A stretch of DNA of 59,534 nt from assembly GCA_000701625.1 (NCBI GenBank), contig KL370804.1, positions 1 through 59,534 on the forward strand, read 5' to 3'. Position 1 is the stretch's first letter. Every line of letters begins with the position of its first letter. Origin of the DNA: Lachnospiraceae bacterium MC2017 (GTDB taxonomy: Bacteria; Bacillota; Clostridia; Lachnospirales; Lachnospiraceae). Shown here piece by piece: positions 1 through 59,534 of this stretch. A program made the translations under genes and the position numbers. Below the pieces are notes generated by a model, which saw only the letters and a list, made by a program, of their open reading frames with translations, was not told the DNA's origin and did no database searches.

Positions 1-87
1 CGTCTGTATCTGGATAAAAATAAGATAGACATGGAACTGGATCCCATGTCTATCAAAATACCTTATGTAATAAAAGTAGCTGCCTAA
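1..87 (+). CDS. 3' end of an unidentified gene
   Basis: An open frame enters from the left edge and stops at TAA 85-87, giving the last 28 residues, with a C-terminus reading PYVIKVAA. It is mixed charged then hydrophobic and carries no motif I can assign. It reads in the same direction as the DUF6145 and dusB genes that follow after about 110 bases. The call that it is coding rests only on the open frame and context; the family cannot be determined from this fragment. Confidence 0.45.
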   Translation, partial: RLYLDKNKIDMELDPMSIKIPYVIKVAA

Positions 88-152
88 ACAGCAGTATTGG
101 TGTTATGGACGCACCCTGAACCTGCGTTGATGTTTTCAACGCGCATCAGATG

Positions 153-173
153 CTCGGCAATTCAATTGCCGAG
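153..173 (+). other. perfect inverted repeat in the leader of the DUF6145 gene
   Basis: Ten-base arms (CTCGGCAATT and its complement) abut at 153-173, just ahead of the ribosome-binding site of the gene at 197. No T-run follows, so it is not a standard terminator. It may be an mRNA 5' hairpin or an operator; function unknown. Confidence 0.35.
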
Positions 174-196
174 TAGTTCACGGAAAGGACAGACAG

Positions 197-547
197 ATGA
201 GTGAAGTTAATGAGGTAGTGCTCTGCGCTGCCAATTCCTATGAGAGAAACTATTATCTGAATCCGGAATTCGGAAAGCTTCCGGATGCGGTCAAAGATGA
301 GTTGAAGGCACTTAGTGCTCTTTTTGCTGAACAGGTCGGAGGTATCTTTGAGATACTCTTTGATGAAGAAGGCGAGATGATGATGCGTACCGATCACGAG
401 CCGGGGGACTTCGGTTTCGATGAGATAGGCGCAGGACTCCTTATAAATAAAGTAAGAAGAGAGCACGCACAGTTATTTGAGGAATTAAGCCTCTTTTACC
501 GGGTAGTATTTCTCGGAGAACAGCTCGACCTGGATACAGATAATTAA
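197..547 (+). CDS. DUF6145-like conserved hypothetical protein
   Basis: This 116-residue acidic cytoplasmic protein has no signal peptide or membrane segment. The opening EVVLCAANSYERNYYLNPEF and the phrases LPDAVKDELKAL and GGIFEILFDEEG match what I recall of the Lachnospiraceae family DUF6145, which is often encoded just upstream of dusB. The ATG at 197 is preceded by GGAAAGGA. Only 12 bases separate its stop from dusB, so the two are probably cotranscribed. The function is unknown; linkage to tRNA modification is positional only. The family name is from memory. Confidence 0.7.
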   Translation: MSEVNEVVLCAANSYERNYYLNPEFGKLPDAVKDELKALSALFAEQVGGIFEILFDEEGEMMMRTDHEPGDFGFDEIGAGLLINKVRREHAQLFEELSLFYRVVFLGEQLDLDTDN

Positions 548-559
548 GAAAGATTTTTT

Positions 560-1504
560 ATGCAAATAGGTAATATAAAGCTCGACAGTAACTTCATACT
601 GGCACCGATGGCAGGAGTTTCTGACCTGCCATTTCGTCTTATATGCAGAGAAATGGGCGCAGGAATGGTGTGCACGGAGATGATAAGCGCAAAAGCTCTT
701 CATTATAAAAATGTTGCAACCAAGCAGCTCATGGCAACTCACCCCGGAGAACATCCGGTATCCCTTCAGATATTTGGATCAGAACCCGATATTATGGCAG
801 AGCAGGCAGCGGCTATTGAGGATGAGCCTTTTGAGATACTGGATATAAACATGGGATGTCCAATGCCGAAGATCGTAAACAATGGTGACGGCTCGGCACT
901 TATGAAAGATCCAAAGCTTATCGGAGAGATCGTGAGCGCGGTGTCAAAAGCAACAAAGAAGCCTGTAACTATAAAGATCCGCCGCGGATTTGACGATGAA
1001 CATATCAATGCAGTAGAGATCGCAAAGATCGCTGAGGCGTCAGGGGCAGCGGCAGTGCAGGTTCACGGTCGGACCAGAGAACAATATTATGAAGGAAAAG
1101 CTGACTGGGATATAATCCGGCAGGTAAAAGAAGCAGTAAAGATACCGGTCATTGGAAACGGAGATGTTATTGGAATCGAAAGTGCCCGGAAGATGATGGA
1201 AGAAACCGGCTGTGACGGCATATCGATAGGACGTGCCGCAAGAGGAAATCCGTGGATCTTTAAGGAACTTGTGTCCGGAGAAAAATATCACCCGACTCTT
1301 GAAGAAAAGAAGGAGATCATGAAGCGCCATGTTGCGCTGGAAGTTGAGTGGAAGGGCGAATATACAGCAGTTCGTGAAATGAGAAAACATGTTGCATGGT
1401 ATACGGCAGGGATACCGCATTCTGCTCGTCTCCGTACACAGTGTTGTTCTGTAGAGACCGCTGAAAGTCTATATTCTCTCATAGATCTGTTTGGTACGGA
1501 TTGA
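560..1504 (+). CDS. dusB: tRNA-dihydrouridine synthase DusB
   Basis: FMN-dependent enzyme that reduces uridine to dihydrouridine in the tRNA D-loop using NADPH. The 314-residue length is normal for bacterial DusB. Visible family features are the N-terminal LAPMAGVSDLPFR loop (from about residue 14), the catalytic cysteine in INMGCP (Cys100), the phosphate and FMN-binding beta-barrel strands with VQVHGRTREQ and GNGDV, and the C-terminal helical tRNA-binding domain. It lies immediately after the DUF6145 gene and before the promoter of greA. The call as DusB rather than another Dus paralogue rests on overall resemblance and the dusB-greA-lysS order usual in Firmicutes. Confidence 0.95.
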   Translation: MQIGNIKLDSNFILAPMAGVSDLPFRLICREMGAGMVCTEMISAKALHYKNVATKQLMATHPGEHPVSLQIFGSEPDIMAEQAAAIEDEPFEILDINMGCPMPKIVNNGDGSALMKDPKLIGEIVSAVSKATKKPVTIKIRRGFDDEHINAVEIAKIAEASGAAAVQVHGRTREQYYEGKADWDIIRQVKEAVKIPVIGNGDVIGIESARKMMEETGCDGISIGRAARGNPWIFKELVSGEKYHPTLEEKKEIMKRHVALEVEWKGEYTAVREMRKHVAWYTAGIPHSARLRTQCCSVETAESLYSLIDLFGTD

Positions 1505-1540
1505 GGAAAAATTGATATGTCAGAGTTTCCGTAAAAAAAC

Positions 1541-1569
1541 TTGACATCCCCATATCGTACCACTATAAT
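1541..1569 (+). promoter_or_regulatory. near-consensus sigma-A promoter for greA-lysS
   Basis: A perfect TTGACA (1541-1546), a 17-base spacer and a perfect TATAAT (1564-1569) lie after dusB. Transcription would start near 1576, giving a leader of about 135 bases before greA. The leader contains a small hairpin around 1660-1676 (GAGAC/GTCTC). This is the strongest promoter-like sequence in the window, fitting constitutive expression of greA and lysS. Confidence 0.85.
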
Positions 1570-1711
1570 TACGAACGTTACGGTGGACTTAGTGTCGTTT
1601 TAGAAGGGTAAAAGCTAACTACGACGCTTCATATTAAATGCCCACATAAGAAAGATTTGAGACAAGGGGTCTCAAGTTACGATTTGAATTTTTACAAGAG
1701 GTTAAAGAGAA

Positions 1712-2200
1712 ATGGCAGATGAGCATATTCCGGTAAAGAAAACTATTCTGACAAGAGAAGGTCTTCAGAAGCTTCAGGATGAGCTTGATGATCTGAAGAT
1801 CAATAAGCGAAAGGAAGTATCTATCGAGCTTAAGGAAGCAAGAGCTCAGGGTGACCTTTCCGAGAACGCTGAGTACGATGCAGCTAAGGCAGCAAAGCAG
1901 CAGATCGAGGACAGAATTACTGAGATCGAGACACTTCTCAAGCATGTAGAGGTAGTTGACGCCAGTGAAAATTCCAACGGAAAGATCGGTATCGGAAGCA
2001 AGGTAAAGATTCTTGATATCGAATATGATGAAGAGATGGATTTCACTATCACAGGTTCCACTGAGGCGAACTCCCTTAAGGGAAAGATCAGTAACGAGTC
2101 TCCGGTTGGAAGAGCGCTGCTCGGACACAAGGAAGGCGACACTGTTAAGGTTGAGACTCAGGCCGGTGAGCTTAAGTACAAGATCATCTCAGTTGCGTAA
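1712..2200 (+). CDS. greA: transcription elongation factor GreA
   Basis: GreA binds RNA polymerase through its secondary channel and stimulates cleavage of backtracked transcripts. The 162-residue protein has the N-terminal coiled coil (TREGLQKLQDELDDLK through the SENAEYDAAK tip, which carries the acidic residues needed for cleavage) and the C-terminal FKBP-like domain (NGKIGIGSKVKIL, SPVGRALLGHKEGD). Length and motif order are normal. The start is supported by AAGAGG about 12 bases upstream. It has its own strong promoter, and a terminator-like hairpin separates it from lysS. Confidence 0.97.
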   Translation: MADEHIPVKKTILTREGLQKLQDELDDLKINKRKEVSIELKEARAQGDLSENAEYDAAKAAKQQIEDRITEIETLLKHVEVVDASENSNGKIGIGSKVKILDIEYDEEMDFTITGSTEANSLKGKISNESPVGRALLGHKEGDTVKVETQAGELKYKIISVA

Positions 2201-2223
2201 TGGTTAATAGGTAACAAAGAGGG

Positions 2224-2268
2224 GCCGGGTTCTGTTCCATATACAGGAACGGGATCCGGCAGGTTTTT
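2224..2268 (+). terminator. intrinsic terminator or attenuator between greA and lysS
   Basis: Arms GCCGGGTTCTGTTCC and GGAACGGGATCCGGC pair across a short loop and are followed by a T-run. As no clear promoter is visible between it and lysS, it may be partly read through and set the ratio of greA to lysS. Confidence 0.75.
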
Positions 2269-2290
2269 ATTTTAGAGAAAGAGGTCCAGG

Positions 2291-4222
2291 ATGCCACAGG
2301 AAGACATACTACAGGTAAAAAGAGACAAGCTGAAGACTCTGCAGAGTGAGGGACGCGATCCGTTCCAGATCGTTAAATTTGATGTAACACATCACTCCCA
2401 GGAAATCCGTGATAAATTTGAGGAGCTGGAAGGCAAAGAAGTAAAGGTTGCCGGCAGAATGATGTTTAAGCGTGTCATGGGTAAGGCATCTTTCTGTAAC
2501 GTAATGGACCTTCAGGGCAAGATCCAGGTTTATGCTGCAAAGGATAATCTCGGTGATGATGACTATCAGGACTTTAAGAAGCTGATGGATGTCGGAGATA
2601 TCATTGGTGTAGAGGGAACAGCTTTCCGTACAAAGACAGGCGAGATCTCTATCTCCGCAACAAAGATCACTATCCTTTCAAAGGCACTTGCTCCCCTTCC
2701 GGAGAAGTTCCACGGTCTTACAGATACAGACGTACGTTACCGTGAGAGATATCTTGATCTCATCATGAATGAGGATGTAAAGACTACATTCATCAAGAGA
2801 TCAAAAATCGTCAGCACTATCCGTCACTTCCTTGATGATCAGGGATTCATGGAAGTTGAGACACCTATGCTTGTAGAGAATGCAGGCGGTGCAGCAGCAC
2901 GTCCGTTCATCACACACTACAACGCACTCGGTGAGGATCGTAAGCTTCGTATCTCGCTCGAGCTTTACCTGAAGCGCCTTATCATCGGCGGTATGGAAAA
3001 GGTTTATGAGATCGGCCGTGTATTCCGTAACGAAGGTGTTGATACAAAGCATAATCCTGAGTTCACACTTATGGAGCTCTACCAGGCATACACAGACTAC
3101 AACGGAATGATGGATCTCACAGAGAATATGTTCCGTCATCTCGCTGAGAAGGTTTGTGGAACAACAAAGATCTACTACGGTGATAAGGAAGCCGGCACAG
3201 GTGTTGAGATCGACCTTGGAAAGCCTTTCCGTCGCCTTACTATGGTAGACGCTATCAAGGAAAATACAGGTATCGACTTTGATCAGGTTACATCTGATGA
3301 AGAAGCAAAGAAGATCGCTGACGAAAAGAAGGTTGCATACGAGGCACACCACAAGAAGGGTGATATCGTAAACCTCTTCTTTGATGAGTTCTGCGAAGAC
3401 AAGATGATCCAGCCTACATTCATCATGGATCACCCGATCGAGATCAGCCCGCTTACAAAGAAAAAGCCCAGTGATCCGAGCAAGGTTGAGCGTTTCGAGC
3501 TCTACATCAATGGATGGGAAATGTGTAACGCATATTCCGAGCTGAATGATCCTATCGATCAGAGAGAGAGATTTGCAGCTCAGGATGCTCTTGCAGCAGG
3601 TGGTGATGAGGAAGCTCAGCACACAGATGAGGACTTCCTGCATGCTATGGAGATAGGTATGCCTCCGACGGGTGGTATCGGTTACGGTATCGATCGTCTC
3701 TGCATGCTTCTGACAAACGCACCGAGCATCCGTGATGTACTTCTGTTCCCGACACTCAAGAGTGTAAACAAAGATAACACTCAAGTAGGTGCATCTGCAT
3801 CTGATGACAGCAACGGTTTCTTTACACCTAACAACAAGATCGATTTCAGCAATGTAAAGATCGAGCCGCTGTTCAAGGAGTCCGTTGATTTCGAGACATT
3901 CTCTAAGTCAGATTTCAGAGCCGTAAAGGTAAAGGCATGTGAGGCAGTTCCGAAGAGCAAGAAACTCCTTCAGTTCACACTGGATGACGGAACAGGCACA
4001 GACAGAACAATCCTTTCAGGTATTCACGGTTTCTATGAGCCGGAAGAACTTGTAGGAAAGACTCTGATCGCAATCACAAACCTTCCGCCTAGAGCAATGA
4101 TGGGTATCGAGTCCTGCGGTATGCTGCTTTCAGCAGTAAACAACAAGAAGGACAGCGATGAGGAAGAGCTTCATCTTCTCATGGTTGATAACCACATCCC
4201 GGCTGGTGCAAAGCTCTACTAA
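2291..4222 (+). CDS. lysS: lysyl-tRNA synthetase (class II) with C-terminal tRNA-binding domain
   Basis: Charges tRNA-Lys with lysine. The 643-residue protein is about 140 residues longer than the usual bacterial LysRS. It contains an N-terminal OB-fold anticodon-binding domain (about 45-150), class II motif 2 (FRNEGVDTKHNPEFT) and motif 3 (GIGYGIDRLCML). Residues about 534-643 form an extra domain resembling the Trbp111/EMAP-II-type tRNA-binding module found at the C-terminus of MetRS (SDFRAVKV, SKKLLQF, GIHGFYEPEELVGK, PPRAMMGIESCGM). This fusion should raise tRNA affinity by analogy with MetRS. A ribosome-binding site GAAAGAGG precedes the ATG, and a strong terminator follows. Confidence 0.96.
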   Translation: MPQEDILQVKRDKLKTLQSEGRDPFQIVKFDVTHHSQEIRDKFEELEGKEVKVAGRMMFKRVMGKASFCNVMDLQGKIQVYAAKDNLGDDDYQDFKKLMDVGDIIGVEGTAFRTKTGEISISATKITILSKALAPLPEKFHGLTDTDVRYRERYLDLIMNEDVKTTFIKRSKIVSTIRHFLDDQGFMEVETPMLVENAGGAAARPFITHYNALGEDRKLRISLELYLKRLIIGGMEKVYEIGRVFRNEGVDTKHNPEFTLMELYQAYTDYNGMMDLTENMFRHLAEKVCGTTKIYYGDKEAGTGVEIDLGKPFRRLTMVDAIKENTGIDFDQVTSDEEAKKIADEKKVAYEAHHKKGDIVNLFFDEFCEDKMIQPTFIMDHPIEISPLTKKKPSDPSKVERFELYINGWEMCNAYSELNDPIDQRERFAAQDALAAGGDEEAQHTDEDFLHAMEIGMPPTGGIGYGIDRLCMLLTNAPSIRDVLLFPTLKSVNKDNTQVGASASDDSNGFFTPNNKIDFSNVKIEPLFKESVDFETFSKSDFRAVKVKACEAVPKSKKLLQFTLDDGTGTDRTILSGIHGFYEPEELVGKTLIAITNLPPRAMMGIESCGMLLSAVNNKKDSDEEELHLLMVDNHIPAGAKLY

Positions 4223-4240
4223 TTTATATGTAAAAGCCAT

Positions 4241-4285
4241 AAGGCACCCTTTTAGAATTGAATTTCTAAGAGGGTGCCTTTTTTG
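4241..4285 (+). terminator. strong intrinsic terminator of lysS
   Basis: An AAGGCACCCTCTTAGAAATT-type stem folds perfectly over its complement and ends in six Ts. A close copy of this terminator, sharing the TTTTAGAATTGAATTTCTA core, occurs at 12457-12500. Confidence 0.9.
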
Positions 4286-4336
4286 CGTTTATGCGGAGCA
4301 CTTAGCGAGGTGTTTTCGAGCATAGCGTAACTTGCT

Positions 4337-4397
4337 ATATCAAAAACCTGTAAACGGATTGGATTCGTGAGCTCAAGATATCATGTGTTGATTGATG
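4337..4397 (+). repeat. interspersed repeat, copy 1
   Basis: About 60 bases beginning ATATCAAAAACC and ending TGTTGATTGATG follow the lysS terminator. The last 30 bases are identical to 8001-8030, and nearly the whole unit recurs at 12506-12562. It is noncoding and of unknown function. Confidence 0.7.
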
Positions 4398-4461
4398 AAA
4401 GGAGAAGGAGCATATTCAACAATAAAGATCATTTTCCTTAGCATAATAATAGTGGTGAATT

Positions 4462-4512
4462 AAGCGTCAGCTTGCAATTAGATAAATACAATTGCAGGTC
4501 TGACGCTTTTTC
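4462..4512 (+). terminator. intrinsic terminator before hxlR
   Basis: AAGCGTCAG pairs with CTGACGCTT, with an inner stem GCAATT/AATTGC, followed by TTTTT on the plus strand. It ends a plus-strand transcript with no recognised gene, since only the repeat and a 22-codon frame (4395-4463) lie upstream. It also lies at the 3' end of minus-strand hxlR. Confidence 0.75.
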
Positions 4513-4523
4513 ATTTTAAAACA

Positions 4524-4868
4524 TTATGAGCGGATGGGAGTATTAGTTTTCTTTAGTTCTTCTATATATTCAAGACCGAAGATTTCAATTTGCTCAAGAA
4601 CCTTTCTGAACTTCTCTCCCATGTCGCTTAAGCTGTATTCTACTCGTGGAGGCACTTCGGCATATACCTTACGTGTTATTAGTCGATCATCTTCTAATTG
4701 CCGAAGCTGTCGAGTCAGCATACTCCTTGTTATATCGGGGATGTTCCTTTCTAATTCATTGAAACGTTGTGTTCCAGTGCTTAATTGAAATAGGATAACG
4801 ATAGCCCATTTGCCCTGAAGTACGCGTTGGGTAGTTGCGAACGGGCAAGATCCATAAACACTTTTCAT
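4524..4868 (-). CDS. HxlR-family winged-helix transcriptional regulator
   Basis: Small dimeric DNA-binding regulator, often redox- or aldehyde-responsive. The 114-residue protein shows the HxlR pattern: an N-terminal Cys (GSCPF), GKWAIVILFQLSTGTQRFNE, the recognition region ITRSMLTRQLRQLEDDRLI, and a wing with VEYSLSDMG. The ATG at 4868 is chosen over an upstream ATG because AAGGAG lies 6 bases before it. It is divergent from the cupin gene at 5009. A short palindrome at 4926-4939 (TTCGTACTTGCGAA) in the shared intergenic region is a possible operator. Regulation of the cupin gene is inferred from the divergent arrangement. Confidence 0.9.
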   Translation of the reverse strand: MKSVYGSCPFATTQRVLQGKWAIVILFQLSTGTQRFNELERNIPDITRSMLTRQLRQLEDDRLITRKVYAEVPPRVEYSLSDMGEKFRKVLEQIEIFGLEYIEELKKTNTPIRS

Positions 4869-5008
4869 TTTTTTCTCCTTTATTTTCCACAATAGTATCA
4901 AAAATGAGACTATGTATTATAAATGTTCGTACTTGCGAAAATGAGTCCAATATTTAAAATGATGATATAGCAAATGAAAACAAATTGCAAACAAATGGAG
5001 GAAAAATA

Positions 5009-5362
5009 ATGTCAAATTATAGCAAAGTAAGTGTAGTAGAAAACCCAAGAACAGAGCTTCATGATCAGCTTGGTCTTACAGGCGCAGAGGTGAGTATCAA
5101 TCATCTTCCGGCAGGTGCAAGTGTTCCGTTTGTACATGCTCACAAGAATAATGAGGAAATCTATATCATTTTGTCAGGAAAAGGAAAGGCTGTGATTGAT
5201 GGTGATGAAATTGTTCTGGCAAAAGGCGATGTTATCAGGGTTTCACCGGAAGGAAAGAGACAATTATTTGCGGCTGAGGATTCGGAAATCAGTTATGCTT
5301 GTATCCAGGTAAAAGCTGGTTCTATTGAAGGTTATACTGCAGATGATGCGATTATGTGCTGA
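5009..5362 (+). CDS. single-domain cupin protein
   Basis: A 117-residue cytoplasmic beta-barrel protein. Cupin motif 1 is recognisable (PFVHAHKNNEEIYIILSGKG, with two His and one Glu as likely metal ligands) and motif 2 is weaker (GDVIRVSPEGKRQLFAAEDS, with Arg or Gln where the second His is usual). The ATG at 5009 follows GGAGG by 8 bases and is preferred to the ATG at 4985. It is divergent from hxlR and is its likely target. The substrate is unknown; relatives include small isomerases and quercetin-dioxygenase-like cupins. Confidence 0.88.
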   Translation: MSNYSKVSVVENPRTELHDQLGLTGAEVSINHLPAGASVPFVHAHKNNEEIYIILSGKGKAVIDGDEIVLAKGDVIRVSPEGKRQLFAAEDSEISYACIQVKAGSIEGYTADDAIMC

Positions 5363-5539
5363 TAAAACAAAAAGTATATAAAATAAAGTCAGGGTTTTAT
5401 TACAGCATATTGGAAAGAGGTTCCATTCATAAAAATCTTCAAGATAAGAGTTCTATTATTTTCACTAATCGGTTTACATAATTGTACTTGTAGAGGTCGT
5501 GTAGAGGAAATGTAGAGATAATGTAGAGCCACATATGAT

Positions 5540-5754
5540 ATGGCAGTTCACATAATGGAATTAATTGACGGATACAGTGGGTACAGCGCAGACCAGCACG
5601 ACATTATTAACATAGTTACAGGAGAACGGCTAAAAGAAAACCCATTTATTGAATTACACGATATTTTAGATGGAAAGATGGAGAATTAAAAGAATTCAAA
5701 TTTGTCGGGATGGGCATAGCCTTTTATATTGGAAGTTATGATATGTGTGCTTGA
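5540..5754 (+). pseudogene. remnant of a small unknown gene with one frameshift
   Basis: A 49-codon frame from ATG 5540 (MAVHIMELIDGYSGYSADQH...) stops at 5687. A second frame overlapping its end (WKDGELKEFKFVGMGIAFY) continues to TGA 5752. Both read like one protein split by a single-base shift near 5670. No ribosome-binding site is evident, and no family is recognised. The 5' end of the fragment lies after a 170-base stretch with no gene. The last codons overlap the -35 box of the marR promoter. Confidence 0.35.
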
Positions 5755-5800
5755 CAAAAATACTCCTATATCGTAGTATAAAACTACGATATAGGAGTAT
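5751..5800 (+). promoter_or_regulatory. marR promoter embedded in a perfect 18-bp inverted-repeat operator
   Basis: TTGACA at 5751-5756 and TAGTAT at 5774-5779 (17-base spacing) form the promoter. Two 18-base arms (5760-5777 and 5783-5800, core TACTCCTATATCGTAG) are perfect complements around ATAAA. They cover the spacer, the -10 box and the ribosome-binding site AGGAG (5793-5797). A bound dimer would block polymerase, so autorepression by the downstream MarR protein is likely. Confidence 0.8.
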
Positions 5801-5806
5801 TAAATT

Positions 5807-6244
5807 ATGAAGACAAATGGTGGATTTCTTGTTACAAAAATAAAACAGCTGGGTGATCGTATATTTGAAAGGATACTGGCAGAAAAAAACATTGATGCAT
5901 TTAACGGAGCTCAGGGAAGGATTCTTTATGTCTTATGGCAGGAAGATGGTGTTCCTATTAAAATTATTTCCGAGAAAAGCGGACTTGCAATTACTTCACT
6001 TACAACCATGCTTGAGCGGATGGAAAAAAACGGACTGATAAGCCGCAAAACTGATGAAGCTGATAAGAGAAAAACTCTTCTGTTCCTCACAGATAAAGCC
6101 AAAGAACTTAAAGAAGCTTATGACTCCGTATCAAATGAGATGGGGAATATTTATTATCGTGATTTTACGGATAAAGAGATTCTTCAGTTTGAAGAGTATC
6201 TTAACCGCATCAGGGTAAACCTTGAGGAATGGAGTGACAAATGA
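5807..6244 (+). CDS. MarR-family regulator of the radical SAM pair
   Basis: A 145-residue winged-helix repressor: N-terminal dimerisation helix, GAQGRILYVLWQEDG, recognition helix ITSLTTMLERMEKNGLI, wing KTDEADKRKTLLFLTDKG-like, and a long C-terminal helix. The stop overlaps the start of the next gene (ATGA), so the three genes 5807-7838 form one translation-coupled operon. This arrangement matches the family I recall as the MarR regulator of the radical SAM mobile pair system. The operator palindrome directly upstream supports autoregulation; the ligand is unknown. Confidence 0.9.
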   Translation: MKTNGGFLVTKIKQLGDRIFERILAEKNIDAFNGAQGRILYVLWQEDGVPIKIISEKSGLAITSLTTMLERMEKNGLISRKTDEADKRKTLLFLTDKAKELKEAYDSVSNEMGNIYYRDFTDKEILQFEEYLNRIRVNLEEWSDK

Positions 6245-6939
6245 GTATCTGTATTAAAGATCAGATTCAGAACATGAATCTTGTTATAGGGTGCACTGTT
6301 GGATGTTCGTACTGCTATGCCAGAAACAATACGAGGCGTTATCACATCATAGATGATTTTGAAAAGCCACAGTTTTTTCAAGGAAAGCTTCGTATGATAG
6401 AAAAGAAAAAGCCGCAGAATTTTCTGCTGACCGGCATGAGCGATCTCTCGGGCTGGCATGAGGAATGGAGAGAGGAAGTCTTTAAAATGATAGCAGAGAA
6501 TCCTCAGCACCAGTTTCTTTTTCTTACCAAACGACCGGATCTTCTGTCTTTTGAAACAGATCTTGATAATGCATGGTTTGGCGTTACAGTTACGAGAAAG
6601 TCTGAGTTATGGCGTATTGATGCACTGCGGAGCAATGTGAAGGCAAAAAAATATCATGTTACCTTTGAGCCTTTGTTCGATGATCCGGGTAAGGTTGATC
6701 TTACAGACATTGACTGGATTGTGGTGGGAACCATGACAGGTGCAAAGAGCAGGACTGTTAAAACAGATCCCGGGTGGGCTTATTCATTGACAGAACAGGC
6801 TCATGAACTGAACATTCCTGTATTCTGGAAAGAAGATCTTGTTCCGATTATGGGAGAAGAAATGATACAGGAAATGCCGGATGCTTTTAACAAAGTGCTG
6901 GAGGAACAGAGGATATGGAACAACCAAAAATCAAAGTAA
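6241..6939 (+). CDS. radical SAM protein, Gp37/Gp68-like member of the mobile pair
   Basis: A 232-residue protein with the radical SAM cluster motif C18-x3-C22-x2-C25 (IGCTVGCSYCYARN), which should bind a [4Fe-4S] cluster and S-adenosylmethionine. The rest resembles phage Gp37/Gp68 (DUF5131) proteins: FLLTGMSDL, FLFLTKRPD, WFGVTV, FEPLFDD and DWIVVGTMTGAKSR, ending in a VFWKED segment. It overlaps marR by 4 bases and the next radical SAM gene by 25 bases, implying coupled translation and partnership. Substrate and product are unknown. It is one half of what I recall as the radical SAM mobile pair. Confidence 0.88.
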   Translation: MSICIKDQIQNMNLVIGCTVGCSYCYARNNTRRYHIIDDFEKPQFFQGKLRMIEKKKPQNFLLTGMSDLSGWHEEWREEVFKMIAENPQHQFLFLTKRPDLLSFETDLDNAWFGVTVTRKSELWRIDALRSNVKAKKYHVTFEPLFDDPGKVDLTDIDWIVVGTMTGAKSRTVKTDPGWAYSLTEQAHELNIPVFWKEDLVPIMGEEMIQEMPDAFNKVLEEQRIWNNQKSK

Positions 6940-7838
6940 ATCATATAGAAACAAAAAGTGTAATGACAAAATCGAATACTCCTATTGGAGGATATTCGGT
7001 GAATCCCTATGTGGGGTGTCCCCATGCCTGTAAATACTGCTACGCATCTTTTATGAAACGCTTTACAGGGCATACGGAGGAATGGGGAACTTTCATGGAT
7101 GTGAAAGACTGGCCTGAAATAAAGAATCCAAAGAAGTATGCCGGCCAGAAGGTAATCATTGGAACAGTTACGGATGGTTATAATCCGCTAGAGGAAACAT
7201 ATAAAAATACAAGAAGACTTCTGGAAGAACTAAAGAACAGTGGTGCGGACATACTTATCTGCACAAAGTCAGACCTTGTACTAAGAGATCTGGATCTGCT
7301 AAAAGAGATCAATGAAAATAGCAGACTTACAGTATCATGGTCAATCAATACGCTCGATGAAGAGTTTAAAGATGATATGGATGCGGCAGTAAGCATAGAA
7401 AGAAGGCTTGCTGCAATGAAAGAGGTATATGCGGCAGGCATTCGTACAATTTGCTTCATTTCACCCGTGTTCCCGGGGATTACGGATATAGAAGCAATCA
7501 TAGACAGGACAAAAGATCAGTGTGACCTTGTATGGCTTGAGAATCTGAATCTTCGCGGAGGTTTTAAGGCAGATATCATGAAATACATTTCCGATAAACA
7601 TCCAGATCTGGTGCCACTGTATGACGAAATCTATAATAAAAAGAACCGCAGCTATTTTGAAGCGCTGGAAAAGAAAGCAGAAGAGCTGGCTAAAAAGTAT
7701 GATTGCAGGTTTGTTGATAATGAAACTCCGTATGAGAGAGTAGAGAAAGGACATCCAACAATCGTAGATTACTTTTACCACGAAGAAGTAAGAGGAACTG
7801 CCAATAGTGGAAAGAGAAATGTAATACATAATCCTTGA
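6915..7838 (+). CDS. radical SAM protein, SPL-like member of the mobile pair
   Basis: A 307-residue radical SAM enzyme related to the spore photoproduct lyase superfamily. The cluster motif is C35-x3-C39-x2-C42 (YVGCPHACKYCYASFMKRF). IGTVTDGYNPLEETYKNTR, ADILICTKSDL and the TVSWSINTLDEE segment are typical of SPL-related proteins. Its start lies inside the preceding radical SAM gene. The two proteins probably act on the same substrate or as a complex. No DNA-repair role can be claimed from sequence alone. Confidence 0.9.
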   Translation: MEQPKIKVNHIETKSVMTKSNTPIGGYSVNPYVGCPHACKYCYASFMKRFTGHTEEWGTFMDVKDWPEIKNPKKYAGQKVIIGTVTDGYNPLEETYKNTRRLLEELKNSGADILICTKSDLVLRDLDLLKEINENSRLTVSWSINTLDEEFKDDMDAAVSIERRLAAMKEVYAAGIRTICFISPVFPGITDIEAIIDRTKDQCDLVWLENLNLRGGFKADIMKYISDKHPDLVPLYDEIYNKKNRSYFEALEKKAEELAKKYDCRFVDNETPYERVEKGHPTIVDYFYHEEVRGTANSGKRNVIHNP

Positions 7839-8000
7839 TGGAAGAATAAACCGGAAGTTAATCGCACAAATTCAAGTTTATATGGAGAAACAGGGGGGAT
7901 GTATGGGGCTTGATCAATCAAACCCCAGCTTCCATTGAGACCTATCTACAAAGTAGTATAGCCGCACGAATTTCTTATATCCCAGCACATCTATCTTGCA

Positions 8001-8030
8001 TGAGCTCAAGATATCATGTGTTGATTGATG
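8001..8030 (+). repeat. interspersed repeat, copy 2 (30-bp core)
   Basis: Identical over 30 bases to 4368-4397 (TGAGCTCAAGATATCATGTG onward). It sits in the 280-base gene-free stretch between the radical SAM operon and lysR. The rest of that stretch contains an imperfect palindrome near 7906-7927 (GGGGCTTGAT...AACCCC) and the hairpin at 8079-8112, and no gene I can see. Confidence 0.65.
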
Positions 8031-8078
8031 TTGCTACAGATTTGTTACGTGAAGTATGAGATTAATGCATTATAGCAT

Positions 8079-8112
8079 AGAAGGTCATAGCTTTATAATG
8101 CTATGACCTTCT
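8079..8112. terminator. hairpin between convergent transcripts
   Basis: AGAAGGTCATAGC pairs perfectly with GCTATGACCTTCT. T-runs are short on both strands. It lies at the 3' end of the minus-strand lysR gene and downstream of the radical SAM operon, so it may act in both directions. Confidence 0.55.
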
Positions 8113-8118
8113 TACAAA

Positions 8119-8991
8119 TTACTTGAAAGCCCTTTTTATTTGCTCCAGAAACTTTTCGGCAATAGGAGTAAAGGTCTGATACTTATTCCAAATGAGATAT
8201 AGCTCTGATTTCAGTTCCGGTGAAAGATGCTTAAATACCATGTCAGTTCCTTCGGTATTTATCAGATCTTTAAATGTAAGAAGTATTCCAAGGTTTTCCC
8301 TTGCAAATACAGAGCCGTTATAGGAAAGTCTAAAAGAGCCTTCAAGTTTAAGCTCATTAAATCTGTCTTTGGCCCACGCTTTGATTTCATTGTTCCAGCT
8401 CTGTTCAGAGACAAATAGAGGTTGTCCTATCAGGTCAGAGACTCGGATAAACTTTTTCCTGGCGAGGGGATGAGATGAAGGCATGATTGCTCCCCACACA
8501 TCAGCTTCCGGGAATTTTACATATTCATATTTATTGCTGTCAGGGGTTTCACATAGTACAGCAAAGTCTAAAATGCCCTTATCAAGCTTTTCAGTAACCT
8601 GCTCGGTATCTCCGCTGGTTATATGATAAGTGAGGTTAGGGTATTTTTCTTTTAACTTATAGATCTCTCTGGCAAGGTATCTGATCTGATAGCTCTCAGC
8701 AAGTCCAAAATAAATATCCCCACCTGTTATATCATCCAGGGAGTTAAATTCCTGTTCTATCTTATCGGACATGGCAACAAGATCCTGAGCCCTGTCACGA
8801 AGGAGCATCCCTTCGTCCGTAAGTGAAATGCTGAAACTGTGCCTTACAAACAGTTTCTTCCCAAGTTCTTCCTCTAATGCTTTTAATGTCTTTGAAAGAG
8901 TAGGTTGTGATACATGAAGCTGCTCAGCAGCCTTTGACATGTTTTCTTCCCTTGCAACTGCAAGAAAGTATTTGAGATTTTTTATTTCCAT
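8119..8991 (-). CDS. LysR-family transcriptional regulator
   Basis: A 290-residue LTTR: N-terminal winged helix (MEIKNLKYFLAVAREENMSKAAEQLHVSQPTLSK-type, with the usual F/A/L spacing) and a C-terminal substrate-binding domain starting near residue 90 (GDIYFGLAESYQIRYLARE). The ATG at 8991 is chosen because GGAGG lies 7 bases upstream; the earlier ATG at 9003 overlaps that site. It is divergent from the operon beginning at 9113. A 14-bp palindrome in the shared region is its probable site. It presumably activates the hydrolase/flavodoxin operon; the inducer is unknown. Confidence 0.93.
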   Translation of the reverse strand: MEIKNLKYFLAVAREENMSKAAEQLHVSQPTLSKTLKALEEELGKKLFVRHSFSISLTDEGMLLRDRAQDLVAMSDKIEQEFNSLDDITGGDIYFGLAESYQIRYLAREIYKLKEKYPNLTYHITSGDTEQVTEKLDKGILDFAVLCETPDSNKYEYVKFPEADVWGAIMPSSHPLARKKFIRVSDLIGQPLFVSEQSWNNEIKAWAKDRFNELKLEGSFRLSYNGSVFARENLGILLTFKDLINTEGTDMVFKHLSPELKSELYLIWNKYQTFTPIAEKFLEQIKRAFK

Positions 8992-9036
8992 AAAAGCCTC
9001 CATAAAGCGGACAATTTGCGTGTTATTCCAAAAACG

Positions 9037-9050
9037 AATATCATGATATT
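9037..9050. promoter_or_regulatory. candidate LysR operator
   Basis: AATATCATGATATT is a perfect 14-bp palindrome containing the T-N11-A pattern typical of LysR sites. It is placed between the divergent lysR (8991) and the operon starting at 9113. Confidence 0.5.
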
Positions 9051-9112
9051 TATTTTATTCATTAGCGAAAATCTGGTCAAGGATTTAGTATGAAGTCAGA
9101 AGGAGCAAAAAG

Positions 9113-9328
9113 ATGGATACCAAAAAGATTCTTGAAGGCCTATCGGACATGGGCTGCGATGAGAAAGAAATAAGCTTTATGAAAAAGATGTATGAAGAAG
9201 GGGATACAGATACACTTCTTAGAGATCTTAGAAAATGCCGATGTCACCTTATGGATGAGCTTCATGACAGCCAGAAAAAAGTTGATAACATGGATTTTTT
9301 GATAAGACAGATTCAGAAAGAGAAATGA
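9113..9328 (+). CDS. small conserved hypothetical protein
   Basis: A 71-residue charged protein (MDTKKILEGLSDMGCDEKE...) with four Cys/Met-rich positions (MGC, KCRCHLMDEL) and a C-terminal helix likely to coil. I recall similar short proteins in clostridial operons with flavoproteins and regulators but cannot name a domain. AGGAG precedes the ATG by 9 bases. It is the first gene of the operon facing lysR, and its stop overlaps an in-frame ATG of the next ORF. Function unknown. Confidence 0.7.
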   Translation: MDTKKILEGLSDMGCDEKEISFMKKMYEEGDTDTLLRDLRKCRCHLMDELHDSQKKVDNMDFLIRQIQKEK

Positions 9329-9348
9329 TTAAAACGGAGGAATGTAAA

Positions 9349-10350
9349 ATGATCAGAAAAGAAGAACTAAACCTTGTAACCGAGTGGGATAAGACCTTTA
9401 AGAAAAGTGATAGGGTTGACCACAGCAAAGTCACATTTGTAAACAGATATGGAATCACTCTTGCAGCGGATATGTATGTTCCAAAGAATGCAGATGGTAA
9501 GCTCCCTGCAATCGCTGTATGCGGACCCTTCGGTGCAGTTAAAGAGCAGTGTTCAGGCCTCTATGCACAGACAATGGCAGAAAGAGGATTCTTAACAATC
9601 GCTTTTGATCCTTCTTTTACAGGCGAGTCCGGAGGAAATGTAAGATACATGGCATCTCCTGATATCAACACAGAAGATTTCATGGCGGCAGTTGATTTTC
9701 TCTCCTTGAATGAGAAGGTTGATCCTGACAGGATTGGAATCATCGGTATCTGTGGCTGGGGCGGCATGGCTGTAAATACAGCAGCTCTTGATACACGGAT
9801 CAAAGCTACAGCTGCAATGACAATGTATGACATGACAAGAGTAAATGCCAAGGGATATTTTGACTCCGAAGACAGCGAGGAAGCAAGGTATCAGAAGAAG
9901 GCTGCAATGTGCGCTCAGAGACTTGAAGACCTTAAGGCAGGCGAGTATAAGCTTGGCGGCGGTGTAGTAGATCCACTTCCGGAGGATGCACCTTTCTTTG
10001 TGAAAGACTATTATGATTACTACAAGACTGACAGAGGTTATCACAAGAGAAGCCTTAATTCTAATGGTGGCTGGAATGTAATCGGCTGTGAATCCTTTGT
10101 TAATCAGCCAATACTTAAATACAGCAACGAGATCAGAAGTGCAGTTTTACTTGTTCATGGAGAAAAGGCTCATTCATGTTATTTCTCAAAGGATGCATAT
10201 GCAGATATGGTCAAAGACAGCAAGTATGCAGGTAACAAGGAACTTATGATAATCCCTAATGCTGTGCACACTGACCTTTATGATGGCGGAGATAAGGATT
10301 ATATTCCTTTTGATAAGCTGGAGAGCTTCTTTAAGGAGAATTTGAAATAA
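9349..10350 (+). CDS. alpha/beta hydrolase with possible Cys nucleophile (YcjY/dienelactone hydrolase-like)
   Basis: A 333-residue alpha/beta hydrolase. The first strands read VTFVNRYGITLAADMYVPK; the oxyanion region AVCGPFGAVKEQ follows. The nucleophile elbow is GICGWGG, with Cys where Ser is usual, as in dienelactone hydrolase-like enzymes. A late Asp (VHGEKAHSCYFSKDA) and His (IPNAVHTDLYD) complete a plausible triad. ATG 9349 is chosen because GGAGG lies 8 bases before it. Substrate unknown. It sits between the 71-residue protein and a flavodoxin-like protein in a LysR-facing operon. Confidence 0.85.
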   Translation: MIRKEELNLVTEWDKTFKKSDRVDHSKVTFVNRYGITLAADMYVPKNADGKLPAIAVCGPFGAVKEQCSGLYAQTMAERGFLTIAFDPSFTGESGGNVRYMASPDINTEDFMAAVDFLSLNEKVDPDRIGIIGICGWGGMAVNTAALDTRIKATAAMTMYDMTRVNAKGYFDSEDSEEARYQKKAAMCAQRLEDLKAGEYKLGGGVVDPLPEDAPFFVKDYYDYYKTDRGYHKRSLNSNGGWNVIGCESFVNQPILKYSNEIRSAVLLVHGEKAHSCYFSKDAYADMVKDSKYAGNKELMIIPNAVHTDLYDGGDKDYIPFDKLESFFKENLK

Positions 10351-10362
10351 GGATGGGATGAT

Positions 10363-10905
10363 ATGAGCAAAGTATTAGTTATTTCAACAAGCCTTCGTGT
10401 AAATAGCAACTCAGATATACTTACTGAAAAGCTTATAGAAGGAGCAAAAGCGTCAGGACATGATGTGGAGCATATAAGTCTTAAAGGGAAAAGCATAGGC
10501 TTTTGTATAGGATGTCTGGCATGTCAGAATACTCAGAAATGTGTCATTAAGGATGATGCTGCCACGATTGCTGATAAAGTAAAGAACGTAGATACATTGG
10601 TATTCGTCACTCCTATTTATTACTATGAGATGAGTGGTCAGATGAAGACTCTTTTGGACAGACTCAATCCTCTATATCCTTCAGATTATAAATTTAGAAA
10701 TGTATATATGCTCTCAGTCGCAGCTGAGGATGAAGAGTTCGTGCCTAAAAAAGCTGAAAGCGGACTTCAGGGATGGATTGACTGCTTTGAAAAGGCTCAG
10801 TTTTCAGGCTCCTTATTCTGCGGTGGCATAGGTGATATGGGTGAGGCATCCGGGAAAACAGAAGAGTTAAACGAAGCTTTCGAGTTTGGAAAAACTTTAA
10901 GATAA
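10363..10905 (+). CDS. flavodoxin-fold NAD(P)H-dependent oxidoreductase
   Basis: A 180-residue FMN-binding protein: phosphate loop STSLRVNSNSDIL, then GFCIGCLACQNTQKCVIKDD (four Cys, as in iron-sulfur flavoprotein-like or NAD(P)H-dependent FMN reductases), then the FMN-contacting FVTPIYYYEMSGQMKTLLDR. Length is normal for the family. It follows the hydrolase by 12 bases and probably supplies or removes electrons in the same pathway. The cysteine pattern could bind a cluster or metal; this is not certain. Confidence 0.88.
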   Translation: MSKVLVISTSLRVNSNSDILTEKLIEGAKASGHDVEHISLKGKSIGFCIGCLACQNTQKCVIKDDAATIADKVKNVDTLVFVTPIYYYEMSGQMKTLLDRLNPLYPSDYKFRNVYMLSVAAEDEEFVPKKAESGLQGWIDCFEKAQFSGSLFCGGIGDMGEASGKTEELNEAFEFGKTLR

Positions 10906-10917
10906 AGGTTGTTTGCG

Positions 10918-11502
10918 ATGAAACCTAAAATGATTTTGATAGCATTCTGCATGACAATCATATTTTGCATGAGCGCCTGTTCAGGAAATACAATAAACTC
11001 CGGCGATAATCAGGATGCTGTAACTGAAATATCAGCATCAGAAAATATTGAAAGAGAAAGCTCGGAAGAGAATGTTACGTCGGAGGGAACAGCTATGTAT
11101 CAGCTGGCAGAAAAAGATGAATCAGTAGATGATGAAGCTATTGGAGATAGTACAATGATAATGAAGATTGGCGATACAAAAGTTAATGTGGAATGGGAAG
11201 ACAATCAGGCTGTGGAAGCGTTGCGTGATATGGCTAAAGACGGTAATGTTACCATTCAGATGTCAATGTATGGCGGTTTTGAACAGGTGGGTTCCATAGG
11301 ACAGAGTTTGCCACGAGATGATAAGCAGACAACAACATCATCAGGTGATATAGTTCTGTATTCAGGAAACCAGATGGTGGTGTTTTATGGTTCCAACAGT
11401 TGGTCATACACAAGGCTAGGTCATATATCTGATAAGGATGAAGCAGAGATGGCAGATCTTCTTTCTAATGGTGATGTTACTATAACCATTAGCAGGGAAT
11501 AA
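10918..11502 (+). CDS. lipoprotein with C-terminal cyclophilin-like domain
   Basis: A 194-residue protein with a lipoprotein signal (MKPKMILIAFCMTIIFCMSAC, lipobox MSAC), an acidic Ser/Glu-rich linker to about residue 75, and a C-terminal cyclophilin-like fold (MIMKIGDTKVNVEWEDN, QSLPRDDKQTTT, GDIVLYSGNQMVVFYG, LGHI). Such domains occur beside flavodoxins and alpha/beta hydrolases in Firmicutes. ATG 10918 follows AAAGG by 9 bases; an in-frame TTG lies 9 bases earlier. It should be anchored on the outer face of the membrane. Last gene of the LysR-facing operon. Confidence 0.83.
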   Translation: MKPKMILIAFCMTIIFCMSACSGNTINSGDNQDAVTEISASENIERESSEENVTSEGTAMYQLAEKDESVDDEAIGDSTMIMKIGDTKVNVEWEDNQAVEALRDMAKDGNVTIQMSMYGGFEQVGSIGQSLPRDDKQTTTSSGDIVLYSGNQMVVFYGSNSWSYTRLGHISDKDEAEMADLLSNGDVTITISRE

Positions 11503-11523
11503 GCGGAAGAATATCGGCTGATT

Positions 11524-11570
11524 AAGCGTCAGCTCAAATCTGAGCAGTCAGGTTTGGGTCTGGCGCTTTT
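11524..11570 (+). terminator. terminator of the LysR-facing operon
   Basis: AAGCGTCAG and CTGGCGCTT form the outer stem, followed by TTTT. The outer stem resembles that of the terminator at 4462-4512. Confidence 0.7.
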
Positions 11571-11638
11571 CTTATGCCAGTAACCAGCTGACGGATGACG
11601 ATCCAAGGCTAAGCGTAAACAGAAAGGAAAACACACTT

Positions 11639-11866
11639 ATGGATTATGAAAATTTCAAAGAGCAGTTCGTAGAAGACGTAAAGGAAAGACTTTACGAGCA
11701 GGGAACTGAAGTTGACATCACTGTAAACACAGTAAACAAGCTCAATGAGAGCTACGAGGCAATGACTGTTAAGCCTGAGGGCAGCAACATCGGAGTGAAT
11801 ATCGGGATCGACAAGTTCTACGGAGCAAGAAATAGTAAAAGGCGTAATAAGGACCGGAAATGCTAG
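11639..11866 (+). pseudogene. truncated DUF5688-family gene
   Basis: The 75 codons (MDYENFKEQFVEDVKERLYE...) match the N-terminus of what I recall as DUF5688, a family of about 300 residues common in accessory regions of Lachnospiraceae. The match breaks off after NIGIDKFYGAR, and the frame ends in an unrelated basic tail. The start has AGAAAGG upstream, so a short product may still be made. Confidence 0.65.
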
Positions 11867-11949
11867 CGTTTCTGATGGATAATGGATATAGCAGAATAAT
11901 AGATATAGGCAAATATTGGACAAAATGGTAGAGGATGGAGGATTTACAG

Positions 11950-12060
11950 ATGCGATATTATATTGCAGATATGCATTTTAGTCATAGCAATCTGAATCAA
12001 TGTATGGATTGCCGTGGGTTTGAGACTGGCGAAGCTATGAACGAATATATGATAACATGA
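11950..12060 (+). pseudogene. N-terminal remnant of a calcineurin-like phosphoesterase
   Basis: A 36-codon frame reads MRYYIADMHFSHSNLNQCMD, the first metal-binding DxH motif of metallophosphoesterases, and then stops. Downstream DNA is in another frame and does not encode the rest of the enzyme. It is therefore a broken copy. Confidence 0.6.
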
Positions 12061-12451
12061 TTTTGACAATGATAATATTGATGAGATTCTTATTACGCAT
12101 ATCACCGAGTCTACCGGTGGATTGGTTGTATGGAATTGTGAGTATTTTACCTGGAACGGTAATGGATGGGACTCTCAGTATGCAGTTGATGAAGATGGTC
12201 GTGCTTGTCTAGCCGGAGTGGGAGAGGTGCTGTCTGGTGAAGTCGAAAGATATATGGTGAGAGATATAGAGTTTACCGATGATGGAATCATATATCTTGT
12301 TGACTATGGTATGAAAGACGGGGCCAACGTAATACTTGATCTTGAAACCATTCAGGTTAAGTTCTCGGGAAAAGAAATGTATATGGAAGATCGTGTTGAT
12401 AAAGACAGCAGGGATGAACTGACAAATAAAATCTGGCCGTTAGGAATATAA
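12059..12451 (+). pseudogene. fragment of an unknown protein
   Basis: An open frame without an upstream start runs from the end of the phosphoesterase remnant to TAA 12449. Its first plausible start is TTG 12122 (110 codons; FTWNGNGWDSQYAVDEDGRA). The segment FDNDNIDEILITHI precedes that start in the same frame, which suggests it is the tail of a longer, now interrupted gene. No domain recognised. Confidence 0.4.
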
Positions 12452-12456
12452 ACCGG

Positions 12457-12500
12457 AAGGCCCTCTTTTAGAATTGAATTTCTAGAAGGGGGCTCTTTTT
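12457..12500 (+). terminator. terminator, near-duplicate of the lysS terminator
   Basis: The stem and its TTTTAGAATTGAATTTCTA core match 4241-4285, and a T5 run follows. It is directly followed by the interspersed repeat, in the same order as after lysS. Confidence 0.75.
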
Positions 12501-12505
12501 GCGTC

Positions 12506-12562
12506 ATATCAAAAAAAACTGTAAACGGATTGGATTCGTGAGCTCAAGATGTTATGTGTTGA
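12506..12562 (+). repeat. interspersed repeat, copy 3
   Basis: ATATCAAAAAAAACTGTAAACGG through GTGTTGA parallels 4337-4392 with a few changes (GATGTTATG for GATATCATG). Together with the preceding terminator it forms a duplicated block of about 100 bases. Confidence 0.7.
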
Positions 12563-12620
12563 ATTCTGCGCTTGTTTGACATCACAAATTGCGACGTTAA
12601 ATGTTGGTTATATTCAGAAC

Positions 12621-12669
12621 GAATGCTTATCCAAATCGCATATCTTTTTCGAGATTTGGATAAGCATTC
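12621..12669. repeat. 17-bp perfect inverted repeat upstream of the ATPase gene
   Basis: GAATGCTTATCCAAATC (12621-12637) and its exact complement (12653-12669) flank a 15-base loop. The right arm abuts the -35 box of the next promoter. The core CTTATCCAAATC recurs in the inverted repeat just after the gene. Confidence 0.8.
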
Positions 12670-12698
12670 TTGACTTATATAATCGATATGCTTATTAT
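12670..12698 (+). promoter_or_regulatory. promoter of the ATPase gene, predicting a leaderless mRNA
   Basis: TTGACT (12670-12675), a 17-base spacer and TATTAT (12693-12698) place the start of transcription at about 12705, which is the A of the ATG. No ribosome-binding site is visible upstream of that ATG. Confidence 0.6.
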
Positions 12699-12704
12699 AT
12701 TCCT

Positions 12705-14150
12705 ATGAAAAAGAAGATTATTGGAAGAACAAGAGAATATGCAAGGCTTGATAAATGTATGCGCGAGGAAACAGCGCAGCTTGTATTGGTGTATGGCCGA
12801 AGAAGAGTTGGTAAGACGTTTTTGATAAATCAATACTATGGGAACTCTTTTAACTTTAAGTTGACAGGTGCATATAATAAGCCGAAGGTTGATCAGTTGC
12901 AGGCTTTTGTAAATGAGCTAAATCGAAAGACCCATAAAAAAATAGCAGCACCTTCGGGGTGGACAGAGGCATTTGAACTTCTGCGAGAATACATAGAGGG
13001 GCAGGATACGGAAAAGAAATGTGTTGTTTTCTTTGATGAGATGCCATGGCTAGATACCCACAAGTCTGGATTCCTTTCTGCATTTGAGTATTTTTGGAAT
13101 GATTTTGGTTCCGCTGTTGATAACCTTGTTTTTATAGTGTGCGGTTCAGCAACATCTTGGCTGGTGGATAACATCGAACATAACAAAGGTGGTTTGTTCA
13201 ATCGCCAAACATGTAAACTTTTTTTGGAGCCGTTTTCACTAGCTGAAACAGAGGAGTATCTAATCAGCAAAGGAATTCGTTGGTCAAGATATGATATCGC
13301 AGAATGTTATATGATAATGGGCGGAATACCATATTATTTGAGCCTCCTGGACAAAGAAATGTCTTATCTTCAGAACATAGATTATTTGTTCTTTAGGAAA
13401 AAGGCTGAACTTTGGGATGAGTTTGACCATCTGTATAATACTCTGTTTGCTCAAGGAGAGAATTATATTTCTATAGTTTATGAACTTAGTAAGAAGAAAA
13501 ATGGGCTTACTAGAGAGGATATATCCAAAGCGACAGGACTAGCTTTAAATGGGGTATTATCTAAGATAATAAAGAATCTGGTTGACTCTGGTTTTGTAAG
13601 AGAGAATCAGTTTTTTGGAAAGAAGAAGAAGGATACCCTATATCAGTTGGCTGATTACTATTCGGGTTTTTATTTTAACTATATAAGGGATAACAAAGGC
13701 AGGGATGAACACTATTGGAGCAATACGCTCGATGCTCCTGCCAGAAAGAATTGGGCTGGAAATATGTTTGAGCAGGTCTGCAAAGATCATATCAGCCAGA
13801 TTAAGCAAAAAATTGGAATTCTAGGTATTCTGTCTAGTGAGTCATCTTGGTTCGTGAGGACAGATAAGAAGCTTGGTACTGCGGGTGCACAAATTGATCT
13901 GATTATTGATCGTCGTGATAGAGTCATAAACTTGTGTGAAATGAAATTTTCATTGAGCGAATACACCATCGATAAAGATTATGATGAGACATTGAGAAAG
14001 AGGATAGAGACCTTCCGTAAAAACACAAAGACAAAAAAGGCGGTGCAGATAATATTTGTGACAACTTATGGGGTGGAATCAAATCAGTACAGCGGAATTG
14101 TTCAAAAGCAGGTTACGCTAGATGATTTGTTCAAGGCAAAAGAAATATAA
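12705..14150 (+). CDS. AAA ATPase with C-terminal DUF234 PD-(D/E)XK-like domain
   Basis: A 481-residue protein of the archaeal-type ATPase/DUF234 family. Walker A is GRRRVGKT (31-38), Walker B is CVVFFDEMPW (D111 E112), with sensor-like FIVCGSATSW. A winged-helix segment follows (GLTREDISKATGLALNGVLSKIIKNL). The C-terminus (about 400-470) has GAQIDLIIDRR...LCEMKFS, the D-x(n)-ExK pattern of PD-(D/E)XK nucleases. The upstream in-frame extension to 12549 is rejected because the promoter lies inside it. The AT-rich stand-alone gene between matching inverted repeats looks horizontally acquired. Cellular role unknown. Confidence 0.88.
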   Translation: MKKKIIGRTREYARLDKCMREETAQLVLVYGRRRVGKTFLINQYYGNSFNFKLTGAYNKPKVDQLQAFVNELNRKTHKKIAAPSGWTEAFELLREYIEGQDTEKKCVVFFDEMPWLDTHKSGFLSAFEYFWNDFGSAVDNLVFIVCGSATSWLVDNIEHNKGGLFNRQTCKLFLEPFSLAETEEYLISKGIRWSRYDIAECYMIMGGIPYYLSLLDKEMSYLQNIDYLFFRKKAELWDEFDHLYNTLFAQGENYISIVYELSKKKNGLTREDISKATGLALNGVLSKIIKNLVDSGFVRENQFFGKKKKDTLYQLADYYSGFYFNYIRDNKGRDEHYWSNTLDAPARKNWAGNMFEQVCKDHISQIKQKIGILGILSSESSWFVRTDKKLGTAGAQIDLIIDRRDRVINLCEMKFSLSEYTIDKDYDETLRKRIETFRKNTKTKKAVQIIFVTTYGVESNQYSGIVQKQVTLDDLFKAKEI

Positions 14151-14196
14151 TTACTTATCCTAATCATATGTCAAAATAAAGATTTGGATAAGTAAT
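14150..14196. repeat. inverted repeat immediately after the ATPase gene
   Basis: ATTACTTATCCTAATC (14150-14165) and GATTTGGATAAGTAAT (14181-14196) pair at 15 of 16 positions. The core is the same TTATCCAAATC motif as in the repeat before the gene. Confidence 0.75.
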
Positions 14197-14263
14197 GATG
14201 CAGAATAAATAAGAGTTAAAAAACTGTCAGCCAACCCATTATTATAAGTATTACCTATGTAAA

Positions 14264-14301
14264 ATGGCAGTTATGGAGTGAATTCCATAGCTGTCTTTTT
14301 T
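14264..14301 (+). terminator. intrinsic terminator
   Basis: GGCAGTTATGGA and TCCATAGCTGTC form the stem, followed by six Ts. The rest of 14197-14460 contains no gene I can see. Confidence 0.7.
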
Positions 14302-14460
14302 CATGTTCACAAATCGAAAACCAGATTAGCACTTTTTCAATTTAGAAGCAGGTGCTTTTTTGACAAAGTAACCAGCTTTTTTCAACCACGAGTTAATAGT
14401 CAGAGAACTACGTTAAGATTACAATATTATAGATAATCACTAAAGAAGTATATTTAAATG

Positions 14461-14950
14461 AAGATAAATGAAATATATACATTTGATGATCTTAGGACAG
14501 GAATTGACGAGTTTTTGAAAAAGAAGCTTAACTATCTGCTCATAAAAAAGCATTCTATGTCTGCATAAACTATGAAGATGCAGGTTGTGATAAGGTAATT
14601 GCAAAGCGAAGTCTGTGCATGTATGACAAGCAACTGAAGAAAACAGATAATAAGAAATATCTTGCGGAGATAAAGGCTGTTCTTGATAACAGGTCTGCTA
14701 ATGTGACAAATCCCGAACTGGTAGCTGAGTTCAACAAAATACATGAGAAATACTTTGAGCCATTACAGGAGAAGCCGGACCGCTTCATATACATGTTAAA
14801 ACTGAAGAAGTTGAAGGCTATGTACAATGTGAAAAAATGGCGCTTATTGACCTGAATGTTAGAGGATATTCGAAGATAGATCATATACACTATCCTGACA
14901 TTATGAATATTACAAACGCTATTTTTTTACTGCGAAGTTTCAGTAATTAA
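14461..14950 (+). pseudogene. unknown gene inactivated by two frameshifts
   Basis: Three overlapping frames read as one protein of about 160 residues. They are MKINEIYTFDDLRTGIDEFL (from 14461), then AFYVCINYEDAGCDKVIAKR through EKPDRF, then HVKTEEVEGYVQCEKMALID to LLRSFSN with stop 14948-14950. Breaks lie near 14530 and 14790. Only the middle piece (78 codons from ATG 14619) remains as a sizeable frame. No family recognised. Confidence 0.5.
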
Positions 14951-15035
14951 TTATTAGCTGCTTTTTACCGATACAAAGAAAGGAGAAAAAGACAACTATG
15001 CAGTGATCATCCTGAGGGAATGGAGGCTGGGAAAA

Positions 15036-15824
15036 ATGAAAAAGAGAGTATTAAGCATAATGCTGGCTTTTACAGTTGTAATAGGTTTATCTGCCTGTGG
15101 TGAAAAAGCCGCTGAGCCGGTCACGGAACCTGCTGAGGCGACTGAGGATGTTGCTGAGTCGACCACAGAAGAGAGCGGTACAACTGTGGAAGAGGAGACT
15201 TCTACGGAGGAAAGCCTTGCAGAGACTGAAGCGGAGGAAACTGAGAACAGTTCATATGCAAAACTTTATTTGGATGAAATAGAAGAACTGTATACCTCAG
15301 GAGAGGCTGACCTGTTTCTGCTGATCAATGTTGATGGGGATGAAGTACCTGAATTAGCTGCATTAAATTCTGCGGGACCTGATGGCGAAAACTTATTTTT
15401 GTACACGGTTTACGACGAAGAGGTTGTATTGTTAGAAAGCGTTGCGGCAGGGTTTGACGGACATGGAATAGAATTTGCAGAAGGAAAAAATGTGATCAAG
15501 CTGGGGTCTTCGATGGGAGGATATAATACCTACGAATTTAAGAAGATCACGGATGGCGAAATGGAAGAAGTGATCACTTTTTTGGAAGTCGGAATTGATG
15601 ATACAGAGGAATATCATATAAATGATGAAGAAGTATCAAGCGAGGAATTCTATAAACAGGAGTGGGATTTTATCTCGGAATATAACCCTTTTATAGATTT
15701 AAGCTGCAATCCGGTGAATGAATGTACTTACAGTTTCGATGGGAACTACCTTGATAAACAGTCTAAAGAAACAATGACATATAAAACCTATGAAGAGATA
15801 AAGGAAGAACTGGAAAAAGTATAG
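15036..15824 (+). CDS. secreted lipoprotein of unknown function
   Basis: A 262-residue protein with a clear lipoprotein signal (MKKRVLSIMLAFTVVIGLSAC, lipobox LSAC). A low-complexity Thr/Glu linker (about 25-75) leads to a globular domain of about 185 residues (YLDEIEELYTSGEADLFLLI, NVDGDEVPELAALNS, YTVYDEEVVLL). The NVDGDEVPEL segment resembles the start of VCBS/dockerin-like repeats of lipoproteins that face the cell surface. ATG 15036 is chosen with GGAGG 9 bases upstream. It may share a transcript with the GGDEF gene 87 bases downstream, although a weak hairpin lies between (15869-15889). Confidence 0.8.
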   Translation: MKKRVLSIMLAFTVVIGLSACGEKAAEPVTEPAEATEDVAESTTEESGTTVEEETSTEESLAETEAEETENSSYAKLYLDEIEELYTSGEADLFLLINVDGDEVPELAALNSAGPDGENLFLYTVYDEEVVLLESVAAGFDGHGIEFAEGKNVIKLGSSMGGYNTYEFKKITDGEMEEVITFLEVGIDDTEEYHINDEEVSSEEFYKQEWDFISEYNPFIDLSCNPVNECTYSFDGNYLDKQSKETMTYKTYEEIKEELEKV

Positions 15825-15910
15825 ATGTTAGCGATATCCCCTTATGTGTTATTATATAAATATATGAAAGAATCGGTAAAGCCGGATTCTATTTTATGAG
15901 GGATTATGCT

Positions 15911-17323
15911 ATGGATTATCAATCATGGATTGAGGGGATAAATGGTAAGGCAAGTCTGTATTCTTTTGATATCTTGCCTGATGGACAATATAGTGAGATC
16001 CGTCTGATGGCTGTAAATCGTGAGAGCGAGGGAATGATCAAAATGAACCCTGATGCTCCGGAATTTTATCCCAGAATACCGTACAGGACTTATTGGATGG
16101 ATCTGAATTTTGAAAGTTTTGTATATAAATGTGCGGAAACTCTGGAACCCTTATATTCGTACGTAAATGCCAGGGGTATATGGCTAAAGGGCTTTTATAT
16201 CCCGATTGCTGATATTTGGGACGAAGAGCCAAAAGAAGAGAAACCGGAAGGAACGCGAACGGTTTTTTGTCTGTATGTAGTTCATTTTGATGAGCAGGCA
16301 AAGGCGGATTCGATGATCCAGAGACCCGCCGAGGTGAGCAATGCCGTCCTGGATATTGGTATCAAACTGCATGAGTCAAAAGATTTCTATCAGTCAATGG
16401 GGGACGTGATCGAAAGCATCATGGAATTTTGCGGTGCGGAAATGTGCTCTATTTATACTGTAGATAAATCTGCACAGAAGTGTATCTTTATTAATGGGGA
16501 CGGAGTCCAGGATCAAATAATGGCTGATCTGTCGTCAGAAATGGGACGTACTCCGATTGAAATTGCCGAAGCCTGGGAGAAAGATCTGGCGCTTTCTGAT
16601 TGTCTGATCCTGGATGATCTCAGTGTGATAGAGGAACGAGATCCGGTGTGGTATCAGTCGATGAAACGGCATGGGATTCAGAATATCGTGCTTTTTGCAA
16701 TCCGGTATAATCAGACGCTGGTAGGCTTTATCTGGGGGGCAAATTTTGATGTAGACCGAAGGGAACGGATAAAGGAAACGCTGGAATTAACAACATTCCT
16801 GCTTGCTGCCGTGATCGCAAACCATCAGCTTCTTTCAAAGCTTGAAATAAAGAGCACCGTGGATTCACTGACGCAGATCGGCAATCGCAATGCGATGGCT
16901 GAGTATATGTTGGAATTGGAGAAGGGAAATAAGGAGCATCTTAAAAATCTGGGCGTTGTTTTTGTTGACCTAAACGGATTAAAAAAGATCAACGATGCAG
17001 AAGGACATAGTGCCGGCGATAAATTTCTGATTCGTGCTTCATCGATCATAAAAGCTGTATATAGCGATGACCATATCTTCCGTGCCGGTGGAGATGAATT
17101 TGTTATATTCTGTCAAAACACAACGGAAGAGGAAGTTGCGGAGAAAGTAACCCAGCTAAAAAAGATGGCAGATGCTACATCTGATGTGAGCTTTGCTGTT
17201 GGAAGTGTGTTCAGTAACGGAGAATATGATATAAACTATGTCATAAAAACCGCTGATGAGCGCATGTATCAGGACAAAAAGGCGTTTTACAGCAGTAATC
17301 CGGGAAAAAACAGAAGAGTTTAA
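15911..17323 (+). CDS. GAF-GGDEF diguanylate cyclase
   Basis: Predicted to make cyclic di-GMP from two GTP. The 470-residue soluble protein has an N-terminal region of unknown fold (about 1-130), a GAF-like sensory domain (about 140-290; VIESIMEFCGAEMCSIYTVD, NIVLFAIRYNQTLVGFIWGA) and a C-terminal GGDEF domain (DSLTQIGNRNAM, VFVDLNGLKKINDAEGHSAGD, intact AGGDEF at about 392-397). No RxxD inhibitory site is visible before GGDEF. ATG 15911 is preferred for its GAGGG 8 bases upstream; ATG 15896 is possible. One of three c-di-GMP genes within 8 kb. Confidence 0.9.
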   Translation: MDYQSWIEGINGKASLYSFDILPDGQYSEIRLMAVNRESEGMIKMNPDAPEFYPRIPYRTYWMDLNFESFVYKCAETLEPLYSYVNARGIWLKGFYIPIADIWDEEPKEEKPEGTRTVFCLYVVHFDEQAKADSMIQRPAEVSNAVLDIGIKLHESKDFYQSMGDVIESIMEFCGAEMCSIYTVDKSAQKCIFINGDGVQDQIMADLSSEMGRTPIEIAEAWEKDLALSDCLILDDLSVIEERDPVWYQSMKRHGIQNIVLFAIRYNQTLVGFIWGANFDVDRRERIKETLELTTFLLAAVIANHQLLSKLEIKSTVDSLTQIGNRNAMAEYMLELEKGNKEHLKNLGVVFVDLNGLKKINDAEGHSAGDKFLIRASSIIKAVYSDDHIFRAGGDEFVIFCQNTTEEEVAEKVTQLKKMADATSDVSFAVGSVFSNGEYDINYVIKTADERMYQDKKAFYSSNPGKNRRV

Positions 17324-17348
17324 TATTAATAAATTGTCTTTTTATAAG

Positions 17349-17393
17349 AAAGCTCATACTCACCGATGGCTTCAGTGAGTATAAGCTTTTTTC
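17349..17393 (+). terminator. terminator after the GAF-GGDEF gene
   Basis: AGCTCATACTCAC pairs with GTGAGTATAAGCT, followed by TTTTTT. Confidence 0.85.
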
Positions 17394-17560
17394 TATCAAT
17401 TATAAGATAGGTTGATACTATGTTCTATCATATATAAAAGATTTTTCGAAGTATAATACAGACAATGAATAGAATGCAGATAATACAGAAATGACAGAAA
17501 TGGTGATGCGTAGTATAATAGGGTGATACAAAGTATCGTAAATCTGCATGGAGGAAAAAT

Positions 17561-18715
17561 ATGTTTTCTAATCCTTTTTCGCCAATATTTGGAGGAAAGC
17601 CGGATGTTTTTTTTGGCAGAGAGAAAGTATTAAATCTGTTTGAACATGCCATGATCGATGTAGGCAGTGATGACCGTGCTATATTTATCACTGGGACTCG
17701 TGGAAGTGGAAAGACCGCGTTATTAGAACAGCTTTCAATAAGAGCAGCATCTAAAAAAAGAAAAGTTATCGATCTCGGACCGGAGAATACAATATCGCAG
17801 ATGATCTATGCCCTGACAGGTTATGATGAAGTGACAAAGACAGTTAATCCGCAGGCGAATATAAATATATTGGGAATTGGTGGAGGTATAAGTGCCGGCT
17901 CGGTTTCAAAAACAGAGCATATCGGAAAAGAGAATCTGCAAACGATTTTGCTGGAAGCTTGTTCAAACTATAAAAAGGGAATTTTAGTTACGGTCGATGA
18001 GATTCAGAAAGTTCCGATAGAAGATGTATCGTCCCTCTGCAACGCATTCCAAATGGCATCCAGAAAAGGTTTTGATATTATGCTGGCTGTTGCAGGACTG
18101 CCATACGCCTATTCCGATGTTATTAAACATGAGGGATGTACTTATTTACGGAGAGCTACACATGAGGAGCTTGGCTTGTTTACCTGGGAAGAGGCCGCTG
18201 ATTCATTCAATAGTATTTTTTCTGAAATAAAGGGATTGAGTATTGGTCAGGAAAAAATTGAAAAATTAAATGAGGCTTCTTATGGTCATCCGTACATAAT
18301 GCAGCTTCTTGGATATCATCTTGTTCTCAATATAAATGATCATGTTACGGGTAAAAAACATAGCGTCACAGATGAAGAAGTACAAGTTGCGATAAAGAAT
18401 GCCATATTTGCATATGAGCAGCGGGCCTTAAAACCATTATTGGATGAATTAGCTAATAGTGAGAAAACGTATTTGGTAAAAATGTCTGAGTGCCTTAATT
18501 CAGATCGTTTAGCGGATACGTCTGATATTGCTGCAAGATTAGGTGTAGCACAAAATAAGTTAAGCAGATCGAGAGCATATCTTATAGACCATGGAATAAT
18601 AGCATCTCCGGAACGAGGAAAGGTCATGTTTTGTATTCCATATCTTGCAGATTATGTAAAAAAAGACAACTATGTATCAGATGTAATAACAGTTGCAAGG
18701 CAGCGCAGAGTTTAG
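17561..18715 (+). CDS. ORC/Cdc6-like AAA ATPase with C-terminal winged helix
   Basis: A 384-residue ATPase. The opening GGKPDVFFGREKVLNLFE is the usual fold start; Walker A is GTRGSGKT (45-52) and Walker B ILVTVDEIQ (D146 E147). AVAGLPYAYSDV and the lid region SYGHPYIMQLLGYHLV follow, and the C-terminus has a winged helix (DTSDIAARLGVAQNKLSRSR). A glycine-rich stretch INILGIGGGISAG (about 101-113) interrupts the core. Similar stand-alone proteins are annotated as ATP-binding proteins and are common in mobile regions; no function is established. GGAGG precedes the ATG. Confidence 0.88.
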   Translation: MFSNPFSPIFGGKPDVFFGREKVLNLFEHAMIDVGSDDRAIFITGTRGSGKTALLEQLSIRAASKKRKVIDLGPENTISQMIYALTGYDEVTKTVNPQANINILGIGGGISAGSVSKTEHIGKENLQTILLEACSNYKKGILVTVDEIQKVPIEDVSSLCNAFQMASRKGFDIMLAVAGLPYAYSDVIKHEGCTYLRRATHEELGLFTWEEAADSFNSIFSEIKGLSIGQEKIEKLNEASYGHPYIMQLLGYHLVLNINDHVTGKKHSVTDEEVQVAIKNAIFAYEQRALKPLLDELANSEKTYLVKMSECLNSDRLADTSDIAARLGVAQNKLSRSRAYLIDHGIIASPERGKVMFCIPYLADYVKKDNYVSDVITVARQRRV

Positions 18716-18729
18716 CAGACTCTGCGCTG
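18701..18729 (+). terminator. hairpin overlapping the 3' end of the AAA gene
   Basis: CAGCGCAGAGT pairs with ACTCTGCGCTG; the left arm includes the last codons and the stop. A short T-run follows. Confidence 0.65.
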
Positions 18730-18755
18730 TTTGAGATTTAAGATCTGGCAAAAAA

Positions 18756-18786
18756 CGAAGCAGCCGTTCTGGCTGCTTCGTCTTTC
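18756..18786. terminator. bidirectional terminator between convergent genes
   Basis: CGAAGCAGCC pairs with GGCTGCTTCG. There is TCTTT on the plus side and a run of Ts on the minus side, so it can serve the AAA gene and the minus-strand secreted peptide. Confidence 0.75.
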
Positions 18787-18828
18787 GAAAAGGGTGGTAT
18801 ATGGAATTTCCGTAGTGGTTAGTTGTAA

Positions 18829-19020
18829 TCATTTGATTATACGAGGTTTTCTGTGGAAGATCATCATCTGCTGCATAGGAGCTTCGAATGCTGCCTCGAT
18901 ACTGCTTGGAGTTAAATTCTTGGAATTAGCATAAGTCGGAAGAGCTGCTGCGAAAGACATAATTGTTAATGCTGCCATGATTCCTGCGATTAAATTTACA
19001 AAATTCTTTTTTGTATTCAT
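18829..19020 (-). CDS. small secreted protein
   Basis: A 63-residue protein with a convincing Sec signal peptide (MNTKKNFVNLIAGIMAALTI, then AALPTYA as a likely signal-peptidase I site near residue 31), leaving about 30 residues. The ATG is preceded by GAGGGAGG. No family is recognised and the mature part has no cysteines. It could be a peptide or the start of a decayed secreted protein. The terminator at 18756-18786 lies downstream. Confidence 0.5.
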   Translation of the reverse strand: MNTKKNFVNLIAGIMAALTIMSFAAALPTYANSKNLTPSSIEAAFEAPMQQMMIFHRKPRIIK

Positions 19021-19145
19021 AAGCTCTGCCTCCCTCTATAATTTATAGATGCCAGTCTGTTGTTGAACGACTGTTTTTCTTTTTGTTGAGCTTATATTAT
19101 CACAGTAAACATCACAGAACTGTCACAGAAAATAATATTTTGCAG

Positions 19146-20108
19146 TTATTTTACAAGTCTTTTATACAGTTCTTCCGCATACAGTTCATAGCCCTTTTCT
19201 GTGGGATGGATATCTATGGTTTTATTGTCCGGATCGTCAATTACCATCTGGTCGCCGTTAATAAAGGAAAAATCATTTTCTTTCGCAATACGCACGATAG
19301 CCTGTCGGTATGGGTATAGGCGGCTGTCTTCATTAGCCTCCTCCTCGAAGTACCAGTTTGGAGGAGGTGTGATAAATATAACATCCGCACCGGTGAAATG
19401 AGCTTTAAGGTATTGGCAGAGATCGGTTAGCGCAGATTCCATGCTTTCGGATGTATGGAAATTTCCGAGGTCATTTGCGCCTCCCGCGATGATAAGGTAA
19501 TCGTAGGAAGAGAGGTCTGTATCCTTAATGGTCTGCACGATGCTTGCAGGTTCATTTCCACCACCGGTAAAGCTTGATCCTCCTTTGGCAAGATTGTCAT
19601 ACTCTGCTCTGACTTTTTCGCAGAAAAGTTTAGGATAGGAGTTTTGGGTAACTCCTCCTTTTGCAATCGCTCCATAGGTAATGGAATCACCGAAAAATGC
19701 GATCTTTTTTCCATCAAAGTCATAGGACTTCAGTAATAGATCGCCATATTCATTTTCTTCTCTTATATAATCATTTACCAAAGTTTCTTCTGTAGGAGCT
19801 TCGTAAGTTGACTCTGTCTCATCACCTGTCGGCAGCGAAATGCCGCCCTCTCTTACATTTGTCTGTATATCGTCATCTGGTTCGTTAACTTCTTCTACTT
19901 CAATAGTGTCTTCATTTTCGATACCATCAGAATCCTCAGTATCTGATAAATATTCTTCGGACGCACTATCTTTATCGGATGAGTTTTCCTCTGTAGTATG
20001 TGATCCGGTTTTGTCCGGGTATATAAGTTTTTTATCTGCTTCCGCTTGATAAAAACACATAAACATGATCATAAAAAGCGATAAAGCGAGCATGATCTTG
20101 AACTTCAT
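19146..20108 (-). CDS. secreted or membrane-anchored SGNH/GDSL hydrolase
   Basis: A 320-residue protein with an N-terminal hydrophobic segment (IMLALSLFMIMFMCFYQ), an acidic Ser/Glu/Asp-rich linker (about 35-110) and a SGNH hydrolase domain: FFGDSITYG (nucleophile Ser), the Gly block GGSSFTGGG, GGANDLG (Asn) and DIHPTEKGY (Asp/His). All four blocks are intact, so esterase activity, for example deacetylation of polysaccharide, is likely. The ATG at 20108 is chosen for its GAGGA 9 bases upstream. It is divergent from the GGDEF gene at 20321. Confidence 0.88.
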   Translation of the reverse strand: MKFKIMLALSLFMIMFMCFYQAEADKKLIYPDKTGSHTTEENSSDKDSASEEYLSDTEDSDGIENEDTIEVEEVNEPDDDIQTNVREGGISLPTGDETESTYEAPTEETLVNDYIREENEYGDLLLKSYDFDGKKIAFFGDSITYGAIAKGGVTQNSYPKLFCEKVRAEYDNLAKGGSSFTGGGNEPASIVQTIKDTDLSSYDYLIIAGGANDLGNFHTSESMESALTDLCQYLKAHFTGADVIFITPPPNWYFEEEANEDSRLYPYRQAIVRIAKENDFSFINGDQMVIDDPDNKTIDIHPTEKGYELYAEELYKRLVK

Positions 20109-20320
20109 TTGGTACTTCCTCGTAACTATTTTACTTTGAGCCATGTCTGATGACATGAATTGCTTTTAACTCTGTCATCATCATAAATCATTTCAGGCAA
20201 AAAAGACCAGCTGATGTGTAAGATTAAATAATTCTTAAATATTTTCGTTGTAACAAATTGAAACAAGTGGCAAAATAGTGGAAGACACTTAAACGATTTA
20301 GGTACTATGAGGCGGGAAAT

Positions 20321-21604
20321 ATGCAGTACACATTAAATGACATCTACTTGAAAATAGGTGAATCGATAGATGTTGTCTATCTGATCGATACCGAGGAAAA
20401 TACCTACGTTACACTTAAGGATACTGAACTGTTTCATTCGTATTATGGTGATTCAGGAGAGTATCTCGAGTTGATGGACAGTTTTTTTAAGAATTCGGTG
20501 GATGAGAAAGTATCGCATGATACGCCTTATGGGGTCTTTTCAGATAAAAATATGCGATTCACTGACGAAGTGACAAGGTGTTCATGCTTCCGATTTGGTG
20601 AAAAAAAAGTGTACGTAGATATAACGAAGCAGATCATGGACAGCAGATTTTTTGCGATCAGTATAGCAATGTCATCTGAGGAGAAATATCAGGAAAAGGT
20701 GCATATTGATCAGAGTATGAATGTCATCAAATCTGCCTATCTTTTCACCATGATCGTAGACCTTAATACAGACAAGTGCGGTACCATGAGCATGTCTGAA
20801 GTAGATGTAACGCCGGTAAATGTACCGGACTTTTACTATTCTGAGTGGAGAAAAATAATATTAAATATGTTTCTCCCCGAAGATCAGGAGCTATTTAACA
20901 GGATAACCGATCCGGAATACTTAAAGAAAACTCTTAGCTATGAGAGATCTAATACAGTTGATTTTCAGATGATGAATCTTGCCGGAAAATATATATGGGT
21001 TAAGCTTATTTTCCATCGCATCGATACCGGAAATGATGATGATTTTAAATTTTTGTACATGGTTGAGGATATAAACGACAGTCACATGATGCTCATGGCT
21101 ACCATGAAGAGACTGGAGGATTCAGCACAGCATGATCCATTAACAGGTCTGCTTAATAGAAGCGGTATAGATGCAGAGATTTTCAGAAGGGTAAAGAAGG
21201 GGAAAAAAGATAGTAGGCAGGTTTCTATTTTAATGCTCGATATAGACCACTTCAAACAGATAAACGATACTTTCGGACACGCTGAGGGCGATGAAGTATT
21301 GAAGAATGTCGCAAATCTGGTAAGTAAGCGCATTGAGGAGATCGGTGGAGTACTTGGCAGATGGGGCGGAGAAGAATTTCTCGGTGTTATCGGTGATACA
21401 GCTATCGAAGACATGGAGAGGATATCCGAGGAAATACGCAAGAGTATCGAAGAATTTGATTTCGGCAAGTCCGGAAAAGTAACGGTAAGCATGGGAATCA
21501 TTGAATTTGATGAGTCAGATACGCCAAAAACTGCATTTGACAGGCTAGATGCGGCACTTTATAAAGCAAAGGAAAGCGGACGAAACAGAGTGGTCCGTGG
21601 ATAG
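20321..21604 (+). CDS. diguanylate cyclase (GGEEF) with N-terminal sensory region
   Basis: A 427-residue soluble protein. Residues about 1-250 form an unassigned, possibly PAS-like double sensory region. The C-terminal GGDEF domain begins DPLTGLLNRSGIDAEI, has DIDHFKQINDTFGHAEGDEVL and an intact GGEEF at 349-353, and ends MGIIEFDE...DAALYKAKESGRNRV. No RxxD inhibitory site is visible. GAGGCGGG precedes the ATG. It is convergent with the EAL gene at 21716, pairing synthesis and breakdown of c-di-GMP in one locus. Confidence 0.92.
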   Translation: MQYTLNDIYLKIGESIDVVYLIDTEENTYVTLKDTELFHSYYGDSGEYLELMDSFFKNSVDEKVSHDTPYGVFSDKNMRFTDEVTRCSCFRFGEKKVYVDITKQIMDSRFFAISIAMSSEEKYQEKVHIDQSMNVIKSAYLFTMIVDLNTDKCGTMSMSEVDVTPVNVPDFYYSEWRKIILNMFLPEDQELFNRITDPEYLKKTLSYERSNTVDFQMMNLAGKYIWVKLIFHRIDTGNDDDFKFLYMVEDINDSHMMLMATMKRLEDSAQHDPLTGLLNRSGIDAEIFRRVKKGKKDSRQVSILMLDIDHFKQINDTFGHAEGDEVLKNVANLVSKRIEEIGGVLGRWGGEEFLGVIGDTAIEDMERISEEIRKSIEEFDFGKSGKVTVSMGIIEFDESDTPKTAFDRLDAALYKAKESGRNRVVRG

Positions 21605-21627
21605 TTACTTGAAAAATGAATGTCAGC

Positions 21628-21696
21628 TGTAAATATTTAACAATTCCAAATGAGGAGAATAGTAAATGCCCCGAATAGGAATGTTAAATATTTACA
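21628..21696. terminator. long AT-rich inverted repeat between convergent c-di-GMP genes
   Basis: TGTAAATATTTAACA-ATTCC (21628-21647) and its complement (21678-21696) pair with one bulged base around a 30-base loop. Position suggests a bidirectional terminator, but the stem is AT-rich and a T-run is lacking. Confidence 0.5.
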
Positions 21697-21715
21697 ACGT
21701 GACTGATCGCTATGT

Positions 21716-23644
21716 TTAATTTTTTTCAGTCATAAATTTCACAAATTCTTCCGGTGGCAGCGGGCGTGCGAAATAGTAACCCTGCTCGTATTCGCATCCC
21801 ATTTCAGCAATCTTTTCTTTCATTTCTTTGGTTTCGATTCCTTCAGCGACTATGCGTAGATCAGAATTTTTAAATAGCCGTATCAGATCCGGAAGAAAAT
21901 CTGCTTTTCCGTCAAAATACGAGTGAACAAAAGTCATATCGATCTTAACAGCATGGATGGAAAGATGCATAAGACTCGATATATTGGAGGCACCTGTTCC
22001 AAAGTCATCAAGGGCGAGTCGTGCACCTGTTTCCTGCAGACCTGAAATCTGCTTTTTTATCATGTCATAGTCTTCGATCATGGACTCGGTAACTTCAAAA
22101 TCAAACGTATTCATCGGAATACCATGCTTTTCAGCTATTTCGGTAAATTCCGATGCAAGGTTATTATTAAAGCATTGGGCCGGTGACAGATTGATATTAA
22201 TAAACTGTATTCCGAGTTTTTTAGTGTCGATATTTTTAAGGAAAACGCAGATGTTTTCAAAAATCTGACGTCCGATTTCCATGATATCGCCATTTTTTTC
22301 CGCAGCCTGTATGAAATCAGGCGGAGGTATAAAACCCAATTCCGGATCGTTCAGTCTGGCAAGTGCTTCCGCACCTACAACCTTATTATCACGGTTTGAA
22401 AATATGGGCTGGAAATAAACTTCAAATCTATGTTCTTTTAACCCATTTTTAACTGCAGTTTCAATAGACTTCTGTTTTTTCATTCCCTCGACCATTTCAT
22501 CAGAGAAAATGAAATTCCCTTTGTGATTTTCTGAATATGCGTGATTTAGGGCGTATCTGGCAAGGCTGCTTGCCAGATTAAAATTAGCTTTTATAACCGA
22601 TTCAGGAAGGAGCATTACAGAGGCTTTTATAGGAACGATACCCATGTCTTTTTTCTGCAGATCGTCATATCGGTTTTTCCACTTTTCCATGAATTTATCG
22701 GTATTGTGAATGCTGTGTCCACGTATCAGAAGTAGAAAGCAACCGTTACGAACATAGAAAGCAAAGTATTGCGGGTAATTTTTTCTAAGCCAGCAAGCGA
22801 TAGATTTCAGGTTTTTATTAACCTGCGGGATACCATAAATTGATTTTGATGATTCATAATTTTCTATCCTGAGTATGAGCAGATTAAAAGGAATCTTCTT
22901 TTCCCAGTAATCACGACCTATCATATCAAGGGCATCCCTATTGAGCAGTCTTGTCCTGCCGTCTCTGTACAGATCGGGATTCTCAGATGTAAGAAAGATT
23001 ATGATTATGGAAAGTATGCTGAAATAGCTGGTTACCAGCATATGATAAAACTGTTTTCTGATAATTATTCCAAATAAGAGCAGCAGATTAAATGACAGTA
23101 GACCTGCCTGCATACGTATGCGTAGTTTGTGCCAGTTAAGAATAACCATTAATATCGATACGATTATGTAAAAATAGGTACTGAAATAGATAATAGGGTA
23201 CATGGAACAATTGTGATATCCGTCCTCTGCGATGGTATATATCGCAGAAGTCCAGGGGGTAGATACGATCAAAACAAGGGCAGTAACAGCCGGAAGATCT
23301 GTTATGACCCTAAAGAGGATATTGCTGCTCTTATAGGCATGAGTAGATTCTGCCGTATATGCAAAAAGACTCCAGCCTCTTATGATAAAAGCCATGAAAT
23401 AGGCATGGTTTATGGCATACATTACCCAGAGAGGGAATTCTGTCCATATCTCGTTCATTTCGCAGGAAATAATATCGGCTGATGTCATGACCAGATTAGC
23501 AGCCATGACGAGCCAAAAGCATGAACTTTGTCTTATGGGAAGGTTTCGTCTGAAACCATAGAATACCAGTAGTATGATCTGTATCGGAATTGCAGCGATA
23601 GCAAAATCATAATTGAACGGACTTATCCAGTTGATCATGTACAT
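21716..23644 (-). CDS. membrane-bound EAL phosphodiesterase with degenerate GGDEF
   Basis: Predicted to hydrolyse c-di-GMP. The 642-residue protein has an N-terminal membrane domain with about six to seven helices (10-225) and a GGDEF-like domain (about 230-395) whose signature is replaced by RNGCFLLLIRG, so it cannot be a cyclase. The full EAL domain has EAL at 426-428, ININLSPAQ, DFEVTES, LDDFGTG (DD at about 546-547), KID and AEGIET, ending QGYYFARPLP. The key metal and catalytic residues are present. The N-terminal membrane domain probably senses a signal. The minus-strand ATG has AAAGGG about 13 bases upstream. Confidence 0.92.
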   Translation of the reverse strand: MYMINWISPFNYDFAIAAIPIQIILLVFYGFRRNLPIRQSSCFWLVMAANLVMTSADIISCEMNEIWTEFPLWVMYAINHAYFMAFIIRGWSLFAYTAESTHAYKSSNILFRVITDLPAVTALVLIVSTPWTSAIYTIAEDGYHNCSMYPIIYFSTYFYIIVSILMVILNWHKLRIRMQAGLLSFNLLLLFGIIIRKQFYHMLVTSYFSILSIIIIFLTSENPDLYRDGRTRLLNRDALDMIGRDYWEKKIPFNLLILRIENYESSKSIYGIPQVNKNLKSIACWLRKNYPQYFAFYVRNGCFLLLIRGHSIHNTDKFMEKWKNRYDDLQKKDMGIVPIKASVMLLPESVIKANFNLASSLARYALNHAYSENHKGNFIFSDEMVEGMKKQKSIETAVKNGLKEHRFEVYFQPIFSNRDNKVVGAEALARLNDPELGFIPPPDFIQAAEKNGDIMEIGRQIFENICVFLKNIDTKKLGIQFININLSPAQCFNNNLASEFTEIAEKHGIPMNTFDFEVTESMIEDYDMIKKQISGLQETGARLALDDFGTGASNISSLMHLSIHAVKIDMTFVHSYFDGKADFLPDLIRLFKNSDLRIVAEGIETKEMKEKIAEMGCEYEQGYYFARPLPPEEFVKFMTEKN

Positions 23645-23891
23645 GTGTAATAGGCCCTTTCGTAACTGTTCACAAGTAAAATGGAACAGTAACAGTCTTT
23701 CAACTAGTCATGAGGGATCAAAAATCCTGCAATCCCAAAATATATATCGGAAGAACCGTTATATTGGAATAGTGACATATTTTGGCATTTCGATGTAAAG
23801 ATCCTCAAAGTGACTATGTGGTCTTGAATAGAATGATCCGATAAATATGTTATATCCTCTTCAACCATTTATAAATTTGTGGGAGTTAGAA

Positions 23892-24503
23892 ATGGACTGG
23901 GATTTATTTGTAAAAATTGTTGGTGCGATCACTATTGCTATATATCTGTATTTCGGTGTAGACGATCTGATCTGGTTTATCTATTCCACGATAAAAACTT
24001 TTCTTATGCCAAGGGATGAGGACGCAGTTTTGGACTTTAATAAGCTCAGAGCGTGTCCTCCAAAACTATTGGCTGTTTCTATTGCTGCATGGCACGAATC
24101 TTATGCTATTTATCCGATCCAGCTTAATCCGGTGGTACGGGAAATTGCGGATGAAGTACTGGGAGAGACGGAAAGGGTACGTATTATTGAACCGCTTGAT
24201 GTTTTTGATTTTCATAACTTCATGTCGCGGAGTTATCTGATCCTTACTGACAGCGGAGGCATACAGGAAGAAGCTCCGGCTCTCGGAAAACCTGTGCTTG
24301 TAATGCGGGATACTACTGAAAGACCCGAGGGAGTGGAAGCGGGGACCCTTAGGCTTGTTGGCACAAATGAAGAAGTTATCTATAAAAACTTTACAGAGCT
24401 GCTTTCGGATAGCAATAGCTACGAAAAAATGGCAAAGGCTGTTAATCCATACGGAGATGGCCATTCGGCTGAGAGAATAGCAGATATATTGTTACAGATG
24501 TGA
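23892..24503 (+). pseudogene. chimeric ORF: NfrB-like start fused to UDP-GlcNAc 2-epimerase end
   Basis: The 203 codons join two unrelated partial proteins in frame. Residues 1 to about 68 (MDWDLFVKIVGAITIAIYLY, with a membrane helix, to VSIAAWHE) resemble the beginning of NfrB-type membrane glycosyltransferases. Residues from about 70 (YPIQLNPVVREIADEVLG, IIEPLDVFDFHNFMSRSYL, LTDSGGIQEEAPALGKPVL, MRDTTERPEGVEAGT) are the C-terminal half of UDP-N-acetylglucosamine 2-epimerase (WecB/MnaA). Neither enzyme is complete, as both active sites need missing halves. A deletion between neighbouring parent genes is the simplest origin. A ribosome-binding site (GGGAG) and a downstream terminator suggest it may still be expressed. 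Confidence 0.8.
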
Positions 24504-24513
24504 GAAAATCAGA

Positions 24514-24572
24514 TGAGTCGCCCGGCAAAAGGTAGTACAATAGAGACTATCCTTGTCGGGCGACTCATTTTA
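24514..24572 (+). terminator. terminator after the chimeric gene
   Basis: TGAGTCGCCCGGCAA pairs with TTGTCGGGCGACTCA, followed by TTTTAT. Confidence 0.8.
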
Positions 24573-24618
24573 TGATGACAGGGGCAAAAGTAATATGTAA
24601 AAGGACGTATTTCGCGTG

Positions 24619-25521
24619 ATGGAAAAAAGAAATTATAAAGGTGCACTTCTCACATTATCAGGTGCATCGTGCTGGGGTATATCAGGATCAGTAGGGCAGT
24701 ATTTATTCACTGTGCAAAATATGGATAGCAGATGGCTGGTTCCGATAAGATTGGGAATTGCAGGTGTAATACTTTTGATATACTCAGCATTAAGATATCG
24801 CGAAAAAGTAATGCTCCCATGGAAAACACTGAATAGAGCAGTTTATATGCTGATATACGGTGTATTGGGAGTCAGCTGCTGTCAGTTTTTTTATTTTTTA
24901 ACGATAGAATTGTCTACGGCAGCCATAGGAACGATATTGCAGGATCTGGCACCGATATTTGTATTGCTGTTCACTTGTGTGATATCAAAAAGGTTTCCCA
25001 AATTTATGGAAATCTGTTCGATAGTAATGGCGCTTTTTGGAGTATTTTTGCTTACTACCCATGGTGACATATCATCCATGAATGTTCCGGTTGGAGCGCT
25101 TATCACAGGAATAATAAGCGGTATATGTGTTGCAGTTTACAATATCCTCGCACCAAAGATGAGCTATGTTCCTGTAATAATAGTACAGGGCTGGTCATTT
25201 CTTCTTGGAGGGATCGCAGGCACGTTCTTATTCAAAATATGGACATTTGACTATGTTCCAAATATATACGGACTCATGGGAATAGCATTTGTCGTCCTTG
25301 TCGGAAATGTACTGGCATTTACTCTGTATATAAGCGGCGTGCAGATGATAGGCCCCGGAAAAGCGATCCTGTATAGTTTTGCGGAACCGATCACGGCGGC
25401 AGTCATTTCTGCCGTGGTACTTGGATCGGTATTTACTATATATGATGCGGCAGGTTTTATCCTGATCTTTGCGATGCTATGGCTGATATCTATGGACAGT
25501 AGAAAAGGAAATCAGCGGTAA
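24619..25521 (+). CDS. EamA/DMT-family transporter
   Basis: A 300-residue integral membrane protein with ten predicted helices in two homologous EamA repeats (GALLTLSGASCWGISGSVGQ in the first; PVGALITGIISGICVAVYNI in the second). Members export amino acids, metabolites or nucleotide precursors; the substrate is not deducible. ATG 24619 is used; a GTG one codon earlier is possible (AAAGGA lies at 24600-24605). It is followed by a hairpin and then the secreted SGNH-like gene. Confidence 0.88.
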   Translation: MEKRNYKGALLTLSGASCWGISGSVGQYLFTVQNMDSRWLVPIRLGIAGVILLIYSALRYREKVMLPWKTLNRAVYMLIYGVLGVSCCQFFYFLTIELSTAAIGTILQDLAPIFVLLFTCVISKRFPKFMEICSIVMALFGVFLLTTHGDISSMNVPVGALITGIISGICVAVYNILAPKMSYVPVIIVQGWSFLLGGIAGTFLFKIWTFDYVPNIYGLMGIAFVVLVGNVLAFTLYISGVQMIGPGKAILYSFAEPITAAVISAVVLGSVFTIYDAAGFILIFAMLWLISMDSRKGNQR

Positions 25522-25576
25522 CAAGAATCAGTTTGACGCATCTGTTTCATCGGGGTATGATTAAGAAAGTCGTAGT

Positions 25577-25606
25577 GTAGCAGGCAGTAATTGGACTGCC
25601 TGCTAC
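25577..25606 (+). terminator. hairpin between DMT gene and SGNH-like gene
   Basis: GTAGCAGGCAGT pairs perfectly with ACTGCCTGCTAC; only a weak T-stretch follows. Confidence 0.55.
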
Positions 25607-25637
25607 ATTTGTGTAGAAAAATGTGAGGAGATTTGGT

Positions 25638-27539
25638 TTGAAGAAAAAGCTGTTCCGCATAGCGGGCGCCGTATTTTTTATATTTTTGCTCATCTTTTTT
25701 ATAATAGCTGCAAATATATTTATGACCCCATACTGGAGATATTCTAATGATCCCGATGATGCCGGAGAAAGCTCCAGATATGAGAATTTTTACGAGATGC
25801 CGGATAATACGCTTGATTATCTCGTGATCGGACCGAGTAATTCTTATCATAGTCTGGAACCCATGCAGGTCTATGCGTATTCCGGAATAACAGGGTTTGA
25901 CCTGGGAGGACCCAGTCAGCCGATGTACTGCAGCTATTACTGGCTTAAGGAAGCACTGAAGACCCAGTCGCCTAAAATTGTTTTTGTCGATGCAGGTTCA
26001 TTTGTGCGGGAAAATCCAAGCAATGAAAGAATATTAAAATCAATCCTGCCAATGAAGCCATCTCTTAACAAACTTCAGGCTATAAGAGATTGCTGCAGTT
26101 ATGATGATGAGCTTCTGTATACGGCGCTCTTTCCTCTGTATCAGTTTCATTCCAGATGGGAAGAAATGAGTAAAAAGGATATAGTAAGGAAAAATGGTGA
26201 GCCGTATTTATCAAGAGGTGCGACCATCCGCTTTGTTTCCATGAATGAGATCGACGCGGAGGAAGTCAATCTTAGGGAAGAAAAGCATATCGAAGTATCA
26301 GATGATGGATATGCGTCAGCTGTTCTCGATGAAATGCCATTAAATGAAAACAGTGCATACTGGCTCGGAAAAATGAAAGAACTGTGTGATGAGAACGGTG
26401 TTGAATTAGTTACGATCAAATTTCCGACAAAGAACTGGAATAGCCGCTGGAGTGCAGAGGTTCAGAGTTTTCTTGATGAAATGGGGCTTGAACTGGCAGA
26501 TCTTACGGGAGAGAAAAATCCGACAGGGATAAACTGGTCAAAGGACAGCTTTGATAACGGAAAGCACCTTAATTACTATGGAATGGTAAAAACTTCGCGG
26601 TTCTTTGCAGATTATCTAAAAGAGAACTGGTCATTTATATCTCATAAGGGAGATGCAGATTACTCGATATGGGATAGAGACCTCGAGACTTATAGATCAT
26701 GGGAGACAAAAGAGATCACAGAGCTTTTGCAGTCCGACAGAGAAAAGATAGACCGCTTAAATGAAATAGCGGCTGACAAAGAAAAGTATCTGATATTAAT
26801 GTCGGTAAAGAAGGATGTATCAACCTACTGGCCAAAGAGTCTTGATGGTGCCATGGAACAGTTTGGAATAAAAACAGATATGTCCTCCATACGTCAGCAG
26901 TCGTTTATTGCTGTGTCTGATGCCGGAAAGGCTGCTATGGAGATCTCAGATCCGGATATATTGAATTATGATTTCAAATGGAGTGATGAAAACGGCACTG
27001 AGCACATGATCCACATAAAGAGTGGTGGTGCAGGTGGAGACTCGGATATAGAAGTCGATGACAGTTCTTATGGTCTGGGAAATTCCGGACTAAATATTGT
27101 TGTGATCGATAAAAAGAGTGGGGATCTTGTATCTGCGGTATCTCTCGGAAGTGATTCTTCTGATAATGATTTTAATCAGAAAAATGCAAAAGAAGTAGAA
27201 CCATCAGCCGTTATCAGGGATGGTAAATATACACTTTCAGATGGTGACGCTGAGATTTCGCTGGAAATCAAGAGAAACCCGGATAATACATATTTGATAG
27301 CAGATTCTGATTCCGGTAAGTACCTGTCGGCAGGGGGACAAAATAAACCCGGGGATAAAGTGATGTCAGAAGATGATCTTGGTCTGGCTAACACAAAATG
27401 GAAGATTTACTATGCTGCGGATGGTAAATACTCGCTCTACTCAGTATTCAACGGAATGGCTGTGTCAATGCAGGACGGTGAACTTATCATGACAGAACTT
27501 GATGAGAGATCGGTAGAACCTGCGTTTATATTGAAATGA
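25638..27539 (+). CDS. secreted SGNH-like protein with FAM3/ILEI-like and lectin-like C-terminal regions
   Basis: A protein of about 633 residues with an N-terminal signal anchor (GAVFFIFLLIFFIIAANIF). It has an SGNH/AlgX-like domain (LDYLVIGPSNSYHSLEP as block I, with Ser in GPSNS; a late DSFDNGKHLNYYG giving Asp/His). After about residue 390, IHIKSGGAGGDSDIEVDDSS and GLNIVVIDKKSGDLVSAVSL resemble the FAM3/ILEI beta domain. The last 110 residues (TYLIADSDSGKYLSAGG, WKIYYAADGKYSLYSVFNG) resemble a ricin-type beta-trefoil. The TTG at 25638 is chosen because AGGAG lies 7 bases upstream; GTG 25623 overlaps that site. Probable role is at cell-surface polysaccharide; domain assignments are by eye. 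Confidence 0.75.
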   Translation: MKKKLFRIAGAVFFIFLLIFFIIAANIFMTPYWRYSNDPDDAGESSRYENFYEMPDNTLDYLVIGPSNSYHSLEPMQVYAYSGITGFDLGGPSQPMYCSYYWLKEALKTQSPKIVFVDAGSFVRENPSNERILKSILPMKPSLNKLQAIRDCCSYDDELLYTALFPLYQFHSRWEEMSKKDIVRKNGEPYLSRGATIRFVSMNEIDAEEVNLREEKHIEVSDDGYASAVLDEMPLNENSAYWLGKMKELCDENGVELVTIKFPTKNWNSRWSAEVQSFLDEMGLELADLTGEKNPTGINWSKDSFDNGKHLNYYGMVKTSRFFADYLKENWSFISHKGDADYSIWDRDLETYRSWETKEITELLQSDREKIDRLNEIAADKEKYLILMSVKKDVSTYWPKSLDGAMEQFGIKTDMSSIRQQSFIAVSDAGKAAMEISDPDILNYDFKWSDENGTEHMIHIKSGGAGGDSDIEVDDSSYGLGNSGLNIVVIDKKSGDLVSAVSLGSDSSDNDFNQKNAKEVEPSAVIRDGKYTLSDGDAEISLEIKRNPDNTYLIADSDSGKYLSAGGQNKPGDKVMSEDDLGLANTKWKIYYAADGKYSLYSVFNGMAVSMQDGELIMTELDERSVEPAFILK

Positions 27540-27582
27540 TGGCAGGGGCAAAGGGACTTCTGGCCTTTACATCACTAAAAAG

Positions 27583-27616
27583 AAAGCGTAGGCTGCATCA
27601 AGCGGCCTACGCTTTT
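27583..27616 (+). terminator. strong intrinsic terminator
   Basis: AAAGCGTAGGC pairs with GCCTACGCTTT with a T5 run on the plus strand. The run of As on the left could give a bidirectional terminator, also for the minus-strand tRNA genes. Confidence 0.85.
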
Positions 27617-27669
27617 TCGGTTACTTTTAGATAATAAAAAACCTGAAAGTATTATCTTTCAGGTTTTAG

Positions 27670-27740
27670 AGGCGACAACCAGAATCGAACTGGTGATACG
27701 GGTGTTGCAGACCCTTGCCTTACCGCTTGGCTATGTCGCC
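27670..27740 (-). tRNA. tRNA-Cys (GCA)
   Basis: On the minus strand a 71-base cloverleaf begins GGCGACATAGCC and ends TGTCGCC plus discriminator T. The anticodon loop CTGCAAC carries GCA, and the T-loop GTTCGATTC is intact. CCA is not encoded. It probably shares a transcript with the tRNA-Asn gene 45 bases upstream. Confidence 0.96.
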
Positions 27741-27785
27741 ATATAAACGACCAGCAGTTAACTGCTGATCGTTATCTGATATTAA

Positions 27786-27857
27786 CTCCCCGAGCGGGGC
27801 TCGAACCTGCAACAACTCGGTTAACAGCCGAGTGCTCTACCATTGAGCTATCGAGGA
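27786..27857 (-). tRNA. tRNA-Asn (GTT)
   Basis: A 72-base minus-strand cloverleaf begins TCCTCGATAGCTC and ends TCGGGGA plus discriminator G. The anticodon loop CTGTTAA gives GTT, and the T-loop GTTCGAGCC is intact. CCA is not encoded. Confidence 0.96.
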
Positions 27858-27919
27858 AAGTCAACACATGTATTATATCGCGTACATAGGAAAAGGTAAA
27901 GCTATTTTTTAAACATATT

Positions 27920-28477
27920 TTATTCTGGTGAAAGAATCATTCTGAATCCCTCTGAGTCAAGGGCATAATTATATTCATCAAGTTTCTGTGTACTCCAGTC
28001 CATGTAGGTGCAGATTACCTGCAATCTGAGATCCATGTGCAGATGAATTGCTCCGGGCATGAGAGAAAGAGCAAAGAGTCTGTCACGCAGAATCAGAAAA
28101 GTATCTTTATCATAATCTATTACAGGACAACGTTCTATCGTTCCGGTCGATAGTTTCTTTTCGAAGCAGAAACGACCGTATTCTAATTGGGAGATGGTAT
28201 TAACCAGACTCTCATATAGTTCAGGCAGGAGCTTTGCAAATGAAGCCTGAAACTGCAGAAGTAACTGGCAGGCTTCCAATATTGTCGCTCTGTCATCACC
28301 GGCAGCATCATTTTCCTTAAGAACCAGATTAGAAATCACCTCTGAGATAAAAGTGTGCATGGTATTGAGTTCGTTAAGGATCACAGTTAAAGATTCTTCC
28401 ATGTGTTTGTCGCTATTCAGAACACACTTCTCTCCGCTTAACGTGTAATAAACCAAATCTGAATCAATTTTTTTCAT
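27920..28477 (-). CDS. conserved-looking hypothetical protein
   Basis: A 185-residue, mostly helical acidic cytoplasmic protein without signal or membrane segments. CGGAGG lies 8 bases before the ATG and codon use is like the neighbours, so it is a real gene. Long helices (EESLTVILNELNTMHTFISE, LLLQFQASFAKLLPELYESL) suggest a helical bundle. I recognise no family. It lies between the ECF transporter gene and the two tRNA genes, all on the minus strand. Confidence 0.7.
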   Translation of the reverse strand: MKKIDSDLVYYTLSGEKCVLNSDKHMEESLTVILNELNTMHTFISEVISNLVLKENDAAGDDRATILEACQLLLQFQASFAKLLPELYESLVNTISQLEYGRFCFEKKLSTGTIERCPVIDYDKDTFLILRDRLFALSLMPGAIHLHMDLRLQVICTYMDWSTQKLDEYNYALDSEGFRMILSPE

Positions 28478-28601
28478 AGAACTACCTCCGACCTTCCCTG
28501 GTTCGGTAAGGATATAACTTTCACCTTATATATCGAACAAAATGAGGGTCGGAGATTACCGGAATATGGGTGTATACTGCGCTTTTTAAGAAACAGTGCT
28601 T

Positions 28602-28638
28602 AAAAAAATACAAGTCCCCGGCTATGGAGCCGAGGACT
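28602..28638 (-). terminator. terminator of the ECF transporter gene
   Basis: On the minus strand AGTCCTCGGCTCC pairs with the GGGGACT-containing arm, followed by a stretch with seven Ts. It is located 6 bases after the stop of the ECF gene. Confidence 0.75.
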
Positions 28639-28643
28639 ATAAA

Positions 28644-29189
28644 TCAATTGTTTTTAATTGTTAAATTAAATAATCTGTGAATACCGCATCTCCAGCAGAG
28701 GATCATTCCAAATACTGCGCCGACCAGAGCCTGGGCGATCTCGTACGGGAGCTTTATCATAGCGTACTCAAATGTGCTGTAAACATATATCTTTCCGAGT
28801 GTATAACCGACAACCATTATGACTGCACCGATAGCAACGCCGATACCGGATGCGATCTTTGGATGATTTTTTAATACTTTGTGTGAGAAAAATGAAATAA
28901 CAACAGCCTGAATACCATGAGTTACAAGGGATACAAACATAGGAGCCGGATAGAAGATCATGTCTCCGAGGAAAGAACCTATACCTCCTGCCACAAATGC
29001 CTCAAAAGGATTAAGGAGGATAGAGGCGAGACAAATGACTATATCACAGAGATAGAGATGTCCGCCGGGAACAGGAACGCCGAAAGAACTAAGCGCTATG
29101 TTCATTGCCATGAGAACAGCAGTTGTCGTAAGTCTGACAGTTGCTATGCGTGCGGTTGGATAGTGATTCAGTGCAGTTGTCTTGTTCAT
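28644..29189 (-). CDS. ECF transporter S component (substrate-binding)
   Basis: A 181-residue membrane protein with about six helices. TTAVLMAMNIALSSFGVPVP, GGHLYLCDIVICLASILLNP and GGIGSFLGDMIFYP fit the S subunit of energy-coupling factor vitamin transporters, which bind the substrate and share EcfT/EcfA subunits encoded elsewhere. The substrate cannot be fixed; thiamine precursors, pyridoxine or folate-type vitamins are possible. GGAGACG precedes the ATG. No riboswitch is recognisable in the short leader. Confidence 0.87.
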   Translation of the reverse strand: MNKTTALNHYPTARIATVRLTTTAVLMAMNIALSSFGVPVPGGHLYLCDIVICLASILLNPFEAFVAGGIGSFLGDMIFYPAPMFVSLVTHGIQAVVISFFSHKVLKNHPKIASGIGVAIGAVIMVVGYTLGKIYVYSTFEYAMIKLPYEIAQALVGAVFGMILCWRCGIHRLFNLTIKNN

Positions 29190-29316
29190 AGATACGTCTC
29201 CTTTGTTTTTTGATATCGAGGTCTATACTCTTTAGTTGGATAAAGGATAAACTTAATTTGGTGATAAAAAAATGACCAATTTGAAAGTTTTTGATATGGT
29301 CAGATTTGATAAAACC

Positions 29317-29330
29317 GTGACATTTGTCAC
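29317..29330. promoter_or_regulatory. palindromic operator upstream of the sensor operon
   Basis: GTGACATTTGTCAC has inverted half-sites TGACA/TGTCA separated by two bases. The same element (ATGACATTTGTCAT) occurs upstream of the PTS operon at 33926. TATGAT (29350-29355) is a possible -10 box, which would place the operator over the -35 region, suited to autoregulation by the response regulator encoded downstream. Confidence 0.65.
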
Positions 29331-29410
29331 TGTCAGCAAAAGAGCTGCATATGATATTATTTTTAATGGCAGGATACAAGTTTTTATCGGATGTTATAAG
29401 GAAGTGTCTA

Positions 29411-30385
29411 GTGGATTCGACAGAACGAAAAGTAAAGATATGGCAGTGGATCACAAATATGCTTGTGATAGCATTTATTGCTGTGGCGCTGTTGGCATTT
29501 AGTCAGGATCATTCAAAGAGTCATAAAGAAAAGTCCAGACTTATAGGCTGCAGCTATATGACAATGAATAATGAGTTTTATCAGATATTAAATGAGCAGG
29601 TGAGTCATAGGGTTGAGGCGGAAAGAGACCGTTTGATGCTGAGAGATCCTGCGCTTGATGTAAATCGGCAGATAGAGCAGATAAATTCGATGATCGATGA
29701 GGGAGTAGATGCGCTTGTGGTGACTCCGGTTGATTCGTCGAGTCTTTCTAAAGTATTACGAAGGGCGAGAAAACATGGGATAAAGATAATTGTCGTCGAT
29801 TCAGAAATAGATGAACCTGGGCTTGCTGACTGTACAATTGTGTCAGATAACTATAATGCAGGAAGTATCATAGGAAAATATTATCTTAAAGATCATGAAG
29901 AGGGACAGGTAGTCATACTTACACATGAAAGCACAGCATCCGGAAGAGAACGGGTGCGTGGATTTAAGGATACCATCTCTGCAAACTCGGAAATCAGGAT
30001 AATGGCGGAGCTTGATTGCCAGGGACAGGTAGAAATAGCGATGCCTGTACTTAGGGATTACCTTGAGCAGGGAAAAAAATTTGACAGTGTTTTTTGTCTG
30101 AATGATCTGGCGGCCATGGGAGCGGCATCAGCACTGGAAGAAGCAGGTATACTCAACGAAACGGATGTATATGGCGTGGATGGTTCGCCTGATGTAAAGG
30201 CATTGATCGCAGAAGGAAAGGTAAGAGCAACAGCGCAGCAGTTTCCTACAAGACTCGGGTTTCAGGCAGGAGAAGCATTGTACAAACTCTTACAGGGCGA
30301 GAAAACAGAAAAGAATATCATCGTACCGGTTGAGCTCTTAAACAGTAATAACGTGGAGGATAATTATGTGGACCGCTGGCAGTGA
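29411..30385 (+). CDS. membrane-anchored type I sugar-binding protein (sensor)
   Basis: A 324-residue protein with one N-terminal membrane anchor (ITNMLVIAFIAVALLAF) and an extracytoplasmic fold like ribose/galactose-binding proteins: GCSYMTMNNEFYQILNEQVS, ALVVTPVDSSSLSKVLRRAR, IVSDNYNAGSIIGKYYL, VFCLNDLAAMGAASALEEAG and VYGVDGSPDVKALIAEG. GTG 29411 is chosen because AAGGAAG lies 6 bases upstream; the frame is open further back without a good site. It overlaps the histidine kinase gene by 20 bases and no permease is nearby, so it is more likely an input subunit for the kinase than a transporter component. Confidence 0.85.
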   Translation: MDSTERKVKIWQWITNMLVIAFIAVALLAFSQDHSKSHKEKSRLIGCSYMTMNNEFYQILNEQVSHRVEAERDRLMLRDPALDVNRQIEQINSMIDEGVDALVVTPVDSSSLSKVLRRARKHGIKIIVVDSEIDEPGLADCTIVSDNYNAGSIIGKYYLKDHEEGQVVILTHESTASGRERVRGFKDTISANSEIRIMAELDCQGQVEIAMPVLRDYLEQGKKFDSVFCLNDLAAMGAASALEEAGILNETDVYGVDGSPDVKALIAEGKVRATAQQFPTRLGFQAGEALYKLLQGEKTEKNIIVPVELLNSNNVEDNYVDRWQ

Positions 30386-31703
30386 TGTGGGCTCACCTGA
30401 CAATCAGATATTAAAACGTATGCCGGACTTTTTGCTTAGAGTCCTCCTTGTGCTGAATTTTTTGATCATAATCACGATGGCGGGATTTATGGCGAGGAGT
30501 ATCATTGGTACAGTACATGCAGGAGAAGCTACTGCATTTTTGGAAGCCGCAGGACGTATGCCGGTGGAACCCGGAAAGATACCCATGGTAGTAATGGTTT
30601 TATATCTGACTCTCATGGTACTCACTACAGTTATATGTAATAATCATTGGGAACTATTGGCAAAATCCGTCGGAGAATGTATCATTGTCGCGCTTATCAG
30701 TATTATGCTGGGAATGGGATACACAGGAGCGATGTTTCTTGTGATAGCGGATGTCATACGATACAAGATTGATTGGAAAGAGAGAGCATTGTATATCGTA
30801 TCTGTATCAATGTTCTATATAATCCTAAATTCGCAGATGGCGATGAAGCTATTGAATATCATTCCGGTTGATGTATATTGGACATATTACAGTGTTCATT
30901 TCCGTGAAGGGCTGACCGCCGGTTTCTCGACAATGAAGCTCGTAAATATTTTTATATTTATATTTTATGTTGTGATCATCGCATTGGCACAGATGAGTGA
31001 GGCTGACAGGATATATTCACTAAACCTGAAGCTGCAGGCGGCAAATGAGCAGCTTGAGAAATATGCAAAAGAATCAGCACACAATGCAGAGATACAGGAA
31101 AGAAACAGGCTTGCCCGCGAGATCCATGATACTATCGGGCACTCGCTAACAGGAATCGTTACCGGAATAGAAGCCAGCATCATGCTTATGGATGTATCGC
31201 CTGATGCGGCAAAGCAGCAGATGAAAGCAATAGAAGAAGTTGCCAGAGCCGGTATAACGGACGTTAGACAGTCGGTTAGAGCGCTCCGTCCGGACATATT
31301 GGAAAATAACGATCTGGAAAATGCCGTGATGAAAATGATCGATGACATGCGTAAATCCACAGGTGTAACGATCATATATGAAAATTCTGTTCGTATTGAA
31401 GGAATGAGTGAAGATGAAGAAGATACGATCTACAGAATATTTCAGGAAAGTATAACAAATTCCATACGCCACGGTAAGGCATCCAGAATAGAGTGTTATA
31501 TGAGAAAAGAAGAAAACTTCCTTCATATAACGATCTCGGATAATGGAATAGGTTGTAAAGATGTAAAGCAGGGATTTGGCCTGCATCATATGCAGGAAAG
31601 ATTGAACCTACTGCAGGGCGAATTAAAGTATTCAGGAACAGAAGGATTTACAGTGGATGTAAAGATACCTATCCGCTGGGGAAAGGAAAAATGGGATGAT
31701 TAA
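30366..31703 (+). CDS. NarL-type sensor histidine kinase
   Basis: A 445-residue membrane kinase: five to six N-terminal helices (about 25-210), a coiled coil (LNLKLQAANEQLEKYAKE), a HisKA_3 phosphoacceptor box (NRLAREIHDTIGHSLTGI, phosphorylated His254) and an HATPase domain (EDTIYRIFQESITNSIRHG as N-box, ITISDNGIGC and GFGLHHMQERL as G-boxes). GGAGGA precedes the ATG. Its start lies within the binding-protein gene and its end overlaps the regulator gene by 8 bases. It probably autophosphorylates in response to the sugar-binding proteins at 29411 and 32376. Confidence 0.93.
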   Translation: MWTAGSDVGSPDNQILKRMPDFLLRVLLVLNFLIIITMAGFMARSIIGTVHAGEATAFLEAAGRMPVEPGKIPMVVMVLYLTLMVLTTVICNNHWELLAKSVGECIIVALISIMLGMGYTGAMFLVIADVIRYKIDWKERALYIVSVSMFYIILNSQMAMKLLNIIPVDVYWTYYSVHFREGLTAGFSTMKLVNIFIFIFYVVIIALAQMSEADRIYSLNLKLQAANEQLEKYAKESAHNAEIQERNRLAREIHDTIGHSLTGIVTGIEASIMLMDVSPDAAKQQMKAIEEVARAGITDVRQSVRALRPDILENNDLENAVMKMIDDMRKSTGVTIIYENSVRIEGMSEDEEDTIYRIFQESITNSIRHGKASRIECYMRKEENFLHITISDNGIGCKDVKQGFGLHHMQERLNLLQGELKYSGTEGFTVDVKIPIRWGKEKWDD

Positions 31704-32355
31704 GATCCTGATAGCAGATGACCAGGAACTGATGAGACAGAGCCTTACGGTCATTTTGAATAGTGTTCATGATTTTGAAGTAACGGAAAGTGTAGAAGAC
31801 GGCCGTGAAGCTGTGCGTTCAGTGAGAGCAAATAAGCCTGACGTGATCCTCATGGATATCCGTATGCCAAATATGGATGGAGTAGTGGCAACACAGATCA
31901 TTAAAGAAAATTACCCGGATGTAAAGATAATAATACTGACAACCTTTGATGATGATGAGTATGTTTTTAACGCATTGAAATTTGGAGCCAGCGGATATCT
32001 TTTAAAGGGAATTTCCGTACAGGGACTGGAAAAAGCGATACGAAAAGTATATGCGGGTTCTGCCATGATCAACGAAGATATAGCGTCTCAGGTAGTAAGA
32101 CTTTTCTCAAAGATGGCTCAATCCAACATGACTATTCAGGTTGATGATAAGCAGACGGAATCGATAAAAGAGAGCGAGTGGCAGGTAATCAGGCTCGTAG
32201 GATGCGGACTTCCGAATAAGGAGATAGCAGCAAAGCTAAATCTGTCAGAAGGAACGGTTCGTAATACATTGTCTGGAGTGCTTTCAAAGCTTGGACTTAG
32301 AGACAGGACGCAGCTTGCTATTTGGGCGGTTCAGACCGGAGCGGTCAACCATTGA
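31696..32355 (+). CDS. NarL/FixJ-type response regulator
   Basis: A 219-residue regulator: receiver domain with phosphoacceptor Asp54 (DVILMDIRMPNMDG), acidic pair DD 8-9, conserved T and K (IILTTFDDDEYV, YLLKG) and a C-terminal LuxR-type helix-turn-helix (EWQVIRLVGCGLPNKEIAAK, LSEGTVRNTLSGVLSKLGL). It is the cognate partner of the overlapping kinase gene. The palindromes at 29317 and 33926 are the right shape for a NarL-type dimer and are its likely sites. Confidence 0.94.
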   Translation: MIKILIADDQELMRQSLTVILNSVHDFEVTESVEDGREAVRSVRANKPDVILMDIRMPNMDGVVATQIIKENYPDVKIIILTTFDDDEYVFNALKFGASGYLLKGISVQGLEKAIRKVYAGSAMINEDIASQVVRLFSKMAQSNMTIQVDDKQTESIKESEWQVIRLVGCGLPNKEIAAKLNLSEGTVRNTLSGVLSKLGLRDRTQLAIWAVQTGAVNH

Positions 32356-32375
32356 GAGTTATAGTGAGTGACATA

Positions 32376-33698
32376 ATGAAAACTAAAGAAGTAAATCGCG
32401 GATTAAAAGTATCACTTTGCATAATTTTATTTCTTCTCTCAATCTTGATAATGCAGCTGGGTGATGGCAGTTTCAGACGAACAAGGAGCAACCTGACGAT
32501 TGGTGTTTTTTCCGGAAGTTACTGGGATGTTCAGAACGGAAATACCTATCGGATACTTGATGATGCTATAGAGAAATACGAAAAAAAGTATCCTAACATA
32601 CACGTCACATATGAAACCGGAATCGTCAAATCAGATTATACAGAGTGGCTTAATGAGAAGATAATGAGCGGATCCATGCCGGATGTGGTTTTTATACTGG
32701 GGAGTGATTTTAGCTCTCTGGCAGAGATCGGAGCTCTAAAAAACCTTACAGCATTGTCCGGCTCAGACAGAAATTTTACTAAAGAAGACTACTTTTCATC
32801 TGCATGGGAGTCGGGGAAGTACGCAGGAAAGCAGTATGCTCTTCCTTTTGAATGTGCGCCACAGCTTATGTTTGTAAATAAAACGATCCTGAACAGGGAA
32901 AAGATAGCACTTCCGGATGCTGATTGGACGTGGGATGAATTTTACAGCATTTGCAAAAAGGTAGCGCATAGTTCGGAGGAAGGTAATAATCAGTACGGTG
33001 TAACGGGGTATGACTGGACCTGTGCTTTTAATGCGGATGGCGTGGATTTTTTCAGTAACGGTAGCGAAAAGGTTGATTTTACGGTTCCTCCGATAACGGA
33101 TTCTTTGAATCTACTGGAAAAGCTAAATGAGCTGAATGACGGATATCAGGTTTCAGGAGCAGATTTTTCAGACGGTAATGTGGCATTTCAGCCAATGCCG
33201 TTTTCGCAGTACAGAGCATACAAGTCGCAGGAACTCAGGATAAAGAAGTATTCCGGTTTTGAGTGGAGCTGCCTTACAATGCCTGCAGGACCTGACGGGG
33301 ATAATGTGTCGGAACTGGATACACTTTGTATCGGCATGAGTTCTTCGACAAATATGGAAAAAGAAGCCTGGAACTTTATGAAACTTTTGTCAGCGGATCC
33401 GGAGATTCAGAGAGAGATCCTGCTGTATTCAGATGGACTGCCGGTAATGAGAAATGTCACACTCTCGGATGAAGCACAGGAACTTATAGAGGGTGATCAC
33501 GAGAGCTCACTGAATATGGAAATGCTTGAGCAGGCTATCGATCATTCGGTAGTTACACCCAGATTTAGAGGTTACAGCGGAGCTAAGGAACAGGTGGATC
33601 TGGCGGTAAGGTCGATACTTGACGGTGTATCAAATATAGAAACGGAACAGATACTTTGGAACAGAGAGATAAATAATTATCTCCAGACGATTAATTAA
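32376..33698 (+). CDS. anchored extracellular solute-binding protein (family 1-like)
   Basis: A 440-residue protein with an N-terminal hydrophobic anchor (VSLCIILFLLSILIMQL) without a lipobox, and a type II binding fold: TIGVFSGSYWDVQNG, YPNIHVTYETGIVKSDYTEW, MPDVVFILGSDFSSLAEIGAL, YALPFECAPQLMFVNK and WTWDEFYSICKKV. No ABC permease or ATPase is adjacent, and it follows a two-component system. It probably works as a second sugar-sensing input rather than an importer subunit. ATG 32376 is used; GTG 32364 is an alternative. Confidence 0.82.
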   Translation: MKTKEVNRGLKVSLCIILFLLSILIMQLGDGSFRRTRSNLTIGVFSGSYWDVQNGNTYRILDDAIEKYEKKYPNIHVTYETGIVKSDYTEWLNEKIMSGSMPDVVFILGSDFSSLAEIGALKNLTALSGSDRNFTKEDYFSSAWESGKYAGKQYALPFECAPQLMFVNKTILNREKIALPDADWTWDEFYSICKKVAHSSEEGNNQYGVTGYDWTCAFNADGVDFFSNGSEKVDFTVPPITDSLNLLEKLNELNDGYQVSGADFSDGNVAFQPMPFSQYRAYKSQELRIKKYSGFEWSCLTMPAGPDGDNVSELDTLCIGMSSSTNMEKEAWNFMKLLSADPEIQREILLYSDGLPVMRNVTLSDEAQELIEGDHESSLNMEMLEQAIDHSVVTPRFRGYSGAKEQVDLAVRSILDGVSNIETEQILWNREINNYLQTIN

Positions 33699-33705
33699 AT
33701 GATGT

Positions 33706-33870
33706 CAGGGGCAAAAGGTCAAAATCCGATTGTGCTTGCACAAAGAGGATTGAGACCTTGGGACCCGCAAAACACGAGCAAGTAGCGTTATTACGCGGAA
33801 TGCGAGTGTTTTAGGATTGCGGGAATTGCGTAGCAATGAAGCAATCCGTGACATCAGTCAGGGGCAAAAG
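33706..33870. repeat. noncoding repeat block with tandem hairpins
   Basis: The block is bounded by two copies of GTCAGGGGCAAAAG (33704-33717 and 33857-33870). Inside, GGTCAAAATCCGATTGTGC pairs imperfectly with the following GCACAAAGAGGATTGAGACC. CCCGCAAAACAC pairs with GTGTTTT...GCGGG. No coding potential. It looks like a small repetitive element at the end of the sensor operon. Confidence 0.6.
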
Positions 33871-33872
33871 TA

Positions 33873-33910
33873 AGGGTTCGGAGCACGACACATGCTCCGG
33901 ACCCTTTTTT
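33873..33910 (+). terminator. strong terminator before the PTS operon
   Basis: AGGGTTCGGAGCA pairs with TGCTCCGGACCCT, followed by TTTTTT. It isolates the PTS operon from the sensor operon. Confidence 0.85.
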
Positions 33911-33925
33911 GATCATGTGCAAAAT

Positions 33926-33997
33926 ATGACATTTGTCATGAGGGAGAGTGACGCAGGTAATATAACTTTATGATATTTGTCAGCAAAAGCCATGACA
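33926..33997. promoter_or_regulatory. operator array upstream of the PTS operon
   Basis: ATGACATTTGTCAT (33926-33939) matches the palindrome of the sensor operon. A second degenerate copy ATGATATTTGTCA lies at 33970-33982, and a half-site ATGACA near 33992-33997. The next entry's -10 box is good but lacks a -35 box, so these sites would place an activator at about -108, -65 and -46. Confidence 0.65.
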
Positions 33998-34028
33998 AAC
34001 GTTAGGTGTGGCCAAAACGCATATTTTC

Positions 34029-34034
34029 TATAAT
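34029..34034 (+). promoter_or_regulatory. -10 box of the PTS promoter
   Basis: A perfect TATAAT with no recognisable -35 element 17 bases upstream (GTGTGG), which is typical of activator-dependent promoters. Transcription would begin near 34041. Confidence 0.55.
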
Positions 34035-34102
34035 TCAACCATAGCAGAATGATGATGAGAAATGATTGAACGCAAGTTTGTGATTTGGAAAGGAGAAAAG
34101 CA

Positions 34103-34513
34103 GTGAGACATGTTTTGCTGGTAAGTCATGGTGAGTTTGCACCGGGACTTCATAAGGCACTTGAGATGCTTGCCGGCGAAAGAGAAGATCTGATGTCCGT
34201 AAGCCTTAAAAACGGAATGGGACAGGATGAATTTGCAGATGAGGTAAGGAATCTTCTGAAAGCAGTAAAGGCAGATGACGAACTTATTGTATTCGCAGAT
34301 ATCATCGGTGGTTCTCCGCTTACAACGACAGCAGATGTTGCTTCGGAACTGGGAATTTTAGGAAACACAAGGATGATCGGTGGAATGAATCTGCCGCTGG
34401 TACTCACAACGCTCGTTGAAGATGAGGGCGTAAATGATGAAATAATCGAGAATGCCAGAGAGCAGATCAAAGAGTTTCGCATCGAAGCATCGGTTGATGA
34501 CGACGAGATTTAA
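34103..34513 (+). CDS. PTS mannose-family EIIA component
   Basis: Cytoplasmic phosphocarrier that takes phosphate from HPr and passes it to EIIB. The 136-residue protein has HVLLVSHGEFAPGLHKALEM with the phosphorylatable His (VSHGEF), ELIVFADIIGGSPLTT and GMNLPLVL, all diagnostic of EIIA-Man. GTG 34103 is chosen because AAGGAG lies 7 bases upstream; an in-frame TTG at 34085 lacks such a site. First gene of the EIIA-B-C-D operon. Confidence 0.92.
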   Translation: MRHVLLVSHGEFAPGLHKALEMLAGEREDLMSVSLKNGMGQDEFADEVRNLLKAVKADDELIVFADIIGGSPLTTTADVASELGILGNTRMIGGMNLPLVLTTLVEDEGVNDEIIENAREQIKEFRIEASVDDDEI

Positions 34514-34573
34514 GGAATATACGGTGTAACTGTTTGAGCAGGCATTACGTAAAGCAATTTTTGGAGGTATGAA

Positions 34574-35071
34574 ATGTCAATATCATTTGTAAGAGTAGAC
34601 GACCGTATGATTCATGGTCAGACCGTAACCCGCTGGTCACTGGAGTATCCTTGTGACGGACTTATCGCAGTAAATGATGCTGCAGCAAATAACACAGTAT
34701 TAAAGGCTGCATACAAGGGCGCCAGCGACAAGAAGACTTTCGTATGGACAATGGAGCATTTCAAAGAGAAGTGCCAGAAGGTAATTGAGTCTGATACAAG
34801 GTATTTCCTTATCACCAAGAATCCGGTGGATATGGCAAAGATCCTTGTAGATCAGGGCTTTAAGCCGTCTGATGTAAAGACTGTTATCATTGGTCCCTGC
34901 AACGATCGTCCGGGTGCAACAAAGCTCGGAAATAACCAGTCTATCACTCAGGAAGAGGCTGAGGCACTGGAGAAGATCATGCAGGCAGGCTATGAAGTAG
35001 AGTTTGCACTGGTTAAGGAAGAAGCGATCGGAAACTGGAAGAAGTTCCGTGGACAGTTTGGATTTAACTAA
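34574..35071 (+). CDS. PTS mannose/fructose/sorbose EIIB component
   Basis: A 165-residue cytoplasmic EIIB of the Man family. The opening ISFVRVDDRMIHGQTVTRW contains the phosphorylated His (His14) and the DDRxIHGQ signature. KTVIIGPCNDRPGATKLGNN and QEEAEALEKIMQAGYEVEFA follow. TTTGGAGG precedes the ATG. Substrate within the family (mannose, fructose, sorbose, GlcNAc and others) is unknown. Confidence 0.95.
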   Translation: MSISFVRVDDRMIHGQTVTRWSLEYPCDGLIAVNDAAANNTVLKAAYKGASDKKTFVWTMEHFKEKCQKVIESDTRYFLITKNPVDMAKILVDQGFKPSDVKTVIIGPCNDRPGATKLGNNQSITQEEAEALEKIMQAGYEVEFALVKEEAIGNWKKFRGQFGFN

Positions 35072-35102
35072 GTTGAGATTAAACTAAACAGGAGAGAAAA
35101 AA

Positions 35103-35963
35103 ATGACTATTAGTTGGTTACAGGCAATTATCCTTGGTCTTTTTGCCTGCCTGTCCAGTATGCCTGGACTCGGAGGCACATCATTTGGTAACTACACACT
35201 TGGTAGACCGCTTATCGGTGGTCTGATCTGCGGTATCGTACTTGGAGATATACCTACAGGTATCATGGTAGGTACAGCGATGCAGATCGTTTATATCGCA
35301 CTTGTAACACCGGGTGGAACAGTTTCTGCCGACGTTCGTGCAGTATCTTACATCGGTATCCCGCTTGCAATGCTCGCTCTTAAGAGCTACGGTCTTGAGG
35401 CTGGTTCTGCAGATGGTATCGCACTTGCAACATCTTTCGGTACAATGGTTGGTACTGTCGGAACAGTTCTTTTCTACGGTACAGCTACAATGAACCTTGT
35501 ATGGCAGCATCTTGGATGGAAGTTTGTTGATAACAGAGAGTACGACAAGCTTTATCTCGTAGACATGGTTTTCCCTTGGGTTTCTCATCTTGTATTCTCC
35601 ATGCTTCCCACAGTTATAATGTGTAAGCTCGGAGCACCTGTTGTAGAAGCTATCAAGAATTACCTCCCGATGGATGGTATCCCGATGAAGACTCTCTTCA
35701 CAGTAGGAGCACTCCTTCCCTGTGTCGGAATTGCGATCCTCTTAAAGCAGATCGTAAGAAGCGTACTCGACTTCGTTCCGTATCTTATGGGCTTCACTCT
35801 TGCAGCATCACTTGGACTTAACCTGGTTGCTTCAACTGTAGTAGCAGCAATGTTCGCTATAGTGATCTTCCAGCTCAAGATGCTGAGACTTCAGCAGGCA
35901 AAAGTAGCTTCGGCAGGACCGGCAGCGGTCAGCGCAGATGATGACGACGAGGAGGATATCTGA
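35103..35963 (+). CDS. PTS mannose/fructose/sorbose EIIC component
   Basis: A 286-residue integral membrane sugar channel of the Man family: SWLQAIILGLFACLSSMPGL, RPLIGGLICGIVLGDIPTGI, AMQIVYIALVTPGGTVSADV and several further helices, with an acidic cytoplasmic tail (DDDDEEDI). Together with EIID it transports and phosphorylates the sugar. GGAGAG precedes the ATG. The EIID start follows two bases after the stop, so translation is coupled. Confidence 0.95.
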   Translation: MTISWLQAIILGLFACLSSMPGLGGTSFGNYTLGRPLIGGLICGIVLGDIPTGIMVGTAMQIVYIALVTPGGTVSADVRAVSYIGIPLAMLALKSYGLEAGSADGIALATSFGTMVGTVGTVLFYGTATMNLVWQHLGWKFVDNREYDKLYLVDMVFPWVSHLVFSMLPTVIMCKLGAPVVEAIKNYLPMDGIPMKTLFTVGALLPCVGIAILLKQIVRSVLDFVPYLMGFTLAASLGLNLVASTVVAAMFAIVIFQLKMLRLQQAKVASAGPAAVSADDDDEEDI

Positions 35964-35965
35964 CA

Positions 35966-36808
35966 ATGGCACAGGAAAAAAAGATTTCAAAGCAGGCATT
36001 AAGTAAATCCTTCCATAACTGGTTCTATGGAAATCTGACCTGTTTCTCACAGGAGCACATGCAGACATTCGGTTATCTCTGCTCCATGCTCCCTATCACA
36101 AAGGAACTTTACAAAGATGATCCGGACAAGATGGCAGAGGCTATGGATACTTACCGTGCATTCTTCAACACAGAGCCTCAGCTCGGTGCAGTCATCGTCG
36201 GTGTAACAGCCGGTCTTGAGGAAGCTCGTGCAAACGGACAGGAAGACGTAGATGCAGAGACTATCAACGGTCTTCGTGCAGGTCTTATGGGACCTATCGC
36301 CGGAATCGGTGATTCCCTCGTAGTAGGTACTGTTATCCCGATCCTTCTCGGTATCGCACTTGGTATGTCAACAGGCGGAAGCCCGCTTGGAGCTATCTTC
36401 TACATCATCGCATGGAACCTCTTCGCATACTTCGGAATGAAGTTCCTTTACTTCAAGGGCTACGAGATGGGAACTAAGGCAGTTGAAATCCTTGTAGGTG
36501 AAGTTGGTGATGCTATCCGTACATCAGTTACGACCCTTGGCGGTATAGTCATAGGTGCGGTAACGGCTTCCTGGGTAAGCGTAAAGACAAGCTTCCAGCT
36601 CCTTAACAGTGCAGGCGAGCCGTACATGGTTCTTCAGGAGAAACTTGATTCCGTATTCCCGGGACTTCTGACAGTTATTTTTGTAATCTTCTGCTGGTAT
36701 ATGATGGCAAAGAAGAAGGTTACACCGATCAAGGTAATGCTTCTTCTGGTAGTTATCGCATTTGTAGGTGTACTTATCGGATTCTTCAATCCGGGTCTGT
36801 CCTACTAA
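35966..36808 (+). CDS. PTS mannose-family EIID component
   Basis: A 280-residue membrane protein. FHNWFYGNLTCFSQEHMQTF, NTEPQLGAVIVGVTAGLEEA and LRAGLMGPIAGIGDSLVVGT are diagnostic of EIID-Man. The C-terminus has two helices. It forms the membrane complex with EIIC. GAGGA in the end of EIIC serves as ribosome-binding site. Confidence 0.95.
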   Translation: MAQEKKISKQALSKSFHNWFYGNLTCFSQEHMQTFGYLCSMLPITKELYKDDPDKMAEAMDTYRAFFNTEPQLGAVIVGVTAGLEEARANGQEDVDAETINGLRAGLMGPIAGIGDSLVVGTVIPILLGIALGMSTGGSPLGAIFYIIAWNLFAYFGMKFLYFKGYEMGTKAVEILVGEVGDAIRTSVTTLGGIVIGAVTASWVSVKTSFQLLNSAGEPYMVLQEKLDSVFPGLLTVIFVIFCWYMMAKKKVTPIKVMLLLVVIAFVGVLIGFFNPGLSY

Positions 36809-36811
36809 AAA

Positions 36812-37096
36812 ATGGAAATGACAAAAAGATCAGTATTGCTCGATGAAGCAACAAAACAAATGAAAGCGCTGAAAACAATAGGTCACTGGCGTAGTATCGC
36901 AGTGATGATATCAACGATCAGCATTGCACTCACCTATACAGGATTTGCCTCCCGTCCGGTGAATATGATCGCCGCAGTGGCCGGCATCATGCTTCTGATC
37001 ATTTCAGCTCTTTCAGCTATGGTAATGACCATCGGTATCCGCTCCGGCCGCATGAATGTTGAAAAGATTCTGGCCGCCGCGGAGGTTCAAAAATAA
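36812..37096 (+). CDS. small two-helix membrane protein of the PTS operon
   Basis: A 94-residue protein with two hydrophobic segments (IAVMISTISIALTYTGF; MIAAVAGIMLLIISALSAMV) and charged ends. It starts 3 bases after EIID without its own ribosome-binding site, so it is translated by coupling; M3 (36818) is an alternative start. No family recognised. Its tight linkage suggests an accessory of the EIIC/EIID complex, such as a regulator or stabiliser. Confidence 0.75.
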   Translation: MEMTKRSVLLDEATKQMKALKTIGHWRSIAVMISTISIALTYTGFASRPVNMIAAVAGIMLLIISALSAMVMTIGIRSGRMNVEKILAAAEVQK

Positions 37097-37116
37097 TCAG
37101 ATAAATACCTCTTTCA

Positions 37117-37152
37117 AGAGAGTCATCACAGTTCGCTGTGGTGGCTCTTTTT
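37117..37152 (+). terminator. terminator of the PTS operon
   Basis: AGAGTCATCACAG pairs with CTGTGGTGGCTCT, followed by TTTTT; a second T-run follows at about 37158. Confidence 0.85.
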
Positions 37153-37172
37153 ACGATTTTTTTTTGTGATAA

Positions 37173-37332
37173 GTGACGGACGAGCGCAGGAGCAGTATCA
37201 TACACGCAAACACATCGCCTCGTTGTCAGCGCTCCGCCGCCTATCTTCAGGTGCTTCGGCAACTCGGGTATTTTGCTCCATGCGCTTCGCGCGGAGCACA
37301 AAATACCCTCCGTCCTGATGGACATTGCGTGA
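37173..37332 (+). mobile_element. MITE-like element, copy A (internally deleted)
   Basis: Copy A runs from GTGACGGACGAG...CAGTATCATAC to CGTCCTGATGGACATT. It matches the reverse complement of 41222-41461 at both ends and over about 135 bases internally (GTTGTCAGCGCTCCGCCGCC, GGCAACTCGGGTATTTTGC), but lacks about 75 bases. A strong internal hairpin (GGTATTTTGCTCC/GGAGCACAAAATACC) is present. No transposase is encoded. Confidence 0.65.
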
Positions 37333-37455
37333 CGAGAAAAAAGAGCCTGCTGGGATTGCAGCAGACCCTTAGGAATAACCTGATCTGAGAAAATTACGGT
37401 CACTGTAAAGCGTTGCCGAACGAGTCTTTGAAACTTCCGGTAGCGATTCTTATGA

Positions 37456-37695
37456 TGTCAAAACATTACTTTTAACGTTAATGCAAAATTTGATCAGGAT
37501 TATCAAAATGGATTAGTTTCGGATAAATATGTTGAAGGAGTATGGAGCGATACCGGTTTGGCAGAGATTTCTCTGGCTCCAAAGGAGAAAATTTCATATA
37601 AAAAGATTGTTTTTTCATCAAAAAATGCGGGCTGTGATACCAAAATGGATAGAAATCTTCCGAAGATAGAATTTGAGACAATAAAATGTATATAA
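37456..37695 (+). pseudogene. C-terminal remnant of an unknown protein
   Basis: A start-less frame of 79 codons (NITFNVNAKFDQDYQNGL ... LPKIEFETIKCI) ends at TAA 37693. Another frame just upstream (ETSGSDSYDVKT, about 37432-37467) reads into it, suggesting a frameshift. The 5' part of the gene is absent and MITE-like copy A lies there instead. No family recognised. Confidence 0.45.
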
Positions 37696-37711
37696 AGGTG
37701 TTATGTATAAT

Positions 37712-37755
37712 AAAAGCGACGATGAACCAAGAAAACCAGGTATCATCGCCGCTTT
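37712..37755 (-). terminator. terminator of gldA
   Basis: On the minus strand AAAGCGGCGATG pairs with CATCGTCGCTTT, followed by a TTATTAT tract. Confidence 0.75.
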
Positions 37756-37763
37756 AATAGTAT

Positions 37764-38861
37764 TTATTCCGCAAGTGCTTCGCGGCCGTAGGCATCTGCA
37801 GCGATCATTGCGTTATAAACGCTCTCTGCGGTAACCTCGAAAGGCATGTTGTGGAGAGTATCATTATCTGCGCAGGCAGCTTCTGCAACAGGCATCAGAT
37901 GCGCTCGGCTTATATCTGTGATGCCGAGCTCTGCGAATGTTACCGGAAGTCCTACGCTTGTCATCCAGGCGAGAATATCAGCAAGTTCTTCCTCAGGAAT
38001 ATTCTCGAGAACAAGCTGTGTCAGAGCACCAAAGTTTACCTTTTCTCCATGCTGCATGTGATGGCACTCCGGCAGAACAGTGAGACCATTGTGAATCGCA
38101 TGAGCTCCTGCGAGACCTCCGGATTCAAAGCCGATGCCGGACAGAAGAGTATTTGCCTCAATTATCTTTTCGACAGCTTTTGTGCAGGCACCTGCTTCCA
38201 GAGCAGCCTTAGCCTTATATCCCTCGGTGATCAGTGTATCATAGCAAAGTCTGGCAATCCCAAGCGCAGCGACACCAACCTGTCCACCGGCACAGGTTGT
38301 AGCACCTGATGCAGCGCAGGCACGTGCCTCAAAGTATGTAGCCATTGCATCACCCATTCCTGACACTGTGAGACGTACAGGACTCTTTGCAATGATATCG
38401 GTATCCATCATAACGAGATTTGGATTTGCAGGAAGGAAAAGATACTCTTCAAAAACTCCCTCATCAGAATAGATTACAGAAAGTGCTGAGCACGGAGCAT
38501 CTGTAGATGCGATGGTAGGACATATTATTACGGGAGTGCCGCAGTAGTATGCAACAGCTTTTGCTGTATCAAAAATTTTACCGCCGCCTACGCCGATCAC
38601 TACATCACACGACTTTTCTTTAACAATATCATTCAGGCGATTTATCTCATTCTTAGAACATTCGCCGTGAAACTCTTCAAAGATCACTTCAGCAGACGAA
38701 GCAGCGAAACTATTCTCAATCTGCTTACCCTGTCTCTTTATACCACCCGCGGAGATCAGGCAAAGTGCTTTTTTACCGTATTTCTCAGTATAACCCCCAA
38801 TTTTATCCATTTCTCCTGCACCCTGCACATAGCGGGATGGGGAGATAAAAATATTAGCCAT
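37764..38861 (-). CDS. gldA: glycerol dehydrogenase (NAD+, Zn-dependent)
   Basis: Oxidises glycerol to dihydroxyacetone, or works in reverse, in the cytoplasm. The 365-residue length is typical. Visible are the NAD site VVIGVGGGKIFDTAKAVAYY, PTIASTDAPCSALSVIY, a metal-binding Asp in GMGDAMATYFEAR, and metal-binding His residues in AGAHAIHNGL and HHMQHGEKV. AGGAGGGT precedes the minus-strand ATG. It is a single gene with its own terminator, placed between the two inverted MITE-like copies. No dihydroxyacetone kinase is nearby. Confidence 0.95.
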   Translation of the reverse strand: MANIFISPSRYVQGAGEMDKIGGYTEKYGKKALCLISAGGIKRQGKQIENSFAASSAEVIFEEFHGECSKNEINRLNDIVKEKSCDVVIGVGGGKIFDTAKAVAYYCGTPVIICPTIASTDAPCSALSVIYSDEGVFEEYLFLPANPNLVMMDTDIIAKSPVRLTVSGMGDAMATYFEARACAASGATTCAGGQVGVAALGIARLCYDTLITEGYKAKAALEAGACTKAVEKIIEANTLLSGIGFESGGLAGAHAIHNGLTVLPECHHMQHGEKVNFGALTQLVLENIPEEELADILAWMTSVGLPVTFAELGITDISRAHLMPVAEAACADNDTLHNMPFEVTAESVYNAMIAADAYGREALAE

Positions 38862-39076
38862 TTGTACCCTCCTTCAGACTCTAATGTGTATGACAATATG
38901 ATATTAAAATCGTTAATATTTTGTCAATTATCGAATGTATCTAAATCTGTACATGTGTTTTTGGATAAATTTTTAAGAGATTAGAGAAGATTCTTTTATT
39001 TATACGGATATATGATTTTAATTTCAAATTAAGAGTTGTAAAATACTGTAAATAAATTAAAAAGGAGAGGGTATTT

Positions 39077-41089
39077 ATGAAAATTAAAATGTTTCTTTTG
39101 ATGCTGGCAGCGACCGTTTCAATCGGATTTTGCCAGAATGTTTCTGCTTCTGAATTGAGTAACTATGAAGTCATTTCAGACAGTAATGATAGATATCATT
39201 ACTCTGCGGATGAAGGCGACATAGCCTCTTTAGAGGAGCCAGATACAGATTCCAACCTTCCGAAGCTCACAAGTCCTGTTAATCTTCAGTGGCATAAATC
39301 TTTAAATGACTGCACAATCAACGGAGTTTCTTATTTTGAAATTCCAAAGGATGGGATTTATCAGGGGAATTTTATTATAAGCATTTATAGGGATGGAGAA
39401 TCTGAACCGGTTACGGTTAATTATTGGAGTGATGATGGAATAAATCTTGAAGACGGTGGAAAATTTATTTCGATCGACCCTTTTATAAGGCATTTAGAAA
39501 AATTTGAAAGTGGTGACTATTATTTTACTATAGAACTAACAGGGGATGGGATAAACTATTCTAACAGTGACATAGTAAAATCGGATCTGTTTACATACGT
39601 GAAGGCAGATAAAGTACTTCCTGCTCCTATAAATCTCAGATGGGACTATCCGTATATTCACGCAAATTATGCCAGTGGTTTATATGGAACATACTGTCTT
39701 GAGTATTATTATTCGGATGTCGAGACAGATGACATGAGTAAGTGTACAAGTATAGGGGGATCATGGTGTACAACTGCTACTTCGAGTGAAAGTGATGGAA
39801 GTGTGGAAATTTCCGGCTCGGATCTTAATAGCAACTACGGATATAAGTGGCTTCAGCAGCACGGTGATGGATATTACTACTTCAGAGTTAAAAATCTGTC
39901 ATTTAATATTCTTGAATACCAGAACAGTGAATGGTCTGAATTAAGTCCTGCGTTCAGACTGACAGATTTAGTTGAACGTACAGATGAAAAAATTGACGAA
40001 ATAACATCTAATGATAGAAATGAAGTAAGGGCGGCACTTGAAGCTATAGGAACTAATAATCTTTGGACTTCTATGGCTGCGGATACAAACGGAGATGGAA
40101 CCGTAAAGAAGATAGAAGCGCTTGAGGAAAAATTCGGAGGAAAAGCAGAAGTAAATGTAGATTCTGCGGTTGCTGCTAATTTTGACAAGAGTGGTATTTC
40201 TATAATAGGTGCAAACCTTAATGGTGATGGCGGAGCAAGTCTTACAATAGGTGCTCCCAATGACAATAATCATGAGATTCCGCCTCAGTATAAAAATTCA
40301 CTTACTTTCTCAATGAATCTTACCGGTGTTGACGATTCATCAGACCTTAAAGTTCCGGTACAGGTAATTCTTCCGGTTCCGAGCAACATGAATAAAGATT
40401 TCCTGAAGATACTTCATTATCTGCATACAGGTGGAACAGAAGAAATAAGCCCGTATATATTCGAAAAAGACGGAGTAGAATATGCAAAATTTGTTTTAAC
40501 CAGTTTCAGTGACTTTGCCTTTGTTGAGCGAGATGAAAACAATAACGAAGACAATGGTGGAGACAACAACGGAGACAATGGCGGAAACAAGGATAACGGA
40601 AACAGCACCAGTTCAAATACAATAAATAATGATCCGAAGGAATTTTCATTTGATGAAAAAGGAAGTTTTAAGATCGGATATTGTCACAAAATTGCTTTTT
40701 ATGGAAAGAGCAAGCTTACAGAAAAATCCTTTGGTGAAATGAAGGTTTCTTATAACGGAATCGAATATACCGTTTCTAAGGTAAAGGTTAATAAAAAGAA
40801 TAAGAAAATTCAGATAAAGGAGCTTTCAGGTGCCGACAAGAGCATTTCAAAGGAAATAATGAAGGCAACTAAAGGAAATGATGGATTAAGCTTCGTGGTT
40901 GATCCATATAATGTTACAGAAACAGATACTGTAACCGTTAAAAAGAAGGGCAATGGAACAGTAAAATCCGTTAAGGTTAAGATTAACGGAAAAGACTATA
41001 AAGCCAAAAAAGACGAATGGGAATATGACAGTGCTTCAAAAATAATAAAGTTCAAGGGAAGCAACCTGTCAGGAACACATTCAGCCTAA
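39077..41089 (+). CDS. large secreted multidomain protein of unknown function
   Basis: A 670-residue protein with a signal peptide (MKIKMFLLMLAATVSIGF, cleavage near VSAS). It has two fibronectin-like beta regions (KLTSPVNLQWHKSLNDCTI; LPAPINLRWDYPYIHANYAS), a segment with a calcium-loop motif (AADTNGDGTVKKIEAL, about 333-348), a beta domain ending FSDFAFVERD, an Asn/Asp/Gly-rich linker (about 485-515) and a C-terminal X2-like beta domain (GSFKIGYCHKIAFYGKSK). No anchor is visible. The in-frame codons after the stop (TKIAVKTK) look like a continuation of the last strand, so the C-terminus may be slightly truncated. GGAGAGGG precedes the ATG. Confidence 0.75.
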   Translation: MKIKMFLLMLAATVSIGFCQNVSASELSNYEVISDSNDRYHYSADEGDIASLEEPDTDSNLPKLTSPVNLQWHKSLNDCTINGVSYFEIPKDGIYQGNFIISIYRDGESEPVTVNYWSDDGINLEDGGKFISIDPFIRHLEKFESGDYYFTIELTGDGINYSNSDIVKSDLFTYVKADKVLPAPINLRWDYPYIHANYASGLYGTYCLEYYYSDVETDDMSKCTSIGGSWCTTATSSESDGSVEISGSDLNSNYGYKWLQQHGDGYYYFRVKNLSFNILEYQNSEWSELSPAFRLTDLVERTDEKIDEITSNDRNEVRAALEAIGTNNLWTSMAADTNGDGTVKKIEALEEKFGGKAEVNVDSAVAANFDKSGISIIGANLNGDGGASLTIGAPNDNNHEIPPQYKNSLTFSMNLTGVDDSSDLKVPVQVILPVPSNMNKDFLKILHYLHTGGTEEISPYIFEKDGVEYAKFVLTSFSDFAFVERDENNNEDNGGDNNGDNGGNKDNGNSTSSNTINNDPKEFSFDEKGSFKIGYCHKIAFYGKSKLTEKSFGEMKVSYNGIEYTVSKVKVNKKNKKIQIKELSGADKSISKEIMKATKGNDGLSFVVDPYNVTETDTVTVKKKGNGTVKSVKVKINGKDYKAKKDEWEYDSASKIIKFKGSNLSGTHSA

Positions 41090-41131
41090 ACTAAAATTGC
41101 CGTAAAAACTAAAACGATTTCATTCATCAGA

Positions 41132-41190
41132 TGCCATTCTGAGCGCAGCGAAGAATCTTCTATAGAGCCTTCACTTCGTTCAGGATGGCA
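41132..41190. repeat. imperfect palindromic repeat (CATTCTGAGCG type)
   Basis: TGCCATTCTGAGCG and CGTTCAGGATGGCA form the outer arms, with GCGAAGAATC inside. Sequences of this type occur in many bacterial genomes and give spurious HSERSEES peptides when translated. It lies between the secreted protein and the MITE-like copy B. Confidence 0.6.
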
Positions 41191-41221
41191 AATTTGTTAT
41201 CTTGTTTGGAAAATAAAATTG

Positions 41222-41461
41222 CGATGTCCAACAGGACGAGCACAGGGCAGTATCATACTAAGCGAACGATTCGAGCCGAGGCCGGAAGCGCGAGCATTGC
41301 TCAGGTGCGAGAGGCACTGTTTGAGGGTATTTTGTGCTCCGCGCTAAACGCATGGGAGCAAAATACCCGAGTTGCCGAAGTACCTGAAGATAGGCGGCGG
41401 AGCGCTGACAACGAGGCGACGTGTTCGCGTGTATGATACTGTCCCTGTGATCGTCCGTCAC
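41222..41461 (-). mobile_element. MITE-like element, copy B (full length, about 240 bp)
   Basis: The ends are terminal inverted repeats: GGACGAGCACAGGGCAGTAT (41234 on) against the complement of the right end, ATACTGTCCCTGTGATCGTC. The match is about 24 of 26. It is inverted relative to copy A at 37173, which shares both ends. It contains a GGGTATTTTGTGCTCC/GGAGCAAAATACCC hairpin. No transposase is encoded, so it would need one in trans. Confidence 0.65.
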
Positions 41462-41596
41462 ATTTCATTGAAAAAAGTAATGGATAAGTACCTAAAATGT
41501 TCGATATAAAAATGGAGGACTCGGTAAAATAGAAACTAACAAAAAAGACACAGGATCAATTTAATTTCAAGGGAGAAAATCCATCAGGAGAATACA

Positions 41597-42160
41597 ATGG
41601 ACACAACAATTTATGCACCAAAAAATGAGAAAGACCAAATAAAATTTCGGCGCTGTTGCGATACATTAGCAATAAGCGGCGGAATGGTCATCGCGCTATC
41701 CGTATGGGATATCATCAAGCTCATTATAGGATTGTTCCTTGGCGAAGAAGCAACTATCCAGAAGGTCAGAACAGCTGTCACTGAAGCAAGCAATGAAGTC
41801 ATAGGCACCGGCTATGAGAAAATGATAGGTGTAGTCATATGGATAATGTTTTGGCTGGTGATCCTGGCAGTCTCTGCGGTAATACTTATATATCACCTGT
41901 ATATCGGATTAAACGCCATGAAAGAAGGGCATAGGACGGAAACGAAAAGAAAACGGCTCTATCTCGTGCTGTCCTTTATAAGTGCAGTATTAAATGGATG
42001 TTTGATAATTTTGGGCATATTCGGATTCTTCAGTACAAAGAGTGCAAACGGAAGTATCGGACTGGCGGCTGCTCTGATCGAGTTAACGACATTCTTAAAC
42101 TATGTATTTATCTTGTACACGGCATTAACTATCAGAAAGCTGGAAAGTAAATATTTATAA
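41597..42160 (+). CDS. four-helix membrane protein, unknown
   Basis: A 187-residue protein with four predicted membrane helices (ISGGMVIALSVWDIIKLIIG; IGVVIWIMFWLVILAVSAVI; LYLVLSFISAVLNGCLIILG; AAALIELTTFLNYVFILYTA) and a basic KRKR loop. AGGAG lies 7 bases before the ATG. It begins a plus-strand cluster with a DUF308/HdeD-like protein and a DUF6765 protein. Function unknown. Confidence 0.72.
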   Translation: MDTTIYAPKNEKDQIKFRRCCDTLAISGGMVIALSVWDIIKLIIGLFLGEEATIQKVRTAVTEASNEVIGTGYEKMIGVVIWIMFWLVILAVSAVILIYHLYIGLNAMKEGHRTETKRKRLYLVLSFISAVLNGCLIILGIFGFFSTKSANGSIGLAAALIELTTFLNYVFILYTALTIRKLESKYL

Positions 42161-42210
42161 ACCAAAAGGTTATGAACAGTTAGGCTTGAGAAGGCAGAAA
42201 GGATATAAGG

Positions 42211-42741
42211 ATGACGATTTGGCAGAGACTTAGAAAAATACTCTGGGGAATGTTAATGATCCTGATAGGGTTGGCTTTGATACTCTTTGGAGAAGAAGCT
42301 TATATGGTTATCATAGGTATCTTTTCACTCACGTTGGAGATCATGGGACTTCGTATGCTGTGGTTTTATTTCAGGATGGCGCGTCACATGGTCGGCGGAC
42401 GAAACATCCTGTTCCGGGGAATATTGTTCTTTGACTTTGGGGTGTTTACGGGATCGCTTGCATGGGTTCCGCGTATGTATGTATTGATGTATCTTGCTGG
42501 CACATTGATCTTCTCAGGAGTCGTGGATCTATTAAATGCCAGGCAGGCAAGAGCGATAGAAAGCTCCTGGAAGTTAAAAACATTTCAGGGCGGTTGTAAA
42601 GAAGTGATAGCGGCAGGTTGTTTAATCTTCATGCGGAGCGGTGCAAGAGTAGTTTATATTTATGCAATCGGATTTATTTTTTCAGCAATCATGAATATCA
42701 TAAATTCATTCCGCCGCACTCAGGTGATCACTATAGATTAG
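42211..42741 (+). CDS. HdeD/DUF308-like membrane protein
   Basis: A 176-residue protein with about five to six membrane helices. The short repeated GMLMILIGLALILFG and SLTLEIMGLRMLWFYF segments resemble the DUF308/HdeD family. GAAAGGA precedes the ATG. Only eight bases separate its stop from the start of the DUF6765 gene, so they are cotranscribed. The family assignment is by appearance only. Confidence 0.68.
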   Translation: MTIWQRLRKILWGMLMILIGLALILFGEEAYMVIIGIFSLTLEIMGLRMLWFYFRMARHMVGGRNILFRGILFFDFGVFTGSLAWVPRMYVLMYLAGTLIFSGVVDLLNARQARAIESSWKLKTFQGGCKEVIAAGCLIFMRSGARVVYIYAIGFIFSAIMNIINSFRRTQVITID

Positions 42742-42749
42742 GGGGAAAA

Positions 42750-43850
42750 ATGCAGGGGGATTTTCACTATTATGCAACATACTGCGCAGCTGTACTGGCA
42801 GGATACGATCATAAAAACAGTGTAGATATATGTCATGCAGCTCAGTTGGTAGATTACTGCTCGAAGTTATGGATAAAAAAAGTCGGAGGACCATTAGGCG
42901 CTGCGACGACCCAGCTTCAGACAGAACTTTTGGATGCAAGGACGGATCCGATCGGACTTTGCGACATTACTCGTATATGGTCTACTTTTCATTTTTTACC
43001 CAGGGATCTTTATGCTGACATAAAAAAAGGTTCAAAAAACTATAAGGATAAATACCGTCTGATCTGCGGACCGAATGGAGATCTGTTGGTAGATACTGTG
43101 AAACTTGCAGGAAATAAAGGACTACAGGCTGCTGGCATTGCCATGCACGTTCTGGCAGATACCTGGGCTCACACATATTTTGCGGGAACTCCGAGTTTGG
43201 TTATCAATAACACTAACTGGCATTTCTTTGAACTGTTTCCCGGGGACGGAGAGGAACCTGAGCGGAGAAAGATCACGTTTTCTCATAATCCTTCCGCGTC
43301 TGAGAATGTTGATAAGCCGGTGTACGTCGGAAGCATATATCAAGCATCAGAAAATTCCATCATGAATCTGGGTCACGGGAGAGCAGGTCACCTGCCTGAT
43401 TACAGCTTTATCCGTTACGTCTACCTGCCGGCATGGGGCGGTTACAAAGAAATCGTTAAGGACAATCCACATGACTATGAGTGTGCATTTTCTCAAATGG
43501 TCTATGCGATGTTGTATCTTCAAGGTAAAAAAGAGGATTTTCAGAAAGAAACCTATGCCACAGACGAAATAGCACCACATATAGATACGATCCAAGAGAT
43601 CATCGCAAAGCGCCAGGTTGACGCATCAGATGACTGGAAGGCATTCGGTGAGAGTCTTTCAGGAGAAAAAATCCCGGATTTCGACATGGATGAACACGTT
43701 GCAGAATACATGGGCAGTGATAAAAAATCCGATACTTATCTCGGTAAATTCTTTCAGGCTGCATTATCACAAAAACAAATGGTATCCACTCGCATCATGG
43801 AATCCGGAAGTCGCCTTGCGGGATGGGATATGCGGCTGATAAAAAAGTAA
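42750..43850 (+). CDS. DUF6765-family protein
   Basis: A 366-residue soluble protein. FHYYATYCAAVLAGYDHKNS, ICHAAQLVDYC, ATTQLQTELLDARTD, DITRIWSTFHFLP and AMHVLADTWAHTYFAG match what I recall of DUF6765. Its His/Asp pattern (FHYY, HVLADTWAHTYF, NWHFFE) recalls metal-dependent phospholipase C-type folds. ATG 42750 is chosen with GGGGG just upstream; the earlier open frame overlaps the preceding gene. Enzyme activity is inferred, not shown. Confidence 0.8.
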   Translation: MQGDFHYYATYCAAVLAGYDHKNSVDICHAAQLVDYCSKLWIKKVGGPLGAATTQLQTELLDARTDPIGLCDITRIWSTFHFLPRDLYADIKKGSKNYKDKYRLICGPNGDLLVDTVKLAGNKGLQAAGIAMHVLADTWAHTYFAGTPSLVINNTNWHFFELFPGDGEEPERRKITFSHNPSASENVDKPVYVGSIYQASENSIMNLGHGRAGHLPDYSFIRYVYLPAWGGYKEIVKDNPHDYECAFSQMVYAMLYLQGKKEDFQKETYATDEIAPHIDTIQEIIAKRQVDASDDWKAFGESLSGEKIPDFDMDEHVAEYMGSDKKSDTYLGKFFQAALSQKQMVSTRIMESGSRLAGWDMRLIKK

Positions 43851-43910
43851 GTTGGTACATGTACAAAAATCTGCTATCATAATTCAAAGAATCCATAAGA
43901 CTTATGCTTG

Positions 43911-44020
43911 AGCCTGCCGAAGACAAAAATAATGTATCTTCATTACAGGCTATGATTACGAGTGCTATTGACTTTATTTCAGCATTGTGTTACGGTCAAA
44001 ACGTTGTTAAAAAAACAACG
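43911..44020 (+). promoter_or_regulatory. structured leader of the DUF2520-panB operon
   Basis: The 284 bases between the DUF6765 gene and the DUF2520 start hold a hairpin at 43911-43951 (AGCCTG/CAGGCT, internal loop, GAAGA/TCTTC). A second lies at 44002-44020 (CGTTGTT/AACAACG). pan RNA motifs are known upstream of panB-type operons, but I cannot confirm a match here. Confidence 0.4.
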
Positions 44021-44134
44021 AACGGATGGTATTCCTGGCGGGAACTATACCGAACAGACTCTTTTTGTGATCACCTATTGATTGATAAGGAACAGCATCG
44101 CGTCATCTCTAAAGATAAAGAGGAGCGTGATACG

Positions 44135-44998
44135 ATGAAAATAGGTTTTATTGGAGCAGGAAAAGTTGGCTGTACTCTTGGGAAATTTTTTACTGAGGGC
44201 GGGATTCGTATGACCGGTTATTATAGCAGGCATATAGAGTCGGCAAAGGCAGCGGCGGATTTTACAGGTACTTGTTGTTATGATGAACTTTCCAGACTGG
44301 TTCATGATAGTGACGCGATATTTATAACTGTTCCGGATGGTACGATCACAAGTATTTACAAAGAGCTAATTAAGTTCGACATAAGAGGAAAACAGATCTG
44401 TCATTGCAGTGGATCAATATCCGCAGGAGAAGCATTTCCTGATGCTGCAGAGACCGGTGCGTTAGTCTATTCTATACATCCGTTATTTCCCATTAGTGAT
44501 AAGTTTACAACTTACAGGGAATTAACGGATGCATTTTTTTGTCTGGAAGGAGACGAAAAATGTGTAAATGAATGGAAAGAACGTCTTGAATTAATGGGGG
44601 CAAAAACTCAGGTGATAAACCCGAAAGATAAGGTCAGTTATCACGCAGGCTGCGCTATGGCAAGTAATCTTGTCTGTGCACTGCTCCATGAAAGCATCGG
44701 TTTACTTAAGGAGTGTGGTTTCAGTGAAACGGGAGCAAGAAAAGCCCTGGCACCATTGATACGCAGCAATATAGGACATATCCTTACTGACGGACCGGTA
44801 AAGGCACTTACAGGACCTGTGGAGAGAAATGATATCGGTACGGTCCGTAAACACATCGACTGTTTTCGCACAAATGCAGAAAAAGAGCTTTACTGTACGG
44901 TTTCTTCAGATCTTATTCAGATAGCCAGAGAAAAACATCCTGATACTGACTTTTCCGAAATGGAAAATGTATTACGGGAGGAACTTGTAAATGAGTAA
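44135..44998 (+). CDS. Rossmann-fold DUF2520 protein, possible ketopantoate reductase-like
   Basis: A 287-residue NAD(P)-binding protein: MKIGFIGAGKVGCTLGKFF (GxGxxG, residues 7-12), AIFITVPDGTITSIYKEL, HCSGSISAG and VYSIHPLFPISD, and the all-helical C-terminal DUF2520 domain (KVSYHAGCAMASNLVCALLH). ATG 44135 is chosen for its AGGAG; an in-frame extension to 43904 lies in the structured leader. It overlaps panB by 8 bases. DUF2520 proteins are structurally related to ketopantoate reductase, so a role in making pantoate is plausible but unproven. Confidence 0.88.
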   Translation: MKIGFIGAGKVGCTLGKFFTEGGIRMTGYYSRHIESAKAAADFTGTCCYDELSRLVHDSDAIFITVPDGTITSIYKELIKFDIRGKQICHCSGSISAGEAFPDAAETGALVYSIHPLFPISDKFTTYRELTDAFFCLEGDEKCVNEWKERLELMGAKTQVINPKDKVSYHAGCAMASNLVCALLHESIGLLKECGFSETGARKALAPLIRSNIGHILTDGPVKALTGPVERNDIGTVRKHIDCFRTNAEKELYCTVSSDLIQIAREKHPDTDFSEMENVLREELVNE

Positions 44999-45839
44999 GA
45001 ATACTGTTGCAACACTTGCTGCGATGAAGAAGAACGGTGAAAAGATCTCACAGGTAACATGCTATGACTATTCTACAGCACGCCTTGTAGACGCAGCCGG
45101 GATCAACATGATCCTTGTAGGAGATAGCCTTGGAATGGTGATGCAGGGTTATAAGGACACACTTCCGGTAACTGTAGATGAGATGATCGTATATGGCAGA
45201 AGCGTTGTAAGAGGATGTGAGAACACTTTTGTCTGTGTGGATATGCCATTTATGAGCTATCAGGTTTCCCCTGAGCAGGCACTTCAAAACGCAGGCAGGA
45301 TCATGAAGGAAACAGGCTGCAGTGCTGTTAAGCTCGAGGGCGGCAAAGATATCGCACCTGCTATCCGCCTGATCACAAATGCAGGAATTCCGGTTGTTGC
45401 TCACATTGGTATGACGCCTCAGTCGGTAAATGCTTTTGGTGGTTTCAAGGTACAGGGAAAGGGTGAAGCAAACGCACGTCGCGTCCTTGAGGATGCTCTT
45501 GCAGTACAGGAAGCCGGAGCATTTGCAGTGACACTGGAATGTGTTCCGCCGAAGCTTGCAGCGCTTATCACAAAAAAGTTGGACATTATCACAATAGGTA
45601 TCGGAGCCAGCAGCTGTTGCGATGCGCAGGTTCTGGTATATCAGGATATGCTTGGTATGTCAGGAGACTATGTCCCTAAATTCGTAAAGAGATTTGCAAA
45701 TGTCGGAGAGCAGATGAAAGAAGCTTTTAAAGCATACGATGCGGAAGTAAAGGCTGGAACTTTCCCGACACCGGATCAGACCTATAGTAAGAGTGACTGT
45801 TCAGACGAGTTTTTAAGCAAACTCGATGCTGAATACTAA
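44991..45839 (+). CDS. panB: 3-methyl-2-oxobutanoate hydroxymethyltransferase PanB
   Basis: First step of pantothenate synthesis: ketoisovalerate plus methylene-THF gives ketopantoate. The 282-residue protein has SQVTCYDYSTARLVDAAGI, MILVGDSLGMVMQGYKDTLP (metal-binding Asp), FVCVDMPFMSYQ, VKLEGGKDIAPAIR, PVVAHIGMTPQSV, ECVPPKLA and IGIGASSCCDAQVLVYQDML, all typical. Its ATG overlaps the DUF2520 gene. panC and panD do not follow; a terminator ends the operon. Confidence 0.97.
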   Translation: MSKNTVATLAAMKKNGEKISQVTCYDYSTARLVDAAGINMILVGDSLGMVMQGYKDTLPVTVDEMIVYGRSVVRGCENTFVCVDMPFMSYQVSPEQALQNAGRIMKETGCSAVKLEGGKDIAPAIRLITNAGIPVVAHIGMTPQSVNAFGGFKVQGKGEANARRVLEDALAVQEAGAFAVTLECVPPKLAALITKKLDIITIGIGASSCCDAQVLVYQDMLGMSGDYVPKFVKRFANVGEQMKEAFKAYDAEVKAGTFPTPDQTYSKSDCSDEFLSKLDAEY

Positions 45840-45871
45840 AGTAAAGGTAAAACAAACGATATCATAATTAA

Positions 45872-45915
45872 AACAGGAGCCGGAGGCAATGTAACTCTCA
45901 AGGCTCCTGTTTTTT
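45872..45915 (+). terminator. terminator of panB
   Basis: AACAGGAGCC pairs with GGCTCCTGTT, followed by TTTT. Confidence 0.85.
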
Positions 45916-45961
45916 GACTTACAGGAAAATCCGTTGGAATTCCTTCGGGTTAAAAATACGC

Positions 45962-46094
45962 GCAAAAAAAGAATAGCTTTGAATTGGTGAAGCTCTCGCC
46001 GCCGCATCTCTGCTATTCTTTTCTTCAGTCCGATAAGCCAAGTCCGATGAAGCTCTCGCCGTCTTACCTTTGCTTTATCTTTCTGTTTGTTGGT
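45962..46094 (-). ncRNA. candidate small RNA of two homologous structured units
   Basis: On the minus strand two 60-base units share CGGCGAGAGCTTCA (complement at 46048-46061 and 45988-46001) within further similar flanks. Each is enclosed in a stem: GATAAAGC with GGCTTATC, and AGAATAGC with GCTATTCT. The second stem is followed by seven Ts, which makes a transcription end. A good promoter lies upstream at 46101-46129, so a transcript of about 130 bases is predicted. No open frame of note. I recognise no known RNA family. Confidence 0.5.
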
Positions 46095-46100
46095 GATTTA

Positions 46101-46129
46101 ATAATAACCTATACAAAGGTGAAAATCAA
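46101..46129 (-). promoter_or_regulatory. minus-strand promoter of the candidate small RNA
   Basis: Read on the minus strand: TTGATT (46129-46124), a 17-base spacer and TATTAT (46106-46101). Transcription would start near 46094. Confidence 0.5.
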
Positions 46130-46324
46130 GTATAAAAGTATATACAATTTATAAAAAATATAATGAATGACAAAAATAAATGTGCAAAACTTATATGTGT
46201 CAGAAAAAATAAAAGCTGAAGCAGGGCATTTATCATAATGTTAAAAGATTTATATAAAACAAAAAAGAAAAATGATATAACAACCATCAATATATTTGTA
46301 TTATACAAGTACAGTTGAAATAAA

Positions 46325-46350
46325 AGGGGCAAAAGTACTTTTAACGTTAA
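46325..46350 (+). other. intergenic region upstream of the GH120 gene
   Basis: The 320 bases from 46130 to 46455 are AT-rich and carry no gene. They include the recurring AGGGGCAAAAG element (46325-46335) and a perfect palindrome TTAACGTTAA (46341-46350), a possible operator for the GH120 gene. Confidence 0.35.
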
Positions 46351-46455
46351 AGTTCATACGTTACGTGAGCAAGCTGAAAGCGAGGGAACAGTAAACCTTT
46401 TGACTCTTACATAATTAAAATAATAACCACAAACATTTATAGAGGAGGAAAAATC

Positions 46456-48459
46456 ATGCAGTATTATGTTTCGGCATCAGCATTCCGAAGTGGATGCGGC
46501 ACAAAAGAGAGTCCGTTCAAGACAATCTCTGAGGCAGCAAGGCTGGCAAAACCGGGGGATGAGGTGCTTGTAGCACCGGGTATTTACAGAGAATATGTAA
46601 ATCCAAAGAATGCCGGAACAGAGGAGAACAGGATAGTATATCGTTCCGAGAAAAAGGGTGAAGCTATAATAACAGGAGCAGAAGAAATAAAAAACTGGAA
46701 ACAGTTTGATGGTGATGTATGGTGTGTAAGGATTCCGAACGGACTGTTCAATGATTACAATCCATATACGGTTCCTGTAGCAGGCGACTGGTACTTTGCT
46801 CCGATACCGGTTCATACAGGAGAAGTATTCCTGAATGATAAGGCAATGTACGAGGTGATGGATCTCGAAAAGGTAAAAAAGCCGGAAGTGAACCGTCAGT
46901 CATGGGATCCGGAAGCAACAGTATATACCTGGTACACAGAGCAGGATAAAGATGCGACTGTCATATATGCAAATTTTCAAGGCAAAGATCCTAATAAAGA
47001 AAAGGTTGAGATAAATGTTCGTCAGAACTGCTTTATGCCGTCAGAAAATGATATAGGTTATATCACGGTTTCCGGATTTAAGATCTGCAAGGCAGCTACA
47101 CAGTGGGCGCCTCCGACAGCTTATCAGGATGGTATGATCGGACCGCACTGGTCAAAGGGATGGATCATCGAAGACTGTGAGATCTCCGATTCCAGATGCA
47201 GTGGTATTTCTCTTGGTAAATATCTGCAGCCGGAAAATAACAATAAGTGGACGACAAAGTTCTTAAAGGATGGAACCCAGACTGAGCGTGACAACATCAT
47301 GCAGGCACAGTATGAAGGCTGGACAAAGGAACGTATCGGATCACATATAGTAAGACGTTGTGAGATACATGACTGCGGACAGACCGGAATTGTAGGACAT
47401 CTTGGCGGAGTCTTCTCTATCATCGAGGACAACCATATTCATCACATCAACAACAAGCAGGATCTTGCAGGTGCAGAGATCGGTGGTATAAAGATGCATG
47501 CGGCTATAGATGTGATCTACAGGAGAAACCACATTCATCACTGCACAAGAGGACTCTGGCTTGACTGGCAGGCACAGGGAACGAGAGTTACTCAAAACCT
47601 TTTCCATGATAATGTGCCTCCTAAGGGAACTGACATCACACCGCTCCTTGGACTTGGCGAAGATATCTTTATCGAGGTTTCACACGGCCCGACGCTGATC
47701 GATAACAATCTGCTTCTTAGTGAATGTTCTGCGAGAGTTAGTACTCAGGGTATTGCATTCGTTCATAACCTCATTGCAGGATCCTTTACCTGGGTTGGAG
47801 ATGGTGTAAATAATGGAACCGTTAAACAGATGTCACCTAGATATACACCGTATCATGTACCTCACCGCACAGAGGTTGCAGGTTTCATGACGATCCTTCA
47901 CGGCGACGTTAGATTCTACAACAATATCTTCGTTCAGCAGGATGTGGTTCAGGACTATGTAGATCATGCAAAGCAGTATGAGACAACTTCTCAGTACAAT
48001 ATGACTGTCGGCACAAAGCCATATGACGGTTATCCGACAGCAGAGAAATATTTCAGTCAGTTCACAGGCTGGGATATAGAAATAGAGCACAACAGAGATC
48101 CGTACTATGAACATCTTCCGGTTTATACAGGCGGAAATGTATATTTCAACGGAGCAGAACCTTGCGATACAGAGAAAGATGCCTATGTTGACAACGAGCA
48201 CAAGGTAACACTGAAGCTCGAAACAAACGGTGCAAAAGCAAAGCTCGTAACAAATCTCTACGACTACCTGCCGGAGTGTGCTACAGAGACAGTTTCAACA
48301 GCACTTCTGGGACAGGCATTTGAGTCGGAAGAAAAGTTTGAGAATCCTGACGGAAGTCCCATTGTTTTCAATGAGGATTACTTCGGAAATCACCGTGCAG
48401 TAAATCCTCAGTTTGGACCTTTTGAAGCAGTACCCACAGATAAAACAGAATTATTCTAA
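46456..48459 (+). CDS. GH120 beta-xylosidase
   Basis: A 667-residue right-handed parallel beta-helix enzyme without a signal peptide, so intracellular. From the opening (QYYVSASAFRSGCGTKESPF) through WAPPTAYQDGMIGPHWSKGW, IEDCEISDSRCSGISLGK and IVGHLGGVFSIIEDNHIHH it follows the Thermoanaerobacterium GH120 xylosidase as I recall it. The catalytic Asp (LWLDWQAQGTRV, Asp370) and Glu (IFIEVSHGP, Glu407) are present, but about 14 extra residues (around PPKGTDITPLLGLG) lie between them. It would release xylose from imported xylo-oligosaccharides. GAGGAGG precedes the ATG. The sugar ABC importer is 1.5 kb downstream. Confidence 0.9.
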   Translation: MQYYVSASAFRSGCGTKESPFKTISEAARLAKPGDEVLVAPGIYREYVNPKNAGTEENRIVYRSEKKGEAIITGAEEIKNWKQFDGDVWCVRIPNGLFNDYNPYTVPVAGDWYFAPIPVHTGEVFLNDKAMYEVMDLEKVKKPEVNRQSWDPEATVYTWYTEQDKDATVIYANFQGKDPNKEKVEINVRQNCFMPSENDIGYITVSGFKICKAATQWAPPTAYQDGMIGPHWSKGWIIEDCEISDSRCSGISLGKYLQPENNNKWTTKFLKDGTQTERDNIMQAQYEGWTKERIGSHIVRRCEIHDCGQTGIVGHLGGVFSIIEDNHIHHINNKQDLAGAEIGGIKMHAAIDVIYRRNHIHHCTRGLWLDWQAQGTRVTQNLFHDNVPPKGTDITPLLGLGEDIFIEVSHGPTLIDNNLLLSECSARVSTQGIAFVHNLIAGSFTWVGDGVNNGTVKQMSPRYTPYHVPHRTEVAGFMTILHGDVRFYNNIFVQQDVVQDYVDHAKQYETTSQYNMTVGTKPYDGYPTAEKYFSQFTGWDIEIEHNRDPYYEHLPVYTGGNVYFNGAEPCDTEKDAYVDNEHKVTLKLETNGAKAKLVTNLYDYLPECATETVSTALLGQAFESEEKFENPDGSPIVFNEDYFGNHRAVNPQFGPFEAVPTDKTELF

Positions 48460-48491
48460 AAAACAGATATGCCGTTTATGGAAAAGCTGTT

Positions 48492-49775
48492 TTAATCCCA
48501 CGACATATCAAGGCTGTCTTTAGCAAAATCATCAGGCGTGAATCGCTCTCGGTACTCCCGGGGCGTCATGCCTGTTTCTTTTTTAAATTCCCTGCATAAA
48601 TGACTCTGCGAAGAAAATCCAAGATAGGTTGCGATCTTGATATATGAATACTGTGAATAGGTCAGGAGATTTTTTATGAGCCGGATCTTTTCTCTGAGTA
48701 TGTAGTTTTTAAGAGTGATATGTTCCTGTTTTTTGAAAAGTGCGGAGAGATAATTTGCTTCCAGTCCGATCGCTTCAGCAATTTCTTGTACAGTTATCTT
48801 TCCGTGTAAATGAGCATTTACATAGTCCTTGCATCGTGAGATATTTTTATTTTCGGCAGCAGACTCAGCAGCGACAGACTGATCTTTTATCTCACGGACC
48901 AGGCTGCAATACTGAAATTCTGCATTTCTATATATCTGACGCACTGTGGCTACGTCATGGCACTGTTCCATTTTTTGTATTGAAATATCACTTATATAAA
49001 AAGCCTGTTCGTAGTGAAGTCCTCCTCGGATCGCTGCACGGCTGGCAATAGTGATAGTAACGATTCCTATATTGATCTCCTGTCGAAGAGGATCAAAACC
49101 CACTTTGCCAAGTCGGCCTGTAAAATCTTCAGAAAGAACCTTCCTTAGTCCTTCAAGATCCCCCGTTTCGATACAGTGTCCCTCACGAACTTCATGGTTA
49201 TAAGGATTATGGACAAATCCATCCTCGGCACGTGTAAAAGAAGACATAGTAAGAGCATGGGGGATACTTTTATAGGTGGATTCATCAACGCAGTTTTTGT
49301 CAAGGATGTCTGACTCGCTGTAGTAGGGAGCTTCCTCACTACCGTCACGTCTCTCGTTTACGAGCAGTAGGATAGTGGAAATAAAAAAGTCAAATGAACA
49401 CAGCGGGACAGATTTCACCCAATAGTCAAAATCCTCCGGCGCATCAGTAGCATTCAGTGTATTTAGGGAAAAAATGTGCTTGTAAAAAACAGGAGTGTTA
49501 AAACGTACGGGGCCTACGAGTACATAGTCATCGTGACGTCGGAGAATACAATAGGAAAAAAGCTCATCAATAGAAAAAATAAGAGGACGGTTTTTTGACA
49601 GGTCGTAAATCTTATTCCATGAAATAAGCGGTGTGCTTACAAAAGAATCGGAAAAATCTATAATTGACCCCACAGAAACAGGTTCTTTACGGGGATCGGA
49701 AGCGTTGATTATTCGCACAAGAGTATGGAGTTCCGACGATGCATAATATAATGGATAATCAGAATGAATAGACAA
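48492..49775 (-). CDS. AraC-family regulator of the xylosidase/ABC locus
   Basis: A 427-residue protein with a long unassigned N-terminal sensory region and a C-terminal double helix-turn-helix (GKITVQEIAEAIGLEANYLS; YSYIKIATYLGFSSQSHLCR, FKKETGMTPREYRE). The start is taken as TTG 49775 because AGGAGG lies exactly 9 bases upstream and no ATG fits; the frame is open further upstream to 49868. It is divergent from the ABC operon at 49957 and convergent with GH120, and probably controls both in response to xylo-oligosaccharides. Confidence 0.88.
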   Translation of the reverse strand: MSIHSDYPLYYASSELHTLVRIINASDPRKEPVSVGSIIDFSDSFVSTPLISWNKIYDLSKNRPLIFSIDELFSYCILRRHDDYVLVGPVRFNTPVFYKHIFSLNTLNATDAPEDFDYWVKSVPLCSFDFFISTILLLVNERRDGSEEAPYYSESDILDKNCVDESTYKSIPHALTMSSFTRAEDGFVHNPYNHEVREGHCIETGDLEGLRKVLSEDFTGRLGKVGFDPLRQEINIGIVTITIASRAAIRGGLHYEQAFYISDISIQKMEQCHDVATVRQIYRNAEFQYCSLVREIKDQSVAAESAAENKNISRCKDYVNAHLHGKITVQEIAEAIGLEANYLSALFKKQEHITLKNYILREKIRLIKNLLTYSQYSYIKIATYLGFSSQSHLCREFKKETGMTPREYRERFTPDDFAKDSLDMSWD

Positions 49776-49900
49776 AAATGTGTACCTCCTAAAAGTTGCA
49801 TTGTTGTATAGATAAAAAGCACACAACAAAGAAATGTGCAATAAAGAACAGATTAGTGATATAAGCATGATAGCATTTTTTTTATACTATTAACAACAGT

Positions 49901-49918
49901 TGTGATGAATGAATCACA
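49901..49918. promoter_or_regulatory. perfect palindrome between AraC gene and ABC operon
   Basis: TGTGAT and ATCACA arms flank GAATGA. A possible -10 box TATACT (49882-49887) lies just upstream on the plus strand, so a bound protein would sit at the start of transcription. The spacing (TGTGA-N8-TCACA) differs from classic Crp sites. Confidence 0.5.
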
Positions 49919-49956
49919 CATTAGGGAAAGAGTTACCAAATATTTAAGGAGGATGT

Positions 49957-51342
49957 ATGAAAAAGAAGGTTATTGCAGCGATCATGGCGGCAGCCATGGT
50001 AGTAACATCTCTTACCGCATGTGGTGGTAAGAAACCGACAGTTCCGGCAGATGCGGCAGGCTCAGCAGAGGCAGGCGCGGTAGAATCAGGTGCATCTGAT
50101 GCAGCAGCACCGGCAGCTTCCACAGGTGATGACAAGACAATTAGCTTTTGGAATATCGCAACAGATGAACCGGATAAGACTATCTGGAGTTACGCAGTAG
50201 ATCAGTACAACGCAAATGATTCAGCAACATCCGGCTATACGATCGATCAGGTAGCGACAGTTAATGATCAGTATAAACAGAAACTCTCCGTGGCAATGAG
50301 CGCAGGCGAGTGTCCTGATGTATATCTTCACTGGACAGGCGGTCCGATGAGAGAGTATATCAAGTCAGGATATGCACAGGATATCACAGCGATCGTTGAC
50401 GAGCTGGGACTTCGTGATAAATATAATGAAGCTGCTCTTGAGCAGTGTACAGTAGATGGAAAAATCTACGCACTTCCTGTAAAGAACCAGTCAGTTGCAG
50501 TTGTATTCTATGACAAGGCACTGTGGAAAGACAAAGGATATGAGATTCCGAAGACAATTGATGAACTGGAAGCGCTCTGCGACAAGATGAAAGCTGATGG
50601 AATTACACCTTTCGCTCTTGCAAACAGCGCACAGTGGACAGGATCCATGTATTACTGCTATCTCGTAGCACGTTACGGCGGATCAGAAGTGATCACAGAT
50701 GCTTACAATCAGAGCGGTTCTCTTGTTAATGATGCTACCAAGTATGCCGGCGACAAGATCAGCGAATGGGTTACAAAGGGATACTTCCCTGAGGGTGTAA
50801 ACTCTCTTTCTCCTGATAACGGCGAAGACCGTGCACTCCTTTATCAGGGCGCAGGTATGATGCTTCACGGCTCATGGCAGGTTGCTTCCATTAAGTCAGA
50901 AAATCCGGATTTTTATGAGAATCTTGGTGCTTTCCCGTTCCCTCAGGTTTCTGACTCATCAGCAGATCAGACAGCAGTTCTTGGAACACTTGGAGATAAC
51001 TTCCTGTCATTCAACTGCACAGGCGACAAGCTTAAGGAAGCTGTAAAGATGGCTGCTTATTATGCATCGGATGAGTGGAAGCAGCTCGATATCGACAACG
51101 GAAATCTTCCTCCTCTGAAGGGCGCTACATCAGAAGAACCTGCATGGAAAGACATTATCGGAATAATCGAAAATGCATCTTCCGTACAGCTCTGGTGGGA
51201 TCAGTACTTACCGTCATCAGTAGCAGAGGTACATAAGTCCTCAACACAGAAACTTTTCGACAACTCCGAATCCTCAGAGGATGTAGCAAAGGAGCAGCAG
51301 GACGCTCTTGATGAGTATTTCTCAGAAAACAGCGGTTCTTGA
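49957..51342 (+). CDS. sugar ABC transporter solute-binding lipoprotein
   Basis: A 461-residue extracellular lipoprotein: signal MKKKVIAAIMAAAMVVTSLT with lipobox LTAC (Cys22), an Ala/Gly/Ser linker to about residue 60, and a family 1 binding fold (KTISFWNIATDEPDKTIWSY, GECPDVYLHWTGGPMREYIK, YALPVKNQSVAVVFYDKALW, LYQGAGMMLHGSWQVASIK). It delivers oligosaccharide to the permeases that follow. AAGGAGG precedes the ATG. Neighbouring GH120 suggests xylo- or arabinoxylo-oligosaccharides; the actual ligand is not shown. Confidence 0.93.
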   Translation: MKKKVIAAIMAAAMVVTSLTACGGKKPTVPADAAGSAEAGAVESGASDAAAPAASTGDDKTISFWNIATDEPDKTIWSYAVDQYNANDSATSGYTIDQVATVNDQYKQKLSVAMSAGECPDVYLHWTGGPMREYIKSGYAQDITAIVDELGLRDKYNEAALEQCTVDGKIYALPVKNQSVAVVFYDKALWKDKGYEIPKTIDELEALCDKMKADGITPFALANSAQWTGSMYYCYLVARYGGSEVITDAYNQSGSLVNDATKYAGDKISEWVTKGYFPEGVNSLSPDNGEDRALLYQGAGMMLHGSWQVASIKSENPDFYENLGAFPFPQVSDSSADQTAVLGTLGDNFLSFNCTGDKLKEAVKMAAYYASDEWKQLDIDNGNLPPLKGATSEEPAWKDIIGIIENASSVQLWWDQYLPSSVAEVHKSSTQKLFDNSESSEDVAKEQQDALDEYFSENSGS

Positions 51343-51420
51343 TAAAAGATAAGAGGTAACTATTCAGTCCTGCACTGTCGATTTCAGGCGGTGCAGGATT
51401 TTTGTTAGATGAGGTGTAGG

Positions 51421-52320
51421 ATGAAAGGTAGTACAACGCTTGCAAAAAGAAGACAGAGAGCATCAGCAATTTGTGCGGCTGTATTTCTGACTCCGGTAAT
51501 CATATTGATGCTGGTATACTTTGTATATCCGATCATTGCCACATTTGCGAACAGTCTTACCAGGTGGAATGGTATTTCTCCGGAAAAGATCTTTGTGGGT
51601 TCGTATAACTGGAACAAGCTGATCCATGATGCGAAGTTCTGGAAGGCATTCGGAAACAATATAAAAGTAATGGCAATTTCTCTTATAGTTCAGATGCCCA
51701 TAGGTATCCTGCTTGCAACATTTCTGGATGCAGGAGGAAAGAAATTCAATATATTCAAAATAATATGGTTTCTTCCGTTACTAATGAGCTCTGTTGCAGT
51801 AGGTTATCTGTTCCACTATGCACTGGCTACGAACAGTGGTATTTTTACGGCAATATCGGAGCTTTTTGGTGGTGGAAAGGTTGACCTTCTGGGAAATCAG
51901 GGAACGGCTCTTTATGCTGTAATAGGCGTTATCTGCTGGCAGTTCATCCCTTTCTATATGGTCTACTATATGGCTGGGTATTCCAGTATAGATGAATCAC
52001 TGTACGAAGCTGCGATCGTAGACGGAGCAACACGTACGCAGTATGTGACAAAAATTGCACTTCCGATGCTGGTTCCAACAATAAAGAGCGCGATAGTCCT
52101 GTCGATTACAGGCTCTCTCAAGTATTTTGACCTGGTATACGTAATGACAGGCGGCGGTCCGGGTGAGTCCACAGAACTCATGGCGACATATATGTATAAA
52201 GAGTCATTCAGTAAGTACAACATGGGATATGGTTCATCCATTGCGGGAGGAATGTTTATCCTGATCACATTGATCGCAGGTGTGACGATGTATGTCATGA
52301 ACCGGAAAAAGGAGGACTGA
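51421..52320 (+). CDS. sugar ABC transporter permease (MalF/UgpA-like)
   Basis: A 299-residue permease with six membrane helices (AAVFLTPVIILMLVYFVYPI first) and the ATPase-contacting EAA loop (YEAAIVDGATRTQYVTKIALP). ATG 51421 is chosen for its GAGGTG upstream; ATG 51409 precedes that site. Partner permease follows after one base. No ATPase gene is present; a shared MsmK/UgpC-type ATPase encoded elsewhere is likely. Confidence 0.94.
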   Translation: MKGSTTLAKRRQRASAICAAVFLTPVIILMLVYFVYPIIATFANSLTRWNGISPEKIFVGSYNWNKLIHDAKFWKAFGNNIKVMAISLIVQMPIGILLATFLDAGGKKFNIFKIIWFLPLLMSSVAVGYLFHYALATNSGIFTAISELFGGGKVDLLGNQGTALYAVIGVICWQFIPFYMVYYMAGYSSIDESLYEAAIVDGATRTQYVTKIALPMLVPTIKSAIVLSITGSLKYFDLVYVMTGGGPGESTELMATYMYKESFSKYNMGYGSSIAGGMFILITLIAGVTMYVMNRKKED

Positions 52321-52321
52321 T

Positions 52322-53182
52322 ATGGCAAAGAAAAATACAGCCGGAGAGTCCGGAAAGAAAAATTACGGGGCATGGATCGCAGCGGTAGTGCTGTCAGTAT
52401 TCTGGATGCTCGTGACATTTGTTCCGTTTTCATTCATGGTCATGACCGGCTTTAAGCAAAAGATTGAGACCATCATGTACGGAGCGTTCCATATGCCGGA
52501 GAAATTTTATCCGGACAATTATAAAGGTGTCATTACAGATCCTACATTTTGGACATATTTCAGAAACAGTGTGATCGTACTTATAATTTCACTGATAATC
52601 CTGTTATTCATCTCAGCGTGTGCAGCATATCCGTTATCGAGGTTCAAGTTCAAGCTTCGCGGTCCGATATATTTCCTGATCGTTGCTGCAATGTCTGTAC
52701 CGATGCATGTTACATTGATTCCGGTATTTAATATGACGATCAACATGGGACTCTATGATACTATATGGGCTTTGATCCCTACCAATGTTGCCTTTGCGAC
52801 ACCGATATCTGTGTTTATCCTTACAGGTTTCATGGAAGGAATACCAAAAGAGCTGGAAGAAGCGGCAGATATTGATGGCTGTGGCAGATTCGGTAGATTT
52901 TTCAAAGTAATACTTCCGCTCTCTACACCGGGACTTTCAACACTTGCAATTTATAACGGTGTAAATATGTGGAATGAATTCATATTCGCATTTACGCTGA
53001 CACAGTCAGAGAGCAACAGGACGCTTCCGTTGGCACTTTGGAACTATCAGGGTCAGTATTCATCAAATACAGCCATGATAATGGCATGTCTTACACTATC
53101 AGTACTTCCGATGATAATCCTGTTTATCTTTATGCAGGAGAAACTCGTAAAGGGAATGATGGCAGGAGCAGTAAAAGGATAA
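52322..53182 (+). CDS. sugar ABC transporter permease (MalG/UgpE-like)
   Basis: A 286-residue permease with six helices (VVLSVFWMLVTFVPFSFMVM first), ACAAYPLSRFKFKLRGP, SVPMHVTLIPVFNMTINMGL and the EAA loop (EEAADIDGCGRFGRFFKVIL). Tight coupling to the preceding permease; GGAGG is within that gene's end. Last gene of the importer operon, followed by a terminator. Confidence 0.95.
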   Translation: MAKKNTAGESGKKNYGAWIAAVVLSVFWMLVTFVPFSFMVMTGFKQKIETIMYGAFHMPEKFYPDNYKGVITDPTFWTYFRNSVIVLIISLIILLFISACAAYPLSRFKFKLRGPIYFLIVAAMSVPMHVTLIPVFNMTINMGLYDTIWALIPTNVAFATPISVFILTGFMEGIPKELEEAADIDGCGRFGRFFKVILPLSTPGLSTLAIYNGVNMWNEFIFAFTLTQSESNRTLPLALWNYQGQYSSNTAMIMACLTLSVLPMIILFIFMQEKLVKGMMAGAVKG

Positions 53183-53194
53183 AAAATGCGTACA

Positions 53195-53230
53195 AAAAAT
53201 GGTGGTGTCCGAAAAGACATCACCATTTTT
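53195..53230. terminator. bidirectional terminator
   Basis: AAAAATGGTGGTGTC pairs with GACATCACCATTTTT. A/T-runs on both sides serve the ABC operon and the convergent CAP-domain gene. Confidence 0.85.
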
Positions 53231-53240
53231 AGGCTTTATT

Positions 53241-53771
53241 TTAATTAGAAAACATATACGCGACAGTGATCTTTGTTCCCTTTGAAGTTTCGGTAAGTTC
53301 GCTTGAAATACCGATCTTGGTAAATTTATCAAATACCATATTGTCGTAATGAGCAGGAGAGGCTACCAGATTGTCAAACATTGTATCGGCGGCTTTCTCC
53401 TGATTTTTGTCGCTGCCATCATAATTAGGATATGTTACGCTTGAAAGATTTTCGCCTCTCCAGAGAGTAGGATCGATCATTTCGGTCCCCTGCTCTCCGT
53501 TAGGGCGTTCGTGGCTCCATTTCTCAGCAGCCTCAGTTGATCTGGTGTCTGCGATAGTGTTTAGCTTGCTGTCTATGACCAGAGCTTTCAGACCCTTGGA
53601 TTCTCTTAGTTCATTTATTTCAGCAAGAAGCCTGTCATTCATTTGAGTGGTTTTTAGTCGTGAATCACGTCCGGCAAAGATCACCGGTGAAAACAAACCC
53701 AAAATTGCGCATGATACTAAAACGAACGTGAAAAAAAGCGCCAGCAGATTCTTAAATGCATGTTTCGTCAT
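53241..53771 (-). CDS. CAP-domain (SCP/PR-1) membrane-anchored protein
   Basis: A 176-residue protein with an N-terminal hydrophobic anchor (LLALFFTFVLVSCAILGLFS). The CAP domain has NDRLLAEINELRESKGLKAL, TRSTEAAEKWSHERPNG (metal-binding His region) and NLVASPAHYDNMVFDKFTKI with the second His. Small secreted CAP proteins are common in Firmicutes and of unclear function. It is a single gene on the minus strand, convergent with the ABC operon. Confidence 0.88.
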   Translation of the reverse strand: MTKHAFKNLLALFFTFVLVSCAILGLFSPVIFAGRDSRLKTTQMNDRLLAEINELRESKGLKALVIDSKLNTIADTRSTEAAEKWSHERPNGEQGTEMIDPTLWRGENLSSVTYPNYDGSDKNQEKAADTMFDNLVASPAHYDNMVFDKFTKIGISSELTETSKGTKITVAYMFSN

Positions 53772-53975
53772 TTCGTTACCCTCTTCGCTTATCCTTACAG
53801 ATTTTTCCCCATTAGTATATCGGCAGGTTGATTATTATTCTTTAGATATGCTTGCCAATTAATTGTACATAGGTTGAAGCCGGATTTGTAGTGATTTTGA
53901 CGAATTTATAAAATATTATGTTTTTCTAAAATATATCTGAAAGGGATTATACCAAAAGTCTTAATATAAAGAATA

Positions 53976-54848
53976 TTAAACGTGATAGTTTTTATTTAGA
54001 CCGTAGGTATTCCTGTAGGAAGAAGGCGTTTGACCTGTGCAGTTTCTGAAGGCGTTGGAGAATCCCTGACTGTCGGAAAATCCAAGTTCCATAGCTATTA
54101 CACCTACGGGGGTATCACTTTCGGAGAGTCTGGCCTTGGCAAGAATCATTTTTTCTCTCATAATATACTGCTTTATCGAGAGACCGCTTCTATGCTTAAA
54201 GAATGTTGTGATATATTTTGCATTGAATCCAAGGTGGTCGGCTATCTCATTTACTTTTAGATTATCATGGATACGCCAGGAGACATAGTCCAGTATATCG
54301 GTATAGAGCTGATCGTTCCCCTGATCTTTTGAAATATCTGTTTCTGTAAGATAAAGCTGTGAATAAAGTTCATTCAAGATCAGGTTGATGTAGCAGCTGT
54401 TGAGATTGATATTCCGGTAGCGCCTGTCGCAATCCAATAATTGTTTCATAAGTATTAGTATGCGATCCAATGATGGTACCTTTCCATATTTGGGAAGTAC
54501 AAATTTTTTTGAACCGATATCAAATGGGAGATGCGGCTTTGTGTTGTCATTGTAGATAATGGGATCGTTTTTGTTGTCATTATATGAAAAGTGGAACCAG
54601 TAAAATTCACATAAGGACGTCTTGTATCCGTACTGGTGACAAGGCGGGCAGCACAGCATCCATTCACCCTCATGAAGTTCATATTTTTTGTTGTTTTCTG
54701 CGATATATAGAGTCCCCTTTGTCATTACGATGAATTCAAAATCAAGGAGCATTCTTGACATATGGATCCATTCACGGTTCGGAGCAATGAATTTACCGAC
54801 AATGGAGGATACAAAATTTTGATCTGAGTCAAATTCGGCGTAGTTCAT
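53976..54848 (-). CDS. AraC-family regulator with cupin-type N-terminus
   Basis: A protein of about 290 residues: an AraC sugar-binding-like N-terminus (REWIHMSRMLLDFEFIVMTK, GEWMLCCPPCHQYGYK) and a C-terminal double helix-turn-helix (NLKVNEIADHLGFNAKYITT; TPVGVIAMELGFSDSQGFSN, FRNCTGQTPSSYR). The start is uncertain: ATG 54848 has AAGGAG 15 bases away, ATG 54863 abuts it, and TTG 54908 is open. It is divergent from the GH127 gene and is its likely activator. Direct repeats in the shared region fit AraC binding. Confidence 0.9.
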   Translation of the reverse strand: MNYAEFDSDQNFVSSIVGKFIAPNREWIHMSRMLLDFEFIVMTKGTLYIAENNKKYELHEGEWMLCCPPCHQYGYKTSLCEFYWFHFSYNDNKNDPIIYNDNTKPHLPFDIGSKKFVLPKYGKVPSLDRILILMKQLLDCDRRYRNINLNSCYINLILNELYSQLYLTETDISKDQGNDQLYTDILDYVSWRIHDNLKVNEIADHLGFNAKYITTFFKHRSGLSIKQYIMREKMILAKARLSESDTPVGVIAMELGFSDSQGFSNAFRNCTGQTPSSYRNTYGLNKNYHV

Positions 54849-54965
54849 GTGGCTTAAAGTCATCTCCTTCGTACAATCTGTCGAGCATATTGCACATGTA
54901 TATGACAATATTATATTTCATTGTGGTCATGTTGTACATAAAATAACATACATCTTCGATACAAA

Positions 54966-55013
54966 ACAAACCTTTTCACAATCTTTCGGACCAATTCCCA
55001 CAACCTTTTCAAA
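54966..55013 (+). promoter_or_regulatory. direct repeats, candidate AraC sites for the GH127 gene
   Basis: ACAAACCTTTTCACA (54966-54980) and ACAACCTTTTCAAA (55000-55013) are near-identical and about 33 bases apart, that is three helical turns on the same face. They lie between the divergent AraC and GH127 genes. Confidence 0.55.
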
Positions 55014-55105
55014 CAAAAAAGAACCTGAGCATATACTAGTTTGTTCAAAATGTATTTATATTTAAACTTGTAACAAACAAATTTACCTTAGGGAGGGTAT
55101 TGCAA

Positions 55106-58100
55106 ATGCGCAAAAGGAGTTACAAGAAAAGGAGAGCGGCGACATTGCTTTTGAGTGCAGCTATGGTCGCAACATCGATTCCGGGAACGCCTGTCATGGC
55201 AGCTGAAACGGAGAAAACGAATTCTAACGTGATCTATAACGTAGATTGCGGAGATATCGATCCGACTACGCCGCCGACTGATGGACCGCTTGGAACCAGA
55301 AATTCAGTGACAGACCAGATCTATGGCAAGGATGAAAAGACCGGATACAGTTGGGGAATTCTTGACAAGGAAGTAGGAGATGGTTCCACTAACGGAAAAT
55401 GCAGTGCTGGAGGTGTTTCGACCGCATGGACATGGCCGTATGAATATGCGAAGACAGATCAGACCTCTAGAACTTCTACAAACAGATATACTAAAAACCA
55501 ATATGAAAGCAAGATCGAGACTCGTCATTTGTCATATGGGTTCGAGGTTGAAAACGGTGATTATCTTGTAGAAGTGGGATTTACGGATCCGTGGAGATGT
55601 TCTCAGTCGCCTACTCTTTATGCAAATAAAGGACAGGAGGATGAGGTTCTTATCAAGAAAGATATAAATGTAGCTGGCGGAGAAACAAGCGTCACTGCAA
55701 ATGTAGAAGTTACTGATGGTAATCTTACAATAGATGCCGTTGGTGAAGGGGAAAGCAACAAAGCCATTAATATGACTTATATCTCCATAAAGAAGGGTGA
55801 TATTGATTCGGTTCTTGAGGCAGATGCGGCTGCTATTAAGCTTCCGAGCGTAGCATATTCAGATATCACACTTCCTTCAAAGGGAGAAGCGGGCTCAGAG
55901 ATCACATGGAAGTCTGCTGCTGAAGATGTGATCACATCTGACGGAAAAGTTCAAAGAATGGACGTTGAGGCGCATATTATACTTACGGCCACTCTTACCT
56001 ATGAGGACAAGACGATCACAAGAGATTTCATTATAACTGTTCCGGCAATCGGTGTAGAGGCAGGTTACAAAGAAACAGCACTTGATAAAGTAACTGTTAC
56101 TGATGAATACTTTGACGAAGCTCTTGAGCTTGATGTCAGAAATATGCTGAAGATCGATGCAGACAGACTCCTTGCAGGATTCCGCGAGACCGCAGAATAT
56201 GCATCAGGAGAAACAGATACATCAAAGATCAAAGCTTTCATGAAGAATAAGGAGCGTTACGGCGGCAGCTGGGAGAATGGACTGATCGGAGGACATACAC
56301 TTGGTCACTATATGTCAGCTCTTGCTACAGCTTCTGTAAATCCCGGACTTGATGAGTCTGAGAGAGCGAAGGTTTGTGAAAGACTTGATTATCTCGTAAA
56401 ATCACTGAAAGAATGTCAGGATCTTACAAAGGGAACTGAGTACGAGGGTTATATCTTTGGTGCAGCACTTCCGAATGATAACTTCAAGAAAGATCTTGAT
56501 CTGCAGTTTGACAATGTTGAGCAGGGCAAAGCAGGTATTTTCGATCAGGCATGGGTTCCGTGGTACACAATGCACAAGATCCTTGCGGGACTTGTGGATG
56601 CATATAAGTTTGAAGGAAATGAGGAGGCGCTTGAAGTTGCAGAAAATCTGGGTACGTGGGTAGCAAAAAGAGCTAACAAATGGAATGACGGCACAAAACG
56701 TACTGTATTAAGCATTGAGTATGGCGGAATGAATGATGTTCTTTACGAACTGTACAAGTATTCCAATGCTGATAATCGTGAGGACATCAAGAAAGCTGCT
56801 CATCAGTTTGATCAGGTTGATCTTTTCGAGGCTGTAAAAGCTGACAAGACAAACATACTGAATAATAAGCATGCAAATACAACTATCCCGAAGTTCCTCG
56901 GTGCTCTTAACCGCTATGAGGTAGATAATGGCGAGACAGACTATCTGGAATATGCAGAGGCATTCTGGCAGATGGTTGTTGATAAGCATACCTATATCAC
57001 AGGCGGAAATAGTGAAGATGAGCATTTCGGCGCAGACAGTGTTCTGAATAAAGAGCGTACAAATTGCAATAACGAGACTTGCAATACCTACAACATGCTT
57101 AAGCTCAGCCGTAAGCTTTTCAGGATCACAGGCGACAAGAAGTATGCGGATTACTATGAGAATACTCTTATCAATGCGATCATGTCTTCTCAGGAGCATA
57201 AGGATGGAATGACAATGTACTTCCAGCCTATGGCTACAGGTTACAGAAAAGTGTACAGCTCTCTTGATCAGCATTTCTGGTGCTGCACAGGAACAGGTTA
57301 TGAAAACTTCACCAAGCTTGATGACAGCATTTACTTCCTTGATGGTGATGATGTCATTGTAAATCTGTATCTTGCATCTGAGATGAAGGGTGATGGTTAT
57401 ACACTGACTCAGAAGGGAAGCCTCGCAGACGGTGAGACAATGACCTTCAAGGTTGACGGAAAGATAAAGGGTAACCTTCGTCTCCGTATACCTGACTGGA
57501 CAGATGAAAAGGATGTTAAGGTTTATTTCGGAGATAAAAAATATTCATCTAAGGCAAGTAATGGATATATCGTGATCCCGAATAGCGGTCTTAAGGACGG
57601 CACAGAGTTTACTGTAACACTTCCTATGCATCTGGCAGCATATAATCTTCCGGATGGTGAGAACACATATGCATTCAAGTATGGTCCGTTTGTACTTAGC
57701 GCAGGACTCGGAGCATCAGACACTGCTACCGGCGGACACGGAATGAATGTAAAGGTTCCTACACAAAAGGCTGTTGCCAGCGATACTATAGGTATCACCG
57801 CAGTAGAATCCGTTAAGGACTTCATTGATAATATCGATAAGTACCTGGTAAAAGATGAGAATTCTATGAGCTTTACACTGAAGGGAACTTCTGTATCCTA
57901 TACCTTTACTCCGCACTATACACAGGATGAGCAGAGTTATGGTATCTATTGGACATATTTCGTAGATGCAGACGGACGTGCTTCCGATGAAGTTATTTCT
58001 CAGAAAAATAACGACAGAGAGAGCAGAACACTTGTCAGCAGAGTTGAGCAGGTAGGTCGCGGACAGTATGAGAACCAGTATGTATTAAAGGATGGCAAGG

Positions 58101-59534
58101 CATGCGGACTCATAGACAAGAATGGTACATCGATCGGTGAGGATGCTCCTAACCTTACAAGAAAAGCTGCAGCAGGTGATTCCTTCGGATACATCATGGA
58201 GGCTGCAAAGGACGAAGACAATTATCTACTTGTTACATATCCGAAGAGTGAAGACGGCAAGTTTATAAAGATATCTGTAGGTGATACAGAGATAGCTTCT
58301 GAAAAGCTTGATTCTGCTAAGGCAAAGGTTACAAACCGTACACTTGCAGAAGCTGATCAGGACGATTATTATCAGGTTTTTTACACTATTCCGAAGAGTG
58401 CTGTAGAAAAGAATGCTCGTAATATAGAGATCAATGATGACGGAAAGATAAAGACAATATCCGTGATCGATGTGACATTTGGCGCACCGAAAGATGACTA
58501 CTCAGCAAAGATCGCAAAGAGTGTGGCTCTTTACAAAGCATATAATGCAAAGAATGAGCTTAAGAGTGTAACTATCGATGGAAAGCAGTATAAGCCTGAT
58601 GAGAAGAATGTAATTACCGTAGTTACGAAGGATGGCGATGTTTCCGCAAAGTTTGATATTGAAGATGAAGCAGGATATATCGAGCTTGATGGAAAGGCTT
58701 TTGATGAGAAGGAAGAGAGGAAGCTTCAGGCAAATGGCGGACTTACTGAGTACAACGTTCGCGTATATGCGGAAGATTTCGAGACTTACACAGACTACAC
58801 ATTGAGACTCACAAAGGACTTCACAGGAGTTAATCTTGAAGACAGCCTTGTAAAGTCAGTTACATTTGATGACGAAGCACCGAGGGCCATTGTGAAGTCA
58901 ATGACAGAGTACAATAATCCTAACTACGTATACAAGGATGGTATCTTTGATAAGGCTCTGAAGATGGATGGAAACTGGGGCCTTGAGATCCTTGATGATG
59001 CGTCCGTACTTGGTACAGATTACAGTATCAGTGCATGGATCAGCCCTGAATCTGTTGGTGGACAGTATGATCCGATCTTTGCAGGCGGTACATTCAGCCC
59101 TGAGTACTGGCTCAATCTGACAACAAACGGCAGGATCTGGTCTCATGACAATAAAGGATATGTAAATAACGACGGAACAGGTGCCTACAAGAAGGGCGAG
59201 TGGCAAAACCTTGTACTCACTGTTGATCAGGACGAGGACGGAAATGATTATGCTGAGGGTCGTCTGTATCTGAACGGTAAACTGATCCAGGAGGGTAATG
59301 TTGCCCGTGATATTATGCTCCAGAAGAAGGGTAAGTTGTACTTCGGTGTAAATATCTGGGATAGAATTTACTCAGGTATGGTAGATGATATCAACCTCTT
59401 TAACAGAGCTCTTACAGACACAGAAGTAGCTGCAATTTCCGCTAAAGCAGTTTACTCAGGAGATCTTGTAGTAGAAGAGGCTGAGGATCCTACACCGGCT
59501 GAACCCACTACACCGGCTGAACCCACTACACCGG
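55106..59534 (+). CDS. secreted GH127-type beta-L-arabinofuranosidase, multidomain (3' end outside window)
   Basis: An open frame of at least 1,476 codons. A signal peptide (RRAATLLLSAAMVATSIPGT, cut near VMAA) is followed by a carbohydrate-binding/malectin-like region (about 35-220) and an Ig-like domain (about 225-310). The GH127/DUF1680 catalytic domain (about 330-900) has GGHTLGHYMSALA, AWVPWYTMHKILAG, ERTNCNNETCNTYNMLK and HFWCCTGTGYEN. Glu657, Cys659, Cys726 and Cys727 match the Zn-Cys active site of the Bifidobacterium enzyme HypBA1. Later come beta domains, a LamG-like region (about 1260-1455) and a Thr-Pro-Ala-Glu repeat linker reaching the window edge. GGGAGGG precedes ATG 55106. 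Confidence 0.9.
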   Translation, partial: MRKRSYKKRRAATLLLSAAMVATSIPGTPVMAAETEKTNSNVIYNVDCGDIDPTTPPTDGPLGTRNSVTDQIYGKDEKTGYSWGILDKEVGDGSTNGKCSAGGVSTAWTWPYEYAKTDQTSRTSTNRYTKNQYESKIETRHLSYGFEVENGDYLVEVGFTDPWRCSQSPTLYANKGQEDEVLIKKDINVAGGETSVTANVEVTDGNLTIDAVGEGESNKAINMTYISIKKGDIDSVLEADAAAIKLPSVAYSDITLPSKGEAGSEITWKSAAEDVITSDGKVQRMDVEAHIILTATLTYEDKTITRDFIITVPAIGVEAGYKETALDKVTVTDEYFDEALELDVRNMLKIDADRLLAGFRETAEYASGETDTSKIKAFMKNKERYGGSWENGLIGGHTLGHYMSALATASVNPGLDESERAKVCERLDYLVKSLKECQDLTKGTEYEGYIFGAALPNDNFKKDLDLQFDNVEQGKAGIFDQAWVPWYTMHKILAGLVDAYKFEGNEEALEVAENLGTWVAKRANKWNDGTKRTVLSIEYGGMNDVLYELYKYSNADNREDIKKAAHQFDQVDLFEAVKADKTNILNNKHANTTIPKFLGALNRYEVDNGETDYLEYAEAFWQMVVDKHTYITGGNSEDEHFGADSVLNKERTNCNNETCNTYNMLKLSRKLFRITGDKKYADYYENTLINAIMSSQEHKDGMTMYFQPMATGYRKVYSSLDQHFWCCTGTGYENFTKLDDSIYFLDGDDVIVNLYLASEMKGDGYTLTQKGSLADGETMTFKVDGKIKGNLRLRIPDWTDEKDVKVYFGDKKYSSKASNGYIVIPNSGLKDGTEFTVTLPMHLAAYNLPDGENTYAFKYGPFVLSAGLGASDTATGGHGMNVKVPTQKAVASDTIGITAVESVKDFIDNIDKYLVKDENSMSFTLKGTSVSYTFTPHYTQDEQSYGIYWTYFVDADGRASDEVISQKNNDRESRTLVSRVEQVGRGQYENQYVLKDGKACGLIDKNGTSIGEDAPNLTRKAAAGDSFGYIMEAAKDEDNYLLVTYPKSEDGKFIKISVGDTEIASEKLDSAKAKVTNRTLAEADQDDYYQVFYTIPKSAVEKNARNIEINDDGKIKTISVIDVTFGAPKDDYSAKIAKSVALYKAYNAKNELKSVTIDGKQYKPDEKNVITVVTKDGDVSAKFDIEDEAGYIELDGKAFDEKEERKLQANGGLTEYNVRVYAEDFETYTDYTLRLTKDFTGVNLEDSLVKSVTFDDEAPRAIVKSMTEYNNPNYVYKDGIFDKALKMDGNWGLEILDDASVLGTDYSISAWISPESVGGQYDPIFAGGTFSPEYWLNLTTNGRIWSHDNKGYVNNDGTGAYKKGEWQNLVLTVDQDEDGNDYAEGRLYLNGKLIQEGNVARDIMLQKKGKLYFGVNIWDRIYSGMVDDINLFNRALTDTEVAAISAKAVYSGDLVVEEAEDPTPAEPTTPAEPTTP

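Follow-up and report, generated by a model that had tools for sequence, protein, structure and literature searches.

What is encoded on the minus strand of Lachnospiraceae bacterium MC2017 just beyond the end of panB? The window analysed here is a stretch of 59,534 nucleotides (contig KL370804.1, positions 1 to 59,534), and a preliminary description, made from its letters alone, had proposed that 45962–46129 harbors a free-standing small RNA of about 130 nt with two homologous domains, perhaps binding sites for a protein or ligand. The elements on which this proposal rested are present as claimed. A −35-like TTGATT (46129–46124) and a −10-like TATTAT (46106–46101), the latter also found in most relatives of the window type, are separated by a 17-base spacer, and from the positions of the promoter and the terminator a transcript of about 130 nt is predicted at 45964–46094, with its start placed by the −10. 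Two 60-base units share an identical 14-base core, CGGCGAGAGCTTCA, at 46061–46048 and 46001–45988, offset by exactly 60 bases; allowing up to two mismatches, these are the only two sites of the core in the window, while shuffled sequences have 0.18 on average and 1 of 100 reached two. Each unit is closed by a stem. Hairpin unit 1 (46032–46079, minus strand; conserved core 46060–46048) has the outer stem GATAAAGC (46079–46072) paired with GCTTATC (46038–46032), leaving one bulged A, and hairpin unit 2 (45966–46023, minus strand; core 46000–45988) is closed by AAGAATAGC (46020–46012) and GCTATTCTT (45977–45969). The second unit is embedded in the terminator hairpin, whose stem (approximately 46023–46012/45977–45966) closes the unit, and with the seven Ts at 45970–45964 it makes an intrinsic terminator as judged by sequence. 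The unit model matches at 46071–46037 and 46011–45977, and unit 1 is supported by covariation. The 134-nt strand folds with −37.5 kcal/mol, compared with a mean of −26.1 in shuffles (z = −3.4), and none of 200 shuffles was equally low.

Two protein genes on the plus strand flank the RNA gene. panB, for ketopantoate hydroxymethyltransferase (44991–45839; Pfam PF02548, E 4e-116), is convergent to it, and a GH120-insertion/beta-helix gene (46456–48459; Pfam PF21258, E 2.9e-42) lies divergently on the promoter side. By eye, the copy in KH1P17 (L056) likewise adjoins a gene that strongly resembles this GH120-type one. panB and the RNA are probably unrelated; by eye, panB was not seen beside the other three copies in the same genome.

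The 4.26-Mb genome has four two-hairpin RNA genes of this kind, with eight hairpins. In a DNA search of the whole genome the paralogues, named C12, C35, and C3, show 79, 76, and 73% identity with the window copy in the region of the match (E 1.6e-37, 4.5e-23, and 4.6e-10), and the next match after the C3 copy appears only at E 0.12. The four copies can be aligned from the −10 through the T-run; their stems differ in sequence but mostly still pair, and 5 of 33 pairs are changed on both sides among just these four sequences. Folding is better than in shuffles for the C12 copy (z −3.5) but not for C35 (z −0.09) or C3 (z −0.70), so that the support for the structure is comparative and not energetic. 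The unit model finds eight matches in the genome with E up to 2.1e-5, the next being at 0.048, and a broader unit model also finds eight at E ≤ 0.02. These scans revealed no extra hairpin below E 0.04 in the genome that might serve as an mRNA target; targets would therefore need a weaker site.

The existence of four copies, with the other three 73–79% identical to that in the window over the matched parts, raises the possibility of a dispersed DNA repeat or mobile element having no RNA function, for which the preliminary description had advised looking. The similarity spans the gene from promoter to terminator, double changes preserve the pairing, and merely eight units (E ≤ 0.02) occur in 4.26 Mb, all of them inside the four promoter-terminator RNA genes. 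In addition, the gene preceding the C3-type copy is similar, by eye, in G014 and KH1P17. On these grounds a dispersed repeat appears most improbable.

Three of the four copies also share a 21-base promoter box, TTGTATATACTTTTATACTTG, which at 46127–46147 on the minus strand overlaps the −35 of the window RNA. At up to three mismatches the box has three sites in the genome, all overlapping the −35 of these RNA genes, and the reversed box used as a control has none. The fourth copy (C3), which sits after an HPr-like gene (by eye), has TTGACA as its −35 and is without the box. The box also precedes related RNAs outside this genome: eleven distinct boxes were found among the loci examined, all preceding such RNAs, in loci that had been chosen for carrying them. 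A dedicated regulator may bind at this box.

What is conserved in the unit? The plan of the hairpin was derived from 77 units representing 72 distinct 63-base stretches. In its lower part, an outer stem of any sequence is followed by a purine-rich 3 × 3 internal loop and the pairs u3-d2 and u2-d1; in its upper part, a pyrimidine (u1) faces an invariant A, and above it a single pair is followed by the UU bulge, which is likewise invariant, then by two pairs, for the most part G-C and C-G, and at the tip by 3–4 loop bases. In two alignments made from overlapping sets of units, the UU bulge and the A facing the pyrimidine are invariant (63/63 and 58/58), and the loop begins with G in 62/63 and 58/58. 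The apical loops seen are GAGA, GAAA, GAAG, GAU, GAGU, GUGU, GUGA, and GCGU. Among the 58 distinct units, seven of eight pairs have double-sided changes, amounting to 74 such cells against 21.9 in shuffles, and the covariation is 0.487 against 0.228 in shuffles and 0.128 or less in slid controls. The 63 units likewise gave seven of eight pairs changed on both sides and a covariation of 0.448 (shuffled, 0.211; slid, up to 0.113). At the remaining position, where u1 faces the A, 38 of the 58 units have U-A and 20 have a C, which makes no standard pair. Units were selected by likeness of the core, and the selection-free pairs are the outer ones only; these covary too, with double-sided cells numbering 20 at u2-d1, 11 at u3-d2, 27 at u7-d6, and 3 at u8-d7 in the 58 units. 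Seven of the nine units with two differences in the core have a Watson-Crick swap at one of the three core pairs (four loci); a random double change would give such a swap with a chance of 0.013, the nine units being not fully independent.

The same tendency is found in the RNA at full length: among 14 relatives, double-sided changes affect 11 of 33 pairs (38 cells vs. 12.6 in shuffles), including 5 of the 10 pairs in the terminator stem, and the covariation is 0.282 vs. 0.173 in shuffles, in an alignment that had been fitted to the structure; further pair types in these relatives were fewer than in 499 of 500 shuffles. Unconstrained folding gives the exact plan for the terminator hairpin of L166, a locus from genus g26 (z −3.05), and misses the whole predicted hairpin in L165 and part of it in L108 and L043. 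Compensatory changes in homologues, which had been set as a test of the proposed structure, are accordingly found in the paralogues, the hairpin units, and the 14 relatives, and they bear out the suggestion that stems vary in sequence and keep their pairing. What is conserved is the fold, together with the UU bulge and the fixed A, and not an open stretch that could serve as antisense.

This last point bears on a different kind of function. LhrC in Listeria and csRNAs in streptococci act by base-pairing, and csRNAs are multi-copy. An antisense family of this type would pair with mRNAs through unpaired stretches, such as the 5′ leader AAUYACCAA, with the hairpins stabilizing the RNA. Several homologous small RNAs per genome, three of them with a common promoter box, are what such a family looks like, and a similar unpaired 5′ leader (AAUCACCAA, AAUUACCAA) is shared by window-type RNAs and some of those in g26. 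The C3-type copy and the long arrays described below, however, have a different leader; the strongest conservation is in compensating paired bases, not in an open stretch; and pairing does not require chains of up to 14 hairpins. Because the conserved pairs swap partners, what is kept is not an antisense sequence, and the likeness to LhrC and csRNAs ends at the covarying fold, which is the conserved part here. An antisense role is thus unlikely. In the available part of PMC7602753, LhrC 1–5 are listed under LisR.

Relatives were sought with a model of the whole RNA (R1), which matched 3 of 61 genomes, that of MC2017 included, and with a loose tandem-pattern scan of a genome collection holding one genome per species for 84,980 species. 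The scan returned 46 stretches. R1 recognizes 17 of them, with a best E no higher than 2.5e-5 in each; the other 29 are without an R1 match (best, L030 at E 0.82) and resemble other repeats or coding sequence. The records of the 17 loci are titled Lachnospiraceae NK4A144 (4), KH1P17 (3), uncultured MAG (2), and C10 (1), Lachnospira (3), Eubacteriales (2), and uncultured Bacteroides (2). L031, which bears one of the Bacteroides titles, has five unit scores identical to those of the array in G319, a genome from the family of the window organism, and for this reason its title is probably a misnomer. Two-hairpin RNAs of the window type are those of NK4A144 (4), KH1P17 (3), and the uncultured MAG (2). 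The window locus itself seems conserved between the window species and KH1P17.

There are longer cases. Eight related loci hold arrays of 3 to 14 units: 14 in L035, 9 in L047, 6 each in L043, L044, and L054, 5 in L031, 4 in L039, and 3 in L057, counted at E ≤ 0.05 with a model (R3) that was built with many of the array units it then counted. None of five unrelated pattern matches scanned alongside matched R3. The spacing of the array units is irregular, 38–106 bases, which argues against coding repeats. By eye, promoter-like sequence precedes the arrays, with TTGACA and a −10 like TATTAT or TATAAT in seven of the eight and a weaker one in L057, and several arrays end in a terminator-like hairpin. 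The tandem pattern also picked up an unrelated 75-base tandem repeat in two Lachnospiraceae MAGs from water buffalo (L040, 7785–8000; L058, 3976–4150), which fits the loose pattern and fails the unit model. A phage origin was considered and dropped, as the sole viral contig fitting the tandem pattern carries a different repeat, which the unit model does not match at E ≤ 0.05.

The arrays are informative about what the hairpin might bind. Chains of up to 14 hairpins in relatives favor titration of a protein over the binding of a ligand, and a module that is fixed while its number varies is as expected of a titrating RNA. With a small-molecule sensor, the units would be tandem aptamers, the second of them in the terminator, and the ligand would decide on termination. 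The embedding of a unit in a terminator-like hairpin, seen in the window RNA and, by eye, in L096, L119, L166, and L168, is suggestive of this arrangement, but the apical loop is variable, no common downstream gene was seen by eye, and free-standing genes and chains of up to 14 units are unlike a switch. We consider a sensor very unlikely. More generally, inspection of translated reading frames by eye at 11 loci revealed no neighboring gene common to them, and no partner protein was found in this way.

The distribution of the family is patchy within Lachnospiraceae. With strict filters, a model termed R2 matches 5 of 392 genomes of the order at E ≤ 0.001, and R3 matches 4 of 391 genomes of the class, all within the family; such filters lose weak matches, and three g26 genomes positive with R3 had scored negative with R2. 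With permissive filters, 7 of 40 genomes of the window organism's own genus match at E ≤ 0.02; five of these are real carriers, with 8, 4, 8, 6, and 2 units, and the other two have single weak matches in apparent coding sequence. In g26, R2 matches 8 of 40 genomes (E ≤ 0.02) and R3 16 of 40 (E ≤ 0.001). A strict variant of the loop, GGYNGCGATGCTTYACC, found in 1 of 397 genomes of the family, was too narrow to be of use. So patchy a presence, with 5 real carriers among 40 genomes in the own genus and 16 among 40 in g26, is odd for a global regulator.

The g26 loci have features of their own. In six of them (L106–L111, with L109 and L110 nearly alike), two units are followed by a further conserved RNA-like region of approximately 200 nt. 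This region contains GGATGCGCAAC... and AGTCCATTGGAAATTCAGA and has a terminator-like end, and in the five of the six loci that were scanned no relevant Rfam match to it was obtained. According to a loose rule, 13 of 16 other g26 regions have two or three units and three (L159, L166, and L168) have one; the idea that single g26 sites are mRNA targets was dropped in view of these 13. A direct repeat, TGTGA(T/C)A-N4-TGTGATA, lies upstream in 10 of the 16 regions. In two g26 genomes a single unit is located near a potassium-uptake-like gene, as seen by eye. In L163, L166, and L168, behind the TGTGATA repeat, one or two units are immediately preceded by the reading frame of a peptide of 23–25 residues (LMFFGIHxxRYIxCxxNR), similar in the three loci; two of these peptides that were tested had no match in Pfam (E ≤ 0.1) or NCBIfam (E ≤ 1). 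Hairpins that are single, or that adjoin a small open reading frame, thus occur in g26, and pure titration has no need of either arrangement.

The hairpins might instead dock copies of a protein in order to build a complex, and not to remove the protein, as in an RNA scaffold or structural RNP. The anatomy, with a site number of 2 to 14, is equally compatible with such a role, and the g26 RNAs in which two hairpins precede the conserved region of about 200 nt could be read as scaffolds. Irregular spacing and widely differing numbers of sites nevertheless fit titration better, and a scaffold therefore seems an improbable account of the family.

Is the RNA already known? The suggested Rfam search gave no family match in 44500–47500 of the window at E ≤ 5. 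In Rfam 15, no match at the gathering cut-off was found in the eight array loci, and in a set of 24 loci the sole match above its cut-off is one TwoAYGGAY, all others being below theirs. This TwoAYGGAY (RF01731, 60.9 bits; L098, 1676–1832, minus strand, in G352) is on the strand opposite a two-unit RNA, some 140 bases away from the last of its units. No earlier description of the RNA family and no match to the literal core strings was found in the literature searched, which took in few subscription papers. On the best reading the family is new, as judged by Rfam 15 and that literature only.

The nearest functional analogy is with CsrB and RsmZ. The motif recognized by CsrA is ANGGA, and RNAs of the CsrB/RsmZ type carry repeated hairpin sites. 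The likeness consists in a free-standing RNA that has the form of a gene by sequence and contains several copies of one site (here 2–14 units), and in the presence of several such RNAs per genome with their own promoters, which are probably regulated. The site here, however, is a UU-bulged hairpin and not ANGGA, and there is no Rfam match. ANGGA was enriched (fraction ≤ 0.05 in 300 shuffles each) in 2 of 14 RNAs, L108 and L165, both from g26, and was below the shuffle mean in eight; the window RNA has 0 sites, and no enrichment was found in window-type RNAs or long arrays. Moreover, csrA is present in 10 of 10 carriers and in 12 of 13 genomes counted as non-carriers and so does not discriminate between them. 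CsrA was rejected as the partner on these two counts, the motif being not enriched in 12 of the 14 RNAs, although it could still serve the two ANGGA-enriched g26 RNAs. In its proposed mode of work the window-type RNA is like CsrB, yet it fails the motif test that defines that family. A second, divergent csrA-like gene is found in L179 (2629–2925; G000 contig C23), by eye beside flagellin-like and integrase-like genes; it recurs in G014, the second of the two species that have four window-type RNAs, and is a lead only. Sequestration of CsrA/RsmA by the small RNAs CsrB/CsrC and RsmX/Y/Z is described in the accessible text of PMC7602753, where the title of a reference also states that GacA acts through RsmY and RsmZ in Pseudomonas aeruginosa. 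The confinement of the box to the promoters of these RNAs recalls the latter system.

Other RNA-protein pairs share single features with the family. ANTAR sites are paired hairpins with six-base loops having A first and G fourth, whereas the loops here have 3–4 bases with G first, a UU bulge is conserved, and the window region is without a riboswitch match. What is shared is a small RNA that sequesters a protein in a Gram-positive bacterium, as reported for EutX/Rli55 and the ANTAR regulator EutV (PMC7602753, in the part available). The pan motif consists mostly of tandem simple stems for which binding of a dimeric protein was suggested (PMC2864571, in the section available), and both the tandem stems and the pan gene adjoining the window RNA bring it to mind. 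The stems of the pan motif, however, are found ahead of pan operons and contain two As that bulge out. The UU bulge, the orientation convergent to panB, and the lack of an Rfam match at E ≤ 5 rule out identity with this motif. LoaP, too, is a protein that binds a hairpin in Firmicutes, and in the available portion of PMC12691694 its target hairpin (dfn) is described as having a UNCG tetraloop in the leader of target operons. None of the aligned units, 63 and 58 in the two overlapping sets, has a UNCG loop, and LoaP was ruled out as the partner on account of the UNCG loop given there for its hairpin.

Most likely, therefore, a small RNA in which a distinctive hairpin occurs twice is encoded here; the comparative evidence favors the view that it is free-standing and that the two conserved sites may bind protein. 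We propose, with a probability of roughly 0.55, that it is a member of a new Lachnospiraceae family of free-standing RNAs whose hairpins titrate one RNA-binding protein. A varying apical loop, a conserved fold with its bulge and A, 2–14 repeats, and no shared neighboring gene as judged by eye make a protein-binding module the simplest reading. In this scheme one RNA-binding protein would recognize each bulged hairpin; once the promoter fires, the RNA would be made and its repeated hairpins would take up the putative partner, and the capture would release the mRNA targets of that protein. The logic would be as in CsrB/RsmZ, with a different hairpin and a different protein.

Going further, and somewhat short of even odds, part of the Lachnospiraceae may have a second post-transcriptional circuit, running in parallel with Csr and apart from it, in which a UU-bulge-binding protein is held by multi-hairpin RNAs whose promoters are under dedicated regulators. 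These regulators would act through one box in the genus of the window organism and through the TGTGATA direct repeat in g26. RNAs that hold a protein at many sites are known best from Csr/Rsm, and the same architecture with an unrelated hairpin in Firmicutes would, if the reading is true, be a solution that evolved again. Lachnospiraceae is a major family of gut bacteria, and titration of this kind would point to an undescribed RNA-binding protein in it, for which the hairpin could be used as bait.
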